Positions 1 to 64,000 of a DNA stretch of 64,000 nt are shown piece after piece. The notes under the pieces were generated by a model. That model ran no database searches and was not told the origin of the DNA. It worked only from the letters and a program-made list of their open reading frames with translations. The number at the start of each line of letters is the position of its first letter. Position 1 is the stretch's first letter. Source of the stretch: Leptotrichia wadei (GTDB lineage Bacteria > Fusobacteriota > Fusobacteriia > Fusobacteriales > Leptotrichiaceae); NCBI RefSeq assembly GCF_007990445.1, contig NZ_AP019841.1, positions 1,116,001 through 1,180,000 of the forward strand. Direction: 5' to 3'. The position numbers were made by a program, and so were the translations under genes.

Positions 1-1
1 T

Positions 2-817
2 ACTAAATTAAAAAAATTTGATAGAAAAAGAATAGAATTTTATAAAGCTATGAAAAAGAAAAAATATATTAGCAGAAGTGTATTTGAAGAACTTTTAAAT
101 GGTAAAAAATTAGAACAAATATATTTGGAGGTTTTAGAAGGAAAAAGGGATTTTTCTACATTAGAAAAAAGAAAAAATCCTCGTAATTCAAGAATTAATG
201 AAAATTTTTTGGAAGAAATGTTAAATGGAACAACAGATGAAAATAAGAAAATAAATAAAGAAAATAAATTTTTTAAGATAGAAGGAAGAATACGAAATCA
301 AATAAACAGACTTGGAATTATTAGTGAAGAAGAAAATGATATAAGATTATTTGAACAAAATGAAATTAGATTTTTTGAAGAAACAGAAATAGAAATTTTT
401 GTAAAAATAAGAGATAATTTTAATATGAAAAAATTTGAACAAGGATTAAAATATATATCTTTTAATGGATATGGAAAAAGTGCGAGTACAGGTAAAGGAC
501 AATTTGAAATCATTAAAATGGAACCAGAAAAAGTATTTAGTGAAAGAAAAGCTAAGAATAGTTTTGTAGTTCTTTCTAACTATATTCCAAATAAAAAGGA
601 TAATATAGAAGTTATAAATTCTAAACTTCTTACTAAAAAACCTAAAGCATATATGACAGAAAATCCTTTTAAAGATTATTTTATTTGCTATACAGAGGGT
701 TCTTATTTTAAAGGGAATCCTGATTCAGTTAAAGGGAGAGTATTGAAAAATCTGAAAAAAGATGATGAGAAAAGTATTCAGTGTCTTATTCCTTTTATTG
801 TGGGAGTTGATGACTAA
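2..817 (+). CDS. csm4: Csm4, type III-A CRISPR effector subunit (5' end outside window)
   Basis: RAMP-family subunit of the Csm interference complex, where Csm4 normally caps the crRNA 5' end beside Cas10. The reading frame is open to the window edge, so the gene starts upstream; the ATG at 50 is internal, because the residues before it (KLKKFDRKRIEFYKAM) look like ordinary Csm4 sequence. The glycine-rich RAMP motif GYGKSASTGKGQFE lies at about residues 156-169 of the visible part. The stop codon overlaps the csm5 start (TAATG). About 271 residues are visible. The assignment rests on the motif and on the csm5 that follows; csm2, csm3 and cas10 would be expected to the left. Confidence 0.8.
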   Translation, partial: TKLKKFDRKRIEFYKAMKKKKYISRSVFEELLNGKKLEQIYLEVLEGKRDFSTLEKRKNPRNSRINENFLEEMLNGTTDENKKINKENKFFKIEGRIRNQINRLGIISEEENDIRLFEQNEIRFFEETEIEIFVKIRDNFNMKKFEQGLKYISFNGYGKSASTGKGQFEIIKMEPEKVFSERKAKNSFVVLSNYIPNKKDNIEVINSKLLTKKPKAYMTENPFKDYFICYTEGSYFKGNPDSVKGRVLKNLKKDDEKSIQCLIPFIVGVDD

Positions 818-1968
818 TGAATGTAGCAAAAAAATACAATGTGAAATTAATTCCATTGACAGATATTTATATTGGAAGTGGAAAAGATATAGAGGCATAT
901 GAATATACAGTTAAAGATAAATATATGTATAGAATTGATATGTCAGAAGTTTTTGATAAGATGAATGATTCTGAAAAAGAAAATTTTTATAAAATACTTC
1001 AAGAAAATAATTTTTTTAATATAAGAAGTTGGATATATAATAATTATAAGGAAAAATGGGGATATATTTATAAAGAAAAAGTATCTTCTGATTTTGAAAA
1101 GTATTATAAAGAGAAGTTAGATGATAAAAGTCAAGAAAATAGTCAGCTAAGTATTTCTGAATTTATCGGATATAATAATAAAAAATATATTCCAGGAAGT
1201 TCAATAAAAGGAGCGTTAAGAACAGCTTTTATATACAGTGATTTTTTAGAAAATGAGAAAAAATATGAAATAAAAAGTAGCTATGAAATAAAAAATGGGA
1301 AAAGAGTTTATAATCGAAAAGAGATTGATAAAGAAGCTAAGATAATGGAATCAGAGGTTTTATTGGCTGAAAAAGAAGACAGATATGGAAATAAAAAAGG
1401 AGAAAAACTAGGCTTAGAGCCTAAAAAAGATCCTTTCAAAACAGTTAAAATTTTTGATACAGAAGAAATTGAGTTGGAAAAATTTTCTGTAAATGTTCTT
1501 CAAATAAAAGAAGGAAATTTATTTTGTGAAGTTTTAAATGGAACATACAATGAAATAAAAAAAACTAAAAAAGTGAATTTTGAAAAAGGAATAAACTTTA
1601 ATATTATTTTAACAGAGTATTCTTTAAAAGATAATTCGATGATGGATTACAAAAAAAATTTAGGGATAAAAAAATTGTTGGATTCTTTAGATGATAAAAT
1701 GGAAAATATATTAAACTTTGAAATTGAAAAAGAAAGGGAAAAAGACAGCTACAATCTAAGAAATTTTTATGAATTTTTAAAAAAAATATTTAATAGTTTC
1801 AAGAATAAGAATATAAGTTTAGTTAGAATAGGGAAATATACAGGATTTAATGATAAAACTATAAACTTGCTAACAACAAATCCCAGTGAAAATTCAAGAA
1901 CAATTTTAGATGAAAATAATTATCCTATGGGATGGGTCTTAATAAAAGTAGAAGAGGTAGATATTTAA
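817..1968 (+). CDS. csm5: Csm5, type III-A CRISPR effector subunit
   Basis: RAMP protein that in known Csm complexes sits at the crRNA 3' end and helps recruit trimming nucleases. The diagnostic motif PGSSIKGALR is at residues 126-135, near the middle-left as usual for Csm5, and the length of 383 aa is typical. The start ATG overlaps the csm4 stop by one base (TAATG), with GGGAG at 801-805. The stop overlaps the next start in the same way, so csm4-csm5-cas6 should be translationally coupled. Confidence 0.88.
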   Translation: MNVAKKYNVKLIPLTDIYIGSGKDIEAYEYTVKDKYMYRIDMSEVFDKMNDSEKENFYKILQENNFFNIRSWIYNNYKEKWGYIYKEKVSSDFEKYYKEKLDDKSQENSQLSISEFIGYNNKKYIPGSSIKGALRTAFIYSDFLENEKKYEIKSSYEIKNGKRVYNRKEIDKEAKIMESEVLLAEKEDRYGNKKGEKLGLEPKKDPFKTVKIFDTEEIELEKFSVNVLQIKEGNLFCEVLNGTYNEIKKTKKVNFEKGINFNIILTEYSLKDNSMMDYKKNLGIKKLLDSLDDKMENILNFEIEKEREKDSYNLRNFYEFLKKIFNSFKNKNISLVRIGKYTGFNDKTINLLTTNPSENSRTILDENNYPMGWVLIKVEEVDI

Positions 1969-2708
1969 TGAATAGTTTTTTAGTTGCATTATCCCCTGTT
2001 AAAAATACTATTATTACAGAAGCTGATTACAGCATAAAAATACATGAAGCTTTTAATAAAATATTTCCTAAAATGGGTATAAATGATTTTAGAGTATCAT
2101 CTTTTTTTGGATATTTTTTTGAAAATGTTTTTATAGTTGATAAAGAAAAAAACTATAAAATAATGATAACAATAAAAAAAACAGAATATTTTTCTTCGGT
2201 CATTCAAAAATTATTTAGAAAAGCTTTAAATAAAGAAATTATTTTTATTGGTGAAAATGAGTTTAAAATAAAGGGCATAATTTCAAATGATAAAATTTGG
2301 ACTGGATACTATAATTTAGAAGAAATATTGAAAAAGGATTTTGATGAACTGACAAGTAACTTGAAAATAAAAATTGTGACACCTGTAATTGAGGAAAAAA
2401 GTAATAAATTTATATTTGAATTTGATAAAATCTTTTGTGAAATTTTAAAAAATTTTTCTGAATACTGCAACGAGAATTTTAATTGGATAAATAATAGAAA
2501 AAATTTTCTTGTTAAAAAAGAGAAATATTATATAAAAGAAATAAAAAGAAATAAAAAAATTAAAAATTCTTATTTAGGAGAGATTGAAATTAAAATAATA
2601 GAAGAACAATATAAAAATTTAATTTATGCGATATTTATATTTGCTAAATTTTATGGAATAGGGAAATTTTCTAATTACGGATTTGGACAAATAATTATAA
2701 AACTTTGA
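1968..2708 (+). CDS. cas6: Cas6-family CRISPR RNA endoribonuclease
   Basis: Cas6 cuts the precursor crRNA within each repeat. This 246-aa protein shows the Cas6 layout: two ferredoxin-like halves, a central segment resembling the start of the second domain (residues beginning KIKIVTPVIEE), a GEIEIKI strand, and the C-terminal glycine-rich loop GIGKFSNYGFGQI at about residues 227-239. I chose the ATG at 1968 because it overlaps the csm5 stop (TAATG); a longer in-frame ATG at 1932 lies inside csm5. His26 is the only obvious N-terminal candidate for a catalytic histidine, so activity cannot be assumed. A second, different Cas6 follows at 2772. Confidence 0.75.
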   Translation: MNSFLVALSPVKNTIITEADYSIKIHEAFNKIFPKMGINDFRVSSFFGYFFENVFIVDKEKNYKIMITIKKTEYFSSVIQKLFRKALNKEIIFIGENEFKIKGIISNDKIWTGYYNLEEILKKDFDELTSNLKIKIVTPVIEEKSNKFIFEFDKIFCEILKNFSEYCNENFNWINNRKNFLVKKEKYYIKEIKRNKKIKNSYLGEIEIKIIEEQYKNLIYAIFIFAKFYGIGKFSNYGFGQIIIKL

Positions 2709-2771
2709 GTTTTATAATTATTAAATAAAATTTTTTAAATAAATATGAATAAAATTTAAGGAGTTCTACTA

Positions 2772-3416
2772 GTGAAATACTCAATATTAAAATTCAAAAG
2801 AAACGAAAAACACTCAATGAGAGATCTAGAAAAATTAAGAGGCTTTTTGGCAGATAAATATAAAGAAAATGTATTATTTCATAATCATTTATCAGATGGA
2901 TATAATTATTCATATCCTAAGTTACAGTATAAATTGATTATGAATACACTTTCTGTGATGGGAATTGGTGAAGAGGTTATTGAAATAAATAAAAAACTTT
3001 TTGAGGAAGTTGATTATTTAAATATTGATGGAAATTTTATTTTTGATATTCAGAAAGAGCTGGAAATATGCGATGAAGAGATAAAATATACAGGTGATAA
3101 AATGTACGAGTATAGATTTGTGACGCCTTATTTGCCATTAAATGAAAAAAATTATGCAAAATACTTGAAAAGAGAATATACATTGGAACAAGCTATTACG
3201 AATAATATATTAGAAGTTTTAAAAGGATTGGGAATTTGGCTTGACAGAGAAAATAAAATTTATGTATCTCAAAATTTGGAAATAACATCAAGAGATTTAA
3301 AAAATGTAAATATGATAGCATTTATAGGAAGTTTCTCTGTAAATTTGAAATTTCCAGATTATTTCTCAATTGGGAAAAGGAAAAGTATTGGATTTGGAAC
3401 TTTTATAAAATCATGA
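2772..3416 (+). CDS. Cas6b-like CRISPR endoribonuclease
   Basis: This 214-aa protein resembles the Cas6b group as I recall it from archaeal proteins: an N-terminal RGFLADKYKEN segment, HNH at 37-39, then YPKLQYK around 48-54, and a C-terminal GKRKSIGFGTF glycine-rich loop. Two closely spaced histidines (His37, His39) are candidate catalytic residues; Cas6b of Methanococcus maripaludis is known to use two histidines. The start is GTG at 2772, with AAGGAG at 2760-2765. It lies 63 bp after cas6 in the same orientation and is probably co-transcribed. It is clearly not a recent duplicate of the preceding Cas6. Confidence 0.65.
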   Translation: MKYSILKFKRNEKHSMRDLEKLRGFLADKYKENVLFHNHLSDGYNYSYPKLQYKLIMNTLSVMGIGEEVIEINKKLFEEVDYLNIDGNFIFDIQKELEICDEEIKYTGDKMYEYRFVTPYLPLNEKNYAKYLKREYTLEQAITNNILEVLKGLGIWLDRENKIYVSQNLEITSRDLKNVNMIAFIGSFSVNLKFPDYFSIGKRKSIGFGTFIKS

Positions 3417-3427
3417 AAGGAATATAT

Positions 3428-3619
3428 ATGAATAAATTAATTTTGATTTTTTTATTTTTAGGAATTTTAGGATTTTCAAAAGATGAAACTTTAATAAAAG
3501 AGAAGAAAATATCTGAGGGAAAAAGAAAATTTTTATTAAAACTTTTAGAACGAACACCGTATAAGACAGAAACTGAAAATCTAGTAGACTATAATTATAT
3601 TTGCGTTTTTAATAATTAA
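3428..3619 (+). CDS. small secreted protein of unknown function
   Basis: The 63-aa product begins with a strong hydrophobic signal sequence (MNKLILIFLFLGILGFS) followed by a short charged mature part of about 45 residues. I chose the ATG at 3428 over one at 3413 because AAAGGA lies seven bases upstream and the N-terminus then reads as a clean signal peptide. Reading frames overlap the end of the Cas6b-like gene. No family is recognised. It could be a complete tiny exported protein or the 5' remnant of a longer one. Confidence 0.5.
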   Translation: MNKLILIFLFLGILGFSKDETLIKEKKISEGKRKFLLKLLERTPYKTETENLVDYNYICVFNN

Positions 3620-3783
3620 ATAATTTTAAAAAAATAGAGAAATAAAAAAGTTTAGAATATTTATACATTTGTTGCAATTTAAAAATTTAGTGCTTTAAAA
3701 ATTTGAAGAAGTTTGATAAAATATTAATAGGGAAGTTTTTTATATTTTAAATAATGATAATCAAAAAAAGAAGGTGCTTTCAG

Positions 3784-4542
3784 ATGTTAAATAAGAATAA
3801 ACGATTAGAGGCGATAACAAAAATAATTGAGGAAAAAGGGACGGTGAGAGTTTCAGAAATAGTTACAAGTTTAAATGTTTCAGATATGACAGTGAGGCGG
3901 GATTTTACTGAACTCGAAGAATTAGGGATATTGAAAAGAATACATGGTGGGGCTAAAAGTAAAAATACATTTCAGTATAAGGAGCTGTCGCATGAGGATA
4001 AATATGTCTTAAATATAGAAAAAAAGAGAGAAATAGCATTAAAGGCAGTGAAATTAATAGAAGAGGGAGATACAATTTTTTTAGGTCCTGGAACAACAGT
4101 TGAATTGTTGGCAAAAGAAATCAGTTTTAAATCACTTAGAGTTTTGACAAATTGTTTACCTATTTTTGAAATATTGTCTGAAAAGAAAAGTGAAACTTTT
4201 AATGCTTTTCTTGTTGGAGGAGAATTTAGAAAAATAACGAGGTCATTTGTGGGAGAAATAGCAAATATGACATTAAAAAATATAAATTTTAATAAGACGT
4301 TTTTTAGCTGTAATGCAATAAAGGAAAATGATGTTATGACTTCTACATTTGAAGAAAGTTATACACAGGAAATCGTTTTAAATAATTCTGATGAAAAATA
4401 TTTACTTGTGGATGATTCAAAATTTGAAAAGGTGGATTTTATAAATTTTTATACGTTAGATAAACTAACAGGAATTGTAATAAATAATACGGAAAAAGAG
4501 ACATTAACTAAAATTGAAAAATATGTAAATTTAATTATTTAA
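3784..4542 (+). CDS. lacR: LacR, DeoR-family repressor of the lac operon
   Basis: A 252-aa DeoR-type regulator with an N-terminal winged helix (MTVRRDFTELEELGILKRIHGGA at about residues 37-59) and a C-terminal sugar-phosphate sensor domain containing GPGTTVELLAKEI. In LacR proteins of Staphylococcus and Lactococcus the inducer is tagatose-6-phosphate. I chose the ATG at 3784, preceded by AAGGTG, over the ATG at 3754, because it gives the usual family N-terminus MLNKNKRLEAI. It is co-directional with lacABCDFEG but separated from lacA by a terminator and operator region. Confidence 0.85.
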   Translation: MLNKNKRLEAITKIIEEKGTVRVSEIVTSLNVSDMTVRRDFTELEELGILKRIHGGAKSKNTFQYKELSHEDKYVLNIEKKREIALKAVKLIEEGDTIFLGPGTTVELLAKEISFKSLRVLTNCLPIFEILSEKKSETFNAFLVGGEFRKITRSFVGEIANMTLKNINFNKTFFSCNAIKENDVMTSTFEESYTQEIVLNNSDEKYLLVDDSKFEKVDFINFYTLDKLTGIVINNTEKETLTKIEKYVNLII

Positions 4543-4567
4543 CTAAAATTTTAAATAAATATTAATT

Positions 4568-4606
4568 GTACCAAAGAACTTAAAAGTTCGGAGGTACTTT
4601 TTTTTT
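4568..4606 (+). terminator. rho-independent terminator after lacR
   Basis: GTACC (4568-4572) pairs with GGTAC (4593-4597) and GAACTT (4576-4581) pairs with AAGTTC (4584-4589), with a symmetric three-base internal loop, followed by a run of T. It isolates lacR from the lac structural operon. Confidence 0.8.
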
Positions 4607-4675
4607 GTCAAATTTTAAATTTAAATTGTCAAGTTAAGTTAAAAATTTTTCTTCGTTTAAATATAAATTAAATTT

Positions 4676-4772
4676 TTGTTTACTACAACTAAAATTATAT
4701 AAATAGCATAAAAAATTATATATTAAAAATTTTGTTTACTAAACAAACAATTTTATGTTTGAAATACAAACA
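4676..4772. promoter_or_regulatory. candidate LacR operator cluster upstream of lacA
   Basis: Three related dyads precede the lacA promoter: TTGTTTACTACAA (4676-4688, imperfect), TTGTTTACTAAACAA (4732-4746, perfect palindrome around a central C), and TGTTTG-aaata-CAAACA (4756-4772). The last ends 7 bp before the -35 box. Multiple TGTTT/AAACA dyads are what a DeoR-type LacR using looped operators would need. Assigning them to LacR rather than to the LacI-type regulator at 12088 is inference. Confidence 0.6.
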
Positions 4773-4779
4773 AAAAGTA

Positions 4780-4807
4780 TTGATTTTTGTTTTTTTTGAG
4801 GTATACT
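4780..4807 (+). promoter_or_regulatory. lac operon promoter
   Basis: A -35 box TTGATT (4780-4785) and a -10 box TATACT (4802-4807) are spaced 16 bp apart, just downstream of the operator dyads and about 50 bp before lacA. Confidence 0.7.
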
Positions 4808-4855
4808 CTTAACAGAAAAAGTAAAAAGAATATTAAAATAAAGGAGATGACCGTG

Positions 4856-5278
4856 ATGAAAGTAATATTAGGTGCTGATACGGACGGCAAAAGTTTAAAA
4901 GATTATATCAAAAATTATCTTTTGGAAAATGGGTATGATGTAATTGATAAATCTGAAGATAAAGATTTTGTAGATACAACTTGTGCAGTAGCAAAAGAAG
5001 TTTTATCAGGTGATGATAATTTAGGAATTGTGTTTGATGCATATGGAGCAGGAAGCTTTATGGTTGCTACAAAAATAAAAGGAATGATAGCAGCAGAAGT
5101 TTCTGATGAAAGATCAGCATATATGACTAGAAGACACAACAACTCTAGAATTATTACAATAGGTTCTGAAATTGTTGGAAAAGGACTTGCTAAAAATATC
5201 GTAAAAGATTTTTTAAGCGCTCCTTATGACGGTGGAAGACATCAAATTAGAGTAGATATGTTAAATAAAATGTGTTAG
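4856..5278 (+). CDS. lacA: galactose-6-phosphate isomerase subunit LacA
   Basis: With LacB it isomerises galactose-6-P to tagatose-6-P in the cytoplasm. At 140 aa it has the LacA length and RpiB-like fold, including the FDAYGAGSF loop where LacB-type subunits carry a CGTGVG loop, so it lacks the catalytic-loop cysteine as is normal for LacA. I chose the ATG at 4856, with AAGGAG at 4841-4846; an upstream open frame runs back through the promoter and cannot be translated. It is the first gene of the lac structural operon. Confidence 0.9.
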
Positions 5279-5335
5279 TTTATTTAATTTAAAAATAATA
5301 AAAAATAGAAAATTAAAAAAGGATGGTAAAAAAAT

Positions 5336-5851
5336 ATGAAAATTGCAATTGGATGTGATCACATAGTAACCGATGTGAAAATGGCATTATCGGATTTTTT
5401 GAAATCAAAAGGTTATGAAGTTTTAGATTGTGGAACTTATGATTTTACAAGAACGCATTATCCAATTTATGGTAGAAGAGTTGGAGAAGCTGTAGTAAAT
5501 GGAAAAGCTGACTTAGGTGTTTGTATTTGTGGAACAGGAGTTGGAATTAATAATAGTGTAAATAAAGTTCCAGGAATCCGTTCAGCTCTAGTAAGAGATA
5601 TGACTTCAGCACTTTATGCAAAAGAACATTTGAATGCAAATGTAATTGGATTTGGTGGTGCAATAACTGGAAAATTATTACTATTTGATATTGTGGAAGC
5701 CTTTATAAAAGCAAAATACAAAAAAACTGAAGAAAGTGAAAAATTAATTGCAAAAATTAAAGCAATAGAAACTGTGAATCCTAATCAAGAAAATGATGAC
5801 TTTTTTGATGAATTTTTGGAAAAATGGGACAGAGGAGAATATAAAGATTAG
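5336..5851 (+). CDS. lacB: galactose-6-phosphate isomerase subunit LacB
   Basis: This is the 171-aa catalytic partner of LacA. It has [10 protein letters not shown] at the N-terminus (phosphate and ring-opening region) and the [18 protein letters not shown] anion-binding loop with the conserved cysteine at about residues 65-82. It lies 57 bp after lacA with a GGATGG-type ribosome site. LacAB together form a heteromultimer in characterised Gram-positive species. Confidence 0.92.
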
Positions 5852-5890
5852 GATAAATTTTTTCAAAAATTAAAATTATAATATTTTGTT

Positions 5891-5962
5891 TTAAAATCGG
5901 ACTTAAAAAATAACATTAATCCTGTTAATTATAGTTTTTTTTCCTTTTAGGTTCGATTTTAA
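5891..5962. other. 18-bp inverted repeat between lacB and lacC
   Basis: Arms 5891-5908 and 5945-5962 are complementary over 18 positions, allowing G-U pairs. The 36-base loop contains a smaller TAACA/TGTTA hairpin followed by an internal T-run (5935-5942). No T-run follows the outer stem, so the outer fold is not a normal terminator. The inner hairpin plus T-run could be a weak terminator that the long stem competes with, or the structure may be an RNA processing or stability element. Confidence 0.5.
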
Positions 5963-6015
5963 ATATAATTAATTTTTAAACAGATGAGATAAATAAAATA
6001 AAGGAGCTGGTTAAA

Positions 6016-6954
6016 ATGATTTTAACAGTGACAATGAATCCCTCTGTTGACATTTCATATCCTTTGGAAGAATTTAATTTAGATACTGTAAATAGAGTAG
6101 CTAAGGTTAGTAAAACCCCTGGTGGAAAAGGCTTAAATGTTACAAGAGTATTAAAACAATTAGATGATGAAGTTGTTGCAACTGGACTTATAGGTGGTGC
6201 TTTAGGAACAGATATTCAAAAGAAATTATCAAAAAAAGGAATAAAAAATGATTTTTTTGAAATTTCAGGAGAAACTAGAAATTGTATTGCAATTTTACAT
6301 GAAGGAAATCAAACTGAAATATTAGAAAAAGGACCAATTATAACAAAATCTGAAAGTGAAAATTTTTTAAAACACTTCGAAGAATTAGTAAAAAATGAAA
6401 ATACTAAAATTATCGCTATTTCAGGAAGTTTACCAGATGGATTGGAAACTGATTATTATTCAAAAATGATTGGAATCTGTGAAAAATATGGGAAACCAGT
6501 TGTTTTAGACTGTTCAGGAAAAGCATTAGTAGAAGTTTTGGAAAATGAGCACAAACCAAAAGTGATAAAACCTAATACAGAAGAATTGTCACAATTAATT
6601 GGAAAAGATGTGTCTAAAAATCCAGATGAATTGAAAGAAGTTTTAAAAGATAAATTATTTGAAAATATTGAGTGGATAATTGTTTCACTTGGAGCAGATG
6701 GAGCATTTGCAAAACACAATGATAAATTTTATAAAGTGAATGTTCCTAAAATAGAAGTCGTAAATCCTGTAGGTTCAGGAGATTCAACAGTTGCAGGAAT
6801 AACATCAGCAATTCATGAAAATGCAAATGATGAAGATTTATTAAGAAAAGCAAACGTTCTTGGAATGCTAAATGCAATGGAAAAATTAACAGGATTTGTA
6901 AATTTAGAAAGATATGAAGAATTGTTTGGAAAAATTGAAGTAGTTAATTTGTAA
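6016..6954 (+). CDS. lacC: tagatose-6-phosphate kinase LacC
   Basis: A PfkB-family kinase that makes tagatose-1,6-bisphosphate from tagatose-6-P and ATP. The 312-aa protein has the N-terminal NPSVDISY substrate region, the [14 protein letters not shown] glycine motif near residues 38-51 and the C-terminal [11 protein letters not shown] motif with the catalytic Asp at about 256. AAGGAG precedes the ATG. Sequence alone cannot fully separate it from 1-phosphofructokinase, but its place between lacB and lacD settles the assignment. Confidence 0.9.
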
Positions 6955-7032
6955 GAAAGATTTATTAAAGAAGTTTATATAGTGTAAGAATAAAATTTGA
7001 AATTTATATCTAGATTTTTAATAATAGCTAAA

Positions 7033-7134
7033 TACAGTATATTAAAAATCATTTCCAACTTTCAGAATAGGTGGATATGCTTGGATTCTCTCATAATCAA
7101 GCTAATAGTTTTAAAATTGATTTTGAATGCTGTA
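7033..7134 (+). other. structured intercistronic RNA element between lacC and lacD
   Basis: The 294-bp lacC-lacD gap (6955-7248) is the longest inside the lac operon and holds a nested fold. An outer stem pairs 7033-7051 with 7118-7134 (TACAG/CTGTA, ATT/AAT, AAAATCA/TGATTTT), and an inner hairpin GCTTG-ATT/AATCAAGC lies at 7079-7102. No T-run follows. It may stabilise or process the downstream lacDFEG message. I recognise no known riboswitch class. Confidence 0.5.
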
Positions 7135-7248
7135 AAATAAATTAAATTTTATTATGACTATATTTTATTTTATATAATTTAAATAAAGTTAAGTACAAAA
7201 TAAATCAGAAATTGATAAAGATAATAATATTTTTAGGAGGAAATAAGG

Positions 7249-8226
7249 ATGAAATTAACAGATCAAAAAAGAAAATATTTAGAAAATTTAAGTGATGAAA
7301 ATGGATTTATATCAGCTTTAGCAATTGACCAAAGAGGAGCTTTGAAAAAAATGTTGAATAAACATCAAGCTTCAGAAGCAACAGCTGAACAAATAAAAGA
7401 ATTTAAAGTATTAGTTTCAAAACATTTAACAAAATACTCTTCTTCAATCTTGTTAGATCCTGAATATGGATTGGATGCAGCAAAAGCTAGAGATAAAAAT
7501 GCAGGATTGTTATTAGCTTATGAAAAAACTGGATATGATGCAAATGCAGTTGGAAGATTGCCAGATTGCCTTGTTGACTGGTCTGCAAAAAGATTAAAAG
7601 AAGAAGGAGCAGATGCTGTAAAATTCTTATTATACTATGACGTAGATGAAAGTGATGAAATCAACAATCAAAAGAGAGCATACATGGAAAGAGTTGGAGC
7701 TGAATGCGTAGCTGAAGATATTCCATTCTTCTTAGAAATTTTAAGCTACAACTACAAAGATGCTGACAACAGCACAGCAGAATTTGCAAAATTGAAACCA
7801 AGAAAAGTTATCGAAGCAATGAAAGAATTCTCTAAACCAAGATATAACGTAGATGTATTGAAAGTAGAGGTTCCTGTAAATATGAAATATGTTGAAGGAT
7901 TTGCTGATGGAGAAGTTGTTTATACTAAAGAAGAAGCAGCAAGCTATTTCAAACAACAAGATGAAGCAACAAACTTGCCATACATTTATTTAAGTGCTGG
8001 AGTTAGTGCAAAATTATTCCAAGATACATTGAAATTCGCTCATGATTCAGGAGCTAAATTTAATGGAGTATTATGTGGAAGAGCAACTTGGGCAAATGGA
8101 GTAGAAGTATTCGCAAAAGACGGAGAAGAAGCTACAGTAAACTGGTTAAATACAGTTGGAAGAAAAAATATTGAAGAATTAAATGAAGTAGTTGCAAAAA
8201 CTGCTACATCTTGGAAAGAAAAATAA
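7249..8226 (+). CDS. lacD: tagatose-1,6-bisphosphate aldolase LacD
   Basis: A class I aldolase that splits tagatose-1,6-bisphosphate into dihydroxyacetone phosphate and glyceraldehyde-3-phosphate. At 325 aa it has full family length. Lys205 (in VLKVEVPV) matches the Schiff-base lysine known at position 205 in streptococcal and staphylococcal LacD, and [11 protein letters not shown] at residues 25-35 is the family signature. A strong AGGAGG site precedes the ATG. The codons are C-ending more often than in neighbouring genes, which suggests high expression. Confidence 0.93.
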
Positions 8227-8266
8227 AATAAGTTATATGCAATAAAAAAAAATAAAGAGTAATATT

Positions 8267-8291
8267 AACAAGGGGTTTTCTACCCCTTGTT
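8267..8291. repeat. AACAAGGGG hairpin between lacD and lacF
   Basis: AACAAGGGG (8267-8275) and CCCCTTGTT (8283-8291) form a perfect 9-bp stem with a 7-base loop and no following T-run. The same CAAGGGG/CCCCTTG hairpin with a different loop occurs at 20621 and 29854. Here it may act as an mRNA 3' stabiliser or partial terminator between lacD and the PTS genes. Confidence 0.6.
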
Positions 8292-8376
8292 GCAAAGTAG
8301 AAAATAAATTAAAAATAATTGTATTTTGCAAATACGTATGAATGACCAAATAATAATTGAAAAGGAGAAAATCACT

Positions 8377-8694
8377 ATGACTAAAGAAGATGTAACAATG
8401 GTTGGATTTGAAATAGTAGCTTATGCAGGAGATGCAAGATCTAAATTAATGATTGCATTAAATAAAGCTCAAAATGGAGAATTTGAAGAAGCAGAAAACT
8501 TAGTAAAAGAAGCTGAAGAATGCTTAGTTGGTGCACATAATGCACAAACAGATATTTTAGGTAAAGAAGCAGCTGGAGAAAATTTGGAAATAAGTTTCAT
8601 TATGGTTCATGGACAAGACCATTTAATGACAACAATATTACTGAAAGAATTAATGAAACATTTAATAGAATTATATAAAAGAGGAGCAAAGTAA
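8377..8694 (+). CDS. lacF: lactose PTS enzyme IIA, LacF
   Basis: This cytoplasmic phosphocarrier accepts phosphate from HPr and passes it to the IIB domain of LacE. The 105-aa protein carries the active-site motif VHGQDHLM with phospho-acceptor His78 and metal-ligand Asp81, in the positions known for LacF trimers. I chose the ATG at 8377, with AAGGAG at 8362-8367; an open frame runs 51 bases further upstream without a ribosome site. Its stop overlaps the lacE start (TAATG). Confidence 0.92.
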
Positions 8695-10397
8695 TGGAAA
8701 AACTGATTGAATTTATAGAAAAAGGGAAACCTTTTTTTGAAAAATTATCTCGGAATATATATTTAAGAGCAATTCGTGATGGTTTTATAGCTGGTATGCC
8801 AGTTATATTGTTTTCTAGTATTTTTATCTTAATTGCTTATGTTCCAAATGCTTTTGGATTTTTTTGGCCAAAAAGTATAGAAGCTTTATTAATGAAACCA
8901 TATAGTTATTCTATGGGTATCTTAGCATTTTTAGTAGCTGGAACAACAGCTAAATCTTTAACAGATTCTGTAAATCGTTCTATGCCAGCAACTAATCAAG
9001 TTAATTATATTTCTACACTTTTAGCTTCGATGGTTGGTTTGTTATTGTTAGCAGCAGATCCCACTAAAGATGGATTTTCAACTGGATTCTTGGGGACAAA
9101 AGGACTTTTAACTGCATTTTTAGCATCATTTATAACTGTAACTATTTATAAATTTTGTATAAAAAATGAAGTAACTATTAAAATGCCTTCAGAAGTTCCA
9201 CCTAATATTTCACAAGTTTTTAAAGATGTAATACCATTTACTTTATCAGTTGTATCACTTTATGTTCTTGACATTCTTGTACGTCATTTTATTGGTACAG
9301 GAGTTGCAGAAGCAGTAGGTAAACTTTTTGGACCTTTATTCTCAGCAGCCGATGGATATGTAGGAATTACTATTATCTTTGGAGCTTTTGCGTTCTTCTG
9401 GTTTGTTGGAATTCATGGACCTTCAATTGTAGAACCAGCTATTGCAGTTGTTACTTATGCTAATATAGATGCAAACTTAAATCTTATGAGAGCTGGACAA
9501 CATGCGGATAAAATCTTAACTTCAGGAACACAAATGTTTATAGTTACAATGGGAGGAACTGGAGCAACTTTAATAGTGCCATTTATGTTTATGTGGATTT
9601 GTAAATCTAAGAGAAATAAAGCTATTGGACGTGCTTCTGTAGTGCCTACATTCTTTGGTGTAAATGAACCACTTTTATTTGGTGCTCCAATTGTATTAAA
9701 TCCAGTATTCTTTATACCATTTATCTTTGCACCAATAGTAAATGTTTGGATTTTTAAAATATTTATAGATGTGTTTGGAATGAACAGCTTTACTGCTAAC
9801 CTTCCATGGACAACTCCAGGACCGTTGGGAATAATCTTGGGGACAAATCTTCAAGTATTATCATTTATTTTAGCAGCACTTTTAATAGTTGTGGACTTTA
9901 TTATTTATTATCCATTCATAAAAGTATACGATAAGCAAATTCTTGAAGAAGAACGTCTAGGAACTACAAATAACGAATTAAAAGATAAAGTAGCTGCTAA
10001 CTTCAATACTGAAAAAGCAGATAATATACTTAAAAAAGCTGGGGTTGAAAAAACTGAGGCTGTTAAAAATAATATAACAAAAGAAACAAATGTACTTGTA
10101 TTGTGTGCCGGTGGAGGAACAAGTGGACTTCTAGCTAATGCTTTAAATAAAGCAGCAAAAGAATTTAATGTCCCTGTTAAAGCTGCAGCAGGTGGGTATG
10201 GTGCACATCGTGAAATACTTCCTGAATTTGATTTAGTTATTCTTGCACCACAAGTTGCATCAAATTTTGAAGATATGAAAGCAGAAACTGATAAATTAGG
10301 AATTAAATTAGCTAAAACTGAAGGAGCTCAGTATATTAAATTGACTCGTGATGGTAAAGGTGCATTAGATTTTGTACAAAAACAATTTCAAGATTAA
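8694..10397 (+). CDS. lacE: lactose PTS enzyme IICB, LacE
   Basis: The membrane permease imports lactose and phosphorylates it at the galactosyl 6-position. The 567-aa protein has an N-terminal IIC domain with many membrane segments (about residues 25-430), including the [11 protein letters not shown] loop and the [14 protein letters not shown] signature, a linker, then a IIB domain with [11 protein letters not shown] and phospho-acceptor Cys471. It is translationally coupled to lacF. The closest alternative would be a cellobiose-type IIC, but the fused IIB and the neighbouring lacG favour lactose. Confidence 0.93.
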
Positions 10398-10417
10398 TTA
10401 ATGTATTTTAATACTAA

Positions 10418-11863
<1,446 letters not shown>

Positions 11864-11870
11864 TAAAATT

Positions 11871-11894
11871 TGGGGATAGTTTGGGTTATCCCCA
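11871..11894 (+). terminator. hairpin at the 3' end of the lac operon
   Basis: TGGGGATA (11871-11878) and TATCCCCA (11887-11894) form a perfect 8-bp stem with an 8-base loop, 8 bp after the lacG stop. Only a short TTT follows, so it is a weak terminator or a 3' stabiliser. Confidence 0.55.
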
Positions 11895-12026
11895 TTTGCA
11901 GTAAAAATTTTTGATTGAATAAATGATTTTTTGCTTTTTTTATTATACAATATATTCATTATAAGTTTATTTCTATTATAATTTTTAAAAAGTTCTTACT
12001 TTTGGTGTATTTTTATTCAAAAAATC

Positions 12027-12054
12027 TTGATAAAATAAAAAAATAAAATATTAT
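12027..12054 (+). promoter_or_regulatory. promoter of the LacI-family regulator gene
   Basis: TTGATA (12027-12032) and TATTAT (12049-12054) are 16 bp apart, about 35 bp before the ATG at 12088. Confidence 0.5.
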
Positions 12055-12087
12055 AAAAATTTTTAAATTAATAGAAAGGAGGATAAA

Positions 12088-13095
12088 ATGGCTACGATCA
12101 GAGAAGTTGCAAAAAAAGCAGGAGTTTCAATAACGACAGTTTCCAGAATATTAAATAACGACGATAGTTTTTATGTGAGTAAAAGTACAAAAGAAAAAGT
12201 TTTAAAAACTGTAAAACAGCTAAATTATGTAAAAAAAAGAAAGAAAAATAAAATTTCACAGTCAAATATTGCAATAATAAAATGTTTTGATGAAAAAATT
12301 GAAAAAGAAGATCCTTATTTTGTCTCTTTAAAAATAAATTTAGAAAACAAATTAAAAAAAATTTTTTCTAGAATAAGGATTTTTAATTTATATGAAATCC
12401 AAAAATTAATAAAATCCAATGAAATAGCAACTTTTTCTTTTGCAGATGCAATTATTTTTGTCGGTGAAATAAATAAGGAAAAGTTAAAATTTTTTAAAAC
12501 TTTAAATGGAAATATTATTTGTGTAGATGTGTATGACACGGATAATATCACAGATTATATAAAATTTGACACAAGAAATTCAGTTGAAATGGTTTTAAAT
12601 TATATGTTTAAATTAAAACATAAAAAAATAGGGTTACTAGTAGGAAGGAATAAAGTTGTGGAAAATTTAGTGGATTTTCGAGAAAGATATTTTAAGGAAA
12701 TAATGATAAAAAATGGACTGTATAGAGAAGAATATCTTAAAATTGGCGATTTTTCGATGGAAAGTGGCTACTTTATGATGAAAGAAATTTTAAAATTGGA
12801 AGATAAGCCGACAGCAGTTTTTTGTGGAAATGATTCGATTGCAATGGGAGCATATAGAGCAATTCGGGAAAAAAAGCTGAAAATTCCAGAAGATATGTCA
12901 ATAATAGGATTTAACGATTTAAAATTATCAAAATATTATACACCGCCTTTGACAACTATAAAAATAGATACAAAATTAATAGCTCAAGAAACAGTAAATT
13001 CTTTAGTTGAATTATTAGAAGGAAAAAGAGATTACCACAAAAAAGTTTTTTTACCTATTGAATTAATAGAAAGGCAAAGTTGTCAAAAAATATAA
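12088..13095 (+). CDS. LacI/GalR-family transcriptional regulator
   Basis: The 335-aa protein has the N-terminal LacI helix-turn-helix (TIREVAKKAGVSITTVSRILN at residues 3-23), a hinge region rich in lysine, and a periplasmic-binding-like ligand domain ending with the usual IGFNDLKLSKYYTPPLTTI segment. Its position directly after lacG suggests a second layer of control over lac or another beta-galactoside system, but no operator can be tied to it. The strong site AAAGGAGG precedes the ATG. Confidence 0.85.
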   Translation: MATIREVAKKAGVSITTVSRILNNDDSFYVSKSTKEKVLKTVKQLNYVKKRKKNKISQSNIAIIKCFDEKIEKEDPYFVSLKINLENKLKKIFSRIRIFNLYEIQKLIKSNEIATFSFADAIIFVGEINKEKLKFFKTLNGNIICVDVYDTDNITDYIKFDTRNSVEMVLNYMFKLKHKKIGLLVGRNKVVENLVDFRERYFKEIMIKNGLYREEYLKIGDFSMESGYFMMKEILKLEDKPTAVFCGNDSIAMGAYRAIREKKLKIPEDMSIIGFNDLKLSKYYTPPLTTIKIDTKLIAQETVNSLVELLEGKRDYHKKVFLPIELIERQSCQKI

Positions 13096-13142
13096 ATTAA
13101 AAATAAAAAAATGAAAATGTTTTTTTACATTTAATACTTAAT

Positions 13143-13178
13143 AAATAGGTAATCAAATTTTTATCAGATTACCTATTT
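13143..13178. terminator. bidirectional terminator between convergent genes
   Basis: AAATAGGTAATC (13143-13154) and GATTACCTATTT (13167-13178) form a perfect 12-bp stem with a 12-base loop between the convergent LacI-type gene and znuB. T-rich sequence follows on the plus side. Confidence 0.8.
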
Positions 13179-13182
13179 TATA

Positions 13183-14025
13183 TTAATTTCTAAAGTTTTG
13201 TTTAAAAAATCCCCCAACCTTAACTAACGCCAATAAAATCGTAAGCAATACAATAATCGAAGGGCCTGACGGAATATTCAGCGTATAGGAAAAATATAAT
13301 CCTGACAGTATTCCGATAAATGAGAAAATTATGGATAGAATTATGATTGTTGAGTATTTTCTTGCGAGTGAGGCTGCGATTGCCTGCGGGATTGTCAGGA
13401 TTGAGATTATTAGGATAATTCCTATTGTTTTTATGTTTATTATTATGACGGAGGATATTAGGATTATCATAAAGTAGTTTATGAAGGTTACTGGGACGCT
13501 GTGGATTTTGTAAAAGTTTTCATCAAAGCTGGTGTAGACGATGCTTTTGTAGAAGATGATGAAAAATGTGATTGTGATGATGTCCAGTATTAGCAGTAAA
13601 ATTATGTTTAGGCTGTTGGATAAAAGGATATTTCCGAATAAATAAGTTGACATATCGGACTGGTAGCCTGGCGTCAAAAAGGAAAAAATAATTCCAATAG
13701 CCATTCCCATTGACATAACGATACCTATTCCCAAATCACCGTCAACGTGAAGAGTGTCTTTTAGAATCAAAATCAGCACACCTGACAATATTGAGAAAAT
13801 CAGTCCAAAAAATAATGGATCTTTTATTGGCAAGTTAAAGAAGTAAATCAGGTAAATTCCTATTCCGATACCGCCGTAAGAGGCGTGGCTAATACTTGAT
13901 GAAATAAAGACCATTTTTTTATTTACAATATAAGTTCCTATTATTCCGCAGCATATACTTGAAAGAAGCCCTACAATAAGGGCATTTCTCATAAAAGCGT
14001 ATTCAAAAATTTTTATAAATTCCAT
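13183..14025 (-). CDS. znuB: zinc ABC transporter permease
   Basis: A metal ABC-3 family permease of 280 aa with about eight hydrophobic segments along its length and a conserved GIGIYLIYF/GLIFSILSG core. It is the last gene of the zur-znuA-znuC-znuB operon, 42 bp after the ATPase. Zinc rather than manganese is inferred from the histidine-rich binding protein upstream. The 5' part is unusually G/C-rich for the window in its codon choice, without other signs of transfer. Confidence 0.85.
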   Translation of the reverse strand: MEFIKIFEYAFMRNALIVGLLSSICCGIIGTYIVNKKMVFISSSISHASYGGIGIGIYLIYFFNLPIKDPLFFGLIFSILSGVLILILKDTLHVDGDLGIGIVMSMGMAIGIIFSFLTPGYQSDMSTYLFGNILLSNSLNIILLLILDIITITFFIIFYKSIVYTSFDENFYKIHSVPVTFINYFMIILISSVIIINIKTIGIILIISILTIPQAIAASLARKYSTIIILSIIFSFIGILSGLYFSYTLNIPSGPSIIVLLTILLALVKVGGFFKQNFRN

Positions 14026-14067
14026 AATTCCCCAATCTTTAATAATTTATCTTTAATTTTGTAAATT

Positions 14068-14766
14068 TTATTTGTGTGAATGTAAATAAGGATTGTTGCA
14101 CACGTAATCTTCCTTTTTCTCGTAAACTCGAATATTGCCTTCCACGACAAAAATTGAATCAATGTAATCGTAGATTTTTTCAAGTTCGTGAGAAATTACA
14201 ACTATTGTTGAATCTGACAATTCCTTTATTTTTTCAAAAAGTTTAAATTCAAATTCCTTATCCAGAAATGATTCCGGCTCATCAAGAAAAATAAGTTCTG
14301 GCGAAGAAATTAAGGCACGTGCAATTAATGCCCTTTGAAGCTGTCCACCAGATACTTCGTTTATCAATTTATTTTTTAAATGAAAAATATCAAATTCCTT
14401 CAAGAGTATTTCAGCACCTTTTTTTTCTTCGTTGTTAAATCTTCTGAAGAGATTATTTTTATTAGTCAATCCCGATATTACCAAGTCAAAAATGTTAATG
14501 GGAAAGGAAGTGTCAAACTCCCTTATTTGTGGCAAATAACCAATTTTGTTTTCATTTGTAAAAAATTTAATACTGCCAGAATTTTTTCTTAAAAATCCAA
14601 GCATAACCTTTACTAAAGTCGATTTTCCGCCACCATTTCTTCCCAGAATTGCAACATTTTTTCCTTTAAAAATATCTAGATTTATATCATTCAAAATATA
14701 GTCATTGTTGTATTTAAAATTAAGATTTTGTACACTCACAAGTTTTTTATTCTGTCCATTAGCCAT
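14068..14766 (-). CDS. znuC: zinc ABC transporter ATP-binding protein
   Basis: A 232-aa ABC ATPase with Walker A GRNGGGKST near residues 41-49, signature VSGGQLQRALIARAL and Walker B LIFLDEPES, then the switch histidine in VVISHE. It powers the permease encoded at 13183. I prefer the ATG at 14766; a TTG one codon upstream (14769) is better spaced from the AAAGGA site and is possible. It lies between znuA and znuB. Confidence 0.87.
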   Translation of the reverse strand: MANGQNKKLVSVQNLNFKYNNDYILNDINLDIFKGKNVAILGRNGGGKSTLVKVMLGFLRKNSGSIKFFTNENKIGYLPQIREFDTSFPINIFDLVISGLTNKNNLFRRFNNEEKKGAEILLKEFDIFHLKNKLINEVSGGQLQRALIARALISSPELIFLDEPESFLDKEFEFKLFEKIKELSDSTIVVISHELEKIYDYIDSIFVVEGNIRVYEKKEDYVCNNPYLHSHK

Positions 14767-14818
14767 CAAATTTTTATCCTTTCGTTTTTCTTCTCGTTCT
14801 TTTTTTGAATAAAAATTT

Positions 14819-15733
14819 TTAATTTAAATAGTCTACAAACTGTTTTAGATTTTCAAAGACATTTTCCTTGTCAACATTAAATTCAGCGACTTTTGAGTTA
14901 GGAATTTCTTTTGAAATAGCTTCAGCACTTTGTTTTGGAAATTGAGGTTGAACTAAGATTGTAGTTACGTTATGTTCTTTTGCTTCGTCAATAATTTCCT
15001 TTATTTGCTGTGCTGATGGTTCTTTTCCTTCCTGCTCGATTGAAATTTCTTCAATGGCATAATTTTTTAGGAAATAGTTTAATGCAGGATGATAAATCAT
15101 AAATGATTTTTTAGTTTTTGAAGCCATTTTTTGTGAAAGTTCTGCTTTTACTTGATTAAGTTCTGTAATGAAAGCGTTGTAATTTTTTTCAAAAGTTTCT
15201 TTTTTATCTGGATAAAGTTTTGACAATTCATTTTTTATATTTTCAGCAACTTTAGGCATCATATCAAGCGAAAACCAAACATGTGGATCAATTCCTTCAT
15301 GTTCTTCATGCTCGTGTTTTTCATTTTTCCCATGTTCGTGCTCATGTTCATGGTCATGATCTCCTTTGATAAACAAGTTTTTATCAACACCATCTAAAAC
15401 ATTAACAATTTTATTTTTATCACTCAAACTATCAGAAATAGTTTCTTCAAATCCCAGCATATCATAAGTAAAAAATACTTTTGAATTTTCCAAAATTTTC
15501 AAGTCTGAAGGTTTGGGTTCAAATAACTCATGATTCATATTTGGCTGCACAATTGAAATAACTTCAAAATCATCTCCTGCAATTTTTTGAGTGAGCCATC
15601 TCAAAGGTGGTACGCTTGTTACAATTTTTTCCCTTGTTCCTGCAGTTCCTTGCTCTTTTTTAGTTTCTGATTTATTTCCGCAAGAAAAAATAAACAGAGC
15701 TGATAATAAAAGTAATGATAATAATTTTTTCAT
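14819..15733 (-). CDS. znuA: zinc-binding lipoprotein of the ABC transporter
   Basis: A cluster-9 metal-binding protein, anchored as a lipoprotein (signal peptide ending in the lipobox FSC, Cys at about residue 18). A loop of alternating His, Asp and Glu at about residues 128-152 is typical of zinc rather than manganese binders, followed by GIDPHVWFS with the conserved metal-ligand histidine. I chose the ATG at 15733, with AGGAGG just upstream, over a frame starting at 15778 inside zur. Length 304 aa. Confidence 0.88.
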   Translation of the reverse strand: MKKLLSLLLLSALFIFSCGNKSETKKEQGTAGTREKIVTSVPPLRWLTQKIAGDDFEVISIVQPNMNHELFEPKPSDLKILENSKVFFTYDMLGFEETISDSLSDKNKIVNVLDGVDKNLFIKGDHDHEHEHEHGKNEKHEHEEHEGIDPHVWFSLDMMPKVAENIKNELSKLYPDKKETFEKNYNAFITELNQVKAELSQKMASKTKKSFMIYHPALNYFLKNYAIEEISIEQEGKEPSAQQIKEIIDEAKEHNVTTILVQPQFPKQSAEAISKEIPNSKVAEFNVDKENVFENLKQFVDYLN

Positions 15734-15770
15734 TTTAATTCCTCCTATATGTATTTTGTAAATCATAAAT

Positions 15771-16127
15771 TTAATCACAATCGTTGCATTTTCCTTTAAA
15801 AATAGAAAGATGTGACAATAGTGAAAAGCCTCGTTTTTTTAATTCGCTTTTTTCCTTTTCTGTTTCTTCATTTGAAAATTCTGGCACAGTTTCAATATGC
15901 TTGCAAGAATCACAAATAAAAAAATTGGCATTTTCTTCCTTAAAGTAACATTTTTCATTTTCAAAGTCAAACGAAAAAATATAATTATTTTTCTCTAAAA
16001 ATTCCAAAGCCCGATAAACTGTCGATAAGTCAAAATCTACTTTTGATTTTAAAAACTTGGCATTTATTGGAGTGTCTGAAGACTGTATAAGATTAAGTAT
16101 TTGTTGCCTTTTCTTAGTTAATTTCAT
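15771..16127 (-). CDS. zur: Fur-family metal regulator, probably Zur
   Basis: A 118-aa Fur-family protein: N-terminal winged helix (KKRQQILNLIQ, DLSTVYRALEFLEK) and a C-terminal domain with two CxxC pairs (CDSCKH and CNDC) for structural zinc. Its place as first gene of a zinc uptake operon argues for a zinc-responsive repressor, though PerR or Fur cannot be excluded from sequence. It is short for the family because the C-terminal tail is reduced. A dyad at 16172 is the likely autoregulatory site. Confidence 0.8.
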   Translation of the reverse strand: MKLTKKRQQILNLIQSSDTPINAKFLKSKVDFDLSTVYRALEFLEKNNYIFSFDFENEKCYFKEENANFFICDSCKHIETVPEFSNEETEKEKSELKKRGFSLLSHLSIFKGKCNDCD

Positions 16128-16171
16128 AATAACATCTCCTAATAATAAAAAACGTTTTTTATTTCAATAAA

Positions 16172-16188
16172 TTGCAAATCATTCGCAA
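16172..16188. promoter_or_regulatory. candidate Zur box
   Basis: TTGCAAATCATTCGCAA is a 17-bp near-palindrome (14 of 17 positions symmetric), 45 bp upstream of zur. Its AAATnATTy centre resembles known Gram-positive Zur boxes (TCGTAATnATTACGA type). Confidence 0.6.
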
Positions 16189-16211
16189 AATATAATTTAT
16201 TATATATTAAA

Positions 16212-16240
16212 AAAACCTATTTGTCAAATGAATAGGTTTT
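16212..16240 (-). terminator. terminator of the oxidoreductase gene
   Basis: A 10-bp perfect stem (16212-16221 with 16231-16240, AAAACCTATT) and 9-base loop. Read on the minus strand it is followed by a T-run, ending transcription from the gene at 16283-17344 before the zur promoter. Confidence 0.75.
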
Positions 16241-16282
16241 CATATATTTTATAAAAAACTTCAGATTATACGGACTAAAAAA

Positions 16283-17344
16283 TTATTGTTCTGTCATTAT
16301 AATAACTTTTCCATTAGCACTATTTGATTCTAAATATTTATGTGCCAAAGAAATCTCATCTAATGTAAATATTTTTGAAATGCATGGTTTAATATTATAT
16401 TTTTCAATAAATTCAAACATTTCTTTTATTGTATCTTTATTGACATTTGTACTATCAAATGAAGTTAAATATGACTCTGAAATAATATCAACCAATGGCT
16501 CAAAATCTTCAATTATCCATCCTCCAAGACATCCTGTCATACAGACGATTCCACCTTGCTTTACTGATTTTAGTGACGATTTCAAAGTTGGTCTTCCAAT
16601 TAATTCTAAAACTTTATCCACGCCATCTGGGAATAATTTTTTCAAATTTTCATCAAAATTTTCATTCCCAACAATTACTTCATCTGCGCCTTTTTCCTTC
16701 AAAAACTGCTCTTTAGATGCACTTCTGCTCGTAGCGATAACTCTCACATTGATAGCTTTTGCCAACTGAATAGCTGCTAATGCCACCGACCCTGTTCCAC
16801 CTCGAACTAAAAGTGTTTCTCCTTCCTTTAATTTCAAACTTTTAAAAAGTGAGCCATACGCTGTATAATAAAGTTCTGGATACGCTGCAATTTCTGACCA
16901 GAAAATATTTTCTTCTGTAATTTCCAAATTTTTTGAAAATTTTTCTTTTAATTGCTCCTTATTTTTTAACTTGATATTATCAATATTCTTGAAGAAACTT
17001 TTTTCATTAGGCAATCTATAAACTTGATTTTTCGGAATCAAAATATATTCTGCATAACTTCCGTCAAATTCTCTTCCCATGCCATTCATCATCGAAAAAA
17101 CTTTGTCACCTTTTTTAAAATCGCTGTTAGCTGGATCTTCCACAACGCCAACACATTCAATTCCAATTACTCTTGGAAGTTTTACCGATGGCGAATCTCC
17201 TTGACGAGTAAAAATTTCAGCTCTATTTATTCCAAATGCTTTTATTTTCACAAGAATCCAATCTTTTTTCACTTCTGGAATTGGAACATTTTTTATTTTC
17301 ATTTCTTCAGCACTACACGGTTTTTCAAGCACCATTGCTTTCAT
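16283..17344 (-). CDS. zinc-independent MDR-family (quinone-oxidoreductase-like) dehydrogenase
   Basis: A 353-aa medium-chain dehydrogenase/reductase with a GroES-like N-terminal half (GIECVGVVEDP) and a Rossmann half carrying RGGTGSVALAAIQLAKA around residues 178-194. The structural and catalytic zinc cysteines of true alcohol dehydrogenases are not evident, so it is closest to the NADPH:quinone reductase group. It is divergent from the marR gene at 17516 and shares its control region, a common arrangement for redox- or drug-inducible reductases. The substrate is unknown. Confidence 0.75.
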   Translation of the reverse strand: MKAMVLEKPCSAEEMKIKNVPIPEVKKDWILVKIKAFGINRAEIFTRQGDSPSVKLPRVIGIECVGVVEDPANSDFKKGDKVFSMMNGMGREFDGSYAEYILIPKNQVYRLPNEKSFFKNIDNIKLKNKEQLKEKFSKNLEITEENIFWSEIAAYPELYYTAYGSLFKSLKLKEGETLLVRGGTGSVALAAIQLAKAINVRVIATSRSASKEQFLKEKGADEVIVGNENFDENLKKLFPDGVDKVLELIGRPTLKSSLKSVKQGGIVCMTGCLGGWIIEDFEPLVDIISESYLTSFDSTNVNKDTIKEMFEFIEKYNIKPCISKIFTLDEISLAHKYLESNSANGKVIIMTEQ

Positions 17345-17411
17345 AAATCTTAACTTCCTTCCTTTTGTTTTTTTTATTTTTAAAACATTTTATCATTTTT
17401 ATAAAAAATAT

Positions 17412-17440
17412 TTGACTTTTTAATTACTATATGGTAATAT
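17412..17440 (+). promoter_or_regulatory. marR promoter
   Basis: TTGACT (17412-17417) and TAATAT (17435-17440) are spaced exactly 17 bp apart. The first MarR dyad covers the spacer and the start of the -10 box. Confidence 0.7.
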
Positions 17441-17490
17441 AAATTTACGATATAGTAATATTTTTATGTGAATATATTATCATATAGTAA
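17424..17490. promoter_or_regulatory. three tandem MarR-type operators
   Basis: Near-palindromes TTACTATATGGTAA (17424-17437), TTACGATATAGTAA (17445-17458) and TTATCATATAGTAA (17477-17490) share the form TTAnnATATnGTAA. Starts are 21 and 32 bp apart, close to two and three helical turns, so dimers would bind on one face of the DNA. They lie between the divergent oxidoreductase and marR genes and cover the marR promoter. Confidence 0.75.
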
Positions 17491-17515
17491 TAATTTTGTA
17501 AAGGAGGAAAATACT

Positions 17516-17965
17516 ATGAAATCAAACTCTGGATTTTATATAAGCAGAATAAAACAAGTAAATACTAGACTTTTGAATAAATTTTTGGCACAAAAAAATA
17601 TAACGGCGTTTAATGGGGAACAAGGTCGAATTTTGCATGTGCTTTGGGAAAATGATGGGATTAGTAATAGAGAATTGTCGAAAAAATCTGGTCTTGCTAT
17701 GAGTTCACTTACAACGATGCTTGAACGGATGGAAGAAAAAAAATTATTGATACGAAAATTTTGCCCGACTGATAAACGGAAAAGTTTAATTTTTTTAACG
17801 GATTATGCTAAATCTTTGAAAAGTGAATATGATGAAATTTCTGACAAAATGACTGAAATCTCTTTTGAAGGAATTTCAGATGAGGAGAGATTGGCTTTTG
17901 AGGCGACTTTAGAAAAAGTTTTGTATAATTTTGAAAAAGCTGAACAGGAATTTAATAAAAAATAA
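17516..17965 (+). CDS. MarR-family transcriptional regulator
   Basis: A 149-aa winged-helix regulator with the MarR core NRELSKKSGLAMSSLTTMLERMEEKKLLIR and the wing PTDKRKSLIFLT. I chose the ATG at 17516, preceded by AAAGGAGGA; an earlier in-frame ATG at 17468 lies among the operator sites. It probably represses itself and possibly the divergent oxidoreductase and the ABC importer that begins 75 bp downstream. Confidence 0.85.
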   Translation: MKSNSGFYISRIKQVNTRLLNKFLAQKNITAFNGEQGRILHVLWENDGISNRELSKKSGLAMSSLTTMLERMEEKKLLIRKFCPTDKRKSLIFLTDYAKSLKSEYDEISDKMTEISFEGISDEERLAFEATLEKVLYNFEKAEQEFNKK

Positions 17966-18040
17966 TTTAAAATACTGAACAAAATTTGAAATTTATAAAA
18001 TTTATAAAAATTTATTTGGTATTTAACTGGAGGTAAATGA

Positions 18041-18787
18041 ATGATAGAATTTATCAATGTTGGAATGACTTATCCAAATGGGAATGTTGGATTAAAAAAT
18101 ATAAACTTGACTATAAAGGAGTCTGAAATTACGGTTTTTATTGGACCGTCTGGGAGCGGGAAAACTACGCTTTTGAAAATGATTAACCGGTTAGAGGATA
18201 ATACGACTGGGGAAGTGAAAATTAATGGTAAAAATGTGAAGGATTATAATATTCACAAAATGCGTTGGGATATTGGATATGCTTTGCAGCAAGTGGCACT
18301 TTTTCCGCATATGACGGTTGAAGAAAATATTGCGATTGTGCCTGAATTGAAAAAATGGAAGAAAGAAAAAATTGATGCGAGAATTAATGAGTTATTAAAT
18401 ATGGTTGGGCTTGAGCCTGAAAAATATCGAAAGAGAAACCCTTCGGAATTGTCTGGTGGAGAAGCACAAAGGGTTGGAATTGCAAGAGCTCTAGCTGCTG
18501 ATCCAAAAATTATTTTGATGGACGAACCATTTAGTGCATTAGATCCCATCACTCGTGCAAATTTACAGGAAGATGTGAAAAAACTTCAGAAACAAATTCA
18601 CAAAACAATTGTTTTTGTAACTCACGACATTGAGGAAGCATTTTTATTGGGGGATAAAATTTGCATTATTCAAGATGGCGAATTAATTCAATCTGGAACG
18701 AAACATGAAATAATATCAAATCCTAAAAATGATTTTGTGAAAAAATTTATAGCTTTTAAAAAGAAAGAAGGTGAAATTTATGAATAA
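18041..18787 (+). CDS. OpuCA/ProV-type ABC transporter ATPase
   Basis: A 248-aa ATPase with Walker [11 protein letters not shown], an [15 protein letters not shown] signature and Walker [14 protein letters not shown], in the quaternary-amine importer family. It is short: the C-terminal CBS domains that sense ionic strength in OpuA/OpuCA are missing, so osmotic gating of the usual kind is unlikely. Its end overlaps the start of the permease/binding-protein fusion. Substrate candidates are glycine betaine, carnitine, choline or ergothioneine. Confidence 0.8.
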
Positions 18788-20297
18788 ATTAATTTTGACT
18801 TTTTTAGAAAAAAAAGACGAACTTTTTAGTGGAATTGTGGAGCATATTCAAATTTCTTTTATTGCACTAATAATCGCTCTAATTATCGCCATTCCACTAG
18901 GAATTTATTTGAGCTATCATAAAAAATTAGCAAATATTGTTATTGCGATTAACGGCGTTATTCAAACTATACCATCTTTAGCAATTTTAGCACTTCTAAT
19001 TCCTATTGTTGGAATTGGGAGAAAACCTGCTATAATCGCCTTAATACTTTATGCTCTGCTTCCAATTTTACATAATACTTACACTGGAATTACTGGCGTG
19101 GATCCAATGTATATGGTAACTTCAAGAGCTTTAGGAATGAATAAATTTCAGCAACTTTCAAAAGTTCAGCTTCCACTGGCTATGCCTGTAATAATGACAG
19201 GAGTTAGAACGGCTGCAGTTTTAATTATTGGGACTGCCACATTGGCTTCACTTGTTGGAGCTGGAGGACTTGGAAAGTTGATTTTACTTGGTCTTGATAG
19301 GAATAATAACTATTTGATTTTGTTAGGAGCAATTCCTGCCGCTTTACTTGCGATTTTATTCGATTTCATCTTTAAGCAATTGGAAAAATTGAGTATCAAA
19401 AAAATATTAATTTTCCTAATTTTAATCACATTTGCGTCTCTTTTTGGGTCAATTAGCAGTTTTAATAATACAAAAAAAGACAAATTGATAATTTCTGGAA
19501 AACTTGGTTCTGAGCCAGAAATATTGATAAATATGTATAAAATTTTGATTGAAGAAAATAGTAAACTTGGCGTTGAGTTAAAACCTGGACTTGGAAAAAC
19601 TTCATTCGTATTCAATGCTTTGAAAAATGGCGATATTGATATTTATCCTGAATTTTCAGGAACTGCCGTTTTCACTTTCTTGAATGAAACTCCTGTGAAT
19701 AATAATGCTGAAGATGTTTTTAATCAAGCACAAAAAGGAATGGAAACTAAATTTAAAATGGTTATGTTAAAACCTATGAAATATAATAATACTTATGCAA
19801 TCGCTGTTAGCAAGAAGTTTGCTGATGAAAATAATTTGAAGACGATTTCTGATTTGGCGAGAGTGAAGGATAAGATAAAAGCTGGATTTACAAGAGAATT
19901 TAATGACCGTGAAGATGGTTATCCTGGACTTAAAAAATTGTATCAGTTTGAAATTCCGAATATTAAAGAGTTTGAGCCAAAACTCCGTTATGTTGCTGTT
20001 CAAAGTGGCGATATTAATTTGGTTGACGCATACTCTACTGATCCTGAACTTGCTCAGTATAATATGGTCATTTTAAAGGATGATAAGCATTTATTTCCGC
20101 CATATCAAGGTTCTCCAATGATGCGTGAGGAAACTTTGAAAAAATATCCTGAATTGAAAAAGATTTTGGAAAAATTGAGTGGAAAAATTTCAGATGAAGA
20201 AATGTCGACAATGAATTATCGTGTTTCTGTGAAAGGTGAGAAAGCGGAAGATGTTGCTAGAGAATATTTGAGAAATGCTGGAATTATTAAAAAATAA
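18780..20297 (+). CDS. fused permease and substrate-binding protein of the quaternary-amine ABC importer
   Basis: A 505-aa fusion: an N-terminal permease with about six membrane segments (residues 10-225; the EAA-like loop is near [21 protein letters not shown]) and a C-terminal OpuAC-type binding domain (from about 235). I chose the ATG at 18780, overlapping the ATPase stop, with GAAGGTGA upstream. Such fusions occur in OpuF-type betaine systems and in EgtU, the ergothioneine importer of streptococci and Helicobacter; the ligand pocket cannot be assigned from sequence by eye. Confidence 0.8.
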
Positions 20298-20328
20298 ATA
20301 TAAAATTAGAAAATTAATTAAAAAAATT

Positions 20329-20355
20329 AGCCAAGTGAAAATTTGGCTTTTTTTT
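20329..20355 (+). terminator. terminator of the ABC importer operon
   Basis: AGCCAA (20329-20334) pairs with TTGGCT (20343-20348), followed by eight T. Confidence 0.7.
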
Positions 20356-20490
20356 ATGAAAAAATCAAATTTATTTTCTTATTTGTTTATTTATTATGAC
20401 AGATTATTGTTTAACAATACAAACAACAAAGATTAAAGATTATAGAAGAAATATCAATATTAAATTTTTTAATTTTTTATAATATAATTA

Positions 20491-20504
20491 AATTATCGGA
20501 CGTT
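20491..20504. repeat. 14-bp intergenic repeat, copy 1
   Basis: AATTATCGGACGTT recurs exactly at 22437-22450. Both copies sit in gene-free AT-rich DNA and bracket the two genes at 21031-22207. Confidence 0.5.
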
Positions 20505-20573
20505 TATATTTATAAAATATATAATACAGATATTCATTATATAATATATATCATTATATAATATATATATAAT

Positions 20574-20675
20574 AGACTTGTTTGGAAACTTCTAAAATTT
20601 AATAAAACGAATATTCTGAAACAAGGGGTCTTAACCCCTTGTGGAAATAAAAAATTTAGGTTGTCGAACAGGTCT
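20574..20675. mobile_element. 102-bp MITE-like element, copy 1
   Basis: The ends AGACTTGTT and AACAGGTCT are inverted repeats with one mismatch, and the right end continues inward as TCGAACAGGTCT. Its centre is a perfect ACAAGGGG/CCCCTTGT hairpin (20621-20642). AAT flanks both sides, a possible 3-bp target duplication although AT-rich sequence makes this weak. The 113-bp element at 55417 shares the terminal sequence. No transposase is encoded. Confidence 0.6.
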
Positions 20676-20911
20676 AATATATTATTATTTATTATTTTAT
20701 TTCTCTTAACACTAACTAACAAAATAATATTTTTTCTGTCTGCTTAAATTACAATATAAATGCTGATTTTCATATAATAAATAAAAAGATCACAGTAGAT
20801 CAGATAGACAGAAGTGAAAAAAATGTAAAAATAATTAATAATAAAAGAAAAAATGACAGTCTTAATAAATTATAGTTCCTATTTTCTTAATTTACAAGAT
20901 TGCCATTTTTG

Positions 20912-20959
20912 AACTTAAATAGCAGTAGAGAGAGTTAATATAGAACTGCCATTTAAGTT
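20912..20959. other. 15-bp inverted repeat downstream of the secreted repeat protein gene
   Basis: Arms 20912-20926 and 20945-20959 (AACTTAAAT-a-GCAGT type) pair except at one position. There is no T-run on either side. It lies past the stop of the minus-strand gene at 21031 and may be a weak terminator or 3' stabiliser. Confidence 0.4.
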
Positions 20960-21030
20960 GTGAATATCAAAGATTATATATTTGTTAGCATTAATTAGTT
21001 TAGTATGATCATGTTAGAGTAATTAACTTT

Positions 21031-21522
21031 TTAATTTAAAGGTGCATTATCAGGTCTAGGTCCTTTAGGTCTATGATTTAACATTTCTATTAATTTAGTT
21101 GCTTCATCTTTTGTAACTTTTCCGCTATTTAATGAATCTGTTAATGATTGAATTTCTGTGTCAGTCAATCTTTTTGGGGCATCTTTTGGCTTACATTTAT
21201 CATTTGGCTTGTGAGGGCCTCTTCTATCTAGCATTTTTGCAATTTCAGCTCCTTCAGCCTTTGTAATTTTTCCATTGTTTAATTTTGCCTTTAATTCTTC
21301 AATTTTAGCTGGGTCAGGTTTTTTTATAATATTTCCATTTTCATCTACAAGATTTCCATTTGAATCTTTTTGCAATTTATGTGGCGGTCTACATTCATCA
21401 TTTACTGTGTTATTTGTTGTAGGTGCTGTTCTGGTAATATTATTTGCTGTTGTACCTGCAAAGATTGATAATGATGTTAATAAAGCGATTCCTAAAATTT
21501 TCTTTTTTCCTATTTTCTTCAT
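21031..21522 (-). CDS. secreted protein with two helical repeats
   Basis: A 163-aa protein with a signal peptide (cleavage expected after the hydrophobic stretch LGIALLTSLSIFAGTTA). The mature part has a Pro/Lys/Asp-rich linker and two related units: one around residues 75-105 (ELKAKLNNGKITKAEGAEI) and one around 126-155 (SLTDSLNSGKVTKDEATKL), each followed by a basic-proline tail. The NNGKITK/NSGKVTK loops resemble short calcium-loop or helical-hairpin motifs but do not meet the EF-hand consensus. No family recognised. GGAGGAAT precedes the ATG. Confidence 0.65.
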   Translation of the reverse strand: MKKIGKKKILGIALLTSLSIFAGTTANNITRTAPTTNNTVNDECRPPHKLQKDSNGNLVDENGNIIKKPDPAKIEELKAKLNNGKITKAEGAEIAKMLDRRGPHKPNDKCKPKDAPKRLTDTEIQSLTDSLNSGKVTKDEATKLIEMLNHRPKGPRPDNAPLN

Positions 21523-21751
21523 AATAATTCCTCCAATTTATTTGTAATTTTATTTTTTATGTCCTTTCCTTATCGACAAGAATATAATATCAATAAATTT
21601 TGACAAAATTATGTAAAATTTGTGTCTTTTTTGTGAAGTTTTAAATTTTTTTTACTTTGATAATAATAAGCCAATATAATTGAATAAAAAAGATTTTTTT
21701 AGTATAATTAACCAAATAAAGTATTCTAAATGTATGTGAAAGGAGAAAATT

Positions 21752-22207
21752 ATGTTAAAAAATGCAAAAAAATTATATGAAAAATATAAAAAAATAAAAA
21801 TTACAGCAGAAGATCTGAAAAAAGCTGGAAAATTGAAAAATAATTTGGGAGCAGTTGCAACGAAATTTGAACTTCTTGTGAGAATGGTGAAATCAGATAG
21901 AAGAGAAGAATTTAAGATTCCAACAATGGATAAGGTAAAAATTGTGGGAGCAATTATTTATGTTATTTCAACAATTGATGCAGTGCCTGATATTTTGCCA
22001 ATTATTGGATTTGGTGATGATATTGGTGTCGTAGTTTATGTGATTTCTAAATTAGGCAACTTAATTTCTGAATATGAAAAATTTGAAATGCAAATGCAAA
22101 AGGAAGAAGAAAAAAGTGAAAATACTGATTGGGATAACCTGAGAGTTGTTAGTGAAGATAAGATTAATAATGAAAAGAAATATTTTTCAAAAATTTTTTT
22201 ATCATAA
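21752..22207 (+). CDS. DUF1232 (YkvA-type) membrane-associated protein
   Basis: A 151-aa protein with the DUF1232 core, residues about 65-105: KVKIVGAIIYVISTIDAVPD followed by LPIIGFGDDIGVV. The D-x-x-PD and GxxDD motifs are typical of this family, whose function is unknown; one hydrophobic hairpin suggests membrane contact. AAAGGAG precedes the ATG. It is divergent from the secreted repeat protein, with 229 bp between the genes. Confidence 0.75.
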   Translation: MLKNAKKLYEKYKKIKITAEDLKKAGKLKNNLGAVATKFELLVRMVKSDRREEFKIPTMDKVKIVGAIIYVISTIDAVPDILPIIGFGDDIGVVVYVISKLGNLISEYEKFEMQMQKEEEKSENTDWDNLRVVSEDKINNEKKYFSKIFLS

Positions 22208-22623
22208 GAGAAGAAATTGATAAAAATATTAAATAAAAATGAGAGAAAGTTTCCATTAATACATTAATAAAATAACACATAAAAAAGAAAAAAGTATAAA
22301 GTAGTAATGTTTTTGTTTGAGTTAATTAGAAGTAAGTTGAAAAAAATGGAGATAAAGCGGCGAGAAGCGGAGTGGGGAAAGAAAATACAATAATTGATTA
22401 ATGTTATTATTTTTTAAAATTATTTATTTAAAATAAAATTATCGGACGTTATTATTTATTTATATTATTATATTATTATTAATTATTATATACAAATAAA
22501 CCACTTCATTAATCATATTGTTACTATTAATATATAATAACTTATACAATAGAAAATAACAAATGAAAAAATATAAAAATTAACATATAAATAAAATTAA
22601 GGAAAGGGAACAACAAATAACAA
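22208..22623. other. 416-bp gap with a possible 28-codon ORF and a repeat
   Basis: Mostly AT-rich with no clear gene. A 28-codon frame (22307-22393) has an unusually G-rich end (AAGCGGCGAGAAGCGGAGTG) for this genome but no ribosome site, so it may be a gene remnant. The 14-bp repeat copy 2 is at 22437-22450. The segment ATAACAAATGAAAAAA occurs twice, at 22558 and at the start of the next gene (22616). Confidence 0.5.
22437..22450. repeat. 14-bp intergenic repeat, copy 2
   Basis: Exact copy of the sequence at 20491-20504 (AATTATCGGACGTT), again followed by AT-only DNA. Confidence 0.5.
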
Positions 22624-23481
22624 ATGAAAAAAGAAAACTTTTTAAAACAATTTCCGAAAGAGCAGGAATATTTGGCTAGTAAATTATATAATTATTATGA
22701 AATTGCACAAGATTATGAAATTATTAGTTTTACAGAAGAATTTTATACACCGAATTTTTGGAAGAAATTAGGGAAGAAATTTGGAGGAGTGAATATTATT
22801 TGTGATGGAGTTTTTGAGGATAGTGATAGAAGACAGATTGCATTTGTTCCTGATGGTTTTGTAGATGGTAATAATAATTTTGGATTTGAGAATAATGAGA
22901 GTGACTTTGAAAATTTTAGAATTAATCGAAATGAACTTCAATTTCCAAATAAATTGTTAAAAATATCAATAGATTCAAGATTTCGAGAGTATTTGCATAA
23001 AGATTTTTTGGGAAGTCTCATGGGGCTCAATGTAAGAAGAGAACTTATGGGGGATTTGATTCTTGAAAATGATAAAAAGAAATGGATTTGTGGATATATT
23101 CCAGTTTCTGAAAAAATTTCAGATTATATTGTTTCAGAGTTGAAGCAGATTGGGAAGGTGGCTTGTGAAATTGAGATTGTGGATGTTAAAAATAAAAACG
23201 ATCTTCCTAAGTATAGATATGATGATAAATTAATTACAGTTCCATCAAAGCGGTTAGATAGTATAGTTTCGACAATCACAAATTTATCTCGTACAAAAGT
23301 GATTGATCCGATTGAAAAGGGAAAAGTTTTTGTTGATTATGTGGAAGAAAAAGATAAATCTAAATTGCTTGAAATTGGGAGTTTAATTACAATTAGAGGG
23401 TTTGGGAAATATAAATTGTTTTTGGATAAAGGGGAAACTAGGAAGGGGAAGGAACGGATACTTGTAAAAAAATATATTTGA
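22624..23481 (+). CDS. ylmH: YlmH-type S4-domain RNA-binding protein
   Basis: A 285-aa protein matching the YlmH family: an N-terminal region with DRRQIAFVPDGF, a central FLGSLMGLNVRRELMGDL segment (about residues 137-154) characteristic of YlmH, and a C-terminal S4 domain from about 197 (PSKRLDSIVSTITNLSRTKV, then LITIRGFGKYKL). YlmH acts in ribosome-associated quality control in Bacillus. GGAAAGGGA precedes the ATG. Here it is not in its common ylm/divIVA context. Confidence 0.85.
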   Translation: MKKENFLKQFPKEQEYLASKLYNYYEIAQDYEIISFTEEFYTPNFWKKLGKKFGGVNIICDGVFEDSDRRQIAFVPDGFVDGNNNFGFENNESDFENFRINRNELQFPNKLLKISIDSRFREYLHKDFLGSLMGLNVRRELMGDLILENDKKKWICGYIPVSEKISDYIVSELKQIGKVACEIEIVDVKNKNDLPKYRYDDKLITVPSKRLDSIVSTITNLSRTKVIDPIEKGKVFVDYVEEKDKSKLLEIGSLITIRGFGKYKLFLDKGETRKGKERILVKKYI

Positions 23482-23601
23482 TTTTTTATTTAAAATATAA
23501 TATATTGGAAATTATTCTATTTTATTCCAAAAAATTAAATTATTTGTAGAGTAAAAATTTTAGAGGAAATTAAATTTAAATTTTTATATAGTAAAACTGA
23601 C

Positions 23602-23663
23602 TTAAAACTGAACTCAAAAATTATGACTATAGATTTATATAATTTTTATCAGTTCTATTTTAA
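23602..23663. other. inverted repeat in the ylmH to membrane-protein gap
   Basis: TTAAAActGAACT (23602-23614) and AGTTCtaTTTTAA (23651-23663) pair with a two-base internal mismatch around a 36-base loop. No T-run follows; function unknown. Confidence 0.3.
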
Positions 23664-23764
23664 ATGGATTTGAGTATAAAATAAATAATATAACTTCAAA
23701 ATAATTGAGATTATATTTGTCTATAGTCTAAAATAAAAAAATAAATAAGAAAGAAGGTAAAAAA

Positions 23765-23950
23765 ATGAAAGATGTAACACCAAAAAATAATTTAGAAATA
23801 TTAATAAAATGTTTGGGAATAGCGATTGGGATTGTGGCTGTGATTGCGTTGCTGAAATTGGCACTTAGAATATTTTTATCCGTTGCGATATGGATAATTT
23901 CGATTACTTTAATATTGTTTATTTATCAAAAATTTAATGACAGATATTGA
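23765..23950 (+). CDS. small membrane protein of unknown function
   Basis: A 61-aa protein that is mostly hydrophobic from residues 12 to 54, giving one or two membrane spans broken by a short KLALR segment, with a polar FNDRY tail. GAAGGT precedes the ATG. It is 27 bp before the Nudix gene and probably co-transcribed. No family recognised. Confidence 0.55.
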   Translation: MKDVTPKNNLEILIKCLGIAIGIVAVIALLKLALRIFLSVAIWIISITLILFIYQKFNDRY

Positions 23951-23977
23951 AAAAATTTATAGGAAGGGAATTTTAAA

Positions 23978-24508
23978 TTGAAGATGGAAAATATAAATTT
24001 TTTGAAAAATCATGTGATGAGCTTGATAGAATATGAGCCTGAATTAACTGAAAAAATTGAAAGTATTTTGGAAATATTGTTAAAGGCGGAAGCAAAAAAT
24101 TTGACAAATAGGAAGTCAAAGGTGCATTTGTCAGCAAGTGCGGCAGTTTTTAAAAATGAAAAATGCTATTTTATAAGACATCCTTATTTAAAAACAATTT
24201 TGTTGCCAGCGGGGCATGTGGAAAATGAAGAGATGCCTTTGGATACGGCTATTCGTGAGTTTTTTGAAGAAACGGGATTTAGTGCTGTGATTGATAAGAA
24301 GATGAAGAACTTTGGGCTAATTGATGTTAATGTGATTGAGATTCCTGAAAATCCTTTGAAAAATGAGGGTGAACATATTCATATTGATTTTCGGTATAAG
24401 CTTTTGTTAGATGAAAAAAGAGAGAGACAGGAAGCTGAATTGGAATGCTTTTTACTGGCTGAAGATGAGGCTAGTGAGGAATTTAAAAGATATTATAGGT
24501 ATTTATAA
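23978..24508 (+). CDS. Nudix hydrolase
   Basis: A 176-aa protein with the Nudix box GHVENEEMPLDTAIREFF continuing EETGF at about residues 78-100, which keeps the REuxEExGu catalytic core. Substrates are nucleoside diphosphates linked to other groups; the specific one cannot be told. The start is probably TTG at 23978 (spaced 8 bases from AAGGGA); an ATG two codons later is the alternative. The N-terminal extension of about 45 residues is helical. Confidence 0.8.
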   Translation: MKMENINFLKNHVMSLIEYEPELTEKIESILEILLKAEAKNLTNRKSKVHLSASAAVFKNEKCYFIRHPYLKTILLPAGHVENEEMPLDTAIREFFEETGFSAVIDKKMKNFGLIDVNVIEIPENPLKNEGEHIHIDFRYKLLLDEKRERQEAELECFLLAEDEASEEFKRYYRYL

Positions 24509-24595
24509 ATTGTAAATTTTTGAATTAGTTTTTATTAGATTTGTTCAGAAATAAAATTCAATCAAAGTAAATAAATACATAAAAACTTCCTTTTT

Positions 24596-24624
24596 TTGCG
24601 ATTATATGGTAAGATAATTATATA
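24596..24624 (+). promoter_or_regulatory. candidate promoter of the hisZGD genes
   Basis: TTGCGA (24596-24601) and TATATA (24619-24624) are 17 bp apart and about 53 bp upstream of hisZ. No T-box or leader-peptide attenuator is evident. Confidence 0.45.
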
Positions 24625-24677
24625 ACAAGATAAAATAATAAAATAAAAAATAATGCATGTGGAAAGTGAGGTAGATT

Positions 24678-25853
24678 GTGAAAAATTATATAAAAAATTT
24701 GAGCAAGAAAGACTTAATATTGTTGGATATACGTAAAATGTATGATTCGTATGGGTATAAAAGGATTTCACTTCCTAGTTTTGAGGAATATGATTTGTAT
24801 AATGAAAACAAGGATTTTATTGATAGAAATGTTTTGACTGTGATGAGTCCAAATGGGAAGTTATTAGCGTTAAGGCCCGATATTACATTGTCAGTCGCTA
24901 AGAAAATTTCTAAGGATCAGTCTTTGAAATATAGTAAAATTTATTATCAGGAAAATACATATAATCTGACAAAATATGTTGGATATGAGGAAGATGAACA
25001 GTTAGGGATTGAGCTGATTGGGAAAGAATCTACATTTTTGGATTTTGAAATTGTGGATCTTGCAATAAAGAGTTTGGATATTATAAATGAAAAAAGTATG
25101 ATTACTTTGTCACATGCTCGATTTATTTCTTCGATTTTTGATAATCTTAATTTGGAATATGAAGTAAAGGAAGAAATTTTTGATTGTATAAATAAGAAAA
25201 ATAGTCATGATATAAGAAAGATATTGGAAAATAATAAATTTATTTCTGAAAATGTGAAACAATTGATTTATAAAATTCCTGAATTATCTGGAGATTTAGA
25301 GGATATTGAAAAAGAACTTTTGAAATATGAAGTGAATGATGATATAAAGAAAATTTTGCTTGAACTTAAACAATTAAATAATTTACTGTTTAAATTTCAT
25401 AAAAAATCAAAAATTGTATTTGATTTTTCTATCATAAAAAATTTAAATTACTATAATGGAATTATTTTGCAAGGATACATTGAAGGATTTCCAAATGTGA
25501 TTTTGACTGGTGGAAGATATGATAAATTATTTGAAAAATTTGGAGTTGACACAGGAGCAGTTGGATTTGCGATTTTAACTGATAGTTTGAAGGGTTATTA
25601 TAAAGATGAAGATAAAAATGATTTTGAAATATTGATTGCTTATGATAATAGTGATTTTGAAAAATTGGTAGAAATTGTAAATGATTTTCAAGAAAAAGGA
25701 CTTAGAGTGAGAACCGAAAATATTGAAAATTTCAAAGAAAATGATAGCGAAATTTTTAATTATGATGAAAAATATTTATTTAAAAATGGAAATTTAATTA
25801 ATGAAAATGTAAAGAATGAAAGGAGCTTTTATGATAAATATTGCTCTTCCTAA
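24678..25853 (+). CDS. hisZ: HisZ, regulatory subunit of ATP phosphoribosyltransferase
   Basis: A histidyl-tRNA-synthetase-like protein of 391 aa that partners short-form HisG. It has the class II aminoacyl-tRNA synthetase core (LRPDITLSVAKKIS near 64-77, TGGRYDKLFEKFG near 280) but departs from true HisRS motifs and is placed directly before hisG. The start is GTG at 24678 with GAGGT upstream. The end of the gene overlaps the hisG start region, so the two should be coupled. Confidence 0.85.
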   Translation: MKNYIKNLSKKDLILLDIRKMYDSYGYKRISLPSFEEYDLYNENKDFIDRNVLTVMSPNGKLLALRPDITLSVAKKISKDQSLKYSKIYYQENTYNLTKYVGYEEDEQLGIELIGKESTFLDFEIVDLAIKSLDIINEKSMITLSHARFISSIFDNLNLEYEVKEEIFDCINKKNSHDIRKILENNKFISENVKQLIYKIPELSGDLEDIEKELLKYEVNDDIKKILLELKQLNNLLFKFHKKSKIVFDFSIIKNLNYYNGIILQGYIEGFPNVILTGGRYDKLFEKFGVDTGAVGFAILTDSLKGYYKDEDKNDFEILIAYDNSDFEKLVEIVNDFQEKGLRVRTENIENFKENDSEIFNYDEKYLFKNGNLINENVKNERSFYDKYCSS

Positions 25854-26448
25854 AGGAAGATTAGGGAATAAAGTATATGATTTATTTGAAAAAATAGGTT
25901 ATGAAAGTTCAGAAATAAAGGAAGATAATAGGAAACTGATTTTTGAAAATCGAGAAAAAAATGTTAGGTTTCTTTTGGTAAAACCGTCAGATGTTGGGGT
26001 TTATGTTGAAAAGGGGAGTGCAGATATTGGAGTTGTAGGAAGAGATGTTCTGCTTGAGGAAAATCCTGATATTTATGAGTTAATGGATTTGGGATTTGGT
26101 AAATGTAAATTTGCGATTGCTGGGCCTGTGAATTTTAAGGAAAATTTTGATAAACCATTGGTGGTAGCGACAAAATATTTAAATGTTTCAAAAAGATATT
26201 TTGATTCAATTAATAGAGATGTGGAACTTATAAAACTAAATGGTTCTATTGAAATAGCACCAATTTTAGGACTTTCTGATGTAATTATGGATATTGTTGA
26301 AACTGGAACAACTTTAAAGGAAAATAACTTGAAAGTATTGAAAACTATTGAAGATATAAGTGCTAGATTTATTGCTAATAAGTCAAGCTATAGATTTAAA
26401 AATGAAGAAATAGAAAAAATTGTTAAAAGTATAAAAGAAATTTTATAA
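25831..26448 (+). CDS. hisG: ATP phosphoribosyltransferase, short form
   Basis: First committed step of histidine synthesis: ATP plus PRPP to phosphoribosyl-ATP. At 205 aa it is the short HisG_S form, lacking the C-terminal regulatory domain and therefore needing HisZ. Motifs: INIALPKGRLG at the start, GSADIGVVGRDVL, and DIVETGTTLKEN (PRPP-binding loop). I chose the ATG at 25831 with AAAGGAG upstream; it lies inside the 3' end of hisZ. Confidence 0.93.
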   Translation: MINIALPKGRLGNKVYDLFEKIGYESSEIKEDNRKLIFENREKNVRFLLVKPSDVGVYVEKGSADIGVVGRDVLLEENPDIYELMDLGFGKCKFAIAGPVNFKENFDKPLVVATKYLNVSKRYFDSINRDVELIKLNGSIEIAPILGLSDVIMDIVETGTTLKENNLKVLKTIEDISARFIANKSSYRFKNEEIEKIVKSIKEIL

Positions 26449-26534
26449 AAATAGTTAGTGTTATTTCTATTTACTATAGTACAATTTAAAAAATTTATGT
26501 TTTTAAAATAAAAAATGAAATGGAGTGATCTATT

Positions 26535-27815
26535 ATGATTAAAACTATAAAATATTCAAAAGATGTTGATTTGGAAAAGGAACTTGCTAGAAGCCAGTTT
26601 TCTTATGATGATGTGAATGAAACTGTGGAAAACATCTTGAAAGATGTTAGAGCAAGAGGAGATAAGGCTTTGATTGAATATACTGAAAAATTTGATGGAG
26701 TGAAACTAGAAAATTTGGAAGTTACAGAAGAAGAAATTAAAAAGGCTTTTGATACGATTGATAAGGAATTGCTGGAAGTTATTCAATATTCTCACGATAA
26801 TATTAAAAAATTTCACGAAAAGCAAGTTAGAAATGATTTTTTAATACGACAGGAAAATGGAGTAGTTTTGGGGCAAGTGGTTAATCCTATTGAAAAAGTT
26901 GGACTTTATGTTCCAGGGGGAACAGCTGCATATCCATCAACTGTTTTGATGAATGCAGTTCCAGCAAAAATTGCTGGATGTAAGGAAATTGTAATGGTGA
27001 CACCTCCAACAAAAGATGGAACAATTTTGCCGTCTCTTTTAGTTGCTGCTAAAATTTCTGGAGTTGATAGAATCTTTAAAGTAGGTGGAGCTCAATCAAT
27101 AGCTGCTCTTAGTTATGGTACAGAAACTGTTCCAAAAGTTTATAAAATTGGTGGACCAGGAAATATTTACGTTGCAATGGCTAAGAAAATGGTTTACGGA
27201 GAAGTTTCAATTGATATGATAGCTGGGCCAAGCGAAGTATTAATTATTGCTGATGAAAGTGCAGATCCAGTTCATACAGCGGCAGATTTATTATCACAAG
27301 CAGAACACGATAAATTAGCAGCTAGTATATTGGTTACAACATCACAAAAATTAGCAGATGAGGTAGCAGTAGAAGTAGAAAAACAACTAAAGGAATTACC
27401 TAGAGAAGAAATTGCCAGAACTTCAATTGAAACTCAAGGTAGAATTATAATTGTAGAAAATATGGATGAAGCAGTTTTGGTAAGTAATTTTATAGCACCA
27501 GAACATTTGGAATTAGCAGTAGATAACCCTTTTGAATTATTGCCAAGAATAAAAAACGCAGGTTCAATCTTTATGGGACATAATACACCTGAACCAATTG
27601 GAGATTATTTGGCAGGTCCAAATCACACATTACCAACAAGTGGAACAGCTAAATTTTCATCACCTTTATCAGTAGATGACTTCATTAAAAAATCTTCGTT
27701 TATTTATTATTCTAAACAAGGATTAGAAGAAGTCAAAGACAAAGTAATTAAATTTGCTGAAAATGAAGGACTTACAGCACATGCTCGTTCGGTTTCTAAA
27801 AGATTTGAGAAATAA
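26535..27815 (+). CDS. hisD: histidinol dehydrogenase
   Basis: Catalyses the last two oxidations from histidinol to histidine with NAD+. The 426-aa protein has VGLYVPGGTAAYPS, KIGGPGN, DMIAGPSEVLIIAD, the zinc-ligand region SQAEHD and GPNHTLPTSGTA, all in the expected order. GGAGTG precedes the ATG. It follows hisG by 86 bp. Confidence 0.95.
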   Translation: MIKTIKYSKDVDLEKELARSQFSYDDVNETVENILKDVRARGDKALIEYTEKFDGVKLENLEVTEEEIKKAFDTIDKELLEVIQYSHDNIKKFHEKQVRNDFLIRQENGVVLGQVVNPIEKVGLYVPGGTAAYPSTVLMNAVPAKIAGCKEIVMVTPPTKDGTILPSLLVAAKISGVDRIFKVGGAQSIAALSYGTETVPKVYKIGGPGNIYVAMAKKMVYGEVSIDMIAGPSEVLIIADESADPVHTAADLLSQAEHDKLAASILVTTSQKLADEVAVEVEKQLKELPREEIARTSIETQGRIIIVENMDEAVLVSNFIAPEHLELAVDNPFELLPRIKNAGSIFMGHNTPEPIGDYLAGPNHTLPTSGTAKFSSPLSVDDFIKKSSFIYYSKQGLEEVKDKVIKFAENEGLTAHARSVSKRFEK

Positions 27816-27954
27816 AATTAATTGTAAAAAAATAAATAATTACATAATTTATTATCTAAATTTAAATTTAGAAAAGATATTAGCGATAATTTAATAATAA
27901 ATTATATTGGCTTTGATTAGATTTAGGTTAGATTAGAAAGGAAAAATTTTAAAA

Positions 27955-28683
27955 ATGAAAAAAATATTTTTGGGACTATTTATTTTAGGAACACTTGGAA
28001 TGGCTCAGCAAAACTATGAAGTTTATGTGAAAAATGGGGTTAAAATTTCTCAAAGTGAAGCGGATAGAGATAGCAAAGAGATTGATAAAATTATTAATGA
28101 TAAGATTATTTCAAGATATAACAACGAAGGAAAAAAAGTTATAATAGGAAAGGCAAAAGAACTTTACAATAAATACATGGACGCATTAATGGACAACATA
28201 GTACAAAATTCTCCAAAAAATCAACGGCAAATATTTAAAGAATTTTTAAGCAGACTTACTGGAATTATATCACAAAATGGTTTTGATACACTTGATAAAA
28301 TGGACATTTCTATCAAGGAAATTTCATTTTTGAGTAAAAATAAAGCTAAAGTTAGTATATCAATTAAATATAAAGATATAAATGATATTGACACTGATGA
28401 AATTATTGAAGAAGCATTAAAAAAATCTGGTATTACCGATAAGGAATTGGACCATTTTGAAAAAGTTAGTAAAGCAAAAATTGATAAATTTTATGAATAT
28501 CTTGAAAATAAAATAAAAGAAGAAATAAAGGATTCCGATTATAGTGAAAGTACTACAGAAATGGAAATTGAAAAAGTTGATGGAAAATGGCAAGTAAATT
28601 TTGATTATAATGATTTGATAAATGAGACATTAAAAAATTTGGAAGATAGTTTTGAAAGTATGAAAAATGACATTGACGATTAA
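27955..28683 (+). CDS. secreted protein of unknown function between hisD and hisC
   Basis: A 242-aa protein with a clear signal peptide (MKKIFLGLFILGTLGMA), then a highly charged, mostly helical mature part with a repeated acidic Asp/Glu/Ile-rich middle (SIKYKDINDIDTDEIIEEA) and a C-terminal strand VDGKWQVNFDY typical of DUF4878/DUF5105-like lipoprotein domains; that similarity is only by pattern. The lack of a lipobox Cys suggests periplasmic or surface location. It interrupts the his genes without an obvious link to histidine. Confidence 0.6.
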   Translation: MKKIFLGLFILGTLGMAQQNYEVYVKNGVKISQSEADRDSKEIDKIINDKIISRYNNEGKKVIIGKAKELYNKYMDALMDNIVQNSPKNQRQIFKEFLSRLTGIISQNGFDTLDKMDISIKEISFLSKNKAKVSISIKYKDINDIDTDEIIEEALKKSGITDKELDHFEKVSKAKIDKFYEYLENKIKEEIKDSDYSESTTEMEIEKVDGKWQVNFDYNDLINETLKNLEDSFESMKNDIDD

Positions 28684-28747
28684 TAAGGAAATTTATCTGA
28701 AATAATAGATAAAGTAAAGAAAAAAATAAAGAGGGAGAAATTGTAAA

Positions 28748-29821
28748 ATGAGCAAATTTTGGAATGATAAAATAAAGGAAATAGAGCCTTATGTTCCTGG
28801 AGAGCAGCCGAAAGACAAAAAATATATTAAACTTAATACAAATGAAAATCCTTATCCACCGTCAGAAAAAGTTATAGAAAAAATAAAGTCTATGAATTTG
28901 GAAGATTTGAAACTATATCCAGATCCAGATGTTTCAGAACTTAGAAAAGTGATTGCTGAATATTTTTCGAAAAAAATTGATGAAAGAATTACAAAAGAGC
29001 AAATTTTTGTGGGAAATGGTTCAGATGAAGTACTAGCACTTATTTTTATGACTTTTTTTAATAAAGGAGACAAAGTTTATTATCCTGATATAACTTACAG
29101 CTTTTACCCTGTTTATGCAGATTTATTTGATTTAAAAGAAATAAAGGTTCCTTTAAATGAAAATTTTGAAATTGAAATTGAAAAATATTTTGGACTTGAT
29201 GGACATATAATTATTACAAATCCAAATGCACCGACTTCGATTGCATTAAAATTGGAAGAAATTGAAAAAATTGCAGAAAAAAATCCTAATCAACTTATTG
29301 TTGTAGATGAGGCTTATGTTGATTTTGGTGCGGAAAGTGCTGTGAAATTGGTGAATAAATATGATAATGTTTTTGTTGTGCAGACATTTTCAAAATCTCG
29401 TTCATTTGCAGGAATGCGTCTGGGATATGCGATTGGTTCGGAAAATACAATAGAAGGGCTTAACAGGCTAAAATTTTCGTTTAATTCATATACGATTGAC
29501 AAAATTTCAATTGAAGCTGGAATTGAGTCATTTAAAGATGATGATTATTTCATAAAAATTAACGCTAAAATTATTGAAACACGGAAAAAAACTGTAAAAA
29601 AATTGAAAGAATTGGAATTTAAAGTGCTAAATTCAAGTGCTAATTTTATTTTTATTTCTCATAATAAAATTTTTGCAGGAGATTTGTATAAACAGCTAAA
29701 AGATAATGGAATTTTGGTTAGATATTTTGCAAAAGACAGGATTGATAATTATTTGAGGGTTACAATTGGTACGGATGAGGAAATGGGAATTTTTATTGAG
29801 AAATTGGAAGATTTGCTGTAA
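28748..29821 (+). CDS. hisC: histidinol-phosphate aminotransferase
   Basis: A PLP-dependent enzyme converting imidazole-acetol phosphate to histidinol phosphate. The 357-aa protein shows NTNENPYPPS, the VGNGSDE cofactor phosphate region, NPNAPT, VVDEAYVDF, and the Schiff-base Lys216 in TFSKSRSFAGMRLG. GAGGGAG precedes the ATG. Confidence 0.93.
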   Translation: MSKFWNDKIKEIEPYVPGEQPKDKKYIKLNTNENPYPPSEKVIEKIKSMNLEDLKLYPDPDVSELRKVIAEYFSKKIDERITKEQIFVGNGSDEVLALIFMTFFNKGDKVYYPDITYSFYPVYADLFDLKEIKVPLNENFEIEIEKYFGLDGHIIITNPNAPTSIALKLEEIEKIAEKNPNQLIVVDEAYVDFGAESAVKLVNKYDNVFVVQTFSKSRSFAGMRLGYAIGSENTIEGLNRLKFSFNSYTIDKISIEAGIESFKDDDYFIKINAKIIETRKKTVKKLKELEFKVLNSSANFIFISHNKIFAGDLYKQLKDNGILVRYFAKDRIDNYLRVTIGTDEEMGIFIEKLEDLL

Positions 29822-29853
29822 AAATAATGTAAATTAAAAATAAACTGAATATG

Positions 29854-29873
29854 CAAGGGGGTAATTCCCCTTG
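29854..29873. repeat. CAAGGGG hairpin between convergent genes
   Basis: CAAGGGG (29854-29860) and CCCCTTG (29867-29873) form a 7-bp stem with a 6-base loop between hisC and the minus-strand gene at 29891. It probably serves as a bidirectional 3' end, despite no T-run. Same stem as at 8267 and 20621. Confidence 0.6.
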
Positions 29874-29890
29874 TCAGAATACTGATTAGA

Positions 29891-30304
<414 letters not shown>

Positions 30305-30389
30305 TTATAGAATACATTAAATTACTCACTAAATTATACCATAATTTTTAATTAATATGTCAAAATAAATTTCTTATTTTTTGTTAATC

Positions 30390-30418
30390 TTGAAAAAGAT
30401 AAAAAAATAGATTATACT
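30390..30418 (+). promoter_or_regulatory. hisB promoter
   Basis: TTGAAA (30390-30395) and TATACT (30413-30418) are 17 bp apart, 35 bp upstream of hisB. It gives hisB its own start after the minus-strand insertion. Confidence 0.7.
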
Positions 30419-30453
30419 ATTTATAAATAAATTTGCAATGAAAGGATAAAGTT

Positions 30454-31044
30454 ATGAGAAAATCTAAAATTGAAAGAAATACATTTGAAACAAAAATAAA
30501 AATTGAATTGAATATTGATGGGACTGGGAAATATGAAAATAGTACAGGAGTTGGTTTTTTGGATCACATGCTTGACTTGTTTGCAAAACATGGAAGATTT
30601 GACTTGAAGGTTTATTGTGATGGAGATACACAAGTTGATGATCATCACAGTACAGAAGATATTGGGATTGCGCTTGGAAAATGTTTTTATGAGGCTTTGG
30701 GAGATTTAAAAGGTGTTAAGAGATATGGGAACTTTCTTTTGCCAATGGATGAGGCGTTAACATTGGTTGCAGTTGATTTGAGTGGGAGATATTTTTTGAA
30801 TTTTGATGTAAATATTCCGACTGAAAAAGTAGGAACTTTTGATACTGAATTGGTGGAAGAGTTTTTTATTGGATTTACACGGCATTTGAATGCAACGTTG
30901 CATATAAAGAATATGGCAGGGAAAAATTCACATCATATAATTGAGTCAATTTTTAAAGGAGTTGCTAGGGCCTTGGCAGAAGCAGTGAGTATTGATGAGA
31001 AATATAGGGATGAGATTCCTTCGACTAAGGGAGTTTTGGTTTAA
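30454..31044 (+). CDS. hisB: imidazoleglycerol-phosphate dehydratase
   Basis: A 196-aa monofunctional HisB (no histidinol phosphatase domain). Metal-binding motifs: DHMLDLFAKHGRFD, DDHHSTEDIGIALG, RHLNATLH and KNSHHIIESIFKG. It removes water from imidazoleglycerol phosphate. AAAGGA precedes the ATG. Confidence 0.95.
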   Translation: MRKSKIERNTFETKIKIELNIDGTGKYENSTGVGFLDHMLDLFAKHGRFDLKVYCDGDTQVDDHHSTEDIGIALGKCFYEALGDLKGVKRYGNFLLPMDEALTLVAVDLSGRYFLNFDVNIPTEKVGTFDTELVEEFFIGFTRHLNATLHIKNMAGKNSHHIIESIFKGVARALAEAVSIDEKYRDEIPSTKGVLV

Positions 31045-31185
31045 TCAAATTTATTAACAGTTTCAAATGATTTTGAAAATAGTGATGTAATGATAGTGAT
31101 GAGAATTTTAATAATACACTGATAAAAGCAAAAGTAACAAATGAAAAAATGGATAATAAGGAAAACTTGAATAGGAGGGGTTAAA

Positions 31186-31881
31186 ATGAAAATACAAAAA
31201 GAATTATTTTCACGTCAAGATAAAGAATACATGAAATTTTTAAGTAAATTGACGCCAAATGTATCGGAGGATACAATTATCGGAGTGAGAATTCCTGAAA
31301 TAAGAAAATTGGCTAAAAAATTGGTAAAGAATAATGAATATGAAGATTTTTTGAAGGAGTTGCCACATAAATATTACGATGAGAATTTGTTGCATGGAGC
31401 AATTATTTCAGAGAACAAAGATTTTGAGAACTGCATTGAATTGCTTGATAATTTTTTGCCATTTATTGATAATTGGGCGGTTTGTGATACGATTTCTCCA
31501 AAAATTTTTAAAAAGCATAAAAAAGAACTGATTGAAAAAATAAAGGAATGGTCTCAATCGGATAAAACTTATACTTGCAGGTTTGGTGTAGAAATGTTGA
31601 TGACGCATTTTTTGGATGAAGACTTTAAAAAGGAATATTTGGAAATGGTAGCGAATATTCATTCTGAGGAGTATTATGTGAAAATGGTAGTTGCTTGGTT
31701 TTTTGCAACTGCACTTGCGAAACAGTGGGATTATGCGGTGATTTATTTAGAAAATAATAGATTGGATGTTTGGGTGCATAATAAGACGATACAGAAGGCC
31801 CGAGAAAGTTTGAGGATTTTGGAAGACAAGAAGGGGTATTTGAAGGGATTGAAAAGAAAGAAAGAAGGAGAATTAATTTAA
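31186..31881 (+). CDS. AlkD-family DNA alkylation repair protein
   Basis: A 231-aa protein of helical HEAT-like repeats with the AlkD-family signatures GVRIPEIRKLAKKL, DENLLHGAII, DNWAVCDTISPKIFKKH and WFFATALAKQWDY. AlkD proteins are DNA glycosylases for alkylated bases; catalytic activity is inferred from family. AGGAGGG precedes the ATG. The stop overlaps the next start (TAATG). Confidence 0.85.
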   Translation: MKIQKELFSRQDKEYMKFLSKLTPNVSEDTIIGVRIPEIRKLAKKLVKNNEYEDFLKELPHKYYDENLLHGAIISENKDFENCIELLDNFLPFIDNWAVCDTISPKIFKKHKKELIEKIKEWSQSDKTYTCRFGVEMLMTHFLDEDFKKEYLEMVANIHSEEYYVKMVVAWFFATALAKQWDYAVIYLENNRLDVWVHNKTIQKARESLRILEDKKGYLKGLKRKKEGELI

Positions 31882-32693
31882 TGAAAATCACAAAAGTTAT
31901 GTTTATAGGATTGATTTCTTTGTTGTGTTCAATAAATTCATTTACAAATACAAATTCTGAAAATGATTTTAAAAAGTATGTACTAGAAAAATTAGAAGAA
32001 ATAAAAAAAATTGATATTTATAACAATGATACGACTACTAAATATCAAAATAGGTATGAAGAAAATTCAAAAAGGTCTGGCTTAAAAAAATTTATAATTG
32101 ATAATTTTCCTGAAAAAAGTAGCGAATTATTAGAAAAAAATAATGAAAGTTGGGATGCTGTTTGGAAAAACAATATTTCTTTTCTTGATGATTTAGAAAT
32201 AAAATATGGCTTTAATACGAATTTGTATGAATTTTATAGAGAAGAAGATAATAAGACAATAAAAAAATTAATGGAGTTAGCTATAAAATTAAAAAACAAA
32301 AAAAGTTTATCTTTTGATCAATTGAGAAAGTCAAAAGAAGAATATGAAACAGAGAATAAAAAAATGAATGATAAGTATACTGAATTACATGATTTAATGG
32401 GAGATGAATATATAAATTATGGTGGAACGATTGGTTATGGATGCTATCCTAGACATTATTATAGCAATTTAGAAAATTTTCAAGAAAAATGGTTAAAATT
32501 TAGGGAAGATGAAGCATTATTTTATTCTGAATTGGAAAATAAAAAAGATGAGAAAATTTATTTTGGAAAACTTTTTGAAATAACAAAAAAACAGAACGAA
32601 TACTTTGAGGATATTATAAATAATATAAAAAAAAGCGATAGATATAAAGAAGAAAAATATATAAAAGACAAAATATTGAAATTTGGGAAATAA
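31881..32693 (+). CDS. secreted helical protein of unknown function
   Basis: A 270-aa protein with an N-terminal signal peptide (VMFIGLISLLCSINSF) and a charged, Lys/Glu-rich, coiled-coil-like mature part; a short GGTIGYGCYPRHYY segment near residue 180 is the only aromatic cluster. It is translationally coupled to alkD, which is odd for an exported product. It could be an LprI/DUF1311-like protein, but the evidence is weak. Confidence 0.6.
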   Translation: MKITKVMFIGLISLLCSINSFTNTNSENDFKKYVLEKLEEIKKIDIYNNDTTTKYQNRYEENSKRSGLKKFIIDNFPEKSSELLEKNNESWDAVWKNNISFLDDLEIKYGFNTNLYEFYREEDNKTIKKLMELAIKLKNKKSLSFDQLRKSKEEYETENKKMNDKYTELHDLMGDEYINYGGTIGYGCYPRHYYSNLENFQEKWLKFREDEALFYSELENKKDEKIYFGKLFEITKKQNEYFEDIINNIKKSDRYKEEKYIKDKILKFGK

Positions 32694-32738
32694 AACGAAT
32701 ACTAGTAAAAAAGATTATGCAATAGACAAGGAGAAAAA

Positions 32739-35057
32739 ATGGAAAAAGAGTTAGAATCTGAATCTTTAACTTTATTTGAAAATGAAAATATTGAAAAAAC
32801 TGAAGCTATAAAAGTTAAAAATACACTCTTTACTATTTTAAATGGTGAAAGAGTTGATTTAGAAATTGAAGAGATTTTCGATAGTAATAGGTTTTATGAG
32901 ATAAAGGCTGTCACTTTTTCAGCTGACGAAAGTTTTTTGAATAAATACCTAACTCCGTTTAAAAGTGTTGATTTGGTTATCGGGATACAAGATGTAGATG
33001 TCCAAGTTAGAGGATTGAAGGCTTTGAAAAATGAAACCAAGAATTTGATTGAGAGTCAAAAGGCGATTATTAAAAAGAAACAAATCCGTTTTTTTGAGAA
33101 TCTTTCAAGGGAGAATCAAGAAAGTATTGTGGAAGAAAAGTGGAAATTGAGAGTGCCAATAAGTTCGACAATTCATAGTAAATTTTATCTTTTGAAAAAT
33201 GATTCGGAGACGAGATTGATTTTTGGATCGGCTAATCTTTCATTTCAGGCTTTTTCAAACAAAAGGAACCAATTTGAAAACATTGTCATTTTTGATAATT
33301 CCCCATTATTTAACCAGTTTGAAGAATATTTTAACGAAATTACTTTAACTTGTACTGATTTTATTACGAAAGCTATAAGAAAAAAGGCGAAAAGTAAAAT
33401 TAAAGTTTTAGATGAGAATAATGATGAAAAAAAGGAAGAGAAATTTTCTGTGAGATTTACACAAGATGAAAATTCCAAATTGCAAATAGATATTTCGAAA
33501 GATATTGTTAAAGAATTTAATGAGGTAATTGTTAAGGAAGAAGATAGTGTTGCTTTGCCGATAATTGAGGAAATTAAAACGATTGATGAGAAACAGAAAA
33601 TAATTGAGAATGAGAAAAAAGAGGAACTTGAAGTTGAAAAATTTGCTTATGAATTGTCGATTAATACTATTTCACGACAGGCTAAAAAGAAAGAAAGTAT
33701 GGTTGTGACGCCTGAAACATTTGCGAAAAAGATAAAACCTAAATTGGAAATTAAAATTGCTCCAAAATTAAATCAAGCGACTTCTGAAAGAGAATTGTTA
33801 TTTTCAAAAGATACTGATCGTGGATTTGGACGTTCGGGATTATATATTGAAGAAAATGGAAACACGAAACCGTTTGGGCAAAAAGCTGGAAAAGAAGAAA
33901 TAAAAACTTCTATTGAAAGTATTGTGAAATTGATTGAGAACTATAGAAAGTATGTAATTGACTATAACGATAATTATGGTTCAAGAATTGTTGAGATAAT
34001 TTTGTATGCATTCACTTCGCCTTTTCTTCAGGATATTAGGTTTAAACTGGAATCTGATTCGGAAAAATTAGATGTTCCACAATTTCTATTTATCGGAGGA
34101 ACTGCTGGTTCAGGAAAAAGTAATTTATTGCAGATTTTACAAAAAATGCTGGGCCTTTCTAAATCAAAGCCTATTTTGTACAATAACATTATTCCGACTG
34201 GAAGAACAAAAAAAGCAGATACGATAACACAAATTCAACTATGGATGAATGAAAATAATGTAGCTCCAATTTTAATTGATGAAATTGACGAAGAATTTTT
34301 TTCAAACAAAGATAGAGGAAACAACTTGATTGTAAATGTTTCAAATCTTTCTACTTCAAATTTTGATTTTACGCCTTGTTTCATTGGAACAACAAATGCT
34401 TTGGAATATTCGTTGCCACAACGGTCACAAAGAAGATCATACTATGTGAAAAATGATAAAGTTTTTGATACGAAACTTAAGAAAAAATCTGTAAAAGCAT
34501 ATACAGAAGTGTTTGAAATTATTAATGATACTCTTTTCCAAGATTTTGTTATTCGATTTGCAGAAAAGTTGACAGATGATAATTTAAGCTGGAAAAATTA
34601 TTCTCTACACTCTTCTACAGGATTGATAGATTTCCTTTATTGGTCTCGTGAAATTTTTAAGGAATATTTTGAAATTGCTCAAATCGAAATTCCTGCTTGG
34701 TTTCCTGAAACTAGATATGATGACACTGTAGAAAATAATCAGTCTTTATGGAGAAAATTATACGAATATAATCATCAAGATTTTAAAATACAAAAAGAAA
34801 AAGGTGTATATTTATTTAAATTAAAAAGTTTAGATAGTGAAGAAGGACAAAGCAATAGATTTGGTACAAAAATTCTTCCGTCAACAAAATATTTAAATGC
34901 ATTATCACAAAAATGTAAAAATGACAATAATTCTTCAGATATTATCGAAATTAAAATAAAGGAGTTTCATGATTGGATAGGAGTGCCGTTGCCCAAGGAA
35001 TTGGAGCATAAGAAGACGATTCTAGATTTTTTTAAGAAAAAGAAAAGTGAGAATTGA
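32739..35057 (+). CDS. PLD-type nuclease fused to an AAA ATPase (putative defence protein)
   Basis: A 772-aa protein with two parts. The N-terminal half has a single phospholipase-D-like nuclease motif, IHSKFYLLK (His146, Lys148) plus GSANLS at 163-168, as in NgoFVII-type restriction nucleases and other HKD nucleases that dimerise. After a long charged linker (about 210-345), an AAA ATPase domain has Walker A GGTAGSGKSN (453-462), Walker B LIDEIDEEF (512-520), sensor-1 TTN (551-553) and arginines in QRSQRRS (561-567). The combination suggests ATP-controlled nucleic-acid cleavage. Nothing else in a known defence cassette is adjacent; it sits between hisB/alkD and an AAA/nuclease gene. No family name assigned. 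Confidence 0.75.
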   Translation: MEKELESESLTLFENENIEKTEAIKVKNTLFTILNGERVDLEIEEIFDSNRFYEIKAVTFSADESFLNKYLTPFKSVDLVIGIQDVDVQVRGLKALKNETKNLIESQKAIIKKKQIRFFENLSRENQESIVEEKWKLRVPISSTIHSKFYLLKNDSETRLIFGSANLSFQAFSNKRNQFENIVIFDNSPLFNQFEEYFNEITLTCTDFITKAIRKKAKSKIKVLDENNDEKKEEKFSVRFTQDENSKLQIDISKDIVKEFNEVIVKEEDSVALPIIEEIKTIDEKQKIIENEKKEELEVEKFAYELSINTISRQAKKKESMVVTPETFAKKIKPKLEIKIAPKLNQATSERELLFSKDTDRGFGRSGLYIEENGNTKPFGQKAGKEEIKTSIESIVKLIENYRKYVIDYNDNYGSRIVEIILYAFTSPFLQDIRFKLESDSEKLDVPQFLFIGGTAGSGKSNLLQILQKMLGLSKSKPILYNNIIPTGRTKKADTITQIQLWMNENNVAPILIDEIDEEFFSNKDRGNNLIVNVSNLSTSNFDFTPCFIGTTNALEYSLPQRSQRRSYYVKNDKVFDTKLKKKSVKAYTEVFEIINDTLFQDFVIRFAEKLTDDNLSWKNYSLHSSTGLIDFLYWSREIFKEYFEIAQIEIPAWFPETRYDDTVENNQSLWRKLYEYNHQDFKIQKEKGVYLFKLKSLDSEEGQSNRFGTKILPSTKYLNALSQKCKNDNNSSDIIEIKIKEFHDWIGVPLPKELEHKKTILDFFKKKKSEN

Positions 35058-35063
35058 TTTTCA

Positions 35064-35092
35064 TTGTAATGTCAAATTTTTTTTGATATAAT
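35064..35092 (+). promoter_or_regulatory. promoter of the AAA/PD-(D/E)XK gene
   Basis: TTGTAA (35064-35069) and TATAAT (35087-35092) are 17 bp apart. A 24-bp stretch covering the -10 box (35077-35100) is identical to 36909-36932 at the hisH promoter. Confidence 0.65.
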
Positions 35093-35124
35093 TTAAGTAA
35101 TTAAAGGGAAAGTAGGGATTAATT

Positions 35125-36774
35125 ATGAAAAAAAAGAAAAAAGGACTAGCAATTGGAAATTCTGATTTTAAGGAAATTATACAAGAAAACGGATATTATG
35201 TCGATAAAACAAAGTTCATAGAAGATTTGCTGGAAGATTTATCAAAAGTTAAACTTTTTACAAGGCCCAGAAGATTTGGAAAAACTTTAAATTTGTCTAT
35301 GTTAAATTATTTTTTTGATGTTAGAAATGCAGAGGAAAATAGAAAATTATTTGATAATTTGTATATTTCAAAAAGTGAGTATATGGAAAATCAAGGACAA
35401 AATCCTGTAATTCTTATAAGCCTAAGAAATGCCGAGGCAGAAAATTGGGAGGATAGTTTTTTTAATATTAAGAATCTCATTTCTAATTTGTACGATAATT
35501 TTGAATATATTTCTAGCAATTTAAAAAAAAGAGATTTAGTTGAATTTGAAAATATATGGCTCAAAAAAAATAATGCAGATTGGGAAAATTCATTAAAGAA
35601 TTTATCAAGATATCTGTATGAATATTACGAAAAAAAAGTTATAATTTTAATAGATGAATATGACACTCCAATGACAAGTGCCTGGAACGAAGGATATTAT
35701 GAAAAGTCTCGAAGATTTTTTAAAAGTTTTTATTCAAATACATTGAAAGATAATGAATATTTACAATTTGCAGTTGTGACTGGGATACTTAGGGTAGCAA
35801 AGGAAGGGATTTTTTCTGGATTGAATAATTTGAAAACTTATACGGTTTTGAATAATAAATATGCAGAAAGTTTTGGATTGATTGAAACAGAAGTGAAAAA
35901 TGCCTTGGAATATTATGGATTAGAGCAAAATATTGAAAAAGTGAGAAAATGGTATAACGGCTATAAGTTTGGGAATATTCAAATTTATAATCCGTGGAGT
36001 ATAATTAACTATCTCGATGAAAAAGAAATAAACGTTTATTGGATAAATACATCAGATAACAGGCTTATTCATTCAGCAATAGAAAATGCTGATAAAGATT
36101 TATTTGACGAATTAAAAGATTTATTCAATAATGGAACAACAGAGCAAATGGTAATGGCTTCATCGAATATGGATAGATTGAAAGATCCACAAGAAGTTTG
36201 GCAGTTATTACTTTTTGGAGGGTATTTGACTGTTGAAGAAAAAATTGCTATGAATGAATATGCTTTAAAATTGCCAAATTATGAAGTTAAAACATTTTTT
36301 AAAGATATGTTTGTTCAAAATTTAGGAGGTTTTAGCAGATTTAGAGAAATGATAAAAGCATTTAAAAACTTCGATTTTGACAGATTTGAAGAACTTTTAA
36401 ATGAAATATTTTTAGTGTCAATGAGTTATCACGATACTTCTAAAACAGAAAAACCATATCATACTTTTATTTTAGGAATGATGTTGTATCTTGATAATGA
36501 GTACACAGTTTTATCGAATAATGAAACTGGCTATGGAAGAAATGATTTAGCTTTAAATCCAATAAATAAAAGAGATGTTGGATATATATTTGAATTTAAA
36601 GTTTCTAAAACTGAAGAAGAGATTGAAAAAAGAGCAGAGGAAGCATTGAGTCAAATTGAAAATAAAAAATATCCTGTTTTATTAAAGGAATGTGGAGTAA
36701 AAGAAATTGTACATATTGGAATGGCATTTTTTGGAAAAAGAGTTAAAGTGAAATATAAAGTTGTGAAAAACTAA
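35125..36774 (+). CDS. AAA-ATPase-like protein with PD-(D/E)XK nuclease domain
   Basis: A 549-aa protein of the AAA-ATPase_like plus DUF1703 family, greatly expanded in Fusobacteria and Bacteroidetes. Motifs: GYYVDKTKFIEDLL, a Walker-A-like RPRRFGKTLNLS near residues 48-59, Walker B IILIDEYDTPM near 173-183, WYNGYKFG, and a C-terminal PD-(D/E)XK domain with NDLALNP and YIFEFKVSK near 472-493. Cellular role is unproven; mobile or defence functions are suspected. It has its own promoter and AAAGGGAAAG-type ribosome site. Confidence 0.85.
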   Translation: MKKKKKGLAIGNSDFKEIIQENGYYVDKTKFIEDLLEDLSKVKLFTRPRRFGKTLNLSMLNYFFDVRNAEENRKLFDNLYISKSEYMENQGQNPVILISLRNAEAENWEDSFFNIKNLISNLYDNFEYISSNLKKRDLVEFENIWLKKNNADWENSLKNLSRYLYEYYEKKVIILIDEYDTPMTSAWNEGYYEKSRRFFKSFYSNTLKDNEYLQFAVVTGILRVAKEGIFSGLNNLKTYTVLNNKYAESFGLIETEVKNALEYYGLEQNIEKVRKWYNGYKFGNIQIYNPWSIINYLDEKEINVYWINTSDNRLIHSAIENADKDLFDELKDLFNNGTTEQMVMASSNMDRLKDPQEVWQLLLFGGYLTVEEKIAMNEYALKLPNYEVKTFFKDMFVQNLGGFSRFREMIKAFKNFDFDRFEELLNEIFLVSMSYHDTSKTEKPYHTFILGMMLYLDNEYTVLSNNETGYGRNDLALNPINKRDVGYIFEFKVSKTEEEIEKRAEEALSQIENKKYPVLLKECGVKEIVHIGMAFFGKRVKVKYKVVKN

Positions 36775-36789
36775 AATTTTTTTGAATAG

Positions 36790-36818
36790 TTGACATTGTA
36801 TAAAAAATAATGTAAAAT
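36790..36818 (+). promoter_or_regulatory. near-consensus promoter upstream of hisH
   Basis: A perfect TTGACA (36790-36795) and TAAAAT (36813-36818) are 17 bp apart, with TG just before the -10 box. It points into the short RNA unit at 36825, not directly into a gene. Confidence 0.75.
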
Positions 36819-36824
36819 TATGTT

Positions 36825-36878
36825 CCTTGGCAGGGGAGCAAAAAAGGTCTCATAAAAAATGGGGCCTTTTTTATTTAT
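36825..36878 (+). ncRNA. candidate small RNA (promoter plus terminator, about 50 nt)
   Basis: The promoter at 36790 predicts a start near 36825. The transcript would contain a small 5' hairpin (CCTTGGCAGGGG) and then a strong terminator: 36840-36853 pairs with 36859-36872 (AAAAAAGG...CCTTTTTT, two G-U pairs), with T-rich sequence to 36878. The hisH promoter lies downstream of this terminator, so the unit is self-contained. It may be an independent small RNA or the remnant of an attenuator leader. No known family recognised. Confidence 0.5.
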
Positions 36879-36895
36879 GAAAAAATTTTTCTTAA

Positions 36896-36924
36896 TTGCA
36901 ACAATATATTTTTTTTGATATAAT
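36896..36924 (+). promoter_or_regulatory. hisH promoter
   Basis: TTGCAA (36896-36901) and TATAAT (36919-36924) are 17 bp apart, 75 bp before hisH; it shares 24 identical bases (36909-36932) with the promoter at 35064. Confidence 0.65.
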
Positions 36925-36999
36925 TTAAGTAAGTAAAAAGATTTAAATTTATCAAAAAAATAAAATAAAATAAAAGTATAAAGAAAGGAAGTTTAAACT

Positions 37000-37635
37000 A
37001 TGATCGCAGTTATTGATTATGGAGTGGGTAATCTTTTCTCTTTGCTATCTTCATTAAATTATGTTGGACTTGATACAAAACTGACTAATGATGTTGAAGA
37101 GATTAAAAGTGCGAAAGGGATAATTTTGCCAGGAGTGGGGGCTTTTAGAGATGCTGTTTCTAATCTTGAAAAATATGGGTTAAAAGATATTTTGATAGAT
37201 GAAGCAAAAAATGGAAAGCCTTTTTTAGGAATTTGCCTTGGAATGCAAATGCTTTTTGAGAAAAGTTATGAATACGGTGAATTTGAAGGACTTGGACTTA
37301 TAAATGGAAGTGTTGAGGAAATAAAAAAATATATTCTAAAAAATTCTGATTTGAAAATACCTCATATGGGATGGAACAACTTGAAAATAAATGATGAATT
37401 TAGAAATGATAAAATTTTGAAAAATGTGAATGTTGAAAATGAAGAATATGTGTATTATGTACATTCATATTTTGCAAAAACGGATATGAAAAATATTGTT
37501 GCATATTCAGAATATGGAACAAAAATTCCTGGAATTGTAAAAAATAAAAATGTTTATGGAATGCAGTTTCATCCTGAAAAATCTGGAGATACTGGATTGA
37601 AATTATTGAAAAATTGGGGTGAATTAGCAAAGTAA
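37000..37635 (+). CDS. hisH: imidazole glycerol phosphate synthase, glutaminase subunit
   Basis: A 211-aa class I glutamine amidotransferase that delivers ammonia to HisF. The catalytic Cys79 is in GICLGMQ and the His/Glu pair is in MQFHPEKSG near the C-terminus. AAAGGAAG precedes the ATG. It begins the second his block (hisH, A, F, IE, K). Confidence 0.95.
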   Translation: MIAVIDYGVGNLFSLLSSLNYVGLDTKLTNDVEEIKSAKGIILPGVGAFRDAVSNLEKYGLKDILIDEAKNGKPFLGICLGMQMLFEKSYEYGEFEGLGLINGSVEEIKKYILKNSDLKIPHMGWNNLKINDEFRNDKILKNVNVENEEYVYYVHSYFAKTDMKNIVAYSEYGTKIPGIVKNKNVYGMQFHPEKSGDTGLKLLKNWGELAK

Positions 37636-37707
37636 AAATAACATTGTGATTATTTTACTTAATTTATCATTTTTAATTGGTTTTGATTAATTGAGAAAGA
37701 GGTATTT

Positions 37708-38562
37708 ATGAAGAAGATAATATTATTGATGAGTATTTTTGCAATAGTGAATTTGAATGCGAAAAGTCGAAGCGAGATGATAAGTCAGGATTTATCAAAA
37801 TTAGGAGTTTCTCAGGAAATAATATTAAAAACAATAGAATTGGATAAGGAAATACCTAATGTAGTGAGCGAACCTGACAGAGAAAAAGTAAAAAAATTGG
37901 CATTAAAGATTGAAGAATTGTTGAAAAAGAATGAGAAGAATTTTGTTCTGTCAGAAAACTTGATAAATATTTATAATGTACTTGGAAAAAGTGATGCAGA
38001 GAAATTAAATAATTTAAAACGATATGAAAAATATAATCCTTATGAAGTGTCGAAATTGTTTTTTTCAAATATGTATTATTCCAATAAGGGAGATTTTGAT
38101 TCTTACAATAAAAATTATGAAATACTTAAAGAAAAATATCCAGATTATTTGATTACTAGAATTGCTGTAACATATACAATAGGAGAGGATGCAATTTGGA
38201 ATGTTATGCAAACAGATGAAAAAGCAGCACTTGCAAGCTTAAATTCTATTATGAAAATGTGTGATGATAAGAAAAAAACAGAAGAGTCACATATTTCTGA
38301 TGAACAGGCTTGGGCGTATAAATTAACAATGGGATGGTTTGCAATAAGTTTCTATTTAAATGAGAATCGTACACAGGATGCAATTGATTTTTATTATAAA
38401 AATTTTGAAGGAAAAAATAAGCCTGATAAAGAAATATTAGATTATAGTAAATATCAGAATTGGTTTATAAAATCAGAGTTGGCAAGGGCAAATAAAAATG
38501 ATTTCTATAATAATAAAAAATTGTTTGAAGAAAATTTAAAAAAAATAAATATGTTTGATTGA
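37708..38562 (+). CDS. secreted protein of unknown function between hisH and hisA
   Basis: A 284-aa protein with a signal peptide (MKKIILLMSIFAIVNLNA) and an all-helical mature part that looks like tetratricopeptide-type repeats (for example YNPYEVSKLFFSNMYYSNKG and YKLTMGWFAISFYLNENRTQ). No lipobox. GAGGTA precedes the ATG. It is the second exported protein inserted into the his genes. Function unknown. Confidence 0.6.
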   Translation: MKKIILLMSIFAIVNLNAKSRSEMISQDLSKLGVSQEIILKTIELDKEIPNVVSEPDREKVKKLALKIEELLKKNEKNFVLSENLINIYNVLGKSDAEKLNNLKRYEKYNPYEVSKLFFSNMYYSNKGDFDSYNKNYEILKEKYPDYLITRIAVTYTIGEDAIWNVMQTDEKAALASLNSIMKMCDDKKKTEESHISDEQAWAYKLTMGWFAISFYLNENRTQDAIDFYYKNFEGKNKPDKEILDYSKYQNWFIKSELARANKNDFYNNKKLFEENLKKINMFD

Positions 38563-38700
38563 TATTTTAAAAATAAATAATCATTGTAAAAGTAACAACA
38601 TAAAAATTCAATAAAAGAATTTTTATCTTAAATATTATTGTTAAAAATTTCAAAGTTAACAAATGATAAAAAATTTTAAAAATAAAAGGAGAAAATAATA

Positions 38701-39417
38701 ATGATAGAAATTTTTCCAGCGATAGATTTACATAACGGACAGGCAGTTAGATTGAAACAAGGGGATTATAACCAAGTGGAAGTATTTTTTAAAAATCCTG
38801 TTGAAGTTTTGGACTTTTTTAATAAAAATAATTCAAAAAATCTTCATATTGTGGATTTGGATGGGGCAAAAGATGGGAATACAAAAAATTATGAGGTCAT
38901 AAAAGAATTGGTTGAAAAAAGTGATTTTTTTGTTCAAGTTGGTGGTGGAATCCGTGATGAAGAAAGAATAAAAAAATATATTGAATTGGGAGTAAACCGT
39001 GTTATTTTAGGAACGATTGCCGTTGAAAATGAAGAATTTTTGAAGGAAATGGTAAAAAAATATGGCGATAAAATTGCAGTTTCTGTAGATGCGAAAGATG
39101 AAAAAGTTGCGGTTAAAGGATGGACTGAAACTGTAGAATTGAACTCGGTTGAATTTTGCAAAAAATTATCGAATATAGGTGTGAAAACAATAATTTATAC
39201 TGATATTTCAAAAGATGGAATGTTAAGCGGAACAAATCTTGAAATTTATAGAAAATTGTCGAAAGTAGTTAATTCAGATATTATTGCTTCAGGTGGAATC
39301 ACTTTTTTGGATGAGATTAAAGAGCTTAACAAAAATCATATTTATGGAGCAATTGTAGGAAAGGCGATTTATTCGGGAAATCTTGATTTGAAGGAAGTTT
39401 TAGAAATTAGTAAATAA
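38701..39417 (+). CDS. hisA: ProFAR isomerase
   Basis: A (beta/alpha)8 enzyme of 238 aa that isomerises the phosphoribosylformimino intermediate. Motifs: FPAIDLHNGQAVRLKQGDY at the start with catalytic Asp8, VQVGGGIRDEE, and the second half with YTDISKDGMLSGTN carrying the second catalytic Asp. AAAGGAG precedes the ATG. Confidence 0.95.
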   Translation: MIEIFPAIDLHNGQAVRLKQGDYNQVEVFFKNPVEVLDFFNKNNSKNLHIVDLDGAKDGNTKNYEVIKELVEKSDFFVQVGGGIRDEERIKKYIELGVNRVILGTIAVENEEFLKEMVKKYGDKIAVSVDAKDEKVAVKGWTETVELNSVEFCKKLSNIGVKTIIYTDISKDGMLSGTNLEIYRKLSKVVNSDIIASGGITFLDEIKELNKNHIYGAIVGKAIYSGNLDLKEVLEISK

Positions 39418-39489
39418 CATTTTTTAGTTATGTATGAAAATTTATAATAAGCTAAATAAATAAATTTAACAAAGAAAGTAGGTATAAGA

Positions 39490-40245
39490 ATGCTTGCAAA
39501 AAGAATAATTCCATGTCTTGATGTGAGAAATGGAAAAGTGGTGAAAGGTGTGAACTTTACTGGGATAAAAGAAGTTGACAGTCCAGTTGAGCTTGCTAAA
39601 TTTTACAATAAATCTGGAGCTGATGAGCTTGTTTTTTATGATATTACGGCTTCGGTTGAGGAAAGAGGCTTGTTTACAGATATTTTGAAAAAAGTGGCAA
39701 GTCAAATTTTTATTCCGCTTACTGTTGGCGGTGGAATAAATACGCTGGATGATTTTGATAGAGTTTTGAAAGCTGGAGCTGATAAAGTGAGCGTAAATTC
39801 TGGGGCAATAAGAAATCCAAAATTAATTGAAGAGGCTGCGAAAAAATATGGAGATCAATGTGTAGTTTTGTCAGTTGATGTAAAACGAGTTGATGGGAAA
39901 TTCAAAGTTTTTGCAAAAGGTGGAAGAGAAAATACTGGAATTGATGCGATAGAATGGTTTGTAAATGGTCAGGAAAATGGTGCTGGAGAAGTTGTTGTAA
40001 ACAGTATTGACACAGACGGAGTTAAAAATGGATTTGACTTAGAATTACTTGAAATTTTATCAAAAAAATTGTCAATTCCAATAGTTGCATCAGGTGGAGC
40101 TGGAAATATGGAGCATTTTAGAGATTTATTTAAAATTCCAGGAATTGATGCGGGACTTGCGGCTTCGATTTTTCACTTTAAGGAAGTGGAAATTATGGAC
40201 TTGAAAAAGTATTTGAAGAGTAATGGTGTTGAGATGAGAATTTGA
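39490..40245 (+). CDS. hisF: imidazole glycerol phosphate synthase, cyclase subunit
   Basis: A (beta/alpha)8 partner of HisH, 251 aa. Motifs: RIIPCLDVRNGKVVKGVNF with the catalytic Asp11, TVGGGINTLDDF, NSIDTDGVKNGFD with the second catalytic Asp, and ASGGAGNMEHF. It produces imidazole glycerol phosphate and AICAR. Encoded 72 bp after hisA. Confidence 0.96.
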   Translation: MLAKRIIPCLDVRNGKVVKGVNFTGIKEVDSPVELAKFYNKSGADELVFYDITASVEERGLFTDILKKVASQIFIPLTVGGGINTLDDFDRVLKAGADKVSVNSGAIRNPKLIEEAAKKYGDQCVVLSVDVKRVDGKFKVFAKGGRENTGIDAIEWFVNGQENGAGEVVVNSIDTDGVKNGFDLELLEILSKKLSIPIVASGGAGNMEHFRDLFKIPGIDAGLAASIFHFKEVEIMDLKKYLKSNGVEMRI

Positions 40246-40301
40246 CATTTAATGAGAAAAATTAAAATATTAAAATAAATAATTTTAGAAAAGAGGTAAA
40301 A

Positions 40302-40955
40302 ATGAATATAGAACAAATGAAATTTGATGAAAAGGGGCTTGTTCCTGCGATAATACAGGATTATTATACAAAAGAAGTACTGACACTTGCGTATATGAAT
40401 AAAGAAAGTCTTGAAATAACTTTAAGAGATAAGAAAACTTGTTTTTTTAGCAGAAGTAGACAAGAACTTTGGCTAAAAGGGGAAACTTCGGGGAATTATC
40501 AGCATGTTGTTTCGGTAAAATATGATTGTGATGCGGATGCTTTACTTGTGGAAGTAAAAAAAGATGGGCCTGCTTGCCATACTGGTGCTGAGAGCTGCTT
40601 TTTTAACTCGTTGTTTGAAGCAGAAGATTATAGCAGTTTTACGCCTGAAAAACTTTATGAATTGATAAAAGATAGAAAAATTAATCCAAATGAAAAATCT
40701 TATACGACTTATTTGTTTGAAAAAGGACTTGATAAAATTTTGAAAAAAGTTGGAGAAGAATGTACGGAAGTTATAATTGGGGCTAAAAATAATGATAATG
40801 ATGAATTGAGATATGAAATTGCAGATTTATATTATCACACTTTGGTTTTAATGATTGAGCAAGGGCTTACTATTCAAGATGTGAAAGATGAACTGGCTAA
40901 AAGACATGTTGTTGATCATAAAGTTAAACAGGAAAAAATGGGTGGTGAAAAGTAA
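40302..40955 (+). CDS. hisI: bifunctional PRA-cyclohydrolase / PRATP pyrophosphohydrolase
   Basis: A 217-aa HisIE fusion. The HisI half (1-115) has TCFFSRSRQELWLKGETSG, metal-binding CDADALLVEV and CHTGAESCF. The HisE half (about 125-210) has the KVGEECTEVIIGAKN and EIADLYYHTLVLM helices. It performs the second and third steps of histidine synthesis. AGAGGT precedes the ATG. Confidence 0.94.
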   Translation: MNIEQMKFDEKGLVPAIIQDYYTKEVLTLAYMNKESLEITLRDKKTCFFSRSRQELWLKGETSGNYQHVVSVKYDCDADALLVEVKKDGPACHTGAESCFFNSLFEAEDYSSFTPEKLYELIKDRKINPNEKSYTTYLFEKGLDKILKKVGEECTEVIIGAKNNDNDELRYEIADLYYHTLVLMIEQGLTIQDVKDELAKRHVVDHKVKQEKMGGEK

Positions 40956-40979
40956 AAATAATTAAAGGAGCTGATAAAA

Positions 40980-41831
40980 ATGCAAACTAAAAAAATAATT
41001 TTCCCATCAAATCTTCATGCTCATACATTTTATTGCGATGGTAAAAACAATGCTGAAGATTATATTCTAACAGCAATAGAGAAAGGATTTACAAGTGTTG
41101 GCCTTTCAGGGCATTCTTTTACAAAATTTGATACGGAATATTGTATGTCTGAAAAAGGTACATTAGAATATTTGAAAGAATTAAAAAATTTGAAAGAGAA
41201 ATATAAAGACAGGATTCAAGTTTATGTTGGTATTGAGGCTGATTTCTATTCGGGATTTAATCCAAAACTTGATGAAAATTTAGGACTTGATTTTAGAATT
41301 GGATCGGTCCATTATATAAAGGATAAAGAAAAAGATGAATATTACTGTGTTGATAATACACCTGAAATTTTAGAATACGGAATAAAAAATTATGCAAATG
41401 GAGATGAAAAGGCATTTATTGAAGCATATTTTGATAATATTGTGGAAATGCTACGTACTCAAAATCCTGATATTATTGGGCATTTGGATTTGGTAAAAAA
41501 ATTTAATAGAGATTTTAAATATTTTGATGAAAGTGATGAATGGTATAAAAATAAAGTTGAATATGTGTTAGATGAAATTGCTAAATCTGAAGCAATTGTT
41601 GAAATTAATACAGGAGGAATGTCACGTGGATGGACTCAGACACCTTATCCAAGTTCTTTTATACTTGAAAGAATTTTAACTAAACATATTCCAATTACTA
41701 TTTCTTCTGATGCACATGAAACTCAAAACATTGATTTTTATTTTGATGAGAGTTTGGAAATTATACGAAAAATTGGATTTAAAAGTGTTAAAATATTAAA
41801 AGATGGAAAGTTTCAGGATTTTGATATTTAA
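40980..41831 (+). CDS. hisK: histidinol-phosphatase, PHP family
   Basis: A 283-aa PHP-domain phosphatase (HisK/HisJ type) that supplies the activity missing from the monofunctional HisB. Metal-site motifs: NLHAHTFYCDG near residues 12-22, GLSGHS, GIEADFY, GSVHYI, IGHLDLVKKF and SSDAHET. AAAGGAG precedes the ATG, 24 bp after hisIE. With it the window encodes every step of histidine synthesis. Confidence 0.9.
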   Translation: MQTKKIIFPSNLHAHTFYCDGKNNAEDYILTAIEKGFTSVGLSGHSFTKFDTEYCMSEKGTLEYLKELKNLKEKYKDRIQVYVGIEADFYSGFNPKLDENLGLDFRIGSVHYIKDKEKDEYYCVDNTPEILEYGIKNYANGDEKAFIEAYFDNIVEMLRTQNPDIIGHLDLVKKFNRDFKYFDESDEWYKNKVEYVLDEIAKSEAIVEINTGGMSRGWTQTPYPSSFILERILTKHIPITISSDAHETQNIDFYFDESLEIIRKIGFKSVKILKDGKFQDFDI

Positions 41832-41861
41832 AAAATAACAGGACATAATGGGGTGATGAAA

Positions 41862-43379
41862 ATGTTATTAGGTGGAAACGAAACTACAAGAAAAATTGAC
41901 AGTTATGCGATTAATGAATTGAGAATACCGAGTATTGTGCTTATGGAAAATGCAGCGATTTCATTTACAAGGCATATTGGAAAGAATGAAGATAATTTTC
42001 TTATTATTTGTGGAAAGGGAAATAATGGAGGCGATGGATATGCGATTGCACGGCAGTTATTTTCAAAAGATAAGAATGTTAAAATTTTTTGTATTAGTGA
42101 TGAAAATATGAGCAATGACTGTTTTGTAAATTATGAAATTTGTAAAAATTCAGGAATTGAAATTTTTTATAAGTTGGAAGAATTGGATAAGCTGCTTTTA
42201 GAATGTGATGTTGTTGTTGAAGGGATTTTTGGAACAGGGTTAAATTCAGAAATAAAAGGCATTTATAAAGATATTATTTTGAAGATAAATGAATATTCTA
42301 AAAATAAAAAAGTTTATGCGATTGATATTCCATCTGGAATTAATGGCGATACTGGAGAAATAATGGGAGTATCTGTTAAAGCTGATGTTACCATTTCCTT
42401 TGTCACATACAAAAAAGGCTTTTTAAAATCAGATATAAAAGAATATTTAGGAACAGTGATTATTGAAAATATTGGATTGAATAAAAATAATATTGATCAT
42501 ATTGTCAGTGAATATTACTTGACATCTGAAATAATAGAAGGTTTTCATATAAAAAGAGATGAAAATTCTCATAAGGGAGATTTTGGAAAAGTATTAATTT
42601 TTGCTGGAAGTAGTGGATTTTATGGTGCTGGGAATATTGTAGCAAAATCGTGTGTGAGAAGCGGAGCTGGACTTACTACTGTAATTACTGATAAAAATAA
42701 TTTTTCACTTAACGTATTTGTTCCTGAAGCTATGAGTTTTCCGATAAATTTTGAAAACATAGAAGAAAATTTTGAAAAACTAGAGAATGAAATCCTAAAT
42801 AGTGATGTGATTGCTATTGGGCCTGGAATTGGGAAAAGTCAGAAGGCATTGAAAATATTTGAAAAACTAATCAGTATTGAGAAAAATAATAAAGGAAATG
42901 TGATAAAACTTGTGCTGGATGCAGATGCTTTGAATTTATTGTCTGAAAATAGAGAACTTTTTAAAAAAATAAAAAATAGAAGTGTATTAACCCCACATTT
43001 AGTTGAATTTTCAAGATTATCAGGATTTTCTCCAGAAGAAATTAATAAGAATAAATTTAAAATAGTAAAAGATTTTGCTCAAAAATATGAAATAACTTTA
43101 CTTTTAAAGGGGAAAAATACAATTATTACAAATGGGAAAACTCTTTTTGTGAATAGTACAGGAAATTCCCGTATGGCAAATGGAGGAATGGGAGATTGCT
43201 TGACTGGCATAATTTGTTCATTGGCGGGACAAAAATATGGGTCAGCAGAATCTGCTTGTATAGGGGCATATTTGCATGGTAAAATAGCTGATGAACTTAT
43301 AGAGAAACAGTATATTGTGAATGCAAGTCATGTTATTGAAAATATTTCAGAATGTATGAAAGAAATTTTTGAAGTGTAA
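41862..43379 (+). CDS. nnr: bifunctional NAD(P)H-hydrate epimerase / dehydratase
   Basis: Metabolite-repair enzyme, 505 aa. The N-terminal YjeF_N epimerase domain (residues 1-210) has LMENAAISF and CGKGNNGGDGYAIARQL; the C-terminal ADP-dependent dehydratase domain has HKGDFGKVLIFAGSSGFYGA, AIGPGIGKS and NGGMGDCLTGIICSLAGQ. I chose the ATG at 41862 because GGGGTGAT lies at the right distance; GTG at 41853 and ATG at 41856 are part of that site. Confidence 0.9.
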   Translation: MLLGGNETTRKIDSYAINELRIPSIVLMENAAISFTRHIGKNEDNFLIICGKGNNGGDGYAIARQLFSKDKNVKIFCISDENMSNDCFVNYEICKNSGIEIFYKLEELDKLLLECDVVVEGIFGTGLNSEIKGIYKDIILKINEYSKNKKVYAIDIPSGINGDTGEIMGVSVKADVTISFVTYKKGFLKSDIKEYLGTVIIENIGLNKNNIDHIVSEYYLTSEIIEGFHIKRDENSHKGDFGKVLIFAGSSGFYGAGNIVAKSCVRSGAGLTTVITDKNNFSLNVFVPEAMSFPINFENIEENFEKLENEILNSDVIAIGPGIGKSQKALKIFEKLISIEKNNKGNVIKLVLDADALNLLSENRELFKKIKNRSVLTPHLVEFSRLSGFSPEEINKNKFKIVKDFAQKYEITLLLKGKNTIITNGKTLFVNSTGNSRMANGGMGDCLTGIICSLAGQKYGSAESACIGAYLHGKIADELIEKQYIVNASHVIENISECMKEIFEV

Positions 43380-43404
43380 TTTAATATTTAAGGTGAGAAA
43401 CTTA

Positions 43405-44253
43405 ATGAGAAGTAATATTTACAATATTATTGATTTTGAGAATAGCAGAAAACGAGAATGCGAGAGTGATTATTTTAATTCTAAATTTTTTGAAATGTTT
43501 CCAACTAAATATGAAAAACTATTGCGAGAATATGAAGTTATTTTGTTTAAAGACAATGTAAAAACTTCATTTTTGAGTATGGATTTTTCTGATGATTTTC
43601 TTTATGATGGAGAGTACAGCTTTGTTGAAAGAATTTTTTTAACTTTGTTTGGAATTATTCGTTTAAAAGATTCAGAGAAAAGTTTTGATAATTTTATTGA
43701 TTTTGAAAAAATAAAAAAATCTAAAGAGATATTTGATAAAATATATAGAGAAATATTTAATGAAAAAATTGATAAAGGGGATAAAAAAGTTATAGATTTT
43801 ATGAATAGATTAAAACTAGAGATTTCTCAAATTTTAAAAACTTTTTCTTTGAAAGAAGTTGAAGAATATCGTGAAATTATTAAAGAGTATGCTGGAACAA
43901 CTTGGGAAAAAATGAAAAATCTGAAAGAAAAATCTGAAAATTTATTTTATCAAAAAATTTTACTGTACAGACTTGTCAGCTTGGAAAATTTATTGAATGT
44001 TCAATATGAAAGACATTTTTTACAAAACTATGTTTGTGTTTGGAATGATTTATATTTGGATAATGATTATGATGATAACGGATCTTTTTCAAATTTATTT
44101 TTTCTTAATAAAATTGATAAAGGTGTTTATTTTGCAGATGATATGGTACTTTTTTCATTTGAATTGGTAAAAGTTGCAAATAGTTTTGATGAATTTATGG
44201 ATAATATTGAAAAATTTAATTTGGCTAGTTATAGCCGATTTTTTAAAAAATAA
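43405..44253 (+). CDS. hypothetical protein
   Basis: A 282-aa acidic helical protein without signal or membrane segments. The ATG at 43405 is preceded by AAGGTGAG seven bases upstream; the frame is open back into nnr. Aromatic and acidic residues are frequent (NDLYLDNDYDDNGSFSNLFF). It follows nnr by 25 bp and is probably in its operon. No family recognised; likely lineage-specific. Confidence 0.6.
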   Translation: MRSNIYNIIDFENSRKRECESDYFNSKFFEMFPTKYEKLLREYEVILFKDNVKTSFLSMDFSDDFLYDGEYSFVERIFLTLFGIIRLKDSEKSFDNFIDFEKIKKSKEIFDKIYREIFNEKIDKGDKKVIDFMNRLKLEISQILKTFSLKEVEEYREIIKEYAGTTWEKMKNLKEKSENLFYQKILLYRLVSLENLLNVQYERHFLQNYVCVWNDLYLDNDYDDNGSFSNLFFLNKIDKGVYFADDMVLFSFELVKVANSFDEFMDNIEKFNLASYSRFFKK

Positions 44254-44380
44254 ATAGCAGTTTTTACTAAGATACGACAAATTAAAATTATATTTTTACT
44301 AATATAAAATTAAATAAAGAAAAAAACAAAATAAATAGAACTATAATAACATATCTAAACATAAATTATTAAAAAAACAT

Positions 44381-44409
44381 TTGAAAAATCAAAGCAAATG
44401 TAGTATACT
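44381..44409 (+). promoter_or_regulatory. bactofilin gene promoter
   Basis: TTGAAA (44381-44386) and TATACT (44404-44409) are 17 bp apart, 45 bp before the ATG. Confidence 0.65.
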
Positions 44410-44454
44410 ATAACATATATTTGACTTAATAAAAGAAGGAAGAAGGAAAGAAAA

Positions 44455-44958
44455 ATGGCATTATTTTCTAGTGACAAAAAAGCGAAGGAAAAAAGAGAAA
44501 ACACAGGATTTAACGGACAATTTTCAGCAGATAGTGATGAAAATACACATGGAACTAGTACAATTTCAATGGAAACAACAATAACAGGAACTATTGAAAC
44601 AAATTCTGTATTTAATATGGAAGGTGTGTTAAATGGTGATATTAAAGGAAATAAACTTGTTCATGTTGGAAAAACTGGGCAAGTGAAAGGGAATATTACT
44701 GCTGAAACAGTTGTTGTAGATGGAGAAGTTTCAGGAGAAATTGTGGCAGATAAAGTTGAAATTGGAAATACAGGAAAGGTTTATGCTACAATAACATCGG
44801 CTGTGTTTGTAATTCAAGAGGGTGGATTGTTTGAAGGAAGAAAAAAAATAAAGATTGCTCTTATAAAGGAAGAAGAAAATAAAGGTAAAAAAGAAGATAA
44901 AAAAATTGAAGAAAAACCAAAAGCAGATGCTAATGGAAAGAACAGGAAGGAACTGTAA
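44455..44958 (+). CDS. bactofilin
   Basis: A 167-aa polymer-forming cytoskeletal protein. The bactofilin core (about residues 35-125) is a right-handed beta-helix built of short repeats such as FNMEGVLNGDIKGNKLVHVG and VVVDGEVSGEIVADKVEIG. The N-terminal 30 residues and the Lys/Glu-rich C-terminal tail are disordered, as is typical. It is a single-gene unit between its own promoter and a strong terminator. AAGGAAAG precedes the ATG. Confidence 0.9.
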   Translation: MALFSSDKKAKEKRENTGFNGQFSADSDENTHGTSTISMETTITGTIETNSVFNMEGVLNGDIKGNKLVHVGKTGQVKGNITAETVVVDGEVSGEIVADKVEIGNTGKVYATITSAVFVIQEGGLFEGRKKIKIALIKEEENKGKKEDKKIEEKPKADANGKNRKEL

Positions 44959-44986
44959 AAGTTTAAAAATAAAAATTAATTAAAGG

Positions 44987-45026
44987 AATAGTTATAGATT
45001 TGATTAAGTCTATAACTATTTTTTTT
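44987..45026 (+). terminator. rho-independent terminator after the bactofilin gene
   Basis: AATAGTTATAGA (44987-44998) pairs fully with TCTATAACTATT (45009-45020) around a 10-base loop, then a run of T to 45026. Confidence 0.9.
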
Positions 45027-45172
45027 GTATTAATTTTCAGCATTGTTCTTTTTTCACTATACATTAAATTGAAATTATGATAAAATCTAATAAAGTAAAT
45101 ATTATGAATATTAAGCATATGTCTATAAGATATTTTTTAAATAATAAAAAAATAAAAAAGGAATGAAAGTTG

Positions 45173-46174
45173 ATGAAATTTATTACAAAAAATTTAGCAG
45201 AAATAAAGGAGATTATTGAATATTGTGTTAATGCAGAAATTCCTGATTATCATAGAAATATTGAAGAAATAAAATGTAATAAAAATATTGCTGTTTTAGG
45301 AAATTTTGATGGGATTCATAAAGGACATCAAGTAATTTTGAGAAAGGCTGTGAAGAGGGCAAGGGAAAAAGGATTAAAAACAATAGTTTATACTTTTAGT
45401 GAATATCCTAAAAATCAGCAGACTAAAATAACGACTTGCTCTGAAAAGGCTTATTTACTAAATAAAAATGAAATTGACTATCTCTATTTGGAGCAGTTTG
45501 AAAAAGTTAGGAATTATTCGCCTGAAGAATTTGTGGAAAAGGTAATTGTTAATGAATTGAATGCAGATGAAGTTTATTGTGGATTTAATTTTACTTTTGG
45601 AAAAGGGAAATCTGGGAATGTCGGCATACTTGAAAAATTATTAAAAGAGAGAAATATAAAATTAAATGTTCAAGATGCTGTGCTGGATGAAGAAGGAGAA
45701 GTTATAAGCAGTACAAGAATTAGGAATTATATTAAGAAAAGTAATTTTGATAAGGTTATGGAACTTCTTGGACATAATTTCATTATTCTTGGGGAGGTTA
45801 TTTATGGGAAACAACTTGGAAGAGTTATTGGCTTTCCTACGGCAAATTTAAAATTTGAAAATAAGATTTATCCAGAATTTGGAGTTTATGGGGTGAAGAT
45901 TCATATTCAAGGTGATGACAAGGTTTATAACGGAGTAATGAATATTGGGAGAAATCCTACAGTTGATGTTGGAGTTCTTAGTGTTGAAACTAATATTTTT
46001 GATTTTAGTGAAGATATTTATGGAAAAATTATTTTGATTGAAGTTTTGGAAAATATTCGATATGAAAAAAAATTTAGTTCGGTTGAAGAACTGAAGGAGC
46101 AGATTGGAAAAGATGCTAAGTACTGGAAAAATAAAATTTCAGATAAATATCAAAAAGAAGAAGAAATTAGGTAG
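45173..46174 (+). CDS. ribF: bifunctional riboflavin kinase / FAD synthetase
   Basis: A 333-aa protein with an N-terminal adenylyltransferase domain (VLGNFDGIHKGHQVI, then GFNFTFGKGKSG and SSTRIRNYI) and a C-terminal riboflavin kinase domain (GRVIGFPTANLKF, GVYGVKI, NIGRNPTV). It makes FMN and FAD. The N-terminal extension of about 35 residues before the GNFDGIHKGH motif is longer than usual. I prefer the ATG at 45173; a TTG one codon earlier is also possible. Confidence 0.92.
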   Translation: MKFITKNLAEIKEIIEYCVNAEIPDYHRNIEEIKCNKNIAVLGNFDGIHKGHQVILRKAVKRAREKGLKTIVYTFSEYPKNQQTKITTCSEKAYLLNKNEIDYLYLEQFEKVRNYSPEEFVEKVIVNELNADEVYCGFNFTFGKGKSGNVGILEKLLKERNIKLNVQDAVLDEEGEVISSTRIRNYIKKSNFDKVMELLGHNFIILGEVIYGKQLGRVIGFPTANLKFENKIYPEFGVYGVKIHIQGDDKVYNGVMNIGRNPTVDVGVLSVETNIFDFSEDIYGKIILIEVLENIRYEKKFSSVEELKEQIGKDAKYWKNKISDKYQKEEEIR

Positions 46175-46177
46175 AAT

Positions 46178-46888
46178 ATGGAAAATATGATACAAATAAA
46201 AATTGAAAATTTTGAAGGGCCTCTTGATTTGCTTCTTCATTTAATTGAAAAAAAGAAGATGGATATAAATTCGATAAATGTTTCACAAATAATAGATGAC
46301 TATTTAAATTATATTCATGCGCAAAAGGAATTAAATTTAAAAATAAAGGTTGAATTTTTAATAATGGCAACTGATTTAATTGAAATTAAGGCTTATTCGA
46401 TATTAAATAGGGATAAAAAATTTGAAAAGATTGAAAATTTAGAGAAAAAAATAATTGAATATCAATTATTTAAGGAAATTTCTGAATTGTTTTCAAAATA
46501 TGAAAACGAATATAATGTTCCTTATACAAGAACAGGAACAGAAAGTATAGGAAGTGAAATTGAATATGACATTTCAAGCCTAAATTTAGATAATTTATTC
46601 AAAAGCCTAAAGAATTTGATTAATTCAAAAATGATAAAAAAAAATAATTTTGAAGAAAGGATAATTCTAAATTTAGAAGATGATAATTACTCAACAGAAG
46701 AAGCTCATAATGAAATTTCTGAAATTATAAAAGAAGATCGAAAAGTAGAATTTAATCATCTGTTAAAAAATAAGTTTTCTAAATCTAGGATAGTAACTTT
46801 ATTTCTTTGTATTTTAGATATGTTTAAAAATGGAGAAATTGATATAATTGTAGAAGAAAAGAATTTTTTTATTAAATCCATAAAATAA
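46178..46888 (+). CDS. scpA: segregation and condensation protein ScpA
   Basis: Kleisin of the bacterial SMC complex, 236 aa. The N-terminal SMC-neck-binding region reads FEGPLDLLLHLIEKKKMDIN; the C-terminal winged helix is near KFSKSRIVTLFLCILDMFKNG. It starts 3 bp after ribF. The usual partner scpB is not adjacent, which is uncommon; it must be elsewhere in the genome. Confidence 0.88.
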   Translation: MENMIQIKIENFEGPLDLLLHLIEKKKMDINSINVSQIIDDYLNYIHAQKELNLKIKVEFLIMATDLIEIKAYSILNRDKKFEKIENLEKKIIEYQLFKEISELFSKYENEYNVPYTRTGTESIGSEIEYDISSLNLDNLFKSLKNLINSKMIKKNNFEERIILNLEDDNYSTEEAHNEISEIIKEDRKVEFNHLLKNKFSKSRIVTLFLCILDMFKNGEIDIIVEEKNFFIKSIK

Positions 46889-46931
46889 GAAATATAAAAA
46901 TAGAAAATCAAAAGAAAGGAAATTAATTTTA

Positions 46932-48434
46932 ATGTTTAAATCTAGTTTTATAGTAATGATAATAAATATGTTAAGCCGAATTTTAGGACTTATAAGAGAA
47001 ATGATTATCGGAAGCGTTTTTGGAGCGACTGGAATGACAGATGCCTATGTCAGTGCTACAAAAATTCCAAACTTTTTTACGACATTGTTTGGGGAAGGAT
47101 CGCTTGGAACGGTATTTATTCCAATTTATAACCGTGGAATGGCAGAAGAGGGAAAAGAGAGAACAGATGACTTTGTATTTTCACTTTTAAACTTAATAGT
47201 TGCATTTACATCGACACTTTCTGTAATTATGATATTCTTTTCTAAACAAATTTTAAAAGTGACAACAGGTTTTAACGATCCAAAAAGATTTGATGCAGCG
47301 AATAACTTATTGAAAATCGTAGCTTTTTATTTTTTATTTATTGCACTATCTGGAGTCGTATCGTCATTATTAAATAATTACAAAAAATTCGCAGTTTCAG
47401 CGTCGATGGGAATTGTATTTAACTTGACAATCATAGTTGGAACTTTAATGCTAAAAAATAAAATGGGAATTTATGGACTGGGTGTAGCTTATTTGCTTTC
47501 TGGAGTTTTTCAGTTAGTGATAATGCTTCCACAATTTTTTCAAATTATGAAAAAATATAAATTTATTTTAAACTTAAAAGATGAATATGTAAAAGAAATG
47601 TTTATTTTAATGGTTCCAACATTAGTCGGAATTTTTGGCTATCAAATAAATGAAATTGTTGACAACAGGTTTGCAACTTCACTTCCAGCTGGAACAGCAA
47701 GTGCATTAAATTATGCAAGTAGATTATACTTGCTTCCAATAGGAGTTTTTGCAATTTCACTAGCAGTTGTAATTTTCCCAACATTGTCAAAAGCTGTTGT
47801 AAAAAATGATAACAGAACAGTGAGAAGAGTTGTTCATCAAGGATTATATATGCTATCTTTTCTAATCGTTCCATCAAGTGTAATTTTATTTGGATATGCA
47901 AAAGAAATAGTAAGATTAGTTTACGAAAGAGGGAAATTTAATGCGGCAGCTGTAAAAGTTACTTCAGAAACATTACAGTTTTATGCTTTGGGACTTCTGT
48001 TTTTCTCAACAATACATCTTCTTACAAGAAGCCATTATGTCTACAAAGATAGAAAGACACCTGTTATTTCATCTTTTGCTGCAATATTTATAAACATAGT
48101 TTTAGATTCACTTTTGTATAAGCAATATAGACATGTCGGTTTGACATTCGCAACTTCATTTTCTGCAATGGTAAACTTTATAATTTTATATATTTCGCTA
48201 AACAAAAAATATGTAAAATTAAGAAACTTAAAATATATTGCAATTTTAGGAGTGACATTTGTAACTTCGATGATTTCTTATTGGGGTTCAAGCGTGATAA
48301 AATTTCAGAATAAATATGGAATTGTTGTTAATTTAACTATATTTGCAATAATATATTTGATTATTTGGTTTGCTTTGATATTTACTTTTAGAAAAGATTT
48401 AATAAGAAAAGTTTTGAAAAGAAGAAAATGGTAA
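46932..48434 (+). CDS. murJ: lipid II flippase MurJ
   Basis: A MOP-superfamily membrane protein of 500 aa with about 14 membrane spans. MurJ signatures: RILGLIREMIIGSVFGATGMTDAY near the N-terminus and LYERGKF-type RLVYERGKFNAAAV near residue 325. It moves lipid II across the inner membrane for peptidoglycan synthesis. AAAGGAA precedes the ATG. Confidence 0.92.
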   Translation: MFKSSFIVMIINMLSRILGLIREMIIGSVFGATGMTDAYVSATKIPNFFTTLFGEGSLGTVFIPIYNRGMAEEGKERTDDFVFSLLNLIVAFTSTLSVIMIFFSKQILKVTTGFNDPKRFDAANNLLKIVAFYFLFIALSGVVSSLLNNYKKFAVSASMGIVFNLTIIVGTLMLKNKMGIYGLGVAYLLSGVFQLVIMLPQFFQIMKKYKFILNLKDEYVKEMFILMVPTLVGIFGYQINEIVDNRFATSLPAGTASALNYASRLYLLPIGVFAISLAVVIFPTLSKAVVKNDNRTVRRVVHQGLYMLSFLIVPSSVILFGYAKEIVRLVYERGKFNAAAVKVTSETLQFYALGLLFFSTIHLLTRSHYVYKDRKTPVISSFAAIFINIVLDSLLYKQYRHVGLTFATSFSAMVNFIILYISLNKKYVKLRNLKYIAILGVTFVTSMISYWGSSVIKFQNKYGIVVNLTIFAIIYLIIWFALIFTFRKDLIRKVLKRRKW

Positions 48435-48438
48435 AGTT

Positions 48439-48807
48439 ATGATAAAAGAAAAAATTAGATATACAAAGACAGGAAAACGAATAGAAGTTTATGAATTTAA
48501 AGCGAAGCTGCATCAAAAAGTTGTAATGAGCAAAAATCAGTTTGAAGAACATATTTTTCCAAAGCATCCTGAAATATCATTGGAAATTATAAAAGAAGTT
48601 TTAGAAAATCCAGATTTCGTAACAAAACAGTCAAAATCCCGTAAAGAACATTTTTATCAGAAAAAAATTGGAAAGCTAAATTATTTTGTAGTAATTTCGC
48701 AGCACAAAAATGTAAAAAATCTCAGATTTGTTCTGACAGCCTTTATGGCAAAAGATTCAAATTTTCTAAAAGAAAAAAATATACACTATAGATATTATAA
48801 AAAATAA
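48439..48807 (+). CDS. small basic protein, possible PBECR-type nuclease fold
   Basis: A 122-aa strongly basic protein. The pattern HIFPKHPEISLEIIKEVLENP followed by strands with RKEHFYQKK and NYFVVISQHKNVKNLRFVLTA resembles the phage/polymorphic-toxin PBECR (barnase-EndoU-colicin E5/RelE) fold, with His and Arg residues in plausible places. This is pattern recognition only. It begins 4 bp after murJ, so it is co-transcribed with an essential gene. Confidence 0.55.
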   Translation: MIKEKIRYTKTGKRIEVYEFKAKLHQKVVMSKNQFEEHIFPKHPEISLEIIKEVLENPDFVTKQSKSRKEHFYQKKIGKLNYFVVISQHKNVKNLRFVLTAFMAKDSNFLKEKNIHYRYYKK

Positions 48808-48818
48808 AAATAAGATCT

Positions 48819-48895
48819 AAAAAAATCACCGCGTAAAAAGCCATATAAGAGCTTAAAATTGATTAAGCCATACTTTTTATCGTCGATGATTTTTT
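48819..48895 (+). terminator. large nested hairpin after the murJ operon
   Basis: An outer stem of about 20 bp pairs 48819-48840 with 48873-48895 (AAAAAATCA..CG..TAAAAAG against CTTTTTA..CG..TGATTTTTT, with small bulges). Inside is a GCTTAA/TTAAGC hairpin (48851-48868). The A-run and T-run ends make it a probable terminator for the murJ operon in either direction. Confidence 0.6.
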
Positions 48896-48955
48896 ATTGC
48901 TTTAAATCGCTTTATTTTGATAAAACAGTTTTTTATTTTGTATTTCATTGATTTT

Positions 48956-49063
48956 TAGAACTTTTGATTTATGTGAACCTTAAATAGAATTTTTGGCCAC
49001 ATATATTGTAAAATAAGGGTTACTTTACCATTTTAAAAATTTAAAAGTTCTATAAAAGTTCTA
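48956..49063. repeat. AAAAGTTCTA repeats beside the integrase gene
   Basis: TAGAACTTTT at 48956-48965 is the inverse of two direct copies of AAAAGTTCTA at 49043-49052 and 49054-49063 (11 bp apart). Clustered short repeats next to a tyrosine integrase are typical of arm-type binding sites; this role is inferred. Confidence 0.4.
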
Positions 49064-49153
49064 TTTTTTTAGTTTTTTTCTCAATGTTTTTTTCTGCCTA
49101 AAACTTCAATATTTACCTTTATATTTATAGTATAACACTTAAATGTCAATAAT

Positions 49154-50275
49154 TCAACTATTATTATTTAACTTTTTCATAAGCTGCTTATTAGCATCTT
49201 TATATAAATGAGAATAAGTATTTATAGTAGTTTGTAGATTGTCGTGCCCTAGGCGTTTGCTGATTGCGGTAATGTCGGCTTGGATAAATAACAAATATGA
49301 AGCATGGGAATGTCTAAAATCGTGAAGTCTTATTTTTTCAACACCTGCCTGGATGCTATATTTTTCTAAAATATAACGTAATTGAGAATTTTTTAAATTA
49401 AATACTTTTTGAGAGTTTAAAGTCTTTGATTTATTTAATTGTAATTCTAATTCAAATTTAGAAAAGTATGATTTTAAATCTGAAATAAGAATTTCAGGAA
49501 GAAGAACTTTTCTTATTGACCCCAAAGTTTTTGGAGTGGTTACATATTCTTTTTTATTTATTCGAGAAATAGTTTTATTTACATCTATAAATTTTTCCTC
49601 CAAATTAATGTCATCAAATGTAAGCGCCAAAACTTCTCCAATTCGTAATCCAGTCCAAAATAAGACTTTAAATATAATAATTGCGTCAGAATATTTACCG
49701 TTTTTTTCTTTATTTTTTAATTCAAGAAAATCTATAAATTTTTCAAAATCTCCAACAGACCAGATCTTCATTTCAGACCGATTTTTTTTACTTCCAAACG
49801 ATCCAATGTTTCTACAAGGGTTTTCATTCAATCCTTGATATTTTGTAGCCCAATTAAACAAACTTTTTAAAGCTGCATAAATATTAGCTTTAGAATTCTC
49901 ACTAAACGGCTTTCCATTTTCATTTTTCTTTTCCAGCATCTCGTTTTGCCATTCCCGAATCATATAGGAATTAATCTTACTAATCTCAACATCGCCAAAA
50001 AAAGGCAATATATGTAACCTAAAAAAATTTTCCACAGTATTGATAGCTGTAGGTTTATGTCTTTTGCTATAATCCTCAAAATAAAGTTCATACAACGATT
50101 GAAATGACATATTTACAGATTTAGCAATTTTTTTCTTAAACTCATATTCATATTCCTGAGCTTCCTTTTTCTTCTTAAACCCAGTTTTTTTGTACTTTTT
50201 ATTTACACCCTTGTAATCTTTAGCATAAAACATCGCATACCATGTTTTTTTATCTGCATTATAGTAAACTGGCAT
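49154..50275 (-). CDS. tyrosine recombinase (phage/ICE-type integrase)
   Basis: A 373-aa integrase with an N-terminal arm-binding domain (about 1-50), a SAM-like core-binding domain (55-150) and a catalytic domain with all key residues: Arg211 in TGLRIGEV, Lys249, His318 and Arg321 in HDFRHSH, His344 in LGHDN and Tyr354 in INTYSH. It looks intact. No phage structural, replication or conjugation genes are near, so it is probably the remaining integrase of a small or decayed island. Confidence 0.9.
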   Translation of the reverse strand: MPVYYNADKKTWYAMFYAKDYKGVNKKYKKTGFKKKKEAQEYEYEFKKKIAKSVNMSFQSLYELYFEDYSKRHKPTAINTVENFFRLHILPFFGDVEISKINSYMIREWQNEMLEKKNENGKPFSENSKANIYAALKSLFNWATKYQGLNENPCRNIGSFGSKKNRSEMKIWSVGDFEKFIDFLELKNKEKNGKYSDAIIIFKVLFWTGLRIGEVLALTFDDINLEEKFIDVNKTISRINKKEYVTTPKTLGSIRKVLLPEILISDLKSYFSKFELELQLNKSKTLNSQKVFNLKNSQLRYILEKYSIQAGVEKIRLHDFRHSHASYLLFIQADITAISKRLGHDNLQTTINTYSHLYKDANKQLMKKLNNNS

Positions 50276-50321
50276 TTTTAATCTCCTTAATTTTTGATCT
50301 TAAATAATTATATCATATTTT

Positions 50322-50391
50322 TATCTCTATATAATAGAAAAATTTATCTCGATTTTTTTGATTTTGTGTGATATACTTAACTTGAGATAGG
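50322..50391. promoter_or_regulatory. control region between integrase and the paralogous pair
   Basis: TATCTC occurs at 50322-50327 and 50345-50350, and its inverse GAGATA at 50384-50389, flanking a -10 box TATACT (50372-50377) that points at the gene at 50407. The -35 (TCGATT) is weak. The three half-sites suggest a repressor-bound divergent promoter. Confidence 0.4.
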
Positions 50392-50406
50392 ATGTGAAAA
50401 TATTTA

Positions 50407-50790
50407 ATGAAAGTAAAATTAAAAGAAAATGGAACGATTCATGAAGTTTTTGGAATTATTATTTTAGATAATCAAAAAAAATTGTTTTTATTATATAGTA
50501 ATTTTGAAGTTCTTGATACAGAGTTAGAAATTGTAGATGGAAGGATGCCTTTTGATTGGCATTGGAAAGTAATAAATAAAGAATGGTGTAAGATAATTAT
50601 AGGTCCACAAAAATTGACAAAAAATCTTATTTATGCTGCATATCATTGGGAAGGAGAAGAAGCTTTAGAATACAAAAAATTACAATCTGATGAAATGAAT
50701 AAAAATTGGCAAAAAAATTTAGAATATTATGATGAGATTTTAAATTATAGCAATATTTTCGATAATATGCTATATAAGTTTGAAAGATAA
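50407..50790 (+). CDS. small protein A of a tandem paralogous pair (immunity-like)
   Basis: A 127-aa acidic cytoplasmic protein with a beta-rich N-terminal half and a helical C-terminal end. MPFDW at residues 47-51 is shared, with matching surroundings, by the next gene (MPFNW). It has no membrane segment or signal and no recognised family. Small acidic tandem paralogues beside an integrase are typical of orphan immunity genes, but no toxin is present. Confidence 0.55.
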   Translation: MKVKLKENGTIHEVFGIIILDNQKKLFLLYSNFEVLDTELEIVDGRMPFDWHWKVINKEWCKIIIGPQKLTKNLIYAAYHWEGEEALEYKKLQSDEMNKNWQKNLEYYDEILNYSNIFDNMLYKFER

Positions 50791-50803
50791 ATAAGGAGTT
50801 TAT

Positions 50804-51181
50804 ATGAAAATAAGATATAAAAATATAGATTATTTAGTAATGGGAATATGTCATTTTAAAAATAATAAGGAATCACATTATTTAATAGAAGAAGAAAAAA
50901 AAATAAAATGGGTTTCAGAAATTTTTATTGAAGTAAAAAAATCCAAAATGCCATTTAATTGGTCTCTTTCATTAGAGAATAATTCAAAATATGATTTTTT
51001 GTGTGGTTATTATGAACTATGTAATTTGCCCGAGCATTTTGAAGGAATTATGTTGGGAAATAAAAAGGATTTGGAAATTTTTAAAAAAAGAAAGAAAGAA
51101 TTAGAATTATGGTTAGAAAAATTAGATTATTATAACAAAGAAATAACTTTTGAAAAAATTCTTTCAAAAATTAAATTGTAG
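50804..51181 (+). CDS. small protein B of a tandem paralogous pair (immunity-like)
   Basis: A 125-aa paralogue of the preceding protein: same length, same order of strands, MPFNW at residues 49-53, and a similar C-terminal helix ending (ELWLEKLDYYNKEI against NWQKNLEYYDEIL). TAAGGAG lies in the 13-bp gap, so the genes form an operon. Divergence outside the core is large, so the duplication is old. Confidence 0.55.
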   Translation: MKIRYKNIDYLVMGICHFKNNKESHYLIEEEKKIKWVSEIFIEVKKSKMPFNWSLSLENNSKYDFLCGYYELCNLPEHFEGIMLGNKKDLEIFKKRKKELELWLEKLDYYNKEITFEKILSKIKL

Positions 51182-51401
51182 TTCTCCATTTATCATTTAT
51201 AAAATTTTTACATAACATACATTAATTAAGATGGAGTAATATGTAATGTGTGATAAATATAAATAATAAAATATAATATAAGAATCTATTCTATCGCATA
51301 CTTTTATGCCAAACACATTTCATAAATTACTACTAACTACTAGCATTATTATTCGTTCTTTAGATAGATTTTTTCATAATTTTTAAGACTTATTCCATTA
51401 C

Positions 51402-54400
51402 TTAAAATTTATATAATTCATAAATTAATTTTTGAGGAATTTTCTTATCCAATTTCCATAATATTTTCATTGGTTTATCGCCTTGACTGCTGTAATACTT
51501 TGCATTTCCTAGATAGATAAAAGGGTTTGTCTTATTTCCATTCATAAAAGCATATTTTCGTATAAAAATGTGAACCTTAAATCCTTTTTCTTTATGATGA
51601 ATAAACATTTGTCCAACACTTGAATTATGAGAAGTTTTTGGTTGACTTATCCACTGAATAATATCATCTGCAAATAATGAATTGTCATACTTTAAATTCT
51701 CTTGAAAAATGTGCGTTTTATCAATTGTCGCAAATAAGCAAATATCTTTATCAGTATTCGCATAACCAGCTCTCCAGCTGCCTTTCGGAACTTTTGAATC
51801 CAGCAAAATTTGCAGTTCAATTCTTTTATATTTTTTATATGGAATCAAGATATTTTCATTAAATATTGAAAGATTATTGTTTTTCTTAAATTCTGATAAT
51901 CCTAAATATAGTAAATCTTCTAGCCTATTTTTAAAATTATAATTTGTGTTTTGAGAATTATCTAAATCTATAAGTTTTAAATTTATTTCATCATTATTCT
52001 CTCTTTTATTTTCAAATATTTTATTATATTTTTTTGAAATTTTAAATAATCTATTTTTTGAATTTTTTTCCAAAATTTTATCTTCAACTAATTCCGTAAA
52101 AATACGATTTATTACATATTCTTTTTGAAAATCATCTTTAATATTAAAATAATTTTTATATTCATCAGCAATAATTTCTAAATTTATAAAATCGTTGTTT
52201 ATCAAATATTTTACAATCAAATACGTAAACGGCTCTACAATCGTTAATTTTTTTTCTAAATATGCCAAAAATTCAATTTCTTCTGAATTTAATAAAGATA
52301 TTTTATTTTGTTTGATTTCAGAATCTTCAAATTGTAACTGAGCATTATAAAATGATCCTAACTTTAGGGATAACTCTTGAAATAATTCAATATTTGTATC
52401 AAAGTCACTCACTTTTAAAATTTCATTTTCTGATTTTCCAATTTCAGCTTTATAATCTAAATACATTTCCTTTAAAATATTTTTTGAACTAAAATTAATT
52501 TTTTCTATTTTTTCAATAATACGATTTTGGCAAATTCTATCTAACTCTACATAACAAGATTTTGGAATATTTGAAAATTGATTTTTAATTTCATTTATAA
52601 TTTTTTCTTTTTTTGTGAATAAAGTATCTTTATTATCAACTTCACTCGAAAAATAATTTATTAATAAATAATCTTTTTTATGATTTCCAATAAAATCAAT
52701 AATTGTCACAAAGTCTTTATTTTTAGCCTTTCTCAATCCTCTCCCAATTTGCTGTATAAAAATTGTTGACGACATTGTGGGACGTAAGAATAGCAGTAAA
52801 TTAATTGTTGGAATATCAATTCCTTCGTTTAAAATATCTACTACACATAAAATTTCAATTTTTTTGTTTTTAAATTTTTCTAAAATTTCTGATCTTTCGT
52901 TTGAACTTGTATTTGCTGTGATCACAGCTGAATTATAACCTTTTTTTGAAAATTCTTCCTTCATAAAAAAAGCATGCTCTATATTCTGGCAAAATGCAAC
53001 AGCACTTAGTTCATCACCATCGAAGCCAAATTTATTGATTTTTTCAACAATGTAATCGGTACGTGTGTTCAATAATAAATTTTCTAATAATATTTTTTCA
53101 TTGTATTTCCCATTTTTGTAAGGAATATTATCATAATTAATCGTATAATCATTTACTCCAAAATAATGAAAAGGAACAATCAAGTCTTCTTCCAAAGCCT
53201 CTTTTATTCCAATTTCATCTACTACGTTATAATCACAAAGTGATAGAATGTCTTTTCCATCCATACGTTTTGGAGTTGCTGTTAATCCTAATAGAAATTT
53301 TGGATTAAAATATGATAATGCTTTTAAATAACTATTTGACATTGAATGATGAAATTCATCAACTATAACGTAATCAAAAAAACTAGGCTTAAATTCATTG
53401 TAACAATTTCTTAAAGACTGAATCGAAGCAAAAATTATACTTTTATCAATTTCCTTTAAACCGCCATAAATTCTTCCAAATTCATTTTTGTCAATTTTAA
53501 GAATTTTTGAAAAAACATTTATTGCATTTTCTAGCAACTCTTCACGATGAGCAATGAATAAAAATTTTATATTTGAAGTTTTTGATTTTTTATCATTTAT
53601 TTTAAATAATTTATTTTCAGTATTGGAATTAATTTCAAAAAACTGTTTTATATCCATTGCGGCAAGATAAGTTTTTCCTGTACCAGTTGCAGAAATTACA
53701 AGGCCCTTTTTATTGCCGTTTATTCTAGTTTCTTTTAGTTTTTGCAAAACTCCTTTTTGCATGCTATTTGGTACAAATTCATTTTCTTGTTCAATTTTGG
53801 TTTTTCTATAATCAAAAGTATTTTGTACATTTACAGATTTTTTATATTTTTCATATTCATCAATAAAATCTTGTGTCAATTCTATCGCTTCATTACTATG
53901 CCACAACTTCTCAAACTGATTTAGCGATTTTCCATAAATATTAAAAAAACTGCTATCTGTCAGCTTCACATTCCATTCCTCTGCCGAATACAATGCACTT
54001 TGACTAATATTAGATGATCCAATTACAACACTATGGTATTTTTCTTTTTCAAATAAATATGCTTTTGTGTGAAAACTCTCGCTTGAATTATTATAAATCT
54101 TAACTTTTATGTTCTTATACGACAAAAGTTTTCGCAATGCCTTTGAATCCGTAATATTTAAATAAACAGATGTTATAATTTCTCCTTGAATCCCTTGTTT
54201 TTCAAGTTCATCCAAAGTGCTTATTAATAACTGAATCCCTGAATATCTTATAAAACTTACAATAAAATAGAATTTTTTGCAGTTTAGCAATTCCTGCTTT
54301 AAATAAATAAAAAAATTACGAAATTTAGCCTTTTCGTTTATAATTAATTCATTTATATTTCCGATTATATCTTTATCTTTTCGTTTTAATGGTAATTCAA

Positions 54401-54647
54401 AATGAAAATTAGTATTTTTATTTTTTTTATTAAATGTCTGATTTAGTAAATATAGCTGTTTTTCAGTAAATTCAATAGCTTTTTGATAATCATTTTCTCC
54501 AATAAAATTAGAAATCTTTTTTGAAAAAGTTTCCAGAACTTCAAATTCCAAATTTTCCTTGTATTCAGTCATTTCCAGAAAATTATCATTTTTTTCTTTT
54601 GCATTTACTAAATTACTTGACTCAGATTTCTTTGCTAAAATACTCAT
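51402..54647 (-). CDS. PLD nuclease - SF2 helicase - DUF3427 protein
   Basis: A 1081-aa protein. An N-terminal PLD-like nuclease domain has FHTKAYLF and GSSNISQSA (His/Lys near 193-195); it is followed by a DEAD/DEAH-like helicase with Walker A ATGTGKT (near 320), DEFHH (near 430), TATPKR, and the second helicase lobe with QQIGRGLRKA; the C-terminal DUF3427 domain has YKRIELQILLDSKVPKGSW. This architecture is widespread and thought to act in defence or DNA processing, similar to type I/III restriction motors. I prefer the ATG at 54647, just after AAGGGGTG; a GTG at 54653 is possible. Confidence 0.85.
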   Translation of the reverse strand: MSILAKKSESSNLVNAKEKNDNFLEMTEYKENLEFEVLETFSKKISNFIGENDYQKAIEFTEKQLYLLNQTFNKKNKNTNFHFELPLKRKDKDIIGNINELIINEKAKFRNFFIYLKQELLNCKKFYFIVSFIRYSGIQLLISTLDELEKQGIQGEIITSVYLNITDSKALRKLLSYKNIKVKIYNNSSESFHTKAYLFEKEKYHSVVIGSSNISQSALYSAEEWNVKLTDSSFFNIYGKSLNQFEKLWHSNEAIELTQDFIDEYEKYKKSVNVQNTFDYRKTKIEQENEFVPNSMQKGVLQKLKETRINGNKKGLVISATGTGKTYLAAMDIKQFFEINSNTENKLFKINDKKSKTSNIKFLFIAHREELLENAINVFSKILKIDKNEFGRIYGGLKEIDKSIIFASIQSLRNCYNEFKPSFFDYVIVDEFHHSMSNSYLKALSYFNPKFLLGLTATPKRMDGKDILSLCDYNVVDEIGIKEALEEDLIVPFHYFGVNDYTINYDNIPYKNGKYNEKILLENLLLNTRTDYIVEKINKFGFDGDELSAVAFCQNIEHAFFMKEEFSKKGYNSAVITANTSSNERSEILEKFKNKKIEILCVVDILNEGIDIPTINLLLFLRPTMSSTIFIQQIGRGLRKAKNKDFVTIIDFIGNHKKDYLLINYFSSEVDNKDTLFTKKEKIINEIKNQFSNIPKSCYVELDRICQNRIIEKIEKINFSSKNILKEMYLDYKAEIGKSENEILKVSDFDTNIELFQELSLKLGSFYNAQLQFEDSEIKQNKISLLNSEEIEFLAYLEKKLTIVEPFTYLIVKYLINNDFINLEIIADEYKNYFNIKDDFQKEYVINRIFTELVEDKILEKNSKNRLFKISKKYNKIFENKRENNDEINLKLIDLDNSQNTNYNFKNRLEDLLYLGLSEFKKNNNLSIFNENILIPYKKYKRIELQILLDSKVPKGSWRAGYANTDKDICLFATIDKTHIFQENLKYDNSLFADDIIQWISQPKTSHNSSVGQMFIHHKEKGFKVHIFIRKYAFMNGNKTNPFIYLGNAKYYSSQGDKPMKILWKLDKKIPQKLIYELYKF

Positions 54648-54698
54648 TTTCACCCCTTTTATTTTAATTAATTTTTACAAGAGTTTAAGTCCTTTAAA

Positions 54699-55337
54699 TT
54701 ACTCTTTTTCTAAAAATTCTAAAATTCGCTTATTTCCAGTCTTATGCTTCATCATTTTAAAAAATATTCTAAACATTATCAAAACATCATAATAACTTCC
54801 GTGTAATTGACTTTCTTCAAATGGAACATTATAATAATTGGCACATTCCATTAATTTTGGCCATTTGTAGTTTCCATAGGAAGAACCTGTTACCTTTACA
54901 ATATCTATATTTGTTAGCATAGTATCAAATTGATTTTGCAATGGAAAATCTACAAAACTTCTGTCAAATTTTATGTTATGAGCGACAAAATGGCTTGTAT
55001 CCTGACAAAATAAAAAGAAATTATCCATATCTTCCTTAAAAGTCAAAGGATATTCAATTCCTGTATTTTGAATAATATTTTTCCTTTCACTTAAAATTAC
55101 ATCATCTGTCAATCCATTTACATTAATTGCACCTTCATTTAACTCTTCGCCTTCATTTCTAAAATAAAATCTGTTAAATTCAGAAACTTTTTTCCATTTG
55201 TTTCTCTCTTCTCCAGAATTTTCAGAATTATAATTAACCTTTATCGCAGACATCGACAAAACAGAACTTCCTTGAAATCCGTTTGTTTCCACATCAAAAA
55301 ATATAATATTCTTATTTAATTTTATTTCTTTATTCAC
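54699..55337 (-). CDS. DEDDh-type 3'-5' exonuclease (DnaQ-like)
   Basis: A 212-aa RNase T/DnaQ-fold exonuclease: FFDVETNGF (Asp and Glu of motif I), AHNIKFDRSF (motif II), and HGSYYDVLIMF (His and Asp of motif III). The spacing indicates the DEDDh class. It is 51 bp upstream of the PLD-helicase on the same strand and almost certainly co-transcribed, which suggests that it works on the ends generated by that protein. It could also be a housekeeping exonuclease. Confidence 0.8.
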   Translation of the reverse strand: MNKEIKLNKNIIFFDVETNGFQGSSVLSMSAIKVNYNSENSGEERNKWKKVSEFNRFYFRNEGEELNEGAINVNGLTDDVILSERKNIIQNTGIEYPLTFKEDMDNFFLFCQDTSHFVAHNIKFDRSFVDFPLQNQFDTMLTNIDIVKVTGSSYGNYKWPKLMECANYYNVPFEESQLHGSYYDVLIMFRIFFKMMKHKTGNKRILEFLEKE

Positions 55338-55416
55338 TATTTTCTCTTTCCTTTTTGTTTTTTCCTACCTTTTTTATAATTTTACATCGAATAAACTTTT
55401 GGATTATTTAATCAAT

Positions 55417-55529
55417 AGATATGTTCGATAATATAAAACTTTTTATCTATACACAAGGAATCAATACCCATTGCTTCAAAATATTTTTATTTCATAAATT
55501 CTAAGTTTATATAGTTATCGAACAAGTCT
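55417..55529. mobile_element. 113-bp MITE-like element, copy 2
   Basis: The terminal inverted repeats AGATATGTTCGATAA (55417-55431) and TTATCGAACAAGTCT (55515-55529) match at 13 of 15 positions. The right end equals that of the element at 20574 (CGAACA-GTCT). The central hairpin is degenerate (ACAAGG / CCCATTG). AAT flanks both sides. It lies between the exonuclease gene and lepA. Confidence 0.65.
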
Positions 55530-55564
55530 AATTTTTATGAATTTTTATGTTTATACAAGATAAA

Positions 55565-57361
55565 TTAGTCATTTAATTTTAATACTGATAAAAACGCCTC
55601 TTGTGGAATTTCTACATTTCCAATCGCCTTCATTCGCTTTTTACCTTCTTTTTGTTTTTCTAATAATTTTTTCTTACGTGTAATATCTCCACCATAACAT
55701 TTTGCAAGCACATTCTTTCTAAGTGCCTTAATTGTTTCCCTTGCGATTATTTTTGTACCCAATGCAGCCTGTAATGGTATTTCAAATTGCTGTCTTGGAA
55801 TTACATCTTTTAATTTTTCAACTATTGCACGACCTCTGTAATAGGCATTATCCTTATGTGCAATAAATGAAAAGGCATCTACTGGATTTCCACTTACCAA
55901 AATATCTACTTTTACCAAGTCTGATTCTTTGTATCCAATCATTTCATATTCAAATGAAGCATAACCTTTTGTACGTGATTTTAATTTATCATAAAAATCA
56001 ATTACAATTTCTGCAAGTGGCAAGTCATAACTGATCATAGTTCTCGTTTCATCAAGATAATTCATATTAATAAATGTTCCTCTTTTTTCCTGACAAAGTT
56101 CCATCACATTTCCAACATAATCTTTTGGAACAATAATTGTACCCTTTACATAAGGTTCCTCAATATATTTTTTCCCTTCTGGAAATTCTGCAGGGTTATC
56201 AATTACTATCATTTGTCCCTGTTCAGGTGTTACGTGATATTTAACAGACGGCGCTGTTGAAATCAAGTCAATGTTAAATTCACGACGCAATCTTTCTACA
56301 ACTATTTCCATATGCAAAAGTCCTAAAAATCCACATCTGAATCCAAATCCTAATGCAAGCGAAGTTTCTGGAGCATACGAAAGTGATGCATCATTTAGTT
56401 GTAATTTTTCCAACGCTTCTCTTAAATCTTCGTAGTCATCTGTCGAAACTGGGTAAATTCCAGCAAAAACCATACTTAGTGCAGGTCGATACCCTTCAAG
56501 TGCTGTACTTGTTGGATTTTGTACGTGTGTAATAGTATCTCCGACTTGAGTATCTTTAATTGATTTAATACCAGTAATAATATATCCAACTGAACCAGCT
56601 GTCAATTCATCCGATTCTTTCATTTTAGGTGAGAAAATTCCAACTTCTAATACATCAAATTCTTTATCAGTAGACATAATTTTGATTCTGTCACCTTTTG
56701 CAATTTTTCCCTCAATTATTCTAATATACGTTATAACTCCTCTAAAATCATCATAATGCGAGTCAAAAATTAACGCTTTTAACGGATTATCAATTTCTCC
56801 TTTAGGAGCTGGAATATATTTAATAATTGCTTCCAATAGATCTTCAATTCCAAATCCAGTTTTTCCAGAAACAAGAACTGCTTCATCTGCAGGTAATCCT
56901 ATAACATCTTCAATTTCCAATTTAACTTTATCAGGATCTGCAGATGGCAAATCAATCTTATTAATTACAGGCAATATTTCCAAATCATTTTCCAGTGCCA
57001 AATACACATTTGCCAATGTTTGCGCCTCTATCCCTTGAGCAGCATCAACTACAAGCAAGGCCCCATCACAAGCTGCAAGCGATCTCGATACTTCGTAAAT
57101 AAAGTCAACGTGCCCTGGAGTATCAATTAAGTTTAATTCATAAGTTTCTCCATTTTTAGCCTTATATTTCAACGTAACCGCCTGTGCCTTAATAGTTATC
57201 CCTTTTTCCCTTTCCAAATCCATACTGTCCAGAAGCTGATCTACCATTTCCCTTTGAGTCACAGTCCCTGTTTTTTCCAATAGCCTGTCTGCAATAGTTG
57301 ATTTTCCGTGATCAATATGTGCAATTATCGAAAAGTTTCTTTTATTTTTTTGATCCAACAT
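55565..57361 (-). CDS. lepA: elongation factor 4, LepA
   Basis: A translational GTPase of 598 aa, full length. G-domain motifs: [17 protein letters not shown] and NKIDLP; the LepA-specific C-terminal region ends with [20 protein letters not shown] and a lysine-rich tail. It acts on ribosomes during stress or initiation. GGAGGAATTAA precedes the ATG. Confidence 0.96.
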
Positions 57362-57511
57362 TTATATTAATTCCTCCGTTTATTATTTTTTTAGTGTATT
57401 TTTAAAATGAGCAACTACTTTATCCAAGCCCAGTTACTCAACATTATTTATATTATATAATAATTTTGTATTTTTTCATAGTCTTTATAAAAAATATTTT
57501 ACCAAAATTAT

Positions 57512-58162
57512 TTAATTTTTAAACTGAAAAAGAAAATAATTCACATTCGATAAAAACTCTCTAAAATACGATTGTGGAATTGAAATCAATGGTGTTTTTG
57601 CCGGAAGACCATAAATTTCATAATCTTTATTATCAAATCCAACTTTTCTAGCAATATTTTTAGAACGGAAAATGTGATAATCATTCGTTACAATCAATAC
57701 TTTTATTTTTCGATTTCCATTATTTTCAGAATTTTTATTCTTGCCATTTTCACTATTTCTTATTTTTTCAAGACTAAATCTAAAATTCTCAACCGTATTC
57801 TTAGATTTATCCTCCAAAATAATCCTATCTTCACTAATTCCATTTTTCAAGAGTTCTCTTTTTATGGCTACCCCTTCTGCAATACCTTCATTTTTCCCTT
57901 TTCCTCCAGTCGCAATAACCTTAACTTCTGGATTTTTCTTTAAATACTCCGTTGCCGCCTTTATCCTTTCCATAAGTGATTTAGCAGGCTTTTCTCCTTT
58001 TACTCTTGCCCCCAGTATTATTACATAATCTACTTTTTTATTTTCATTTACGGCTTTTCTATCATTTATATATTCTTTTATTATGAAATATTGTACAAAG
58101 AAAAATAAAAAAATAAATATGATGATAGAAATTTTTATTACTGTTATAATTGTATTCTTCAT
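57512..58162 (-). CDS. YdcF/SanA-type (DUF218) membrane-anchored protein
   Basis: A 216-aa protein with one N-terminal membrane segment (IIFIFLFFFVQYFII) and a DUF218 domain: DYVIILGARVKGEKPAKSLMERI, VIATGGKGKNEGIAEG, EDKSKNTVENF and VTNDYHIFRS. Family members influence cell envelope and vancomycin tolerance (SanA) but the enzymatic role is not settled. The linker around residue 150 is rich in Asn/Lys/Glu and looks inserted. AAAGGA precedes the ATG at a distance of about 20 bases, so the start is not certain. Confidence 0.85.
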   Translation of the reverse strand: MKNTIITVIKISIIIFIFLFFFVQYFIIKEYINDRKAVNENKKVDYVIILGARVKGEKPAKSLMERIKAATEYLKKNPEVKVIATGGKGKNEGIAEGVAIKRELLKNGISEDRIILEDKSKNTVENFRFSLEKIRNSENGKNKNSENNGNRKIKVLIVTNDYHIFRSKNIARKVGFDNKDYEIYGLPAKTPLISIPQSYFREFLSNVNYFLFQFKN

Positions 58163-58200
58163 AAGTTTTCGATCTTAAAAGTATCCTTTCTTAAAATAAA

Positions 58201-58224
58201 GGCTGTTCCATTTCTGAAACAACC
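58201..58224 (-). terminator. weak minus-strand terminator-like hairpin upstream of ydcF-type gene
   Basis: GGCTGTT (58201-58207) and AACAACC (58218-58224) pair with one mismatch; on the minus strand TTTATTTT follows. It may block read-through into the gene at 57512. Confidence 0.4.
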
Positions 58225-58347
58225 GCTATAAAATAATTATTCTTTCACGATAGCTGTAAAATCACTATAGTCCTGAACTTTAAAAACTCTTTTAAATATT
58301 TTATTATATTTTACAATAATTGTCAATTTTTTGTTTTTATTTTTTTA

Positions 58348-58376
58348 TTGATGTTTTATTTAAAAAATACTATAAT
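58348..58376 (+). promoter_or_regulatory. promoter of the gene at 58435, copy of an antitoxin promoter
   Basis: TTGATG (58348-58353) and TATAAT (58371-58376) are 17 bp apart. The whole stretch 58319-58390 resembles the promoter region at 59464-59535 (shared ATTGTCAATTT and TATAATAAATT at nearly the same spacing), but the TGTACA operator sites of the latter are lost here. Confidence 0.6.
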
Positions 58377-58434
58377 AAATTATATAAAAACTATTGAAAT
58401 ATTTAAGAAAGTAAAAAAAAGGGAAAAGATAAAA

Positions 58435-58998
58435 ATGAGAATCAAAAAAATAAAAGATAATTTTTATGAAGAATTAGGAATGAATAAATATGATTTTTTT
58501 AATAATTTAGTAAATGAAATAGGAAATTTTCCATATGTAGTTTCAAATATATACGAAGATAATTCAACAAAAACTACAATCGTTGAAGATCAGGGTATGT
58601 ATATTAATAATGGCTGGAATGAAACCGATGAAACAGCATTATATATTTCTGAGTGTAATTCTGATAGTGAAATTAGAGTTTATTATGGTTATGAAGAACT
58701 TTTTTCTTATTTTTTAATTTACTATTTTGAAAATATCGCTGATTATGCTAATTTAATAAATTTTGTTGAACAAGAATTGCATAATTATATAAAATATATG
58801 GAAAAATTTAAAAATTTTAGAATAAATGTTGATTTAGAAAATTTATTTAAAAGAGATAAATTAAGAAATTTCTTATTAAAATATAACGAGAAAGAAAATA
58901 AATATAATTTGGAGTTTATTAATTGTTATATAAAATATATAAATTATTGGGATATTAATATAAAAAGAAATTTTTTCTTGTCTTCTTGGAAAAGATAG
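58435..58998 (+). CDS. hypothetical protein, possibly a truncated fragment
   Basis: A 187-aa acidic, Tyr/Asn-rich cytoplasmic protein with no recognised family. I chose the ATG at 58435 because an earlier in-frame start would lie in the promoter. The end (SSWKR) is followed by further coding-like sequence in another frame, so the original gene was longer. Composition and size are immunity-protein-like. Confidence 0.45.
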   Translation: MRIKKIKDNFYEELGMNKYDFFNNLVNEIGNFPYVVSNIYEDNSTKTTIVEDQGMYINNGWNETDETALYISECNSDSEIRVYYGYEELFSYFLIYYFENIADYANLINFVEQELHNYIKYMEKFKNFRINVDLENLFKRDKLRNFLLKYNEKENKYNLEFINCYIKYINYWDINIKRNFFLSSWKR

Positions 58999-59394
58999 AT
59001 TAAAAGAATTTATGCTTAACAAAAGAGAATTTTTAGAATAAATGGAGTTGATTATTTTCAAATTGAAGAAAAAGAAAAATATTCTGAAATATATAGAATA
59101 GAAATAGAAAATGATATTAAAATAGAATATTATTCAAAAGATTTAGAATATGAAAGTTTTGGAAATGTTGGCTTTTTATACAAAGAGAAAAATTTTGATA
59201 TTGAAAATAAAAGTTTAAAAGGTAAGGAATTAAATTTTGAACGATACAGAGATAATAGAGATGAAATGAATGTAGAAAGAATTTCAAAAGAAGATTTTTT
59301 AAAAGAACTTGAAATTATTATTGTTGCCTATAAAGATATTTATAATGATATTGAAATAGAAGAAATATTTGGAAGGTTTAAAGAAAATTTTTAA
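58982..59394 (+). pseudogene. decayed 3' coding remnant downstream of the gene at 58435
   Basis: Coding-like sequence continues without a start. One frame from 58982 reads LLGKDRLKEFMLNKREFLE to a stop at 59033-59038; a second frame, open from 59020 to the stop at 59392-59394, reads NGVDYFQIEEKEKYSEIYRI and onward to IEEIFGRFKENF (about 120 residues, no early Met). A single indel near 59036 would join them. The KDRLKEFML start resembles RDKLRNFLL in the upstream gene (near residue 145), suggesting a tandem paralogue that lost its 5' part. Confidence 0.5.
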
Positions 59395-59491
59395 ATAAAA
59401 ATACATTATCTTACAAAAAAGGATAGATGGCATTCTCAGATGAAAAATGTAGATTTTATTATTATTGTCAATTTCTTATTTTATTTTTTAA

Positions 59492-59529
59492 TTGACATTT
59501 TGTACAAAAAAATTATAATAAATTGTACA
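59492..59529 (+). promoter_or_regulatory. antitoxin promoter with two TGTACA operators
   Basis: TTGACA (59492-59497) and TATAAT (59514-59519) are 16 bp apart. The palindrome TTGTACAA occurs twice (TGTACA at 59501-59506 and 59524-59529), overlapping the spacer and the start region. TGTACA is the known core of YefM-YoeB operators. Confidence 0.75.
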
Positions 59530-59552
59530 AAAACTATAAAGGAGCGATAAAT

Positions 59553-59654
59553 ATGTTAGCTGTAAGTTTTTCAACATTGAGAAATAATTTAAAAAGTTAT
59601 TGTGATAAAGCAGTGAAAGAAAATTCTGTAGCAAAATATATGTCTATTCCATAG
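59553..59654 (+). pseudogene. truncated YefM/Phd-family antitoxin
   Basis: A 33-codon frame (MLAVSFSTLRNNLKSYCDKA...) matches the N-terminal DNA-binding part of YefM antitoxins, which are normally about 80-90 aa. AAAGGAG precedes the ATG. The frame stops where the central part should begin, and no C-terminal toxin-binding part or YoeB toxin follows. The DNA-binding half is incomplete, so repression is doubtful. Confidence 0.65.
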
Positions 59655-59743
59655 CGATAATTAAAAATTATTTTTTTACTAACCTTTTTTCTCTACCTTA
59701 CCTGATGAAATTTTATAAATTTACTCAAATTTCCGGATTTTTC

Positions 59744-59883
59744 TTACTTAATTTCTATAAACCTAAACAATTTTTCTATTTTTTCTAATTTCATCATTCT
59801 TTATCCTTTCCTTAAAACCTGGCAACTTAATTCTCTATTTTATTATGCCTTTAGAATTATACCTTAAAAAAAAGAATTTTCAA
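59744..59883 (-). other. minus-strand promoter with a 17-codon ORF (gene remnant or leader peptide)
   Basis: On the minus strand TTGAAA (59878-59883) and TATAAT (59856-59861) are 16 bp apart. The transcript has AAGGAAAGGA and the frame MMKLEKIEKLFRFIEIK (59747-59797, stop at 59744). Reading past this stop gives 16 further sense codons, so a longer gene was probably lost. Confidence 0.45.
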
Positions 59884-60094
59884 ATTTTTATAATAAATTG
59901 TAACAACTTGGACAGTTTTTGTCCATTTATACAAAGTTTATAGATTTGATAATTTTTTTTTATGCAAAATATGCAAAATAAAATTATTTTAGATAAATTA
60001 ATAAAAAAATCACAGCTAACTAAATAATTGTATAACTGTTATTTTATATATATTATAATTACTTTAAAATTTTTCTAAATTTTTAAGTTATAAT

Positions 60095-61993
60095 TTACTG
60101 ATTTTCAAATCCACCTGTATAAAGTTGATAATAAGTTCCCTTTTGAGCAATCAGTTCATCGTGATTTCCACGTTCAATAATTTTTCCTTGATCAAGTACC
60201 ATTATCACATCAGAATTTTTAATAGTTGAAAGTCTGTGGGCGATTACAAATACTGTTCTTCCTACCATTAACTTATCCATTCCTTCCTGCACAATTTTTT
60301 CTGTTCTTGTATCAATGCTTGAAGTTGCTTCATCTAGAATTAAAACTGGTGGATCGGCGATTGCCGCTCTTGCTATTGATAATAATTGCCGCTGCCCTTG
60401 TGAAAGGCTGGAACCGTCACCACTTAAATAGGTGTTGTAGCCTTGTGGCAAGTGTTTTATAAAATGATCGGCATTGGCAAGTTTTGCGGCTGCACGTACT
60501 TCTTCATCTGTTGCATCAAGTTTTCCATATCTGATGTTGTCGGCAACTGTTCCAGAAAATAAGTGTGTGTCCTGCAATACAATTCCAAGCGATTCTCTTA
60601 AATCATGTTTTTTTATTTTTTCAATATTAATACCATCATATCGGATTTTTCCAGAGTTAATATCGTAAAATCTGTTAATTAAGTTTGTAATTGTAGTTTT
60701 TCCAGCTCCTGTTGCACCAACAAATGCGATTTTTTCTCCTGGCTTTGCATAAAGATTGATATTGTGAAGGATTGTTTTTTCATCATTGTAGCCAAATGTT
60801 ACATCTTCAAAAACAACATCTCCCATTAGTCTTTCATAAGAAATCGTTCCGTCAGAATGTGGATATTTCCAGGCCCATGCACCTGTGTGCTTTTCTGTTT
60901 CTGTAATTTTTCCATTTTCATCAATATTTGCATTTACAAGAGTTACATAGCCGTTATCTTGCTCAGGTGTCTGATCTAACAGGTTAAATACTCTTTGAGC
61001 TCCAGCCGATGCCAATATTACTGATGTTAATTGCTGTGCAATTTGTGAAACAGGCTGATTTATTACTTTTATGAACTGTAAGAATGATACAAGTCCACCG
61101 ATTGTAAATCCTGCAATATTATTAAACACTATTATTGAACCAAGAACCGCTGTAAGTACAAAGTTTATATTTCCAAGGTTTCCGACAGCAGGGCCTAGAA
61201 TGTTTGCAAATTTCATTGCATTGTTTGCCCTGTTAAATAATGCCGTATTCAGCTTGTTAAAACGTTCATCAGCTTTTTTCTCATACGAAAATACTTTTAC
61301 AACTTTCAGGCCTTCTATTATTTCCTCTACATATCCATTTACAATACCGATATTTCTTTGCTGTGCAGTATAGTTCTTTGAACTTTTTGCAGAAATAGTC
61401 TTTGTTGTGACAATCATAATTATAATCATTACTACTACAAAGAATGTCAATGGAACATTTAGGATGAACATTGAAATAAGTACGCTTATAATTGTAATGA
61501 TTGAAGAAATTACTTGCGATAAACTTTCTACCATCATATTTCTCAATGCATCAATGTCACTTGAATAGACGCTCATTATATCTCCATGTGCATTCGTGTC
61601 AAAATATTTTATAGGAAGAGATTCCATATGTATAAATACATCATCTCTTAATTTTTTTAATGTCCCTTGTGCAATGTAAATCATAAAAACTTCATAAATA
61701 TATGTACATGCAACTGCTCCGGCATAAACAGTTATCATCTTAAAAATTATTGAAATTAGGCTTTTTAAAAACTCTGGATTATTTTTTCCAATGTTTGGAA
61801 TAATAACTCCATCTATTAATTCCTTTGAATACATCGTTCCGACAACCATTCCAAATGAACTAAGGCAAATAAATGCAATGACAAATAATGTACGAATCTT
61901 GTAATGCTTAAACATATACCCCAGTAGTCTTATTAACCCTTTTATCTGATTTTTAGATTCAGATTTTTGGGATTTTTTGTTATCTTTAGCCAT
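60095..61993 (-). CDS. ABC exporter half-transporter with full catalytic site (subunit B)
   Basis: A 632-aa ABC half-exporter: six membrane segments (about residues 35-330), then a nucleotide-binding domain with Walker A GATGAGKTT, signature LSQGQRQLLSIARAA and Walker B LILDEATSSID containing the catalytic Glu. An insertion of about 35 residues between the domains (DENGKITETEKHTGAWAWKY) is characteristic of this subgroup. It starts on the stop of its partner (ATGA), so the two form a heterodimer, probably for drug or lipid export. Confidence 0.88.
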   Translation of the reverse strand: MAKDNKKSQKSESKNQIKGLIRLLGYMFKHYKIRTLFVIAFICLSSFGMVVGTMYSKELIDGVIIPNIGKNNPEFLKSLISIIFKMITVYAGAVACTYIYEVFMIYIAQGTLKKLRDDVFIHMESLPIKYFDTNAHGDIMSVYSSDIDALRNMMVESLSQVISSIITIISVLISMFILNVPLTFFVVVMIIIMIVTTKTISAKSSKNYTAQQRNIGIVNGYVEEIIEGLKVVKVFSYEKKADERFNKLNTALFNRANNAMKFANILGPAVGNLGNINFVLTAVLGSIIVFNNIAGFTIGGLVSFLQFIKVINQPVSQIAQQLTSVILASAGAQRVFNLLDQTPEQDNGYVTLVNANIDENGKITETEKHTGAWAWKYPHSDGTISYERLMGDVVFEDVTFGYNDEKTILHNINLYAKPGEKIAFVGATGAGKTTITNLINRFYDINSGKIRYDGINIEKIKKHDLRESLGIVLQDTHLFSGTVADNIRYGKLDATDEEVRAAAKLANADHFIKHLPQGYNTYLSGDGSSLSQGQRQLLSIARAAIADPPVLILDEATSSIDTRTEKIVQEGMDKLMVGRTVFVIAHRLSTIKNSDVIMVLDQGKIIERGNHDELIAQKGTYYQLYTGGFENQ

Positions 61994-63732
61994 TACTCAT
62001 CACTCCCTTCTGTCTGAGATTCGTAAACTTCACGATATACGTTGCTCATTTTAATTAGTTCATCGTGTGTTCCTGCAGCTGTAATAACTCCATCCTCCAA
62101 AACTAATATTTTATCAGAATCCTTTATTGATGAGATTCTTTGACCAATAATAATTTTTGTAATATGTGGCAATTCATTTTTAAAGGCTTCTCTTATTAGT
62201 TTATCTGTTTTTGTGTCAACTGCACTGGTTGAATCATCTAAAATTAATATTTTTGGAGATTTTAGCAAAGCTCTTGCAATACATAGCCTTTGTCTTTGCC
62301 CTCCAGACACATTTGCTCCGCCACGTTCAATACGAGTATCGTACTTTTTAGGAAATTTTTGGATAAATTCATCAGCCTGTGCCAATTTACAGGCATGTTC
62401 CATTTCCTCATCAGTCGCATTCTCATTTCCCCAACGTAAATTGTCCTTTATACTTCCTGAAAACAGCACATTTTTTTGAAGAACCATCGCCACATTGTCA
62501 CGAAGCGTCTTTATATCGTAATCTTTAACATTAACTCCTCCAACTAAAAGTTCTCCATCTAAAACATCATACAGTCTTGGAATTAACTGAACAAGAGCCG
62601 ATTTTGCACTTCCAGTTCCACCGATAATCCCAATAGTTTCTCCAGATTTTATTTCCAGATTTATTTTTGTCAAATTTAGCACTTCAGGATTATTGCTGTA
62701 ACTAAAGTCAACATTTTTAAATAAAATCGAACCATCTTTTACTTCAGTTATTCCATTTTCAGGGTTTTTAATGCTAGGCTCTTCATTTAAAACCATTGCG
62801 ATTCTATCTCCTGATGCTCTTGAAAATACAATGTTTACAAGCATCATTGCGAGCATAAGAAGACTCATAAGAATATTTGTTGTATAGGCAAATAAACTTG
62901 TCAATTCTCCAGTTGTCAATTCACGCACGACAATCATCTTTGCACCAAACCAGGAAAGCAGCAAAATACATGAAAATACAGTCAGCTGCATTACTGGAGA
63001 TACAAAAATTATAATGTTTTCTCCCTTTAATAGCATATTCTTCAAATTTTCCGTTGCCTTTTTAAATTTTCCTGTTTCATATTTTTCACGGATATATGCT
63101 TTTACAACACGGATTCCGTTAATGTTTTCCTGCAAACTGGCATTAATGTCGTCATATTTTCTAATTGCTGCAGTAAATATTGGATGAACTTTAAAAATGA
63201 TAAAAGCTAGAAAAGTTCCTAAAAATAAAACTGCAACAACAAATATCATTGACAGTCCTGGATTTATCATAAAGGACATAAATATTGCAACACACATCAT
63301 AAGCGGAGCCCTTACAAATCCTCTTATTAATAGTTGAAATGAATTTTGGATATTATTAACATCTGTTGTAAATCTTGTAATAAGTCCAGCTGTAGAAAAT
63401 CTATCAATATTTGTAAACGAAAATGACTGTATTTTAGAAAACAAATCCTTTCTCAAATTTTTAGCAAATCCAGCCGAAGCATAAGAAGCATATTTACTGG
63501 CTTGTATTCCCGATAACAGCGACAACATCGCCACTCCCAGCGTTATAAGGCCCATAACGATAATAAAATTCATATCACCTTTTCCGTTATTTCCGTTAAG
63601 CCCATTGTCTATAATCATTGCCATAAGCGTCGGAATAAGCATTTCAAAAATAACTTCTATTCCAATGAATATAGGCGAAATCAATGCACTTTTTTTATAT
63701 TCCCTAAGACTGGAAAATAATTTTTTTAACAT
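61993..63732 (-). CDS. ABC exporter half-transporter with degenerate site (subunit A)
   Basis: A 579-aa half-exporter, first gene of the pair. Walker A reads GGTGSAKSA (Ala where Gly is usual) and Walker B ILDDSTSAVD has Asp in place of the catalytic Glu, while the signature VSGGQRQRLCIARAL is canonical. This is the degenerate-plus-canonical site pattern of heterodimeric exporters such as TM287/288 and BmrCD. AAAGGTGT-type site upstream. Confidence 0.88.
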   Translation of the reverse strand: MLKKLFSSLREYKKSALISPIFIGIEVIFEMLIPTLMAMIIDNGLNGNNGKGDMNFIIVMGLITLGVAMLSLLSGIQASKYASYASAGFAKNLRKDLFSKIQSFSFTNIDRFSTAGLITRFTTDVNNIQNSFQLLIRGFVRAPLMMCVAIFMSFMINPGLSMIFVVAVLFLGTFLAFIIFKVHPIFTAAIRKYDDINASLQENINGIRVVKAYIREKYETGKFKKATENLKNMLLKGENIIIFVSPVMQLTVFSCILLLSWFGAKMIVVRELTTGELTSLFAYTTNILMSLLMLAMMLVNIVFSRASGDRIAMVLNEEPSIKNPENGITEVKDGSILFKNVDFSYSNNPEVLNLTKINLEIKSGETIGIIGGTGSAKSALVQLIPRLYDVLDGELLVGGVNVKDYDIKTLRDNVAMVLQKNVLFSGSIKDNLRWGNENATDEEMEHACKLAQADEFIQKFPKKYDTRIERGGANVSGGQRQRLCIARALLKSPKILILDDSTSAVDTKTDKLIREAFKNELPHITKIIIGQRISSIKDSDKILVLEDGVITAAGTHDELIKMSNVYREVYESQTEGSDE

Positions 63733-63881
63733 TTAAATAAACACCTTTCCTTTCTTTTGATTTTTTTTATTAGAATAAATTAACTTATACTATTTCCATT
63801 TATTAACCAGCGAACTGGATATAAATTTCTTTTTTTATATTATATTACTCTCAATTTTAGTAGAATAATCAATATAAATTT

Positions 63882-63926
63882 AAAAGCACGAAACTTATTT
63901 TTTAATTAATAAATCTCAGTGCTTTT
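63882..63926. terminator. terminator-like hairpin upstream of the ABC exporter genes
   Basis: AAAAGCAC (63882-63889) pairs with GTGCTTTT (63919-63926), with a TTATT/AATAA inner pairing and T-rich ends on both strands. It probably ends a gene beyond the window on the minus strand. The rest of 63733-64000 holds the exporter promoter region and no gene. Confidence 0.55.
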
Positions 63927-64000
63927 TTATTTAGTTATTTAAAAATTTTAATATTTATGATTCAAACTTAAATATCCAAATGTTCCATAAAATATCTTAT

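Follow-up and report, generated by a model that had tools for sequence, protein, structure and literature searches.

A PLD nuclease-AAA+ fusion protein of Leptotrichia wadei, a putative single-gene defence factor against invading DNA

Results

We identified, in a 64,000-nucleotide stretch of Leptotrichia wadei DNA (hereafter the window), a gene that joins a PLD nuclease to an AAA+ ATPase in one polypeptide (PLD-AAA+). Homologues that match over the whole length (15-36% identity), with the same domain order and encoded by a single gene, occur in several phyla, and the nuclease and motor residues are conserved across about 30 diverse homologues. We read PLD-AAA+ as an ATP-driven DNA nuclease that works alone to restrict invading DNA, with a probability of roughly 0.58, and it is likely to be a defence protein. 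Since many homologues have housekeeping neighbours, we regard this putative role as likely yet unproven.

Domain architecture

The open reading frame is complete, has no internal stops and is preceded by a Shine-Dalgarno sequence (AAGGAG). Its domains and neighbours are listed in Table 1.

Table 1 Features of the PLD-AAA+ gene and its locus (window positions)
Feature	Position	Strand	Basis or remark
hisB, left border of variable gap	30454..31044	+	
Upstream 270-aa protein	31881..32693	+	sub-threshold LprI-like; variable in genus
PLD-AAA+ fusion gene	32739..35057	+	772 aa; architecture common to 20-member alignment
PLD/HKD nuclease domain, residues 30-212	32826..33374	+	Pfam PLDc_2, RE_NgoFVII; AF2 fold matches
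Charged, mostly helical linker, residues 213-380	33375..33878	+	42% K/R/D/E; low pLDDT
AAA+ domain, SF3/D5/Cch-like predicted fold, residues 381-680	33879..34778	+	structure matches, motifs
C-terminal small alpha/beta region and basic, aromatic tail, residues 681-772	34779..35054	+	possible membrane anchor
Neighbour, AAA-ATPase_like (PF09820) and PDDEXK_9 (PF08011)	35125..36774	+	Pfam
hisH, right border of variable gap	37000..37635	+	

The N-terminal part of the protein scored 39.4 bits against PLDc_2 (Pfam cut-off 27) and 30.3 bits against RE_NgoFVII (cut-off 23.8), and carries the active-site residues of a single half-site (H146-S-K148, G163-S-A-N166 and E180). The C-terminal part gave only sub-threshold matches to the Pfam AAA models, and PDB sequence searches were uninformative. 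Its motifs comprise Walker A (454-461, including G459-K460-S461), Walker B (510-515, including D514-E515), sensor 1 (N553) and R565-R566, with R566 as the candidate arginine finger. A prior reading made from the sequence alone (the sequence-only reading) had described an HKD half-site with HSK and GSAN, and an AAA domain with intact Walker A/B, sensor 1 and arginines. All of these residues were found, and profile searches of each half placed the nuclease above the cut-offs and left the AAA half unnamed by Pfam. The linker between them is charged, as that reading held, but spans 168 residues rather than 130.

The same reading could not name the architecture, and the libraries agree: no family in NCBIfam, PADLOC or PHROGs covers the protein over its full length. 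PHROGs matches were at chance level, and the sole PADLOC match was to the PLD part of ZacB from Azaca (6.4e-06, profile positions 283-412 of 586). No target-recognition domain could be recognised in the protein, and a dedicated methyltransferase is lacking. A promoter and terminator scan of the locus gave no decisive signal.

Predicted structure and fold kinship

The AlphaFold model of the whole protein has a pLDDT of 72, with a confident PLD domain and AAA half and a poorly ordered linker (pLDDT about 40-60 over most of its length). In this model the PLD domain superimposes on NucT with a Z score of 11.7 (133 aligned residues, 3.0 Å), on the NgoAVII R protein with 11.3, on Nuc with 11.2 and on BfiI with 8.9; SauUSI and Tdp1 were also among the structural matches. 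With its HxK and GSxN motifs, its glutamate and its alpha/beta fold, the PLD half belongs to the NgoFVII/BfiI group of the PLD/HKD superfamily.

The AAA half modelled by itself (pLDDT 83.8, pTM 0.86) matched best to SCCmec Cch (Z 13.2, 257 aligned residues, 4.3 Å) and SaPIBov1 Rep (Z 12.9, 302 aligned residues, 7.4 Å), followed by MCM and SaPI5 (Z about 9). A separate structure comparison gave Z scores of 13.9 and 12.5 for Cch and SaPIBov1 Rep, respectively, and Foldseek searches of PDB and viral models listed PriRep1, D5-type and phage primase-helicases. The nearest folds in two independent structure libraries are thus those of Cch, SaPI Rep, MCM and D5-type helicases. Identity to these structural matches is 9-14%, so that the kinship is one of fold and function is not transferable. 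From the models, the AAA half is predicted to be an SF3/D5-type replicative helicase fold, with no match above cut-off in the sequence libraries; DUF927, Primase_Cterm and D5_N had no Pfam match in the window protein at E up to 1. Kinship of the AAA half to a replication or transposition ATPase had been named by the sequence-only reading as an argument against defence; a replication-helicase fold was indeed found, at the fold level only.

Conservation and distribution

Eight residues (H146, S147, N166, G459, K460, D514, N553 and R566) are invariant in 20 aligned homologues. Residue 148 is lysine in this alignment except in Limosilactobacillus, where it is arginine, and the aligned Limosilactobacillus copies (L016-L024) accordingly read HSR, not HSK. 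Most members retain E180, which is replaced in a Desulfobacteraceae/Dehalococcoidia branch. Ten further members, among them those of a distant group linked to BREX, retain HxK and GSAN, or motifs close to these. Against the orthologues in the genus, dN/dS of PLD-AAA+ is 0.04-0.08, next to 0.09-0.14 for hisH and 0.02-0.05 for hisB, which points to strong purifying selection comparable to that on the his genes. Protein-level change between these orthologues is smallest in the AAA part, and their dN/dS values gave no sign of an arms race. The fusion is not a chance one, because these low values accompany whole-length homologues of the same domain order in several phyla.

PLD-AAA+ is carried by 7 of the 13 genomes of the genus, the window's own included; one of the seven, G002, has a broken copy. 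Beyond the genus, genomes with homologues belong to Bacillota, Campylobacterota, Thermotogota, Thermodesulfobacteriota, Chloroflexota and a candidate phylum, and full-length copies are also plasmid-borne in Limosilactobacillus fermentum, Arcobacter and Athalassotoga. The gene is sparse: it is present in one of 397 Campylobacterota genomes and in 14 of 249 genomes of the Anaerococcus order, and most genomes of every group searched lack it. A tree of 23 members placed the window copy with Lactobacillaceae and Peptoniphilaceae of the Bacillota (support 100/100), and a copy from another family of the window's own order fell elsewhere; this pattern fits horizontal transfer. Searches of 50,697 phage records and of viral contigs found no match, and we rejected a phage origin on these grounds.

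The tail proper (residues about 757-772) is basic and aromatic. A basic, aromatic/hydrophobic stretch occupies the final 14 residues in 25 of 29 family members, compared with 62 of 382 control proteins drawn from the loci examined and 114 of 1450 internal positions; these counts come from non-independent family members and from a motif defined once the tails had been seen. MinD and similar proteins have membrane-targeting tails. The tether idea follows from this likeness, and the conserved tail hints at membrane tethering in a manner that is suggestive only.

The hisB-hisH locus

In Leptotrichia, the gap between hisB and hisH holds different genes in different genomes. Two genes upstream of PLD-AAA+, the window has a DNA_alkylation HEAT gene; in G003 a DNA-alkylation HEAT gene is the only content of the gap, in G009 it is a DUF4143 AAA gene, and in G008 it is a set of unknown genes. 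In the G005 gap, PLD-AAA and the AAA/PDDEXK gene precede a type III-A CRISPR-Cas operon (cas10, csm3, csm6 and cas1 confirmed by profile) with a four-repeat array, and apparent remnants of this operon are found in the gaps of G001 and G011. The sister-species operon, with its four repeats only, lies at L078:7513-17580. In G004 (L070:7531-11517) there are two near-identical hisB copies, 96-97% identical to that of the window, which suggests a local duplication.

In G003, the initial ~50 bases of the region of the PLD-AAA gene run directly into the 3' end of the gene for the PDDEXK protein. This scar indicates that PLD-AAA was lost in G003 and that the empty gap is the derived state. With the broken G002 copy it marks repeated loss from the gap, and PLD-AAA+ is apparently ancestral within the genus, as judged from these sequences. 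The varied contents, the G003 loss and the broken G002 copy together imply that the gap is an eroding accessory island. A recent insertion into the his operon was rejected because of the deletion scar; the sequence-only reading, which had the gene inserted into the his genes, was right about its place between hisB and hisH but not about insertion, since the gene appears ancestral and decaying.

The adjacent AAA/PD-(D/E)XK protein proposed in that reading is borne out by its two Pfam domains (Table 1). We rejected an obligate two-gene system with this neighbour, because the genes are kept or lost independently among relatives: G012 has PLD-AAA without the neighbour, G010 has the neighbour (in pieces) without PLD-AAA, and G001 keeps PLD-AAA beside a broken neighbour. 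Every neighbourhood inspected outside the genus lacks the AAA/PDDEXK gene.

Further afield, at the left edge of the window and about 29 kb from PLD-AAA+, a RAMP-superfamily gene and two Cas6-type genes (50-3416) form the terminal part of a CRISPR-Cas locus. A tyrosine recombinase of the phage integrase type (49154-50275, minus strand), 14 kb from PLD-AAA+, possibly marks an integrated element.

Neighbourhoods outside the genus and alternative functions

A distant relative in G704 (locus L107) is flanked by EVE-McrB/McrC-like genes and by DUF262, BrxL and PglZ, with the McrC-like call made by eye and no PADLOC match to it. The run L107:544-15544 (EVE-McrB, PLD-AAA relative, DUF262, BrxL, PglZ) is a composite BREX island with an unusual extra member. 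The G063 copy lies about 3 kb from a Csx1 CARF-HEPN gene, and the Athalassotoga plasmid copy adjoins an N6-methylase and a UvrD-PDDEXK helicase. The Arcobacter plasmid copy adjoins ParA/ParB with a replication initiator nearby. In Lactobacillaceae and Peptoniphilaceae the gene is mostly alone among housekeeping genes, its position conserved within a genus. The survey for defence-island neighbours found CRISPR, BREX and Csx1 genes at some loci and housekeeping genes at many; consistently housekeeping neighbours, the other observation that the sequence-only reading held against defence, are found for many homologues but not all.

These housekeeping settings, and the stable position in Limosilactobacillus and Peptoniphilus-like genomes, would suit a chromosomal DNA-maintenance enzyme, in which a hexameric helicase and a PLD nuclease deal with abnormal DNA (such as stalled forks, protein-DNA adducts or ends) and which some lineages retain for accessory repair. 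The low dN/dS, the DNA_alkylation HEAT gene in the window and the presence of Tdp1 and NucT (PLD repair or uptake enzymes) among the structural matches point the same way. The gene is, however, missing from most genomes of every group searched, its tree has a pattern of horizontal spread with plasmid-borne copies, and it has been lost repeatedly in one genus. We therefore consider DNA maintenance an unlikely account.

A protein for mobile-element replication or inter-element competition, with an SF3-type helicase behind a PLD nickase in the arrangement of HUH-SF3 Rep, appears quite improbable. The AAA half is nearest to SCCmec, SaPI and primase-helicase proteins, and the Arcobacter and Athalassotoga copies are on plasmids, the Arcobacter one by ParA/ParB and near a replication initiator. 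Against this, each of these two plasmids has initiator genes of its own, the majority of copies are on chromosomes and away from any element or integrase (the window integrase being 14 kb off), and viral or phage matches are absent. An abortive-infection effector, with an ATPase that detects infection and then frees a nuclease to degrade host DNA, would use the single-gene sensor-plus-nuclease format and the flexible linker, but is very improbable, with no partner regulator or antitoxin conserved beside the gene and an AAA half that resembles DNA motors and not STAND sensors.

Proposed function

In favour of the restriction of invading DNA we counted the type III-A CRISPR-Cas gap, the BREX/McrBC island, the Csx1 and N6-methylase/UvrD-PDDEXK loci, plasmid carriage, the sparse cross-phylum distribution, recurrent loss, the likeness of the PLD half to restriction enzymes, and the published precedents SauUSI (PMC7913695) and BrxL-HKD (PMC12839542). 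Against it we counted the housekeeping neighbours, the his-like purifying selection, the replication-protein fold of the AAA half, the absence of phage or viral carriage, and HSR in the Limosilactobacillus copies. The sequence-only reading had suggested an abortive or restriction-like antiphage role; genomic context supports defence, but nothing specific supports abortive infection.

In the proposed mechanism, the AAA+ half would most likely assemble into a ring on DNA and translocate or unwind it. The PLD halves, each with a single HKD motif and extended on the flexible charged linkers, would pair as dimers, and DNA cleavage would use the same metal-independent phosphohistidine chemistry as in the BfiI/Nuc group. 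Through its basic and aromatic tail, PLD-AAA+ may be tethered to the membrane at the point of entry of phage, plasmid or transforming DNA. Two bolder forms seem distinctly unlikely: a membrane-tethered processive ring nuclease that shreds entering DNA without a modification or sequence signal, in which an SF3-type replicative helicase would have become a defence weapon by gaining a PLD nuclease, or a Rep-like protein, PLD nickase and helicase in one, that would initiate the replication of an unknown element.

Comparison with known systems

A PLD nuclease combined with a DNA motor is a known kind of protein, and PLD-AAA+ is not a categorically new system. Our best reading, by analogy, is that the putative restriction factor works most like SauUSI or BrxL-HKD with a different motor. 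SauUSI is a type IV ATP-dependent endonuclease built from a PLD domain, an SF2 helicase and a target domain; its nuclease, coupled to a translocating motor, shreds DNA of foreign origin (PMC7913695). In both proteins a single polypeptide carries a PLD nuclease at the N terminus and, behind it, an ATP-driven DNA motor (predicted here), and the PLD halves match structurally. They differ in that SauUSI has an SF2 motor and a target domain, whereas the predicted SF3/Cch-type AAA+ half has no recognisable target domain. BrxL-HKD of type 1 BREX is an MCM-family AAA+ protein with a C-terminal HKD nuclease; BrxL-HKD proteins show a Lys-to-Arg change in the HKD motif and are believed to be active (PMC12839542). 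The two share a helicase-like AAA+ ATPase and an HKD nuclease in one chain, and the Lys-to-Arg change is that of the Limosilactobacillus branch, but the domain order is reversed and PLD-AAA+ is a stand-alone gene. Kinship with BrxL itself was rejected, with no BrxL model match, an hhalign probability of 2.6% and profile similarity limited to Walker A.

The Cch and SaPIBov1 Rep helicases (PDB 5dgk, 8tch; PMC7581432) share the AAA+ fold over about 260-300 residues, at about 10% identity; PLD-AAA+ differs in the PLD nuclease in front and in a locus that is not SCC or SaPI. NgoFVII, NgoAVII and BfiI resemble the PLD half in the RE_NgoFVII score above cut-off, the H-K-N-E residues and the fold (Z 11.3 for NgoAVII, 8.9 for BfiI), but here a charged linker and an AAA+ motor follow the PLD domain instead of a DNA-recognition domain. 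Azaca ZacB and Mokosh are PLD-containing defence systems (PMC10952713). The likeness to ZacB, a PLD nuclease in a predicted defence protein, is a weak match to the PLD part only; PLD-AAA+ does not match the rest of ZacB and lacks an SF1 helicase and partner genes. SNIPE, a membrane-bound GIY-YIG nuclease with DUF4041 that cuts phage DNA at injection (PMC13190303), is a possible analogy as a membrane-tethered nuclease awaiting incoming DNA, if the tail motif of PLD-AAA+ acts as a tether; the nuclease here is of the PLD type. We file PLD-AAA+ under none of SauUSI, BrxL, NgoFVII-type enzymes, ZacB or Cch/SaPI Rep, because each definition fails on at least one feature. An open-literature search found no description of a PLD-SF3-type AAA+ fusion, which is weak evidence.

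If the activity is real, PLD-AAA+ would add a second kind of motor (SF3/Cch-type AAA+, as opposed to SF2 or BrxL) to the PLD-nuclease restriction factors and a one-gene format missing from the defence catalogue searched, and would represent a mobile-element replication helicase turned against incoming DNA. As a single gene with clear catalytic residues, it is an easily testable candidate.

The window encodes a second PLD-motor fusion, a 1083-aa protein (51402-54653, minus strand) with a PLD nuclease, a ResIII/SF2 helicase and DUF3427. SF2 domains (ResIII/Helicase_C) are present in this protein and had no Pfam match in PLD-AAA+. Its layout is nearer to that of SauUSI, and a similar PLD-helicase open reading frame occurs in L008, from another genome of the order.
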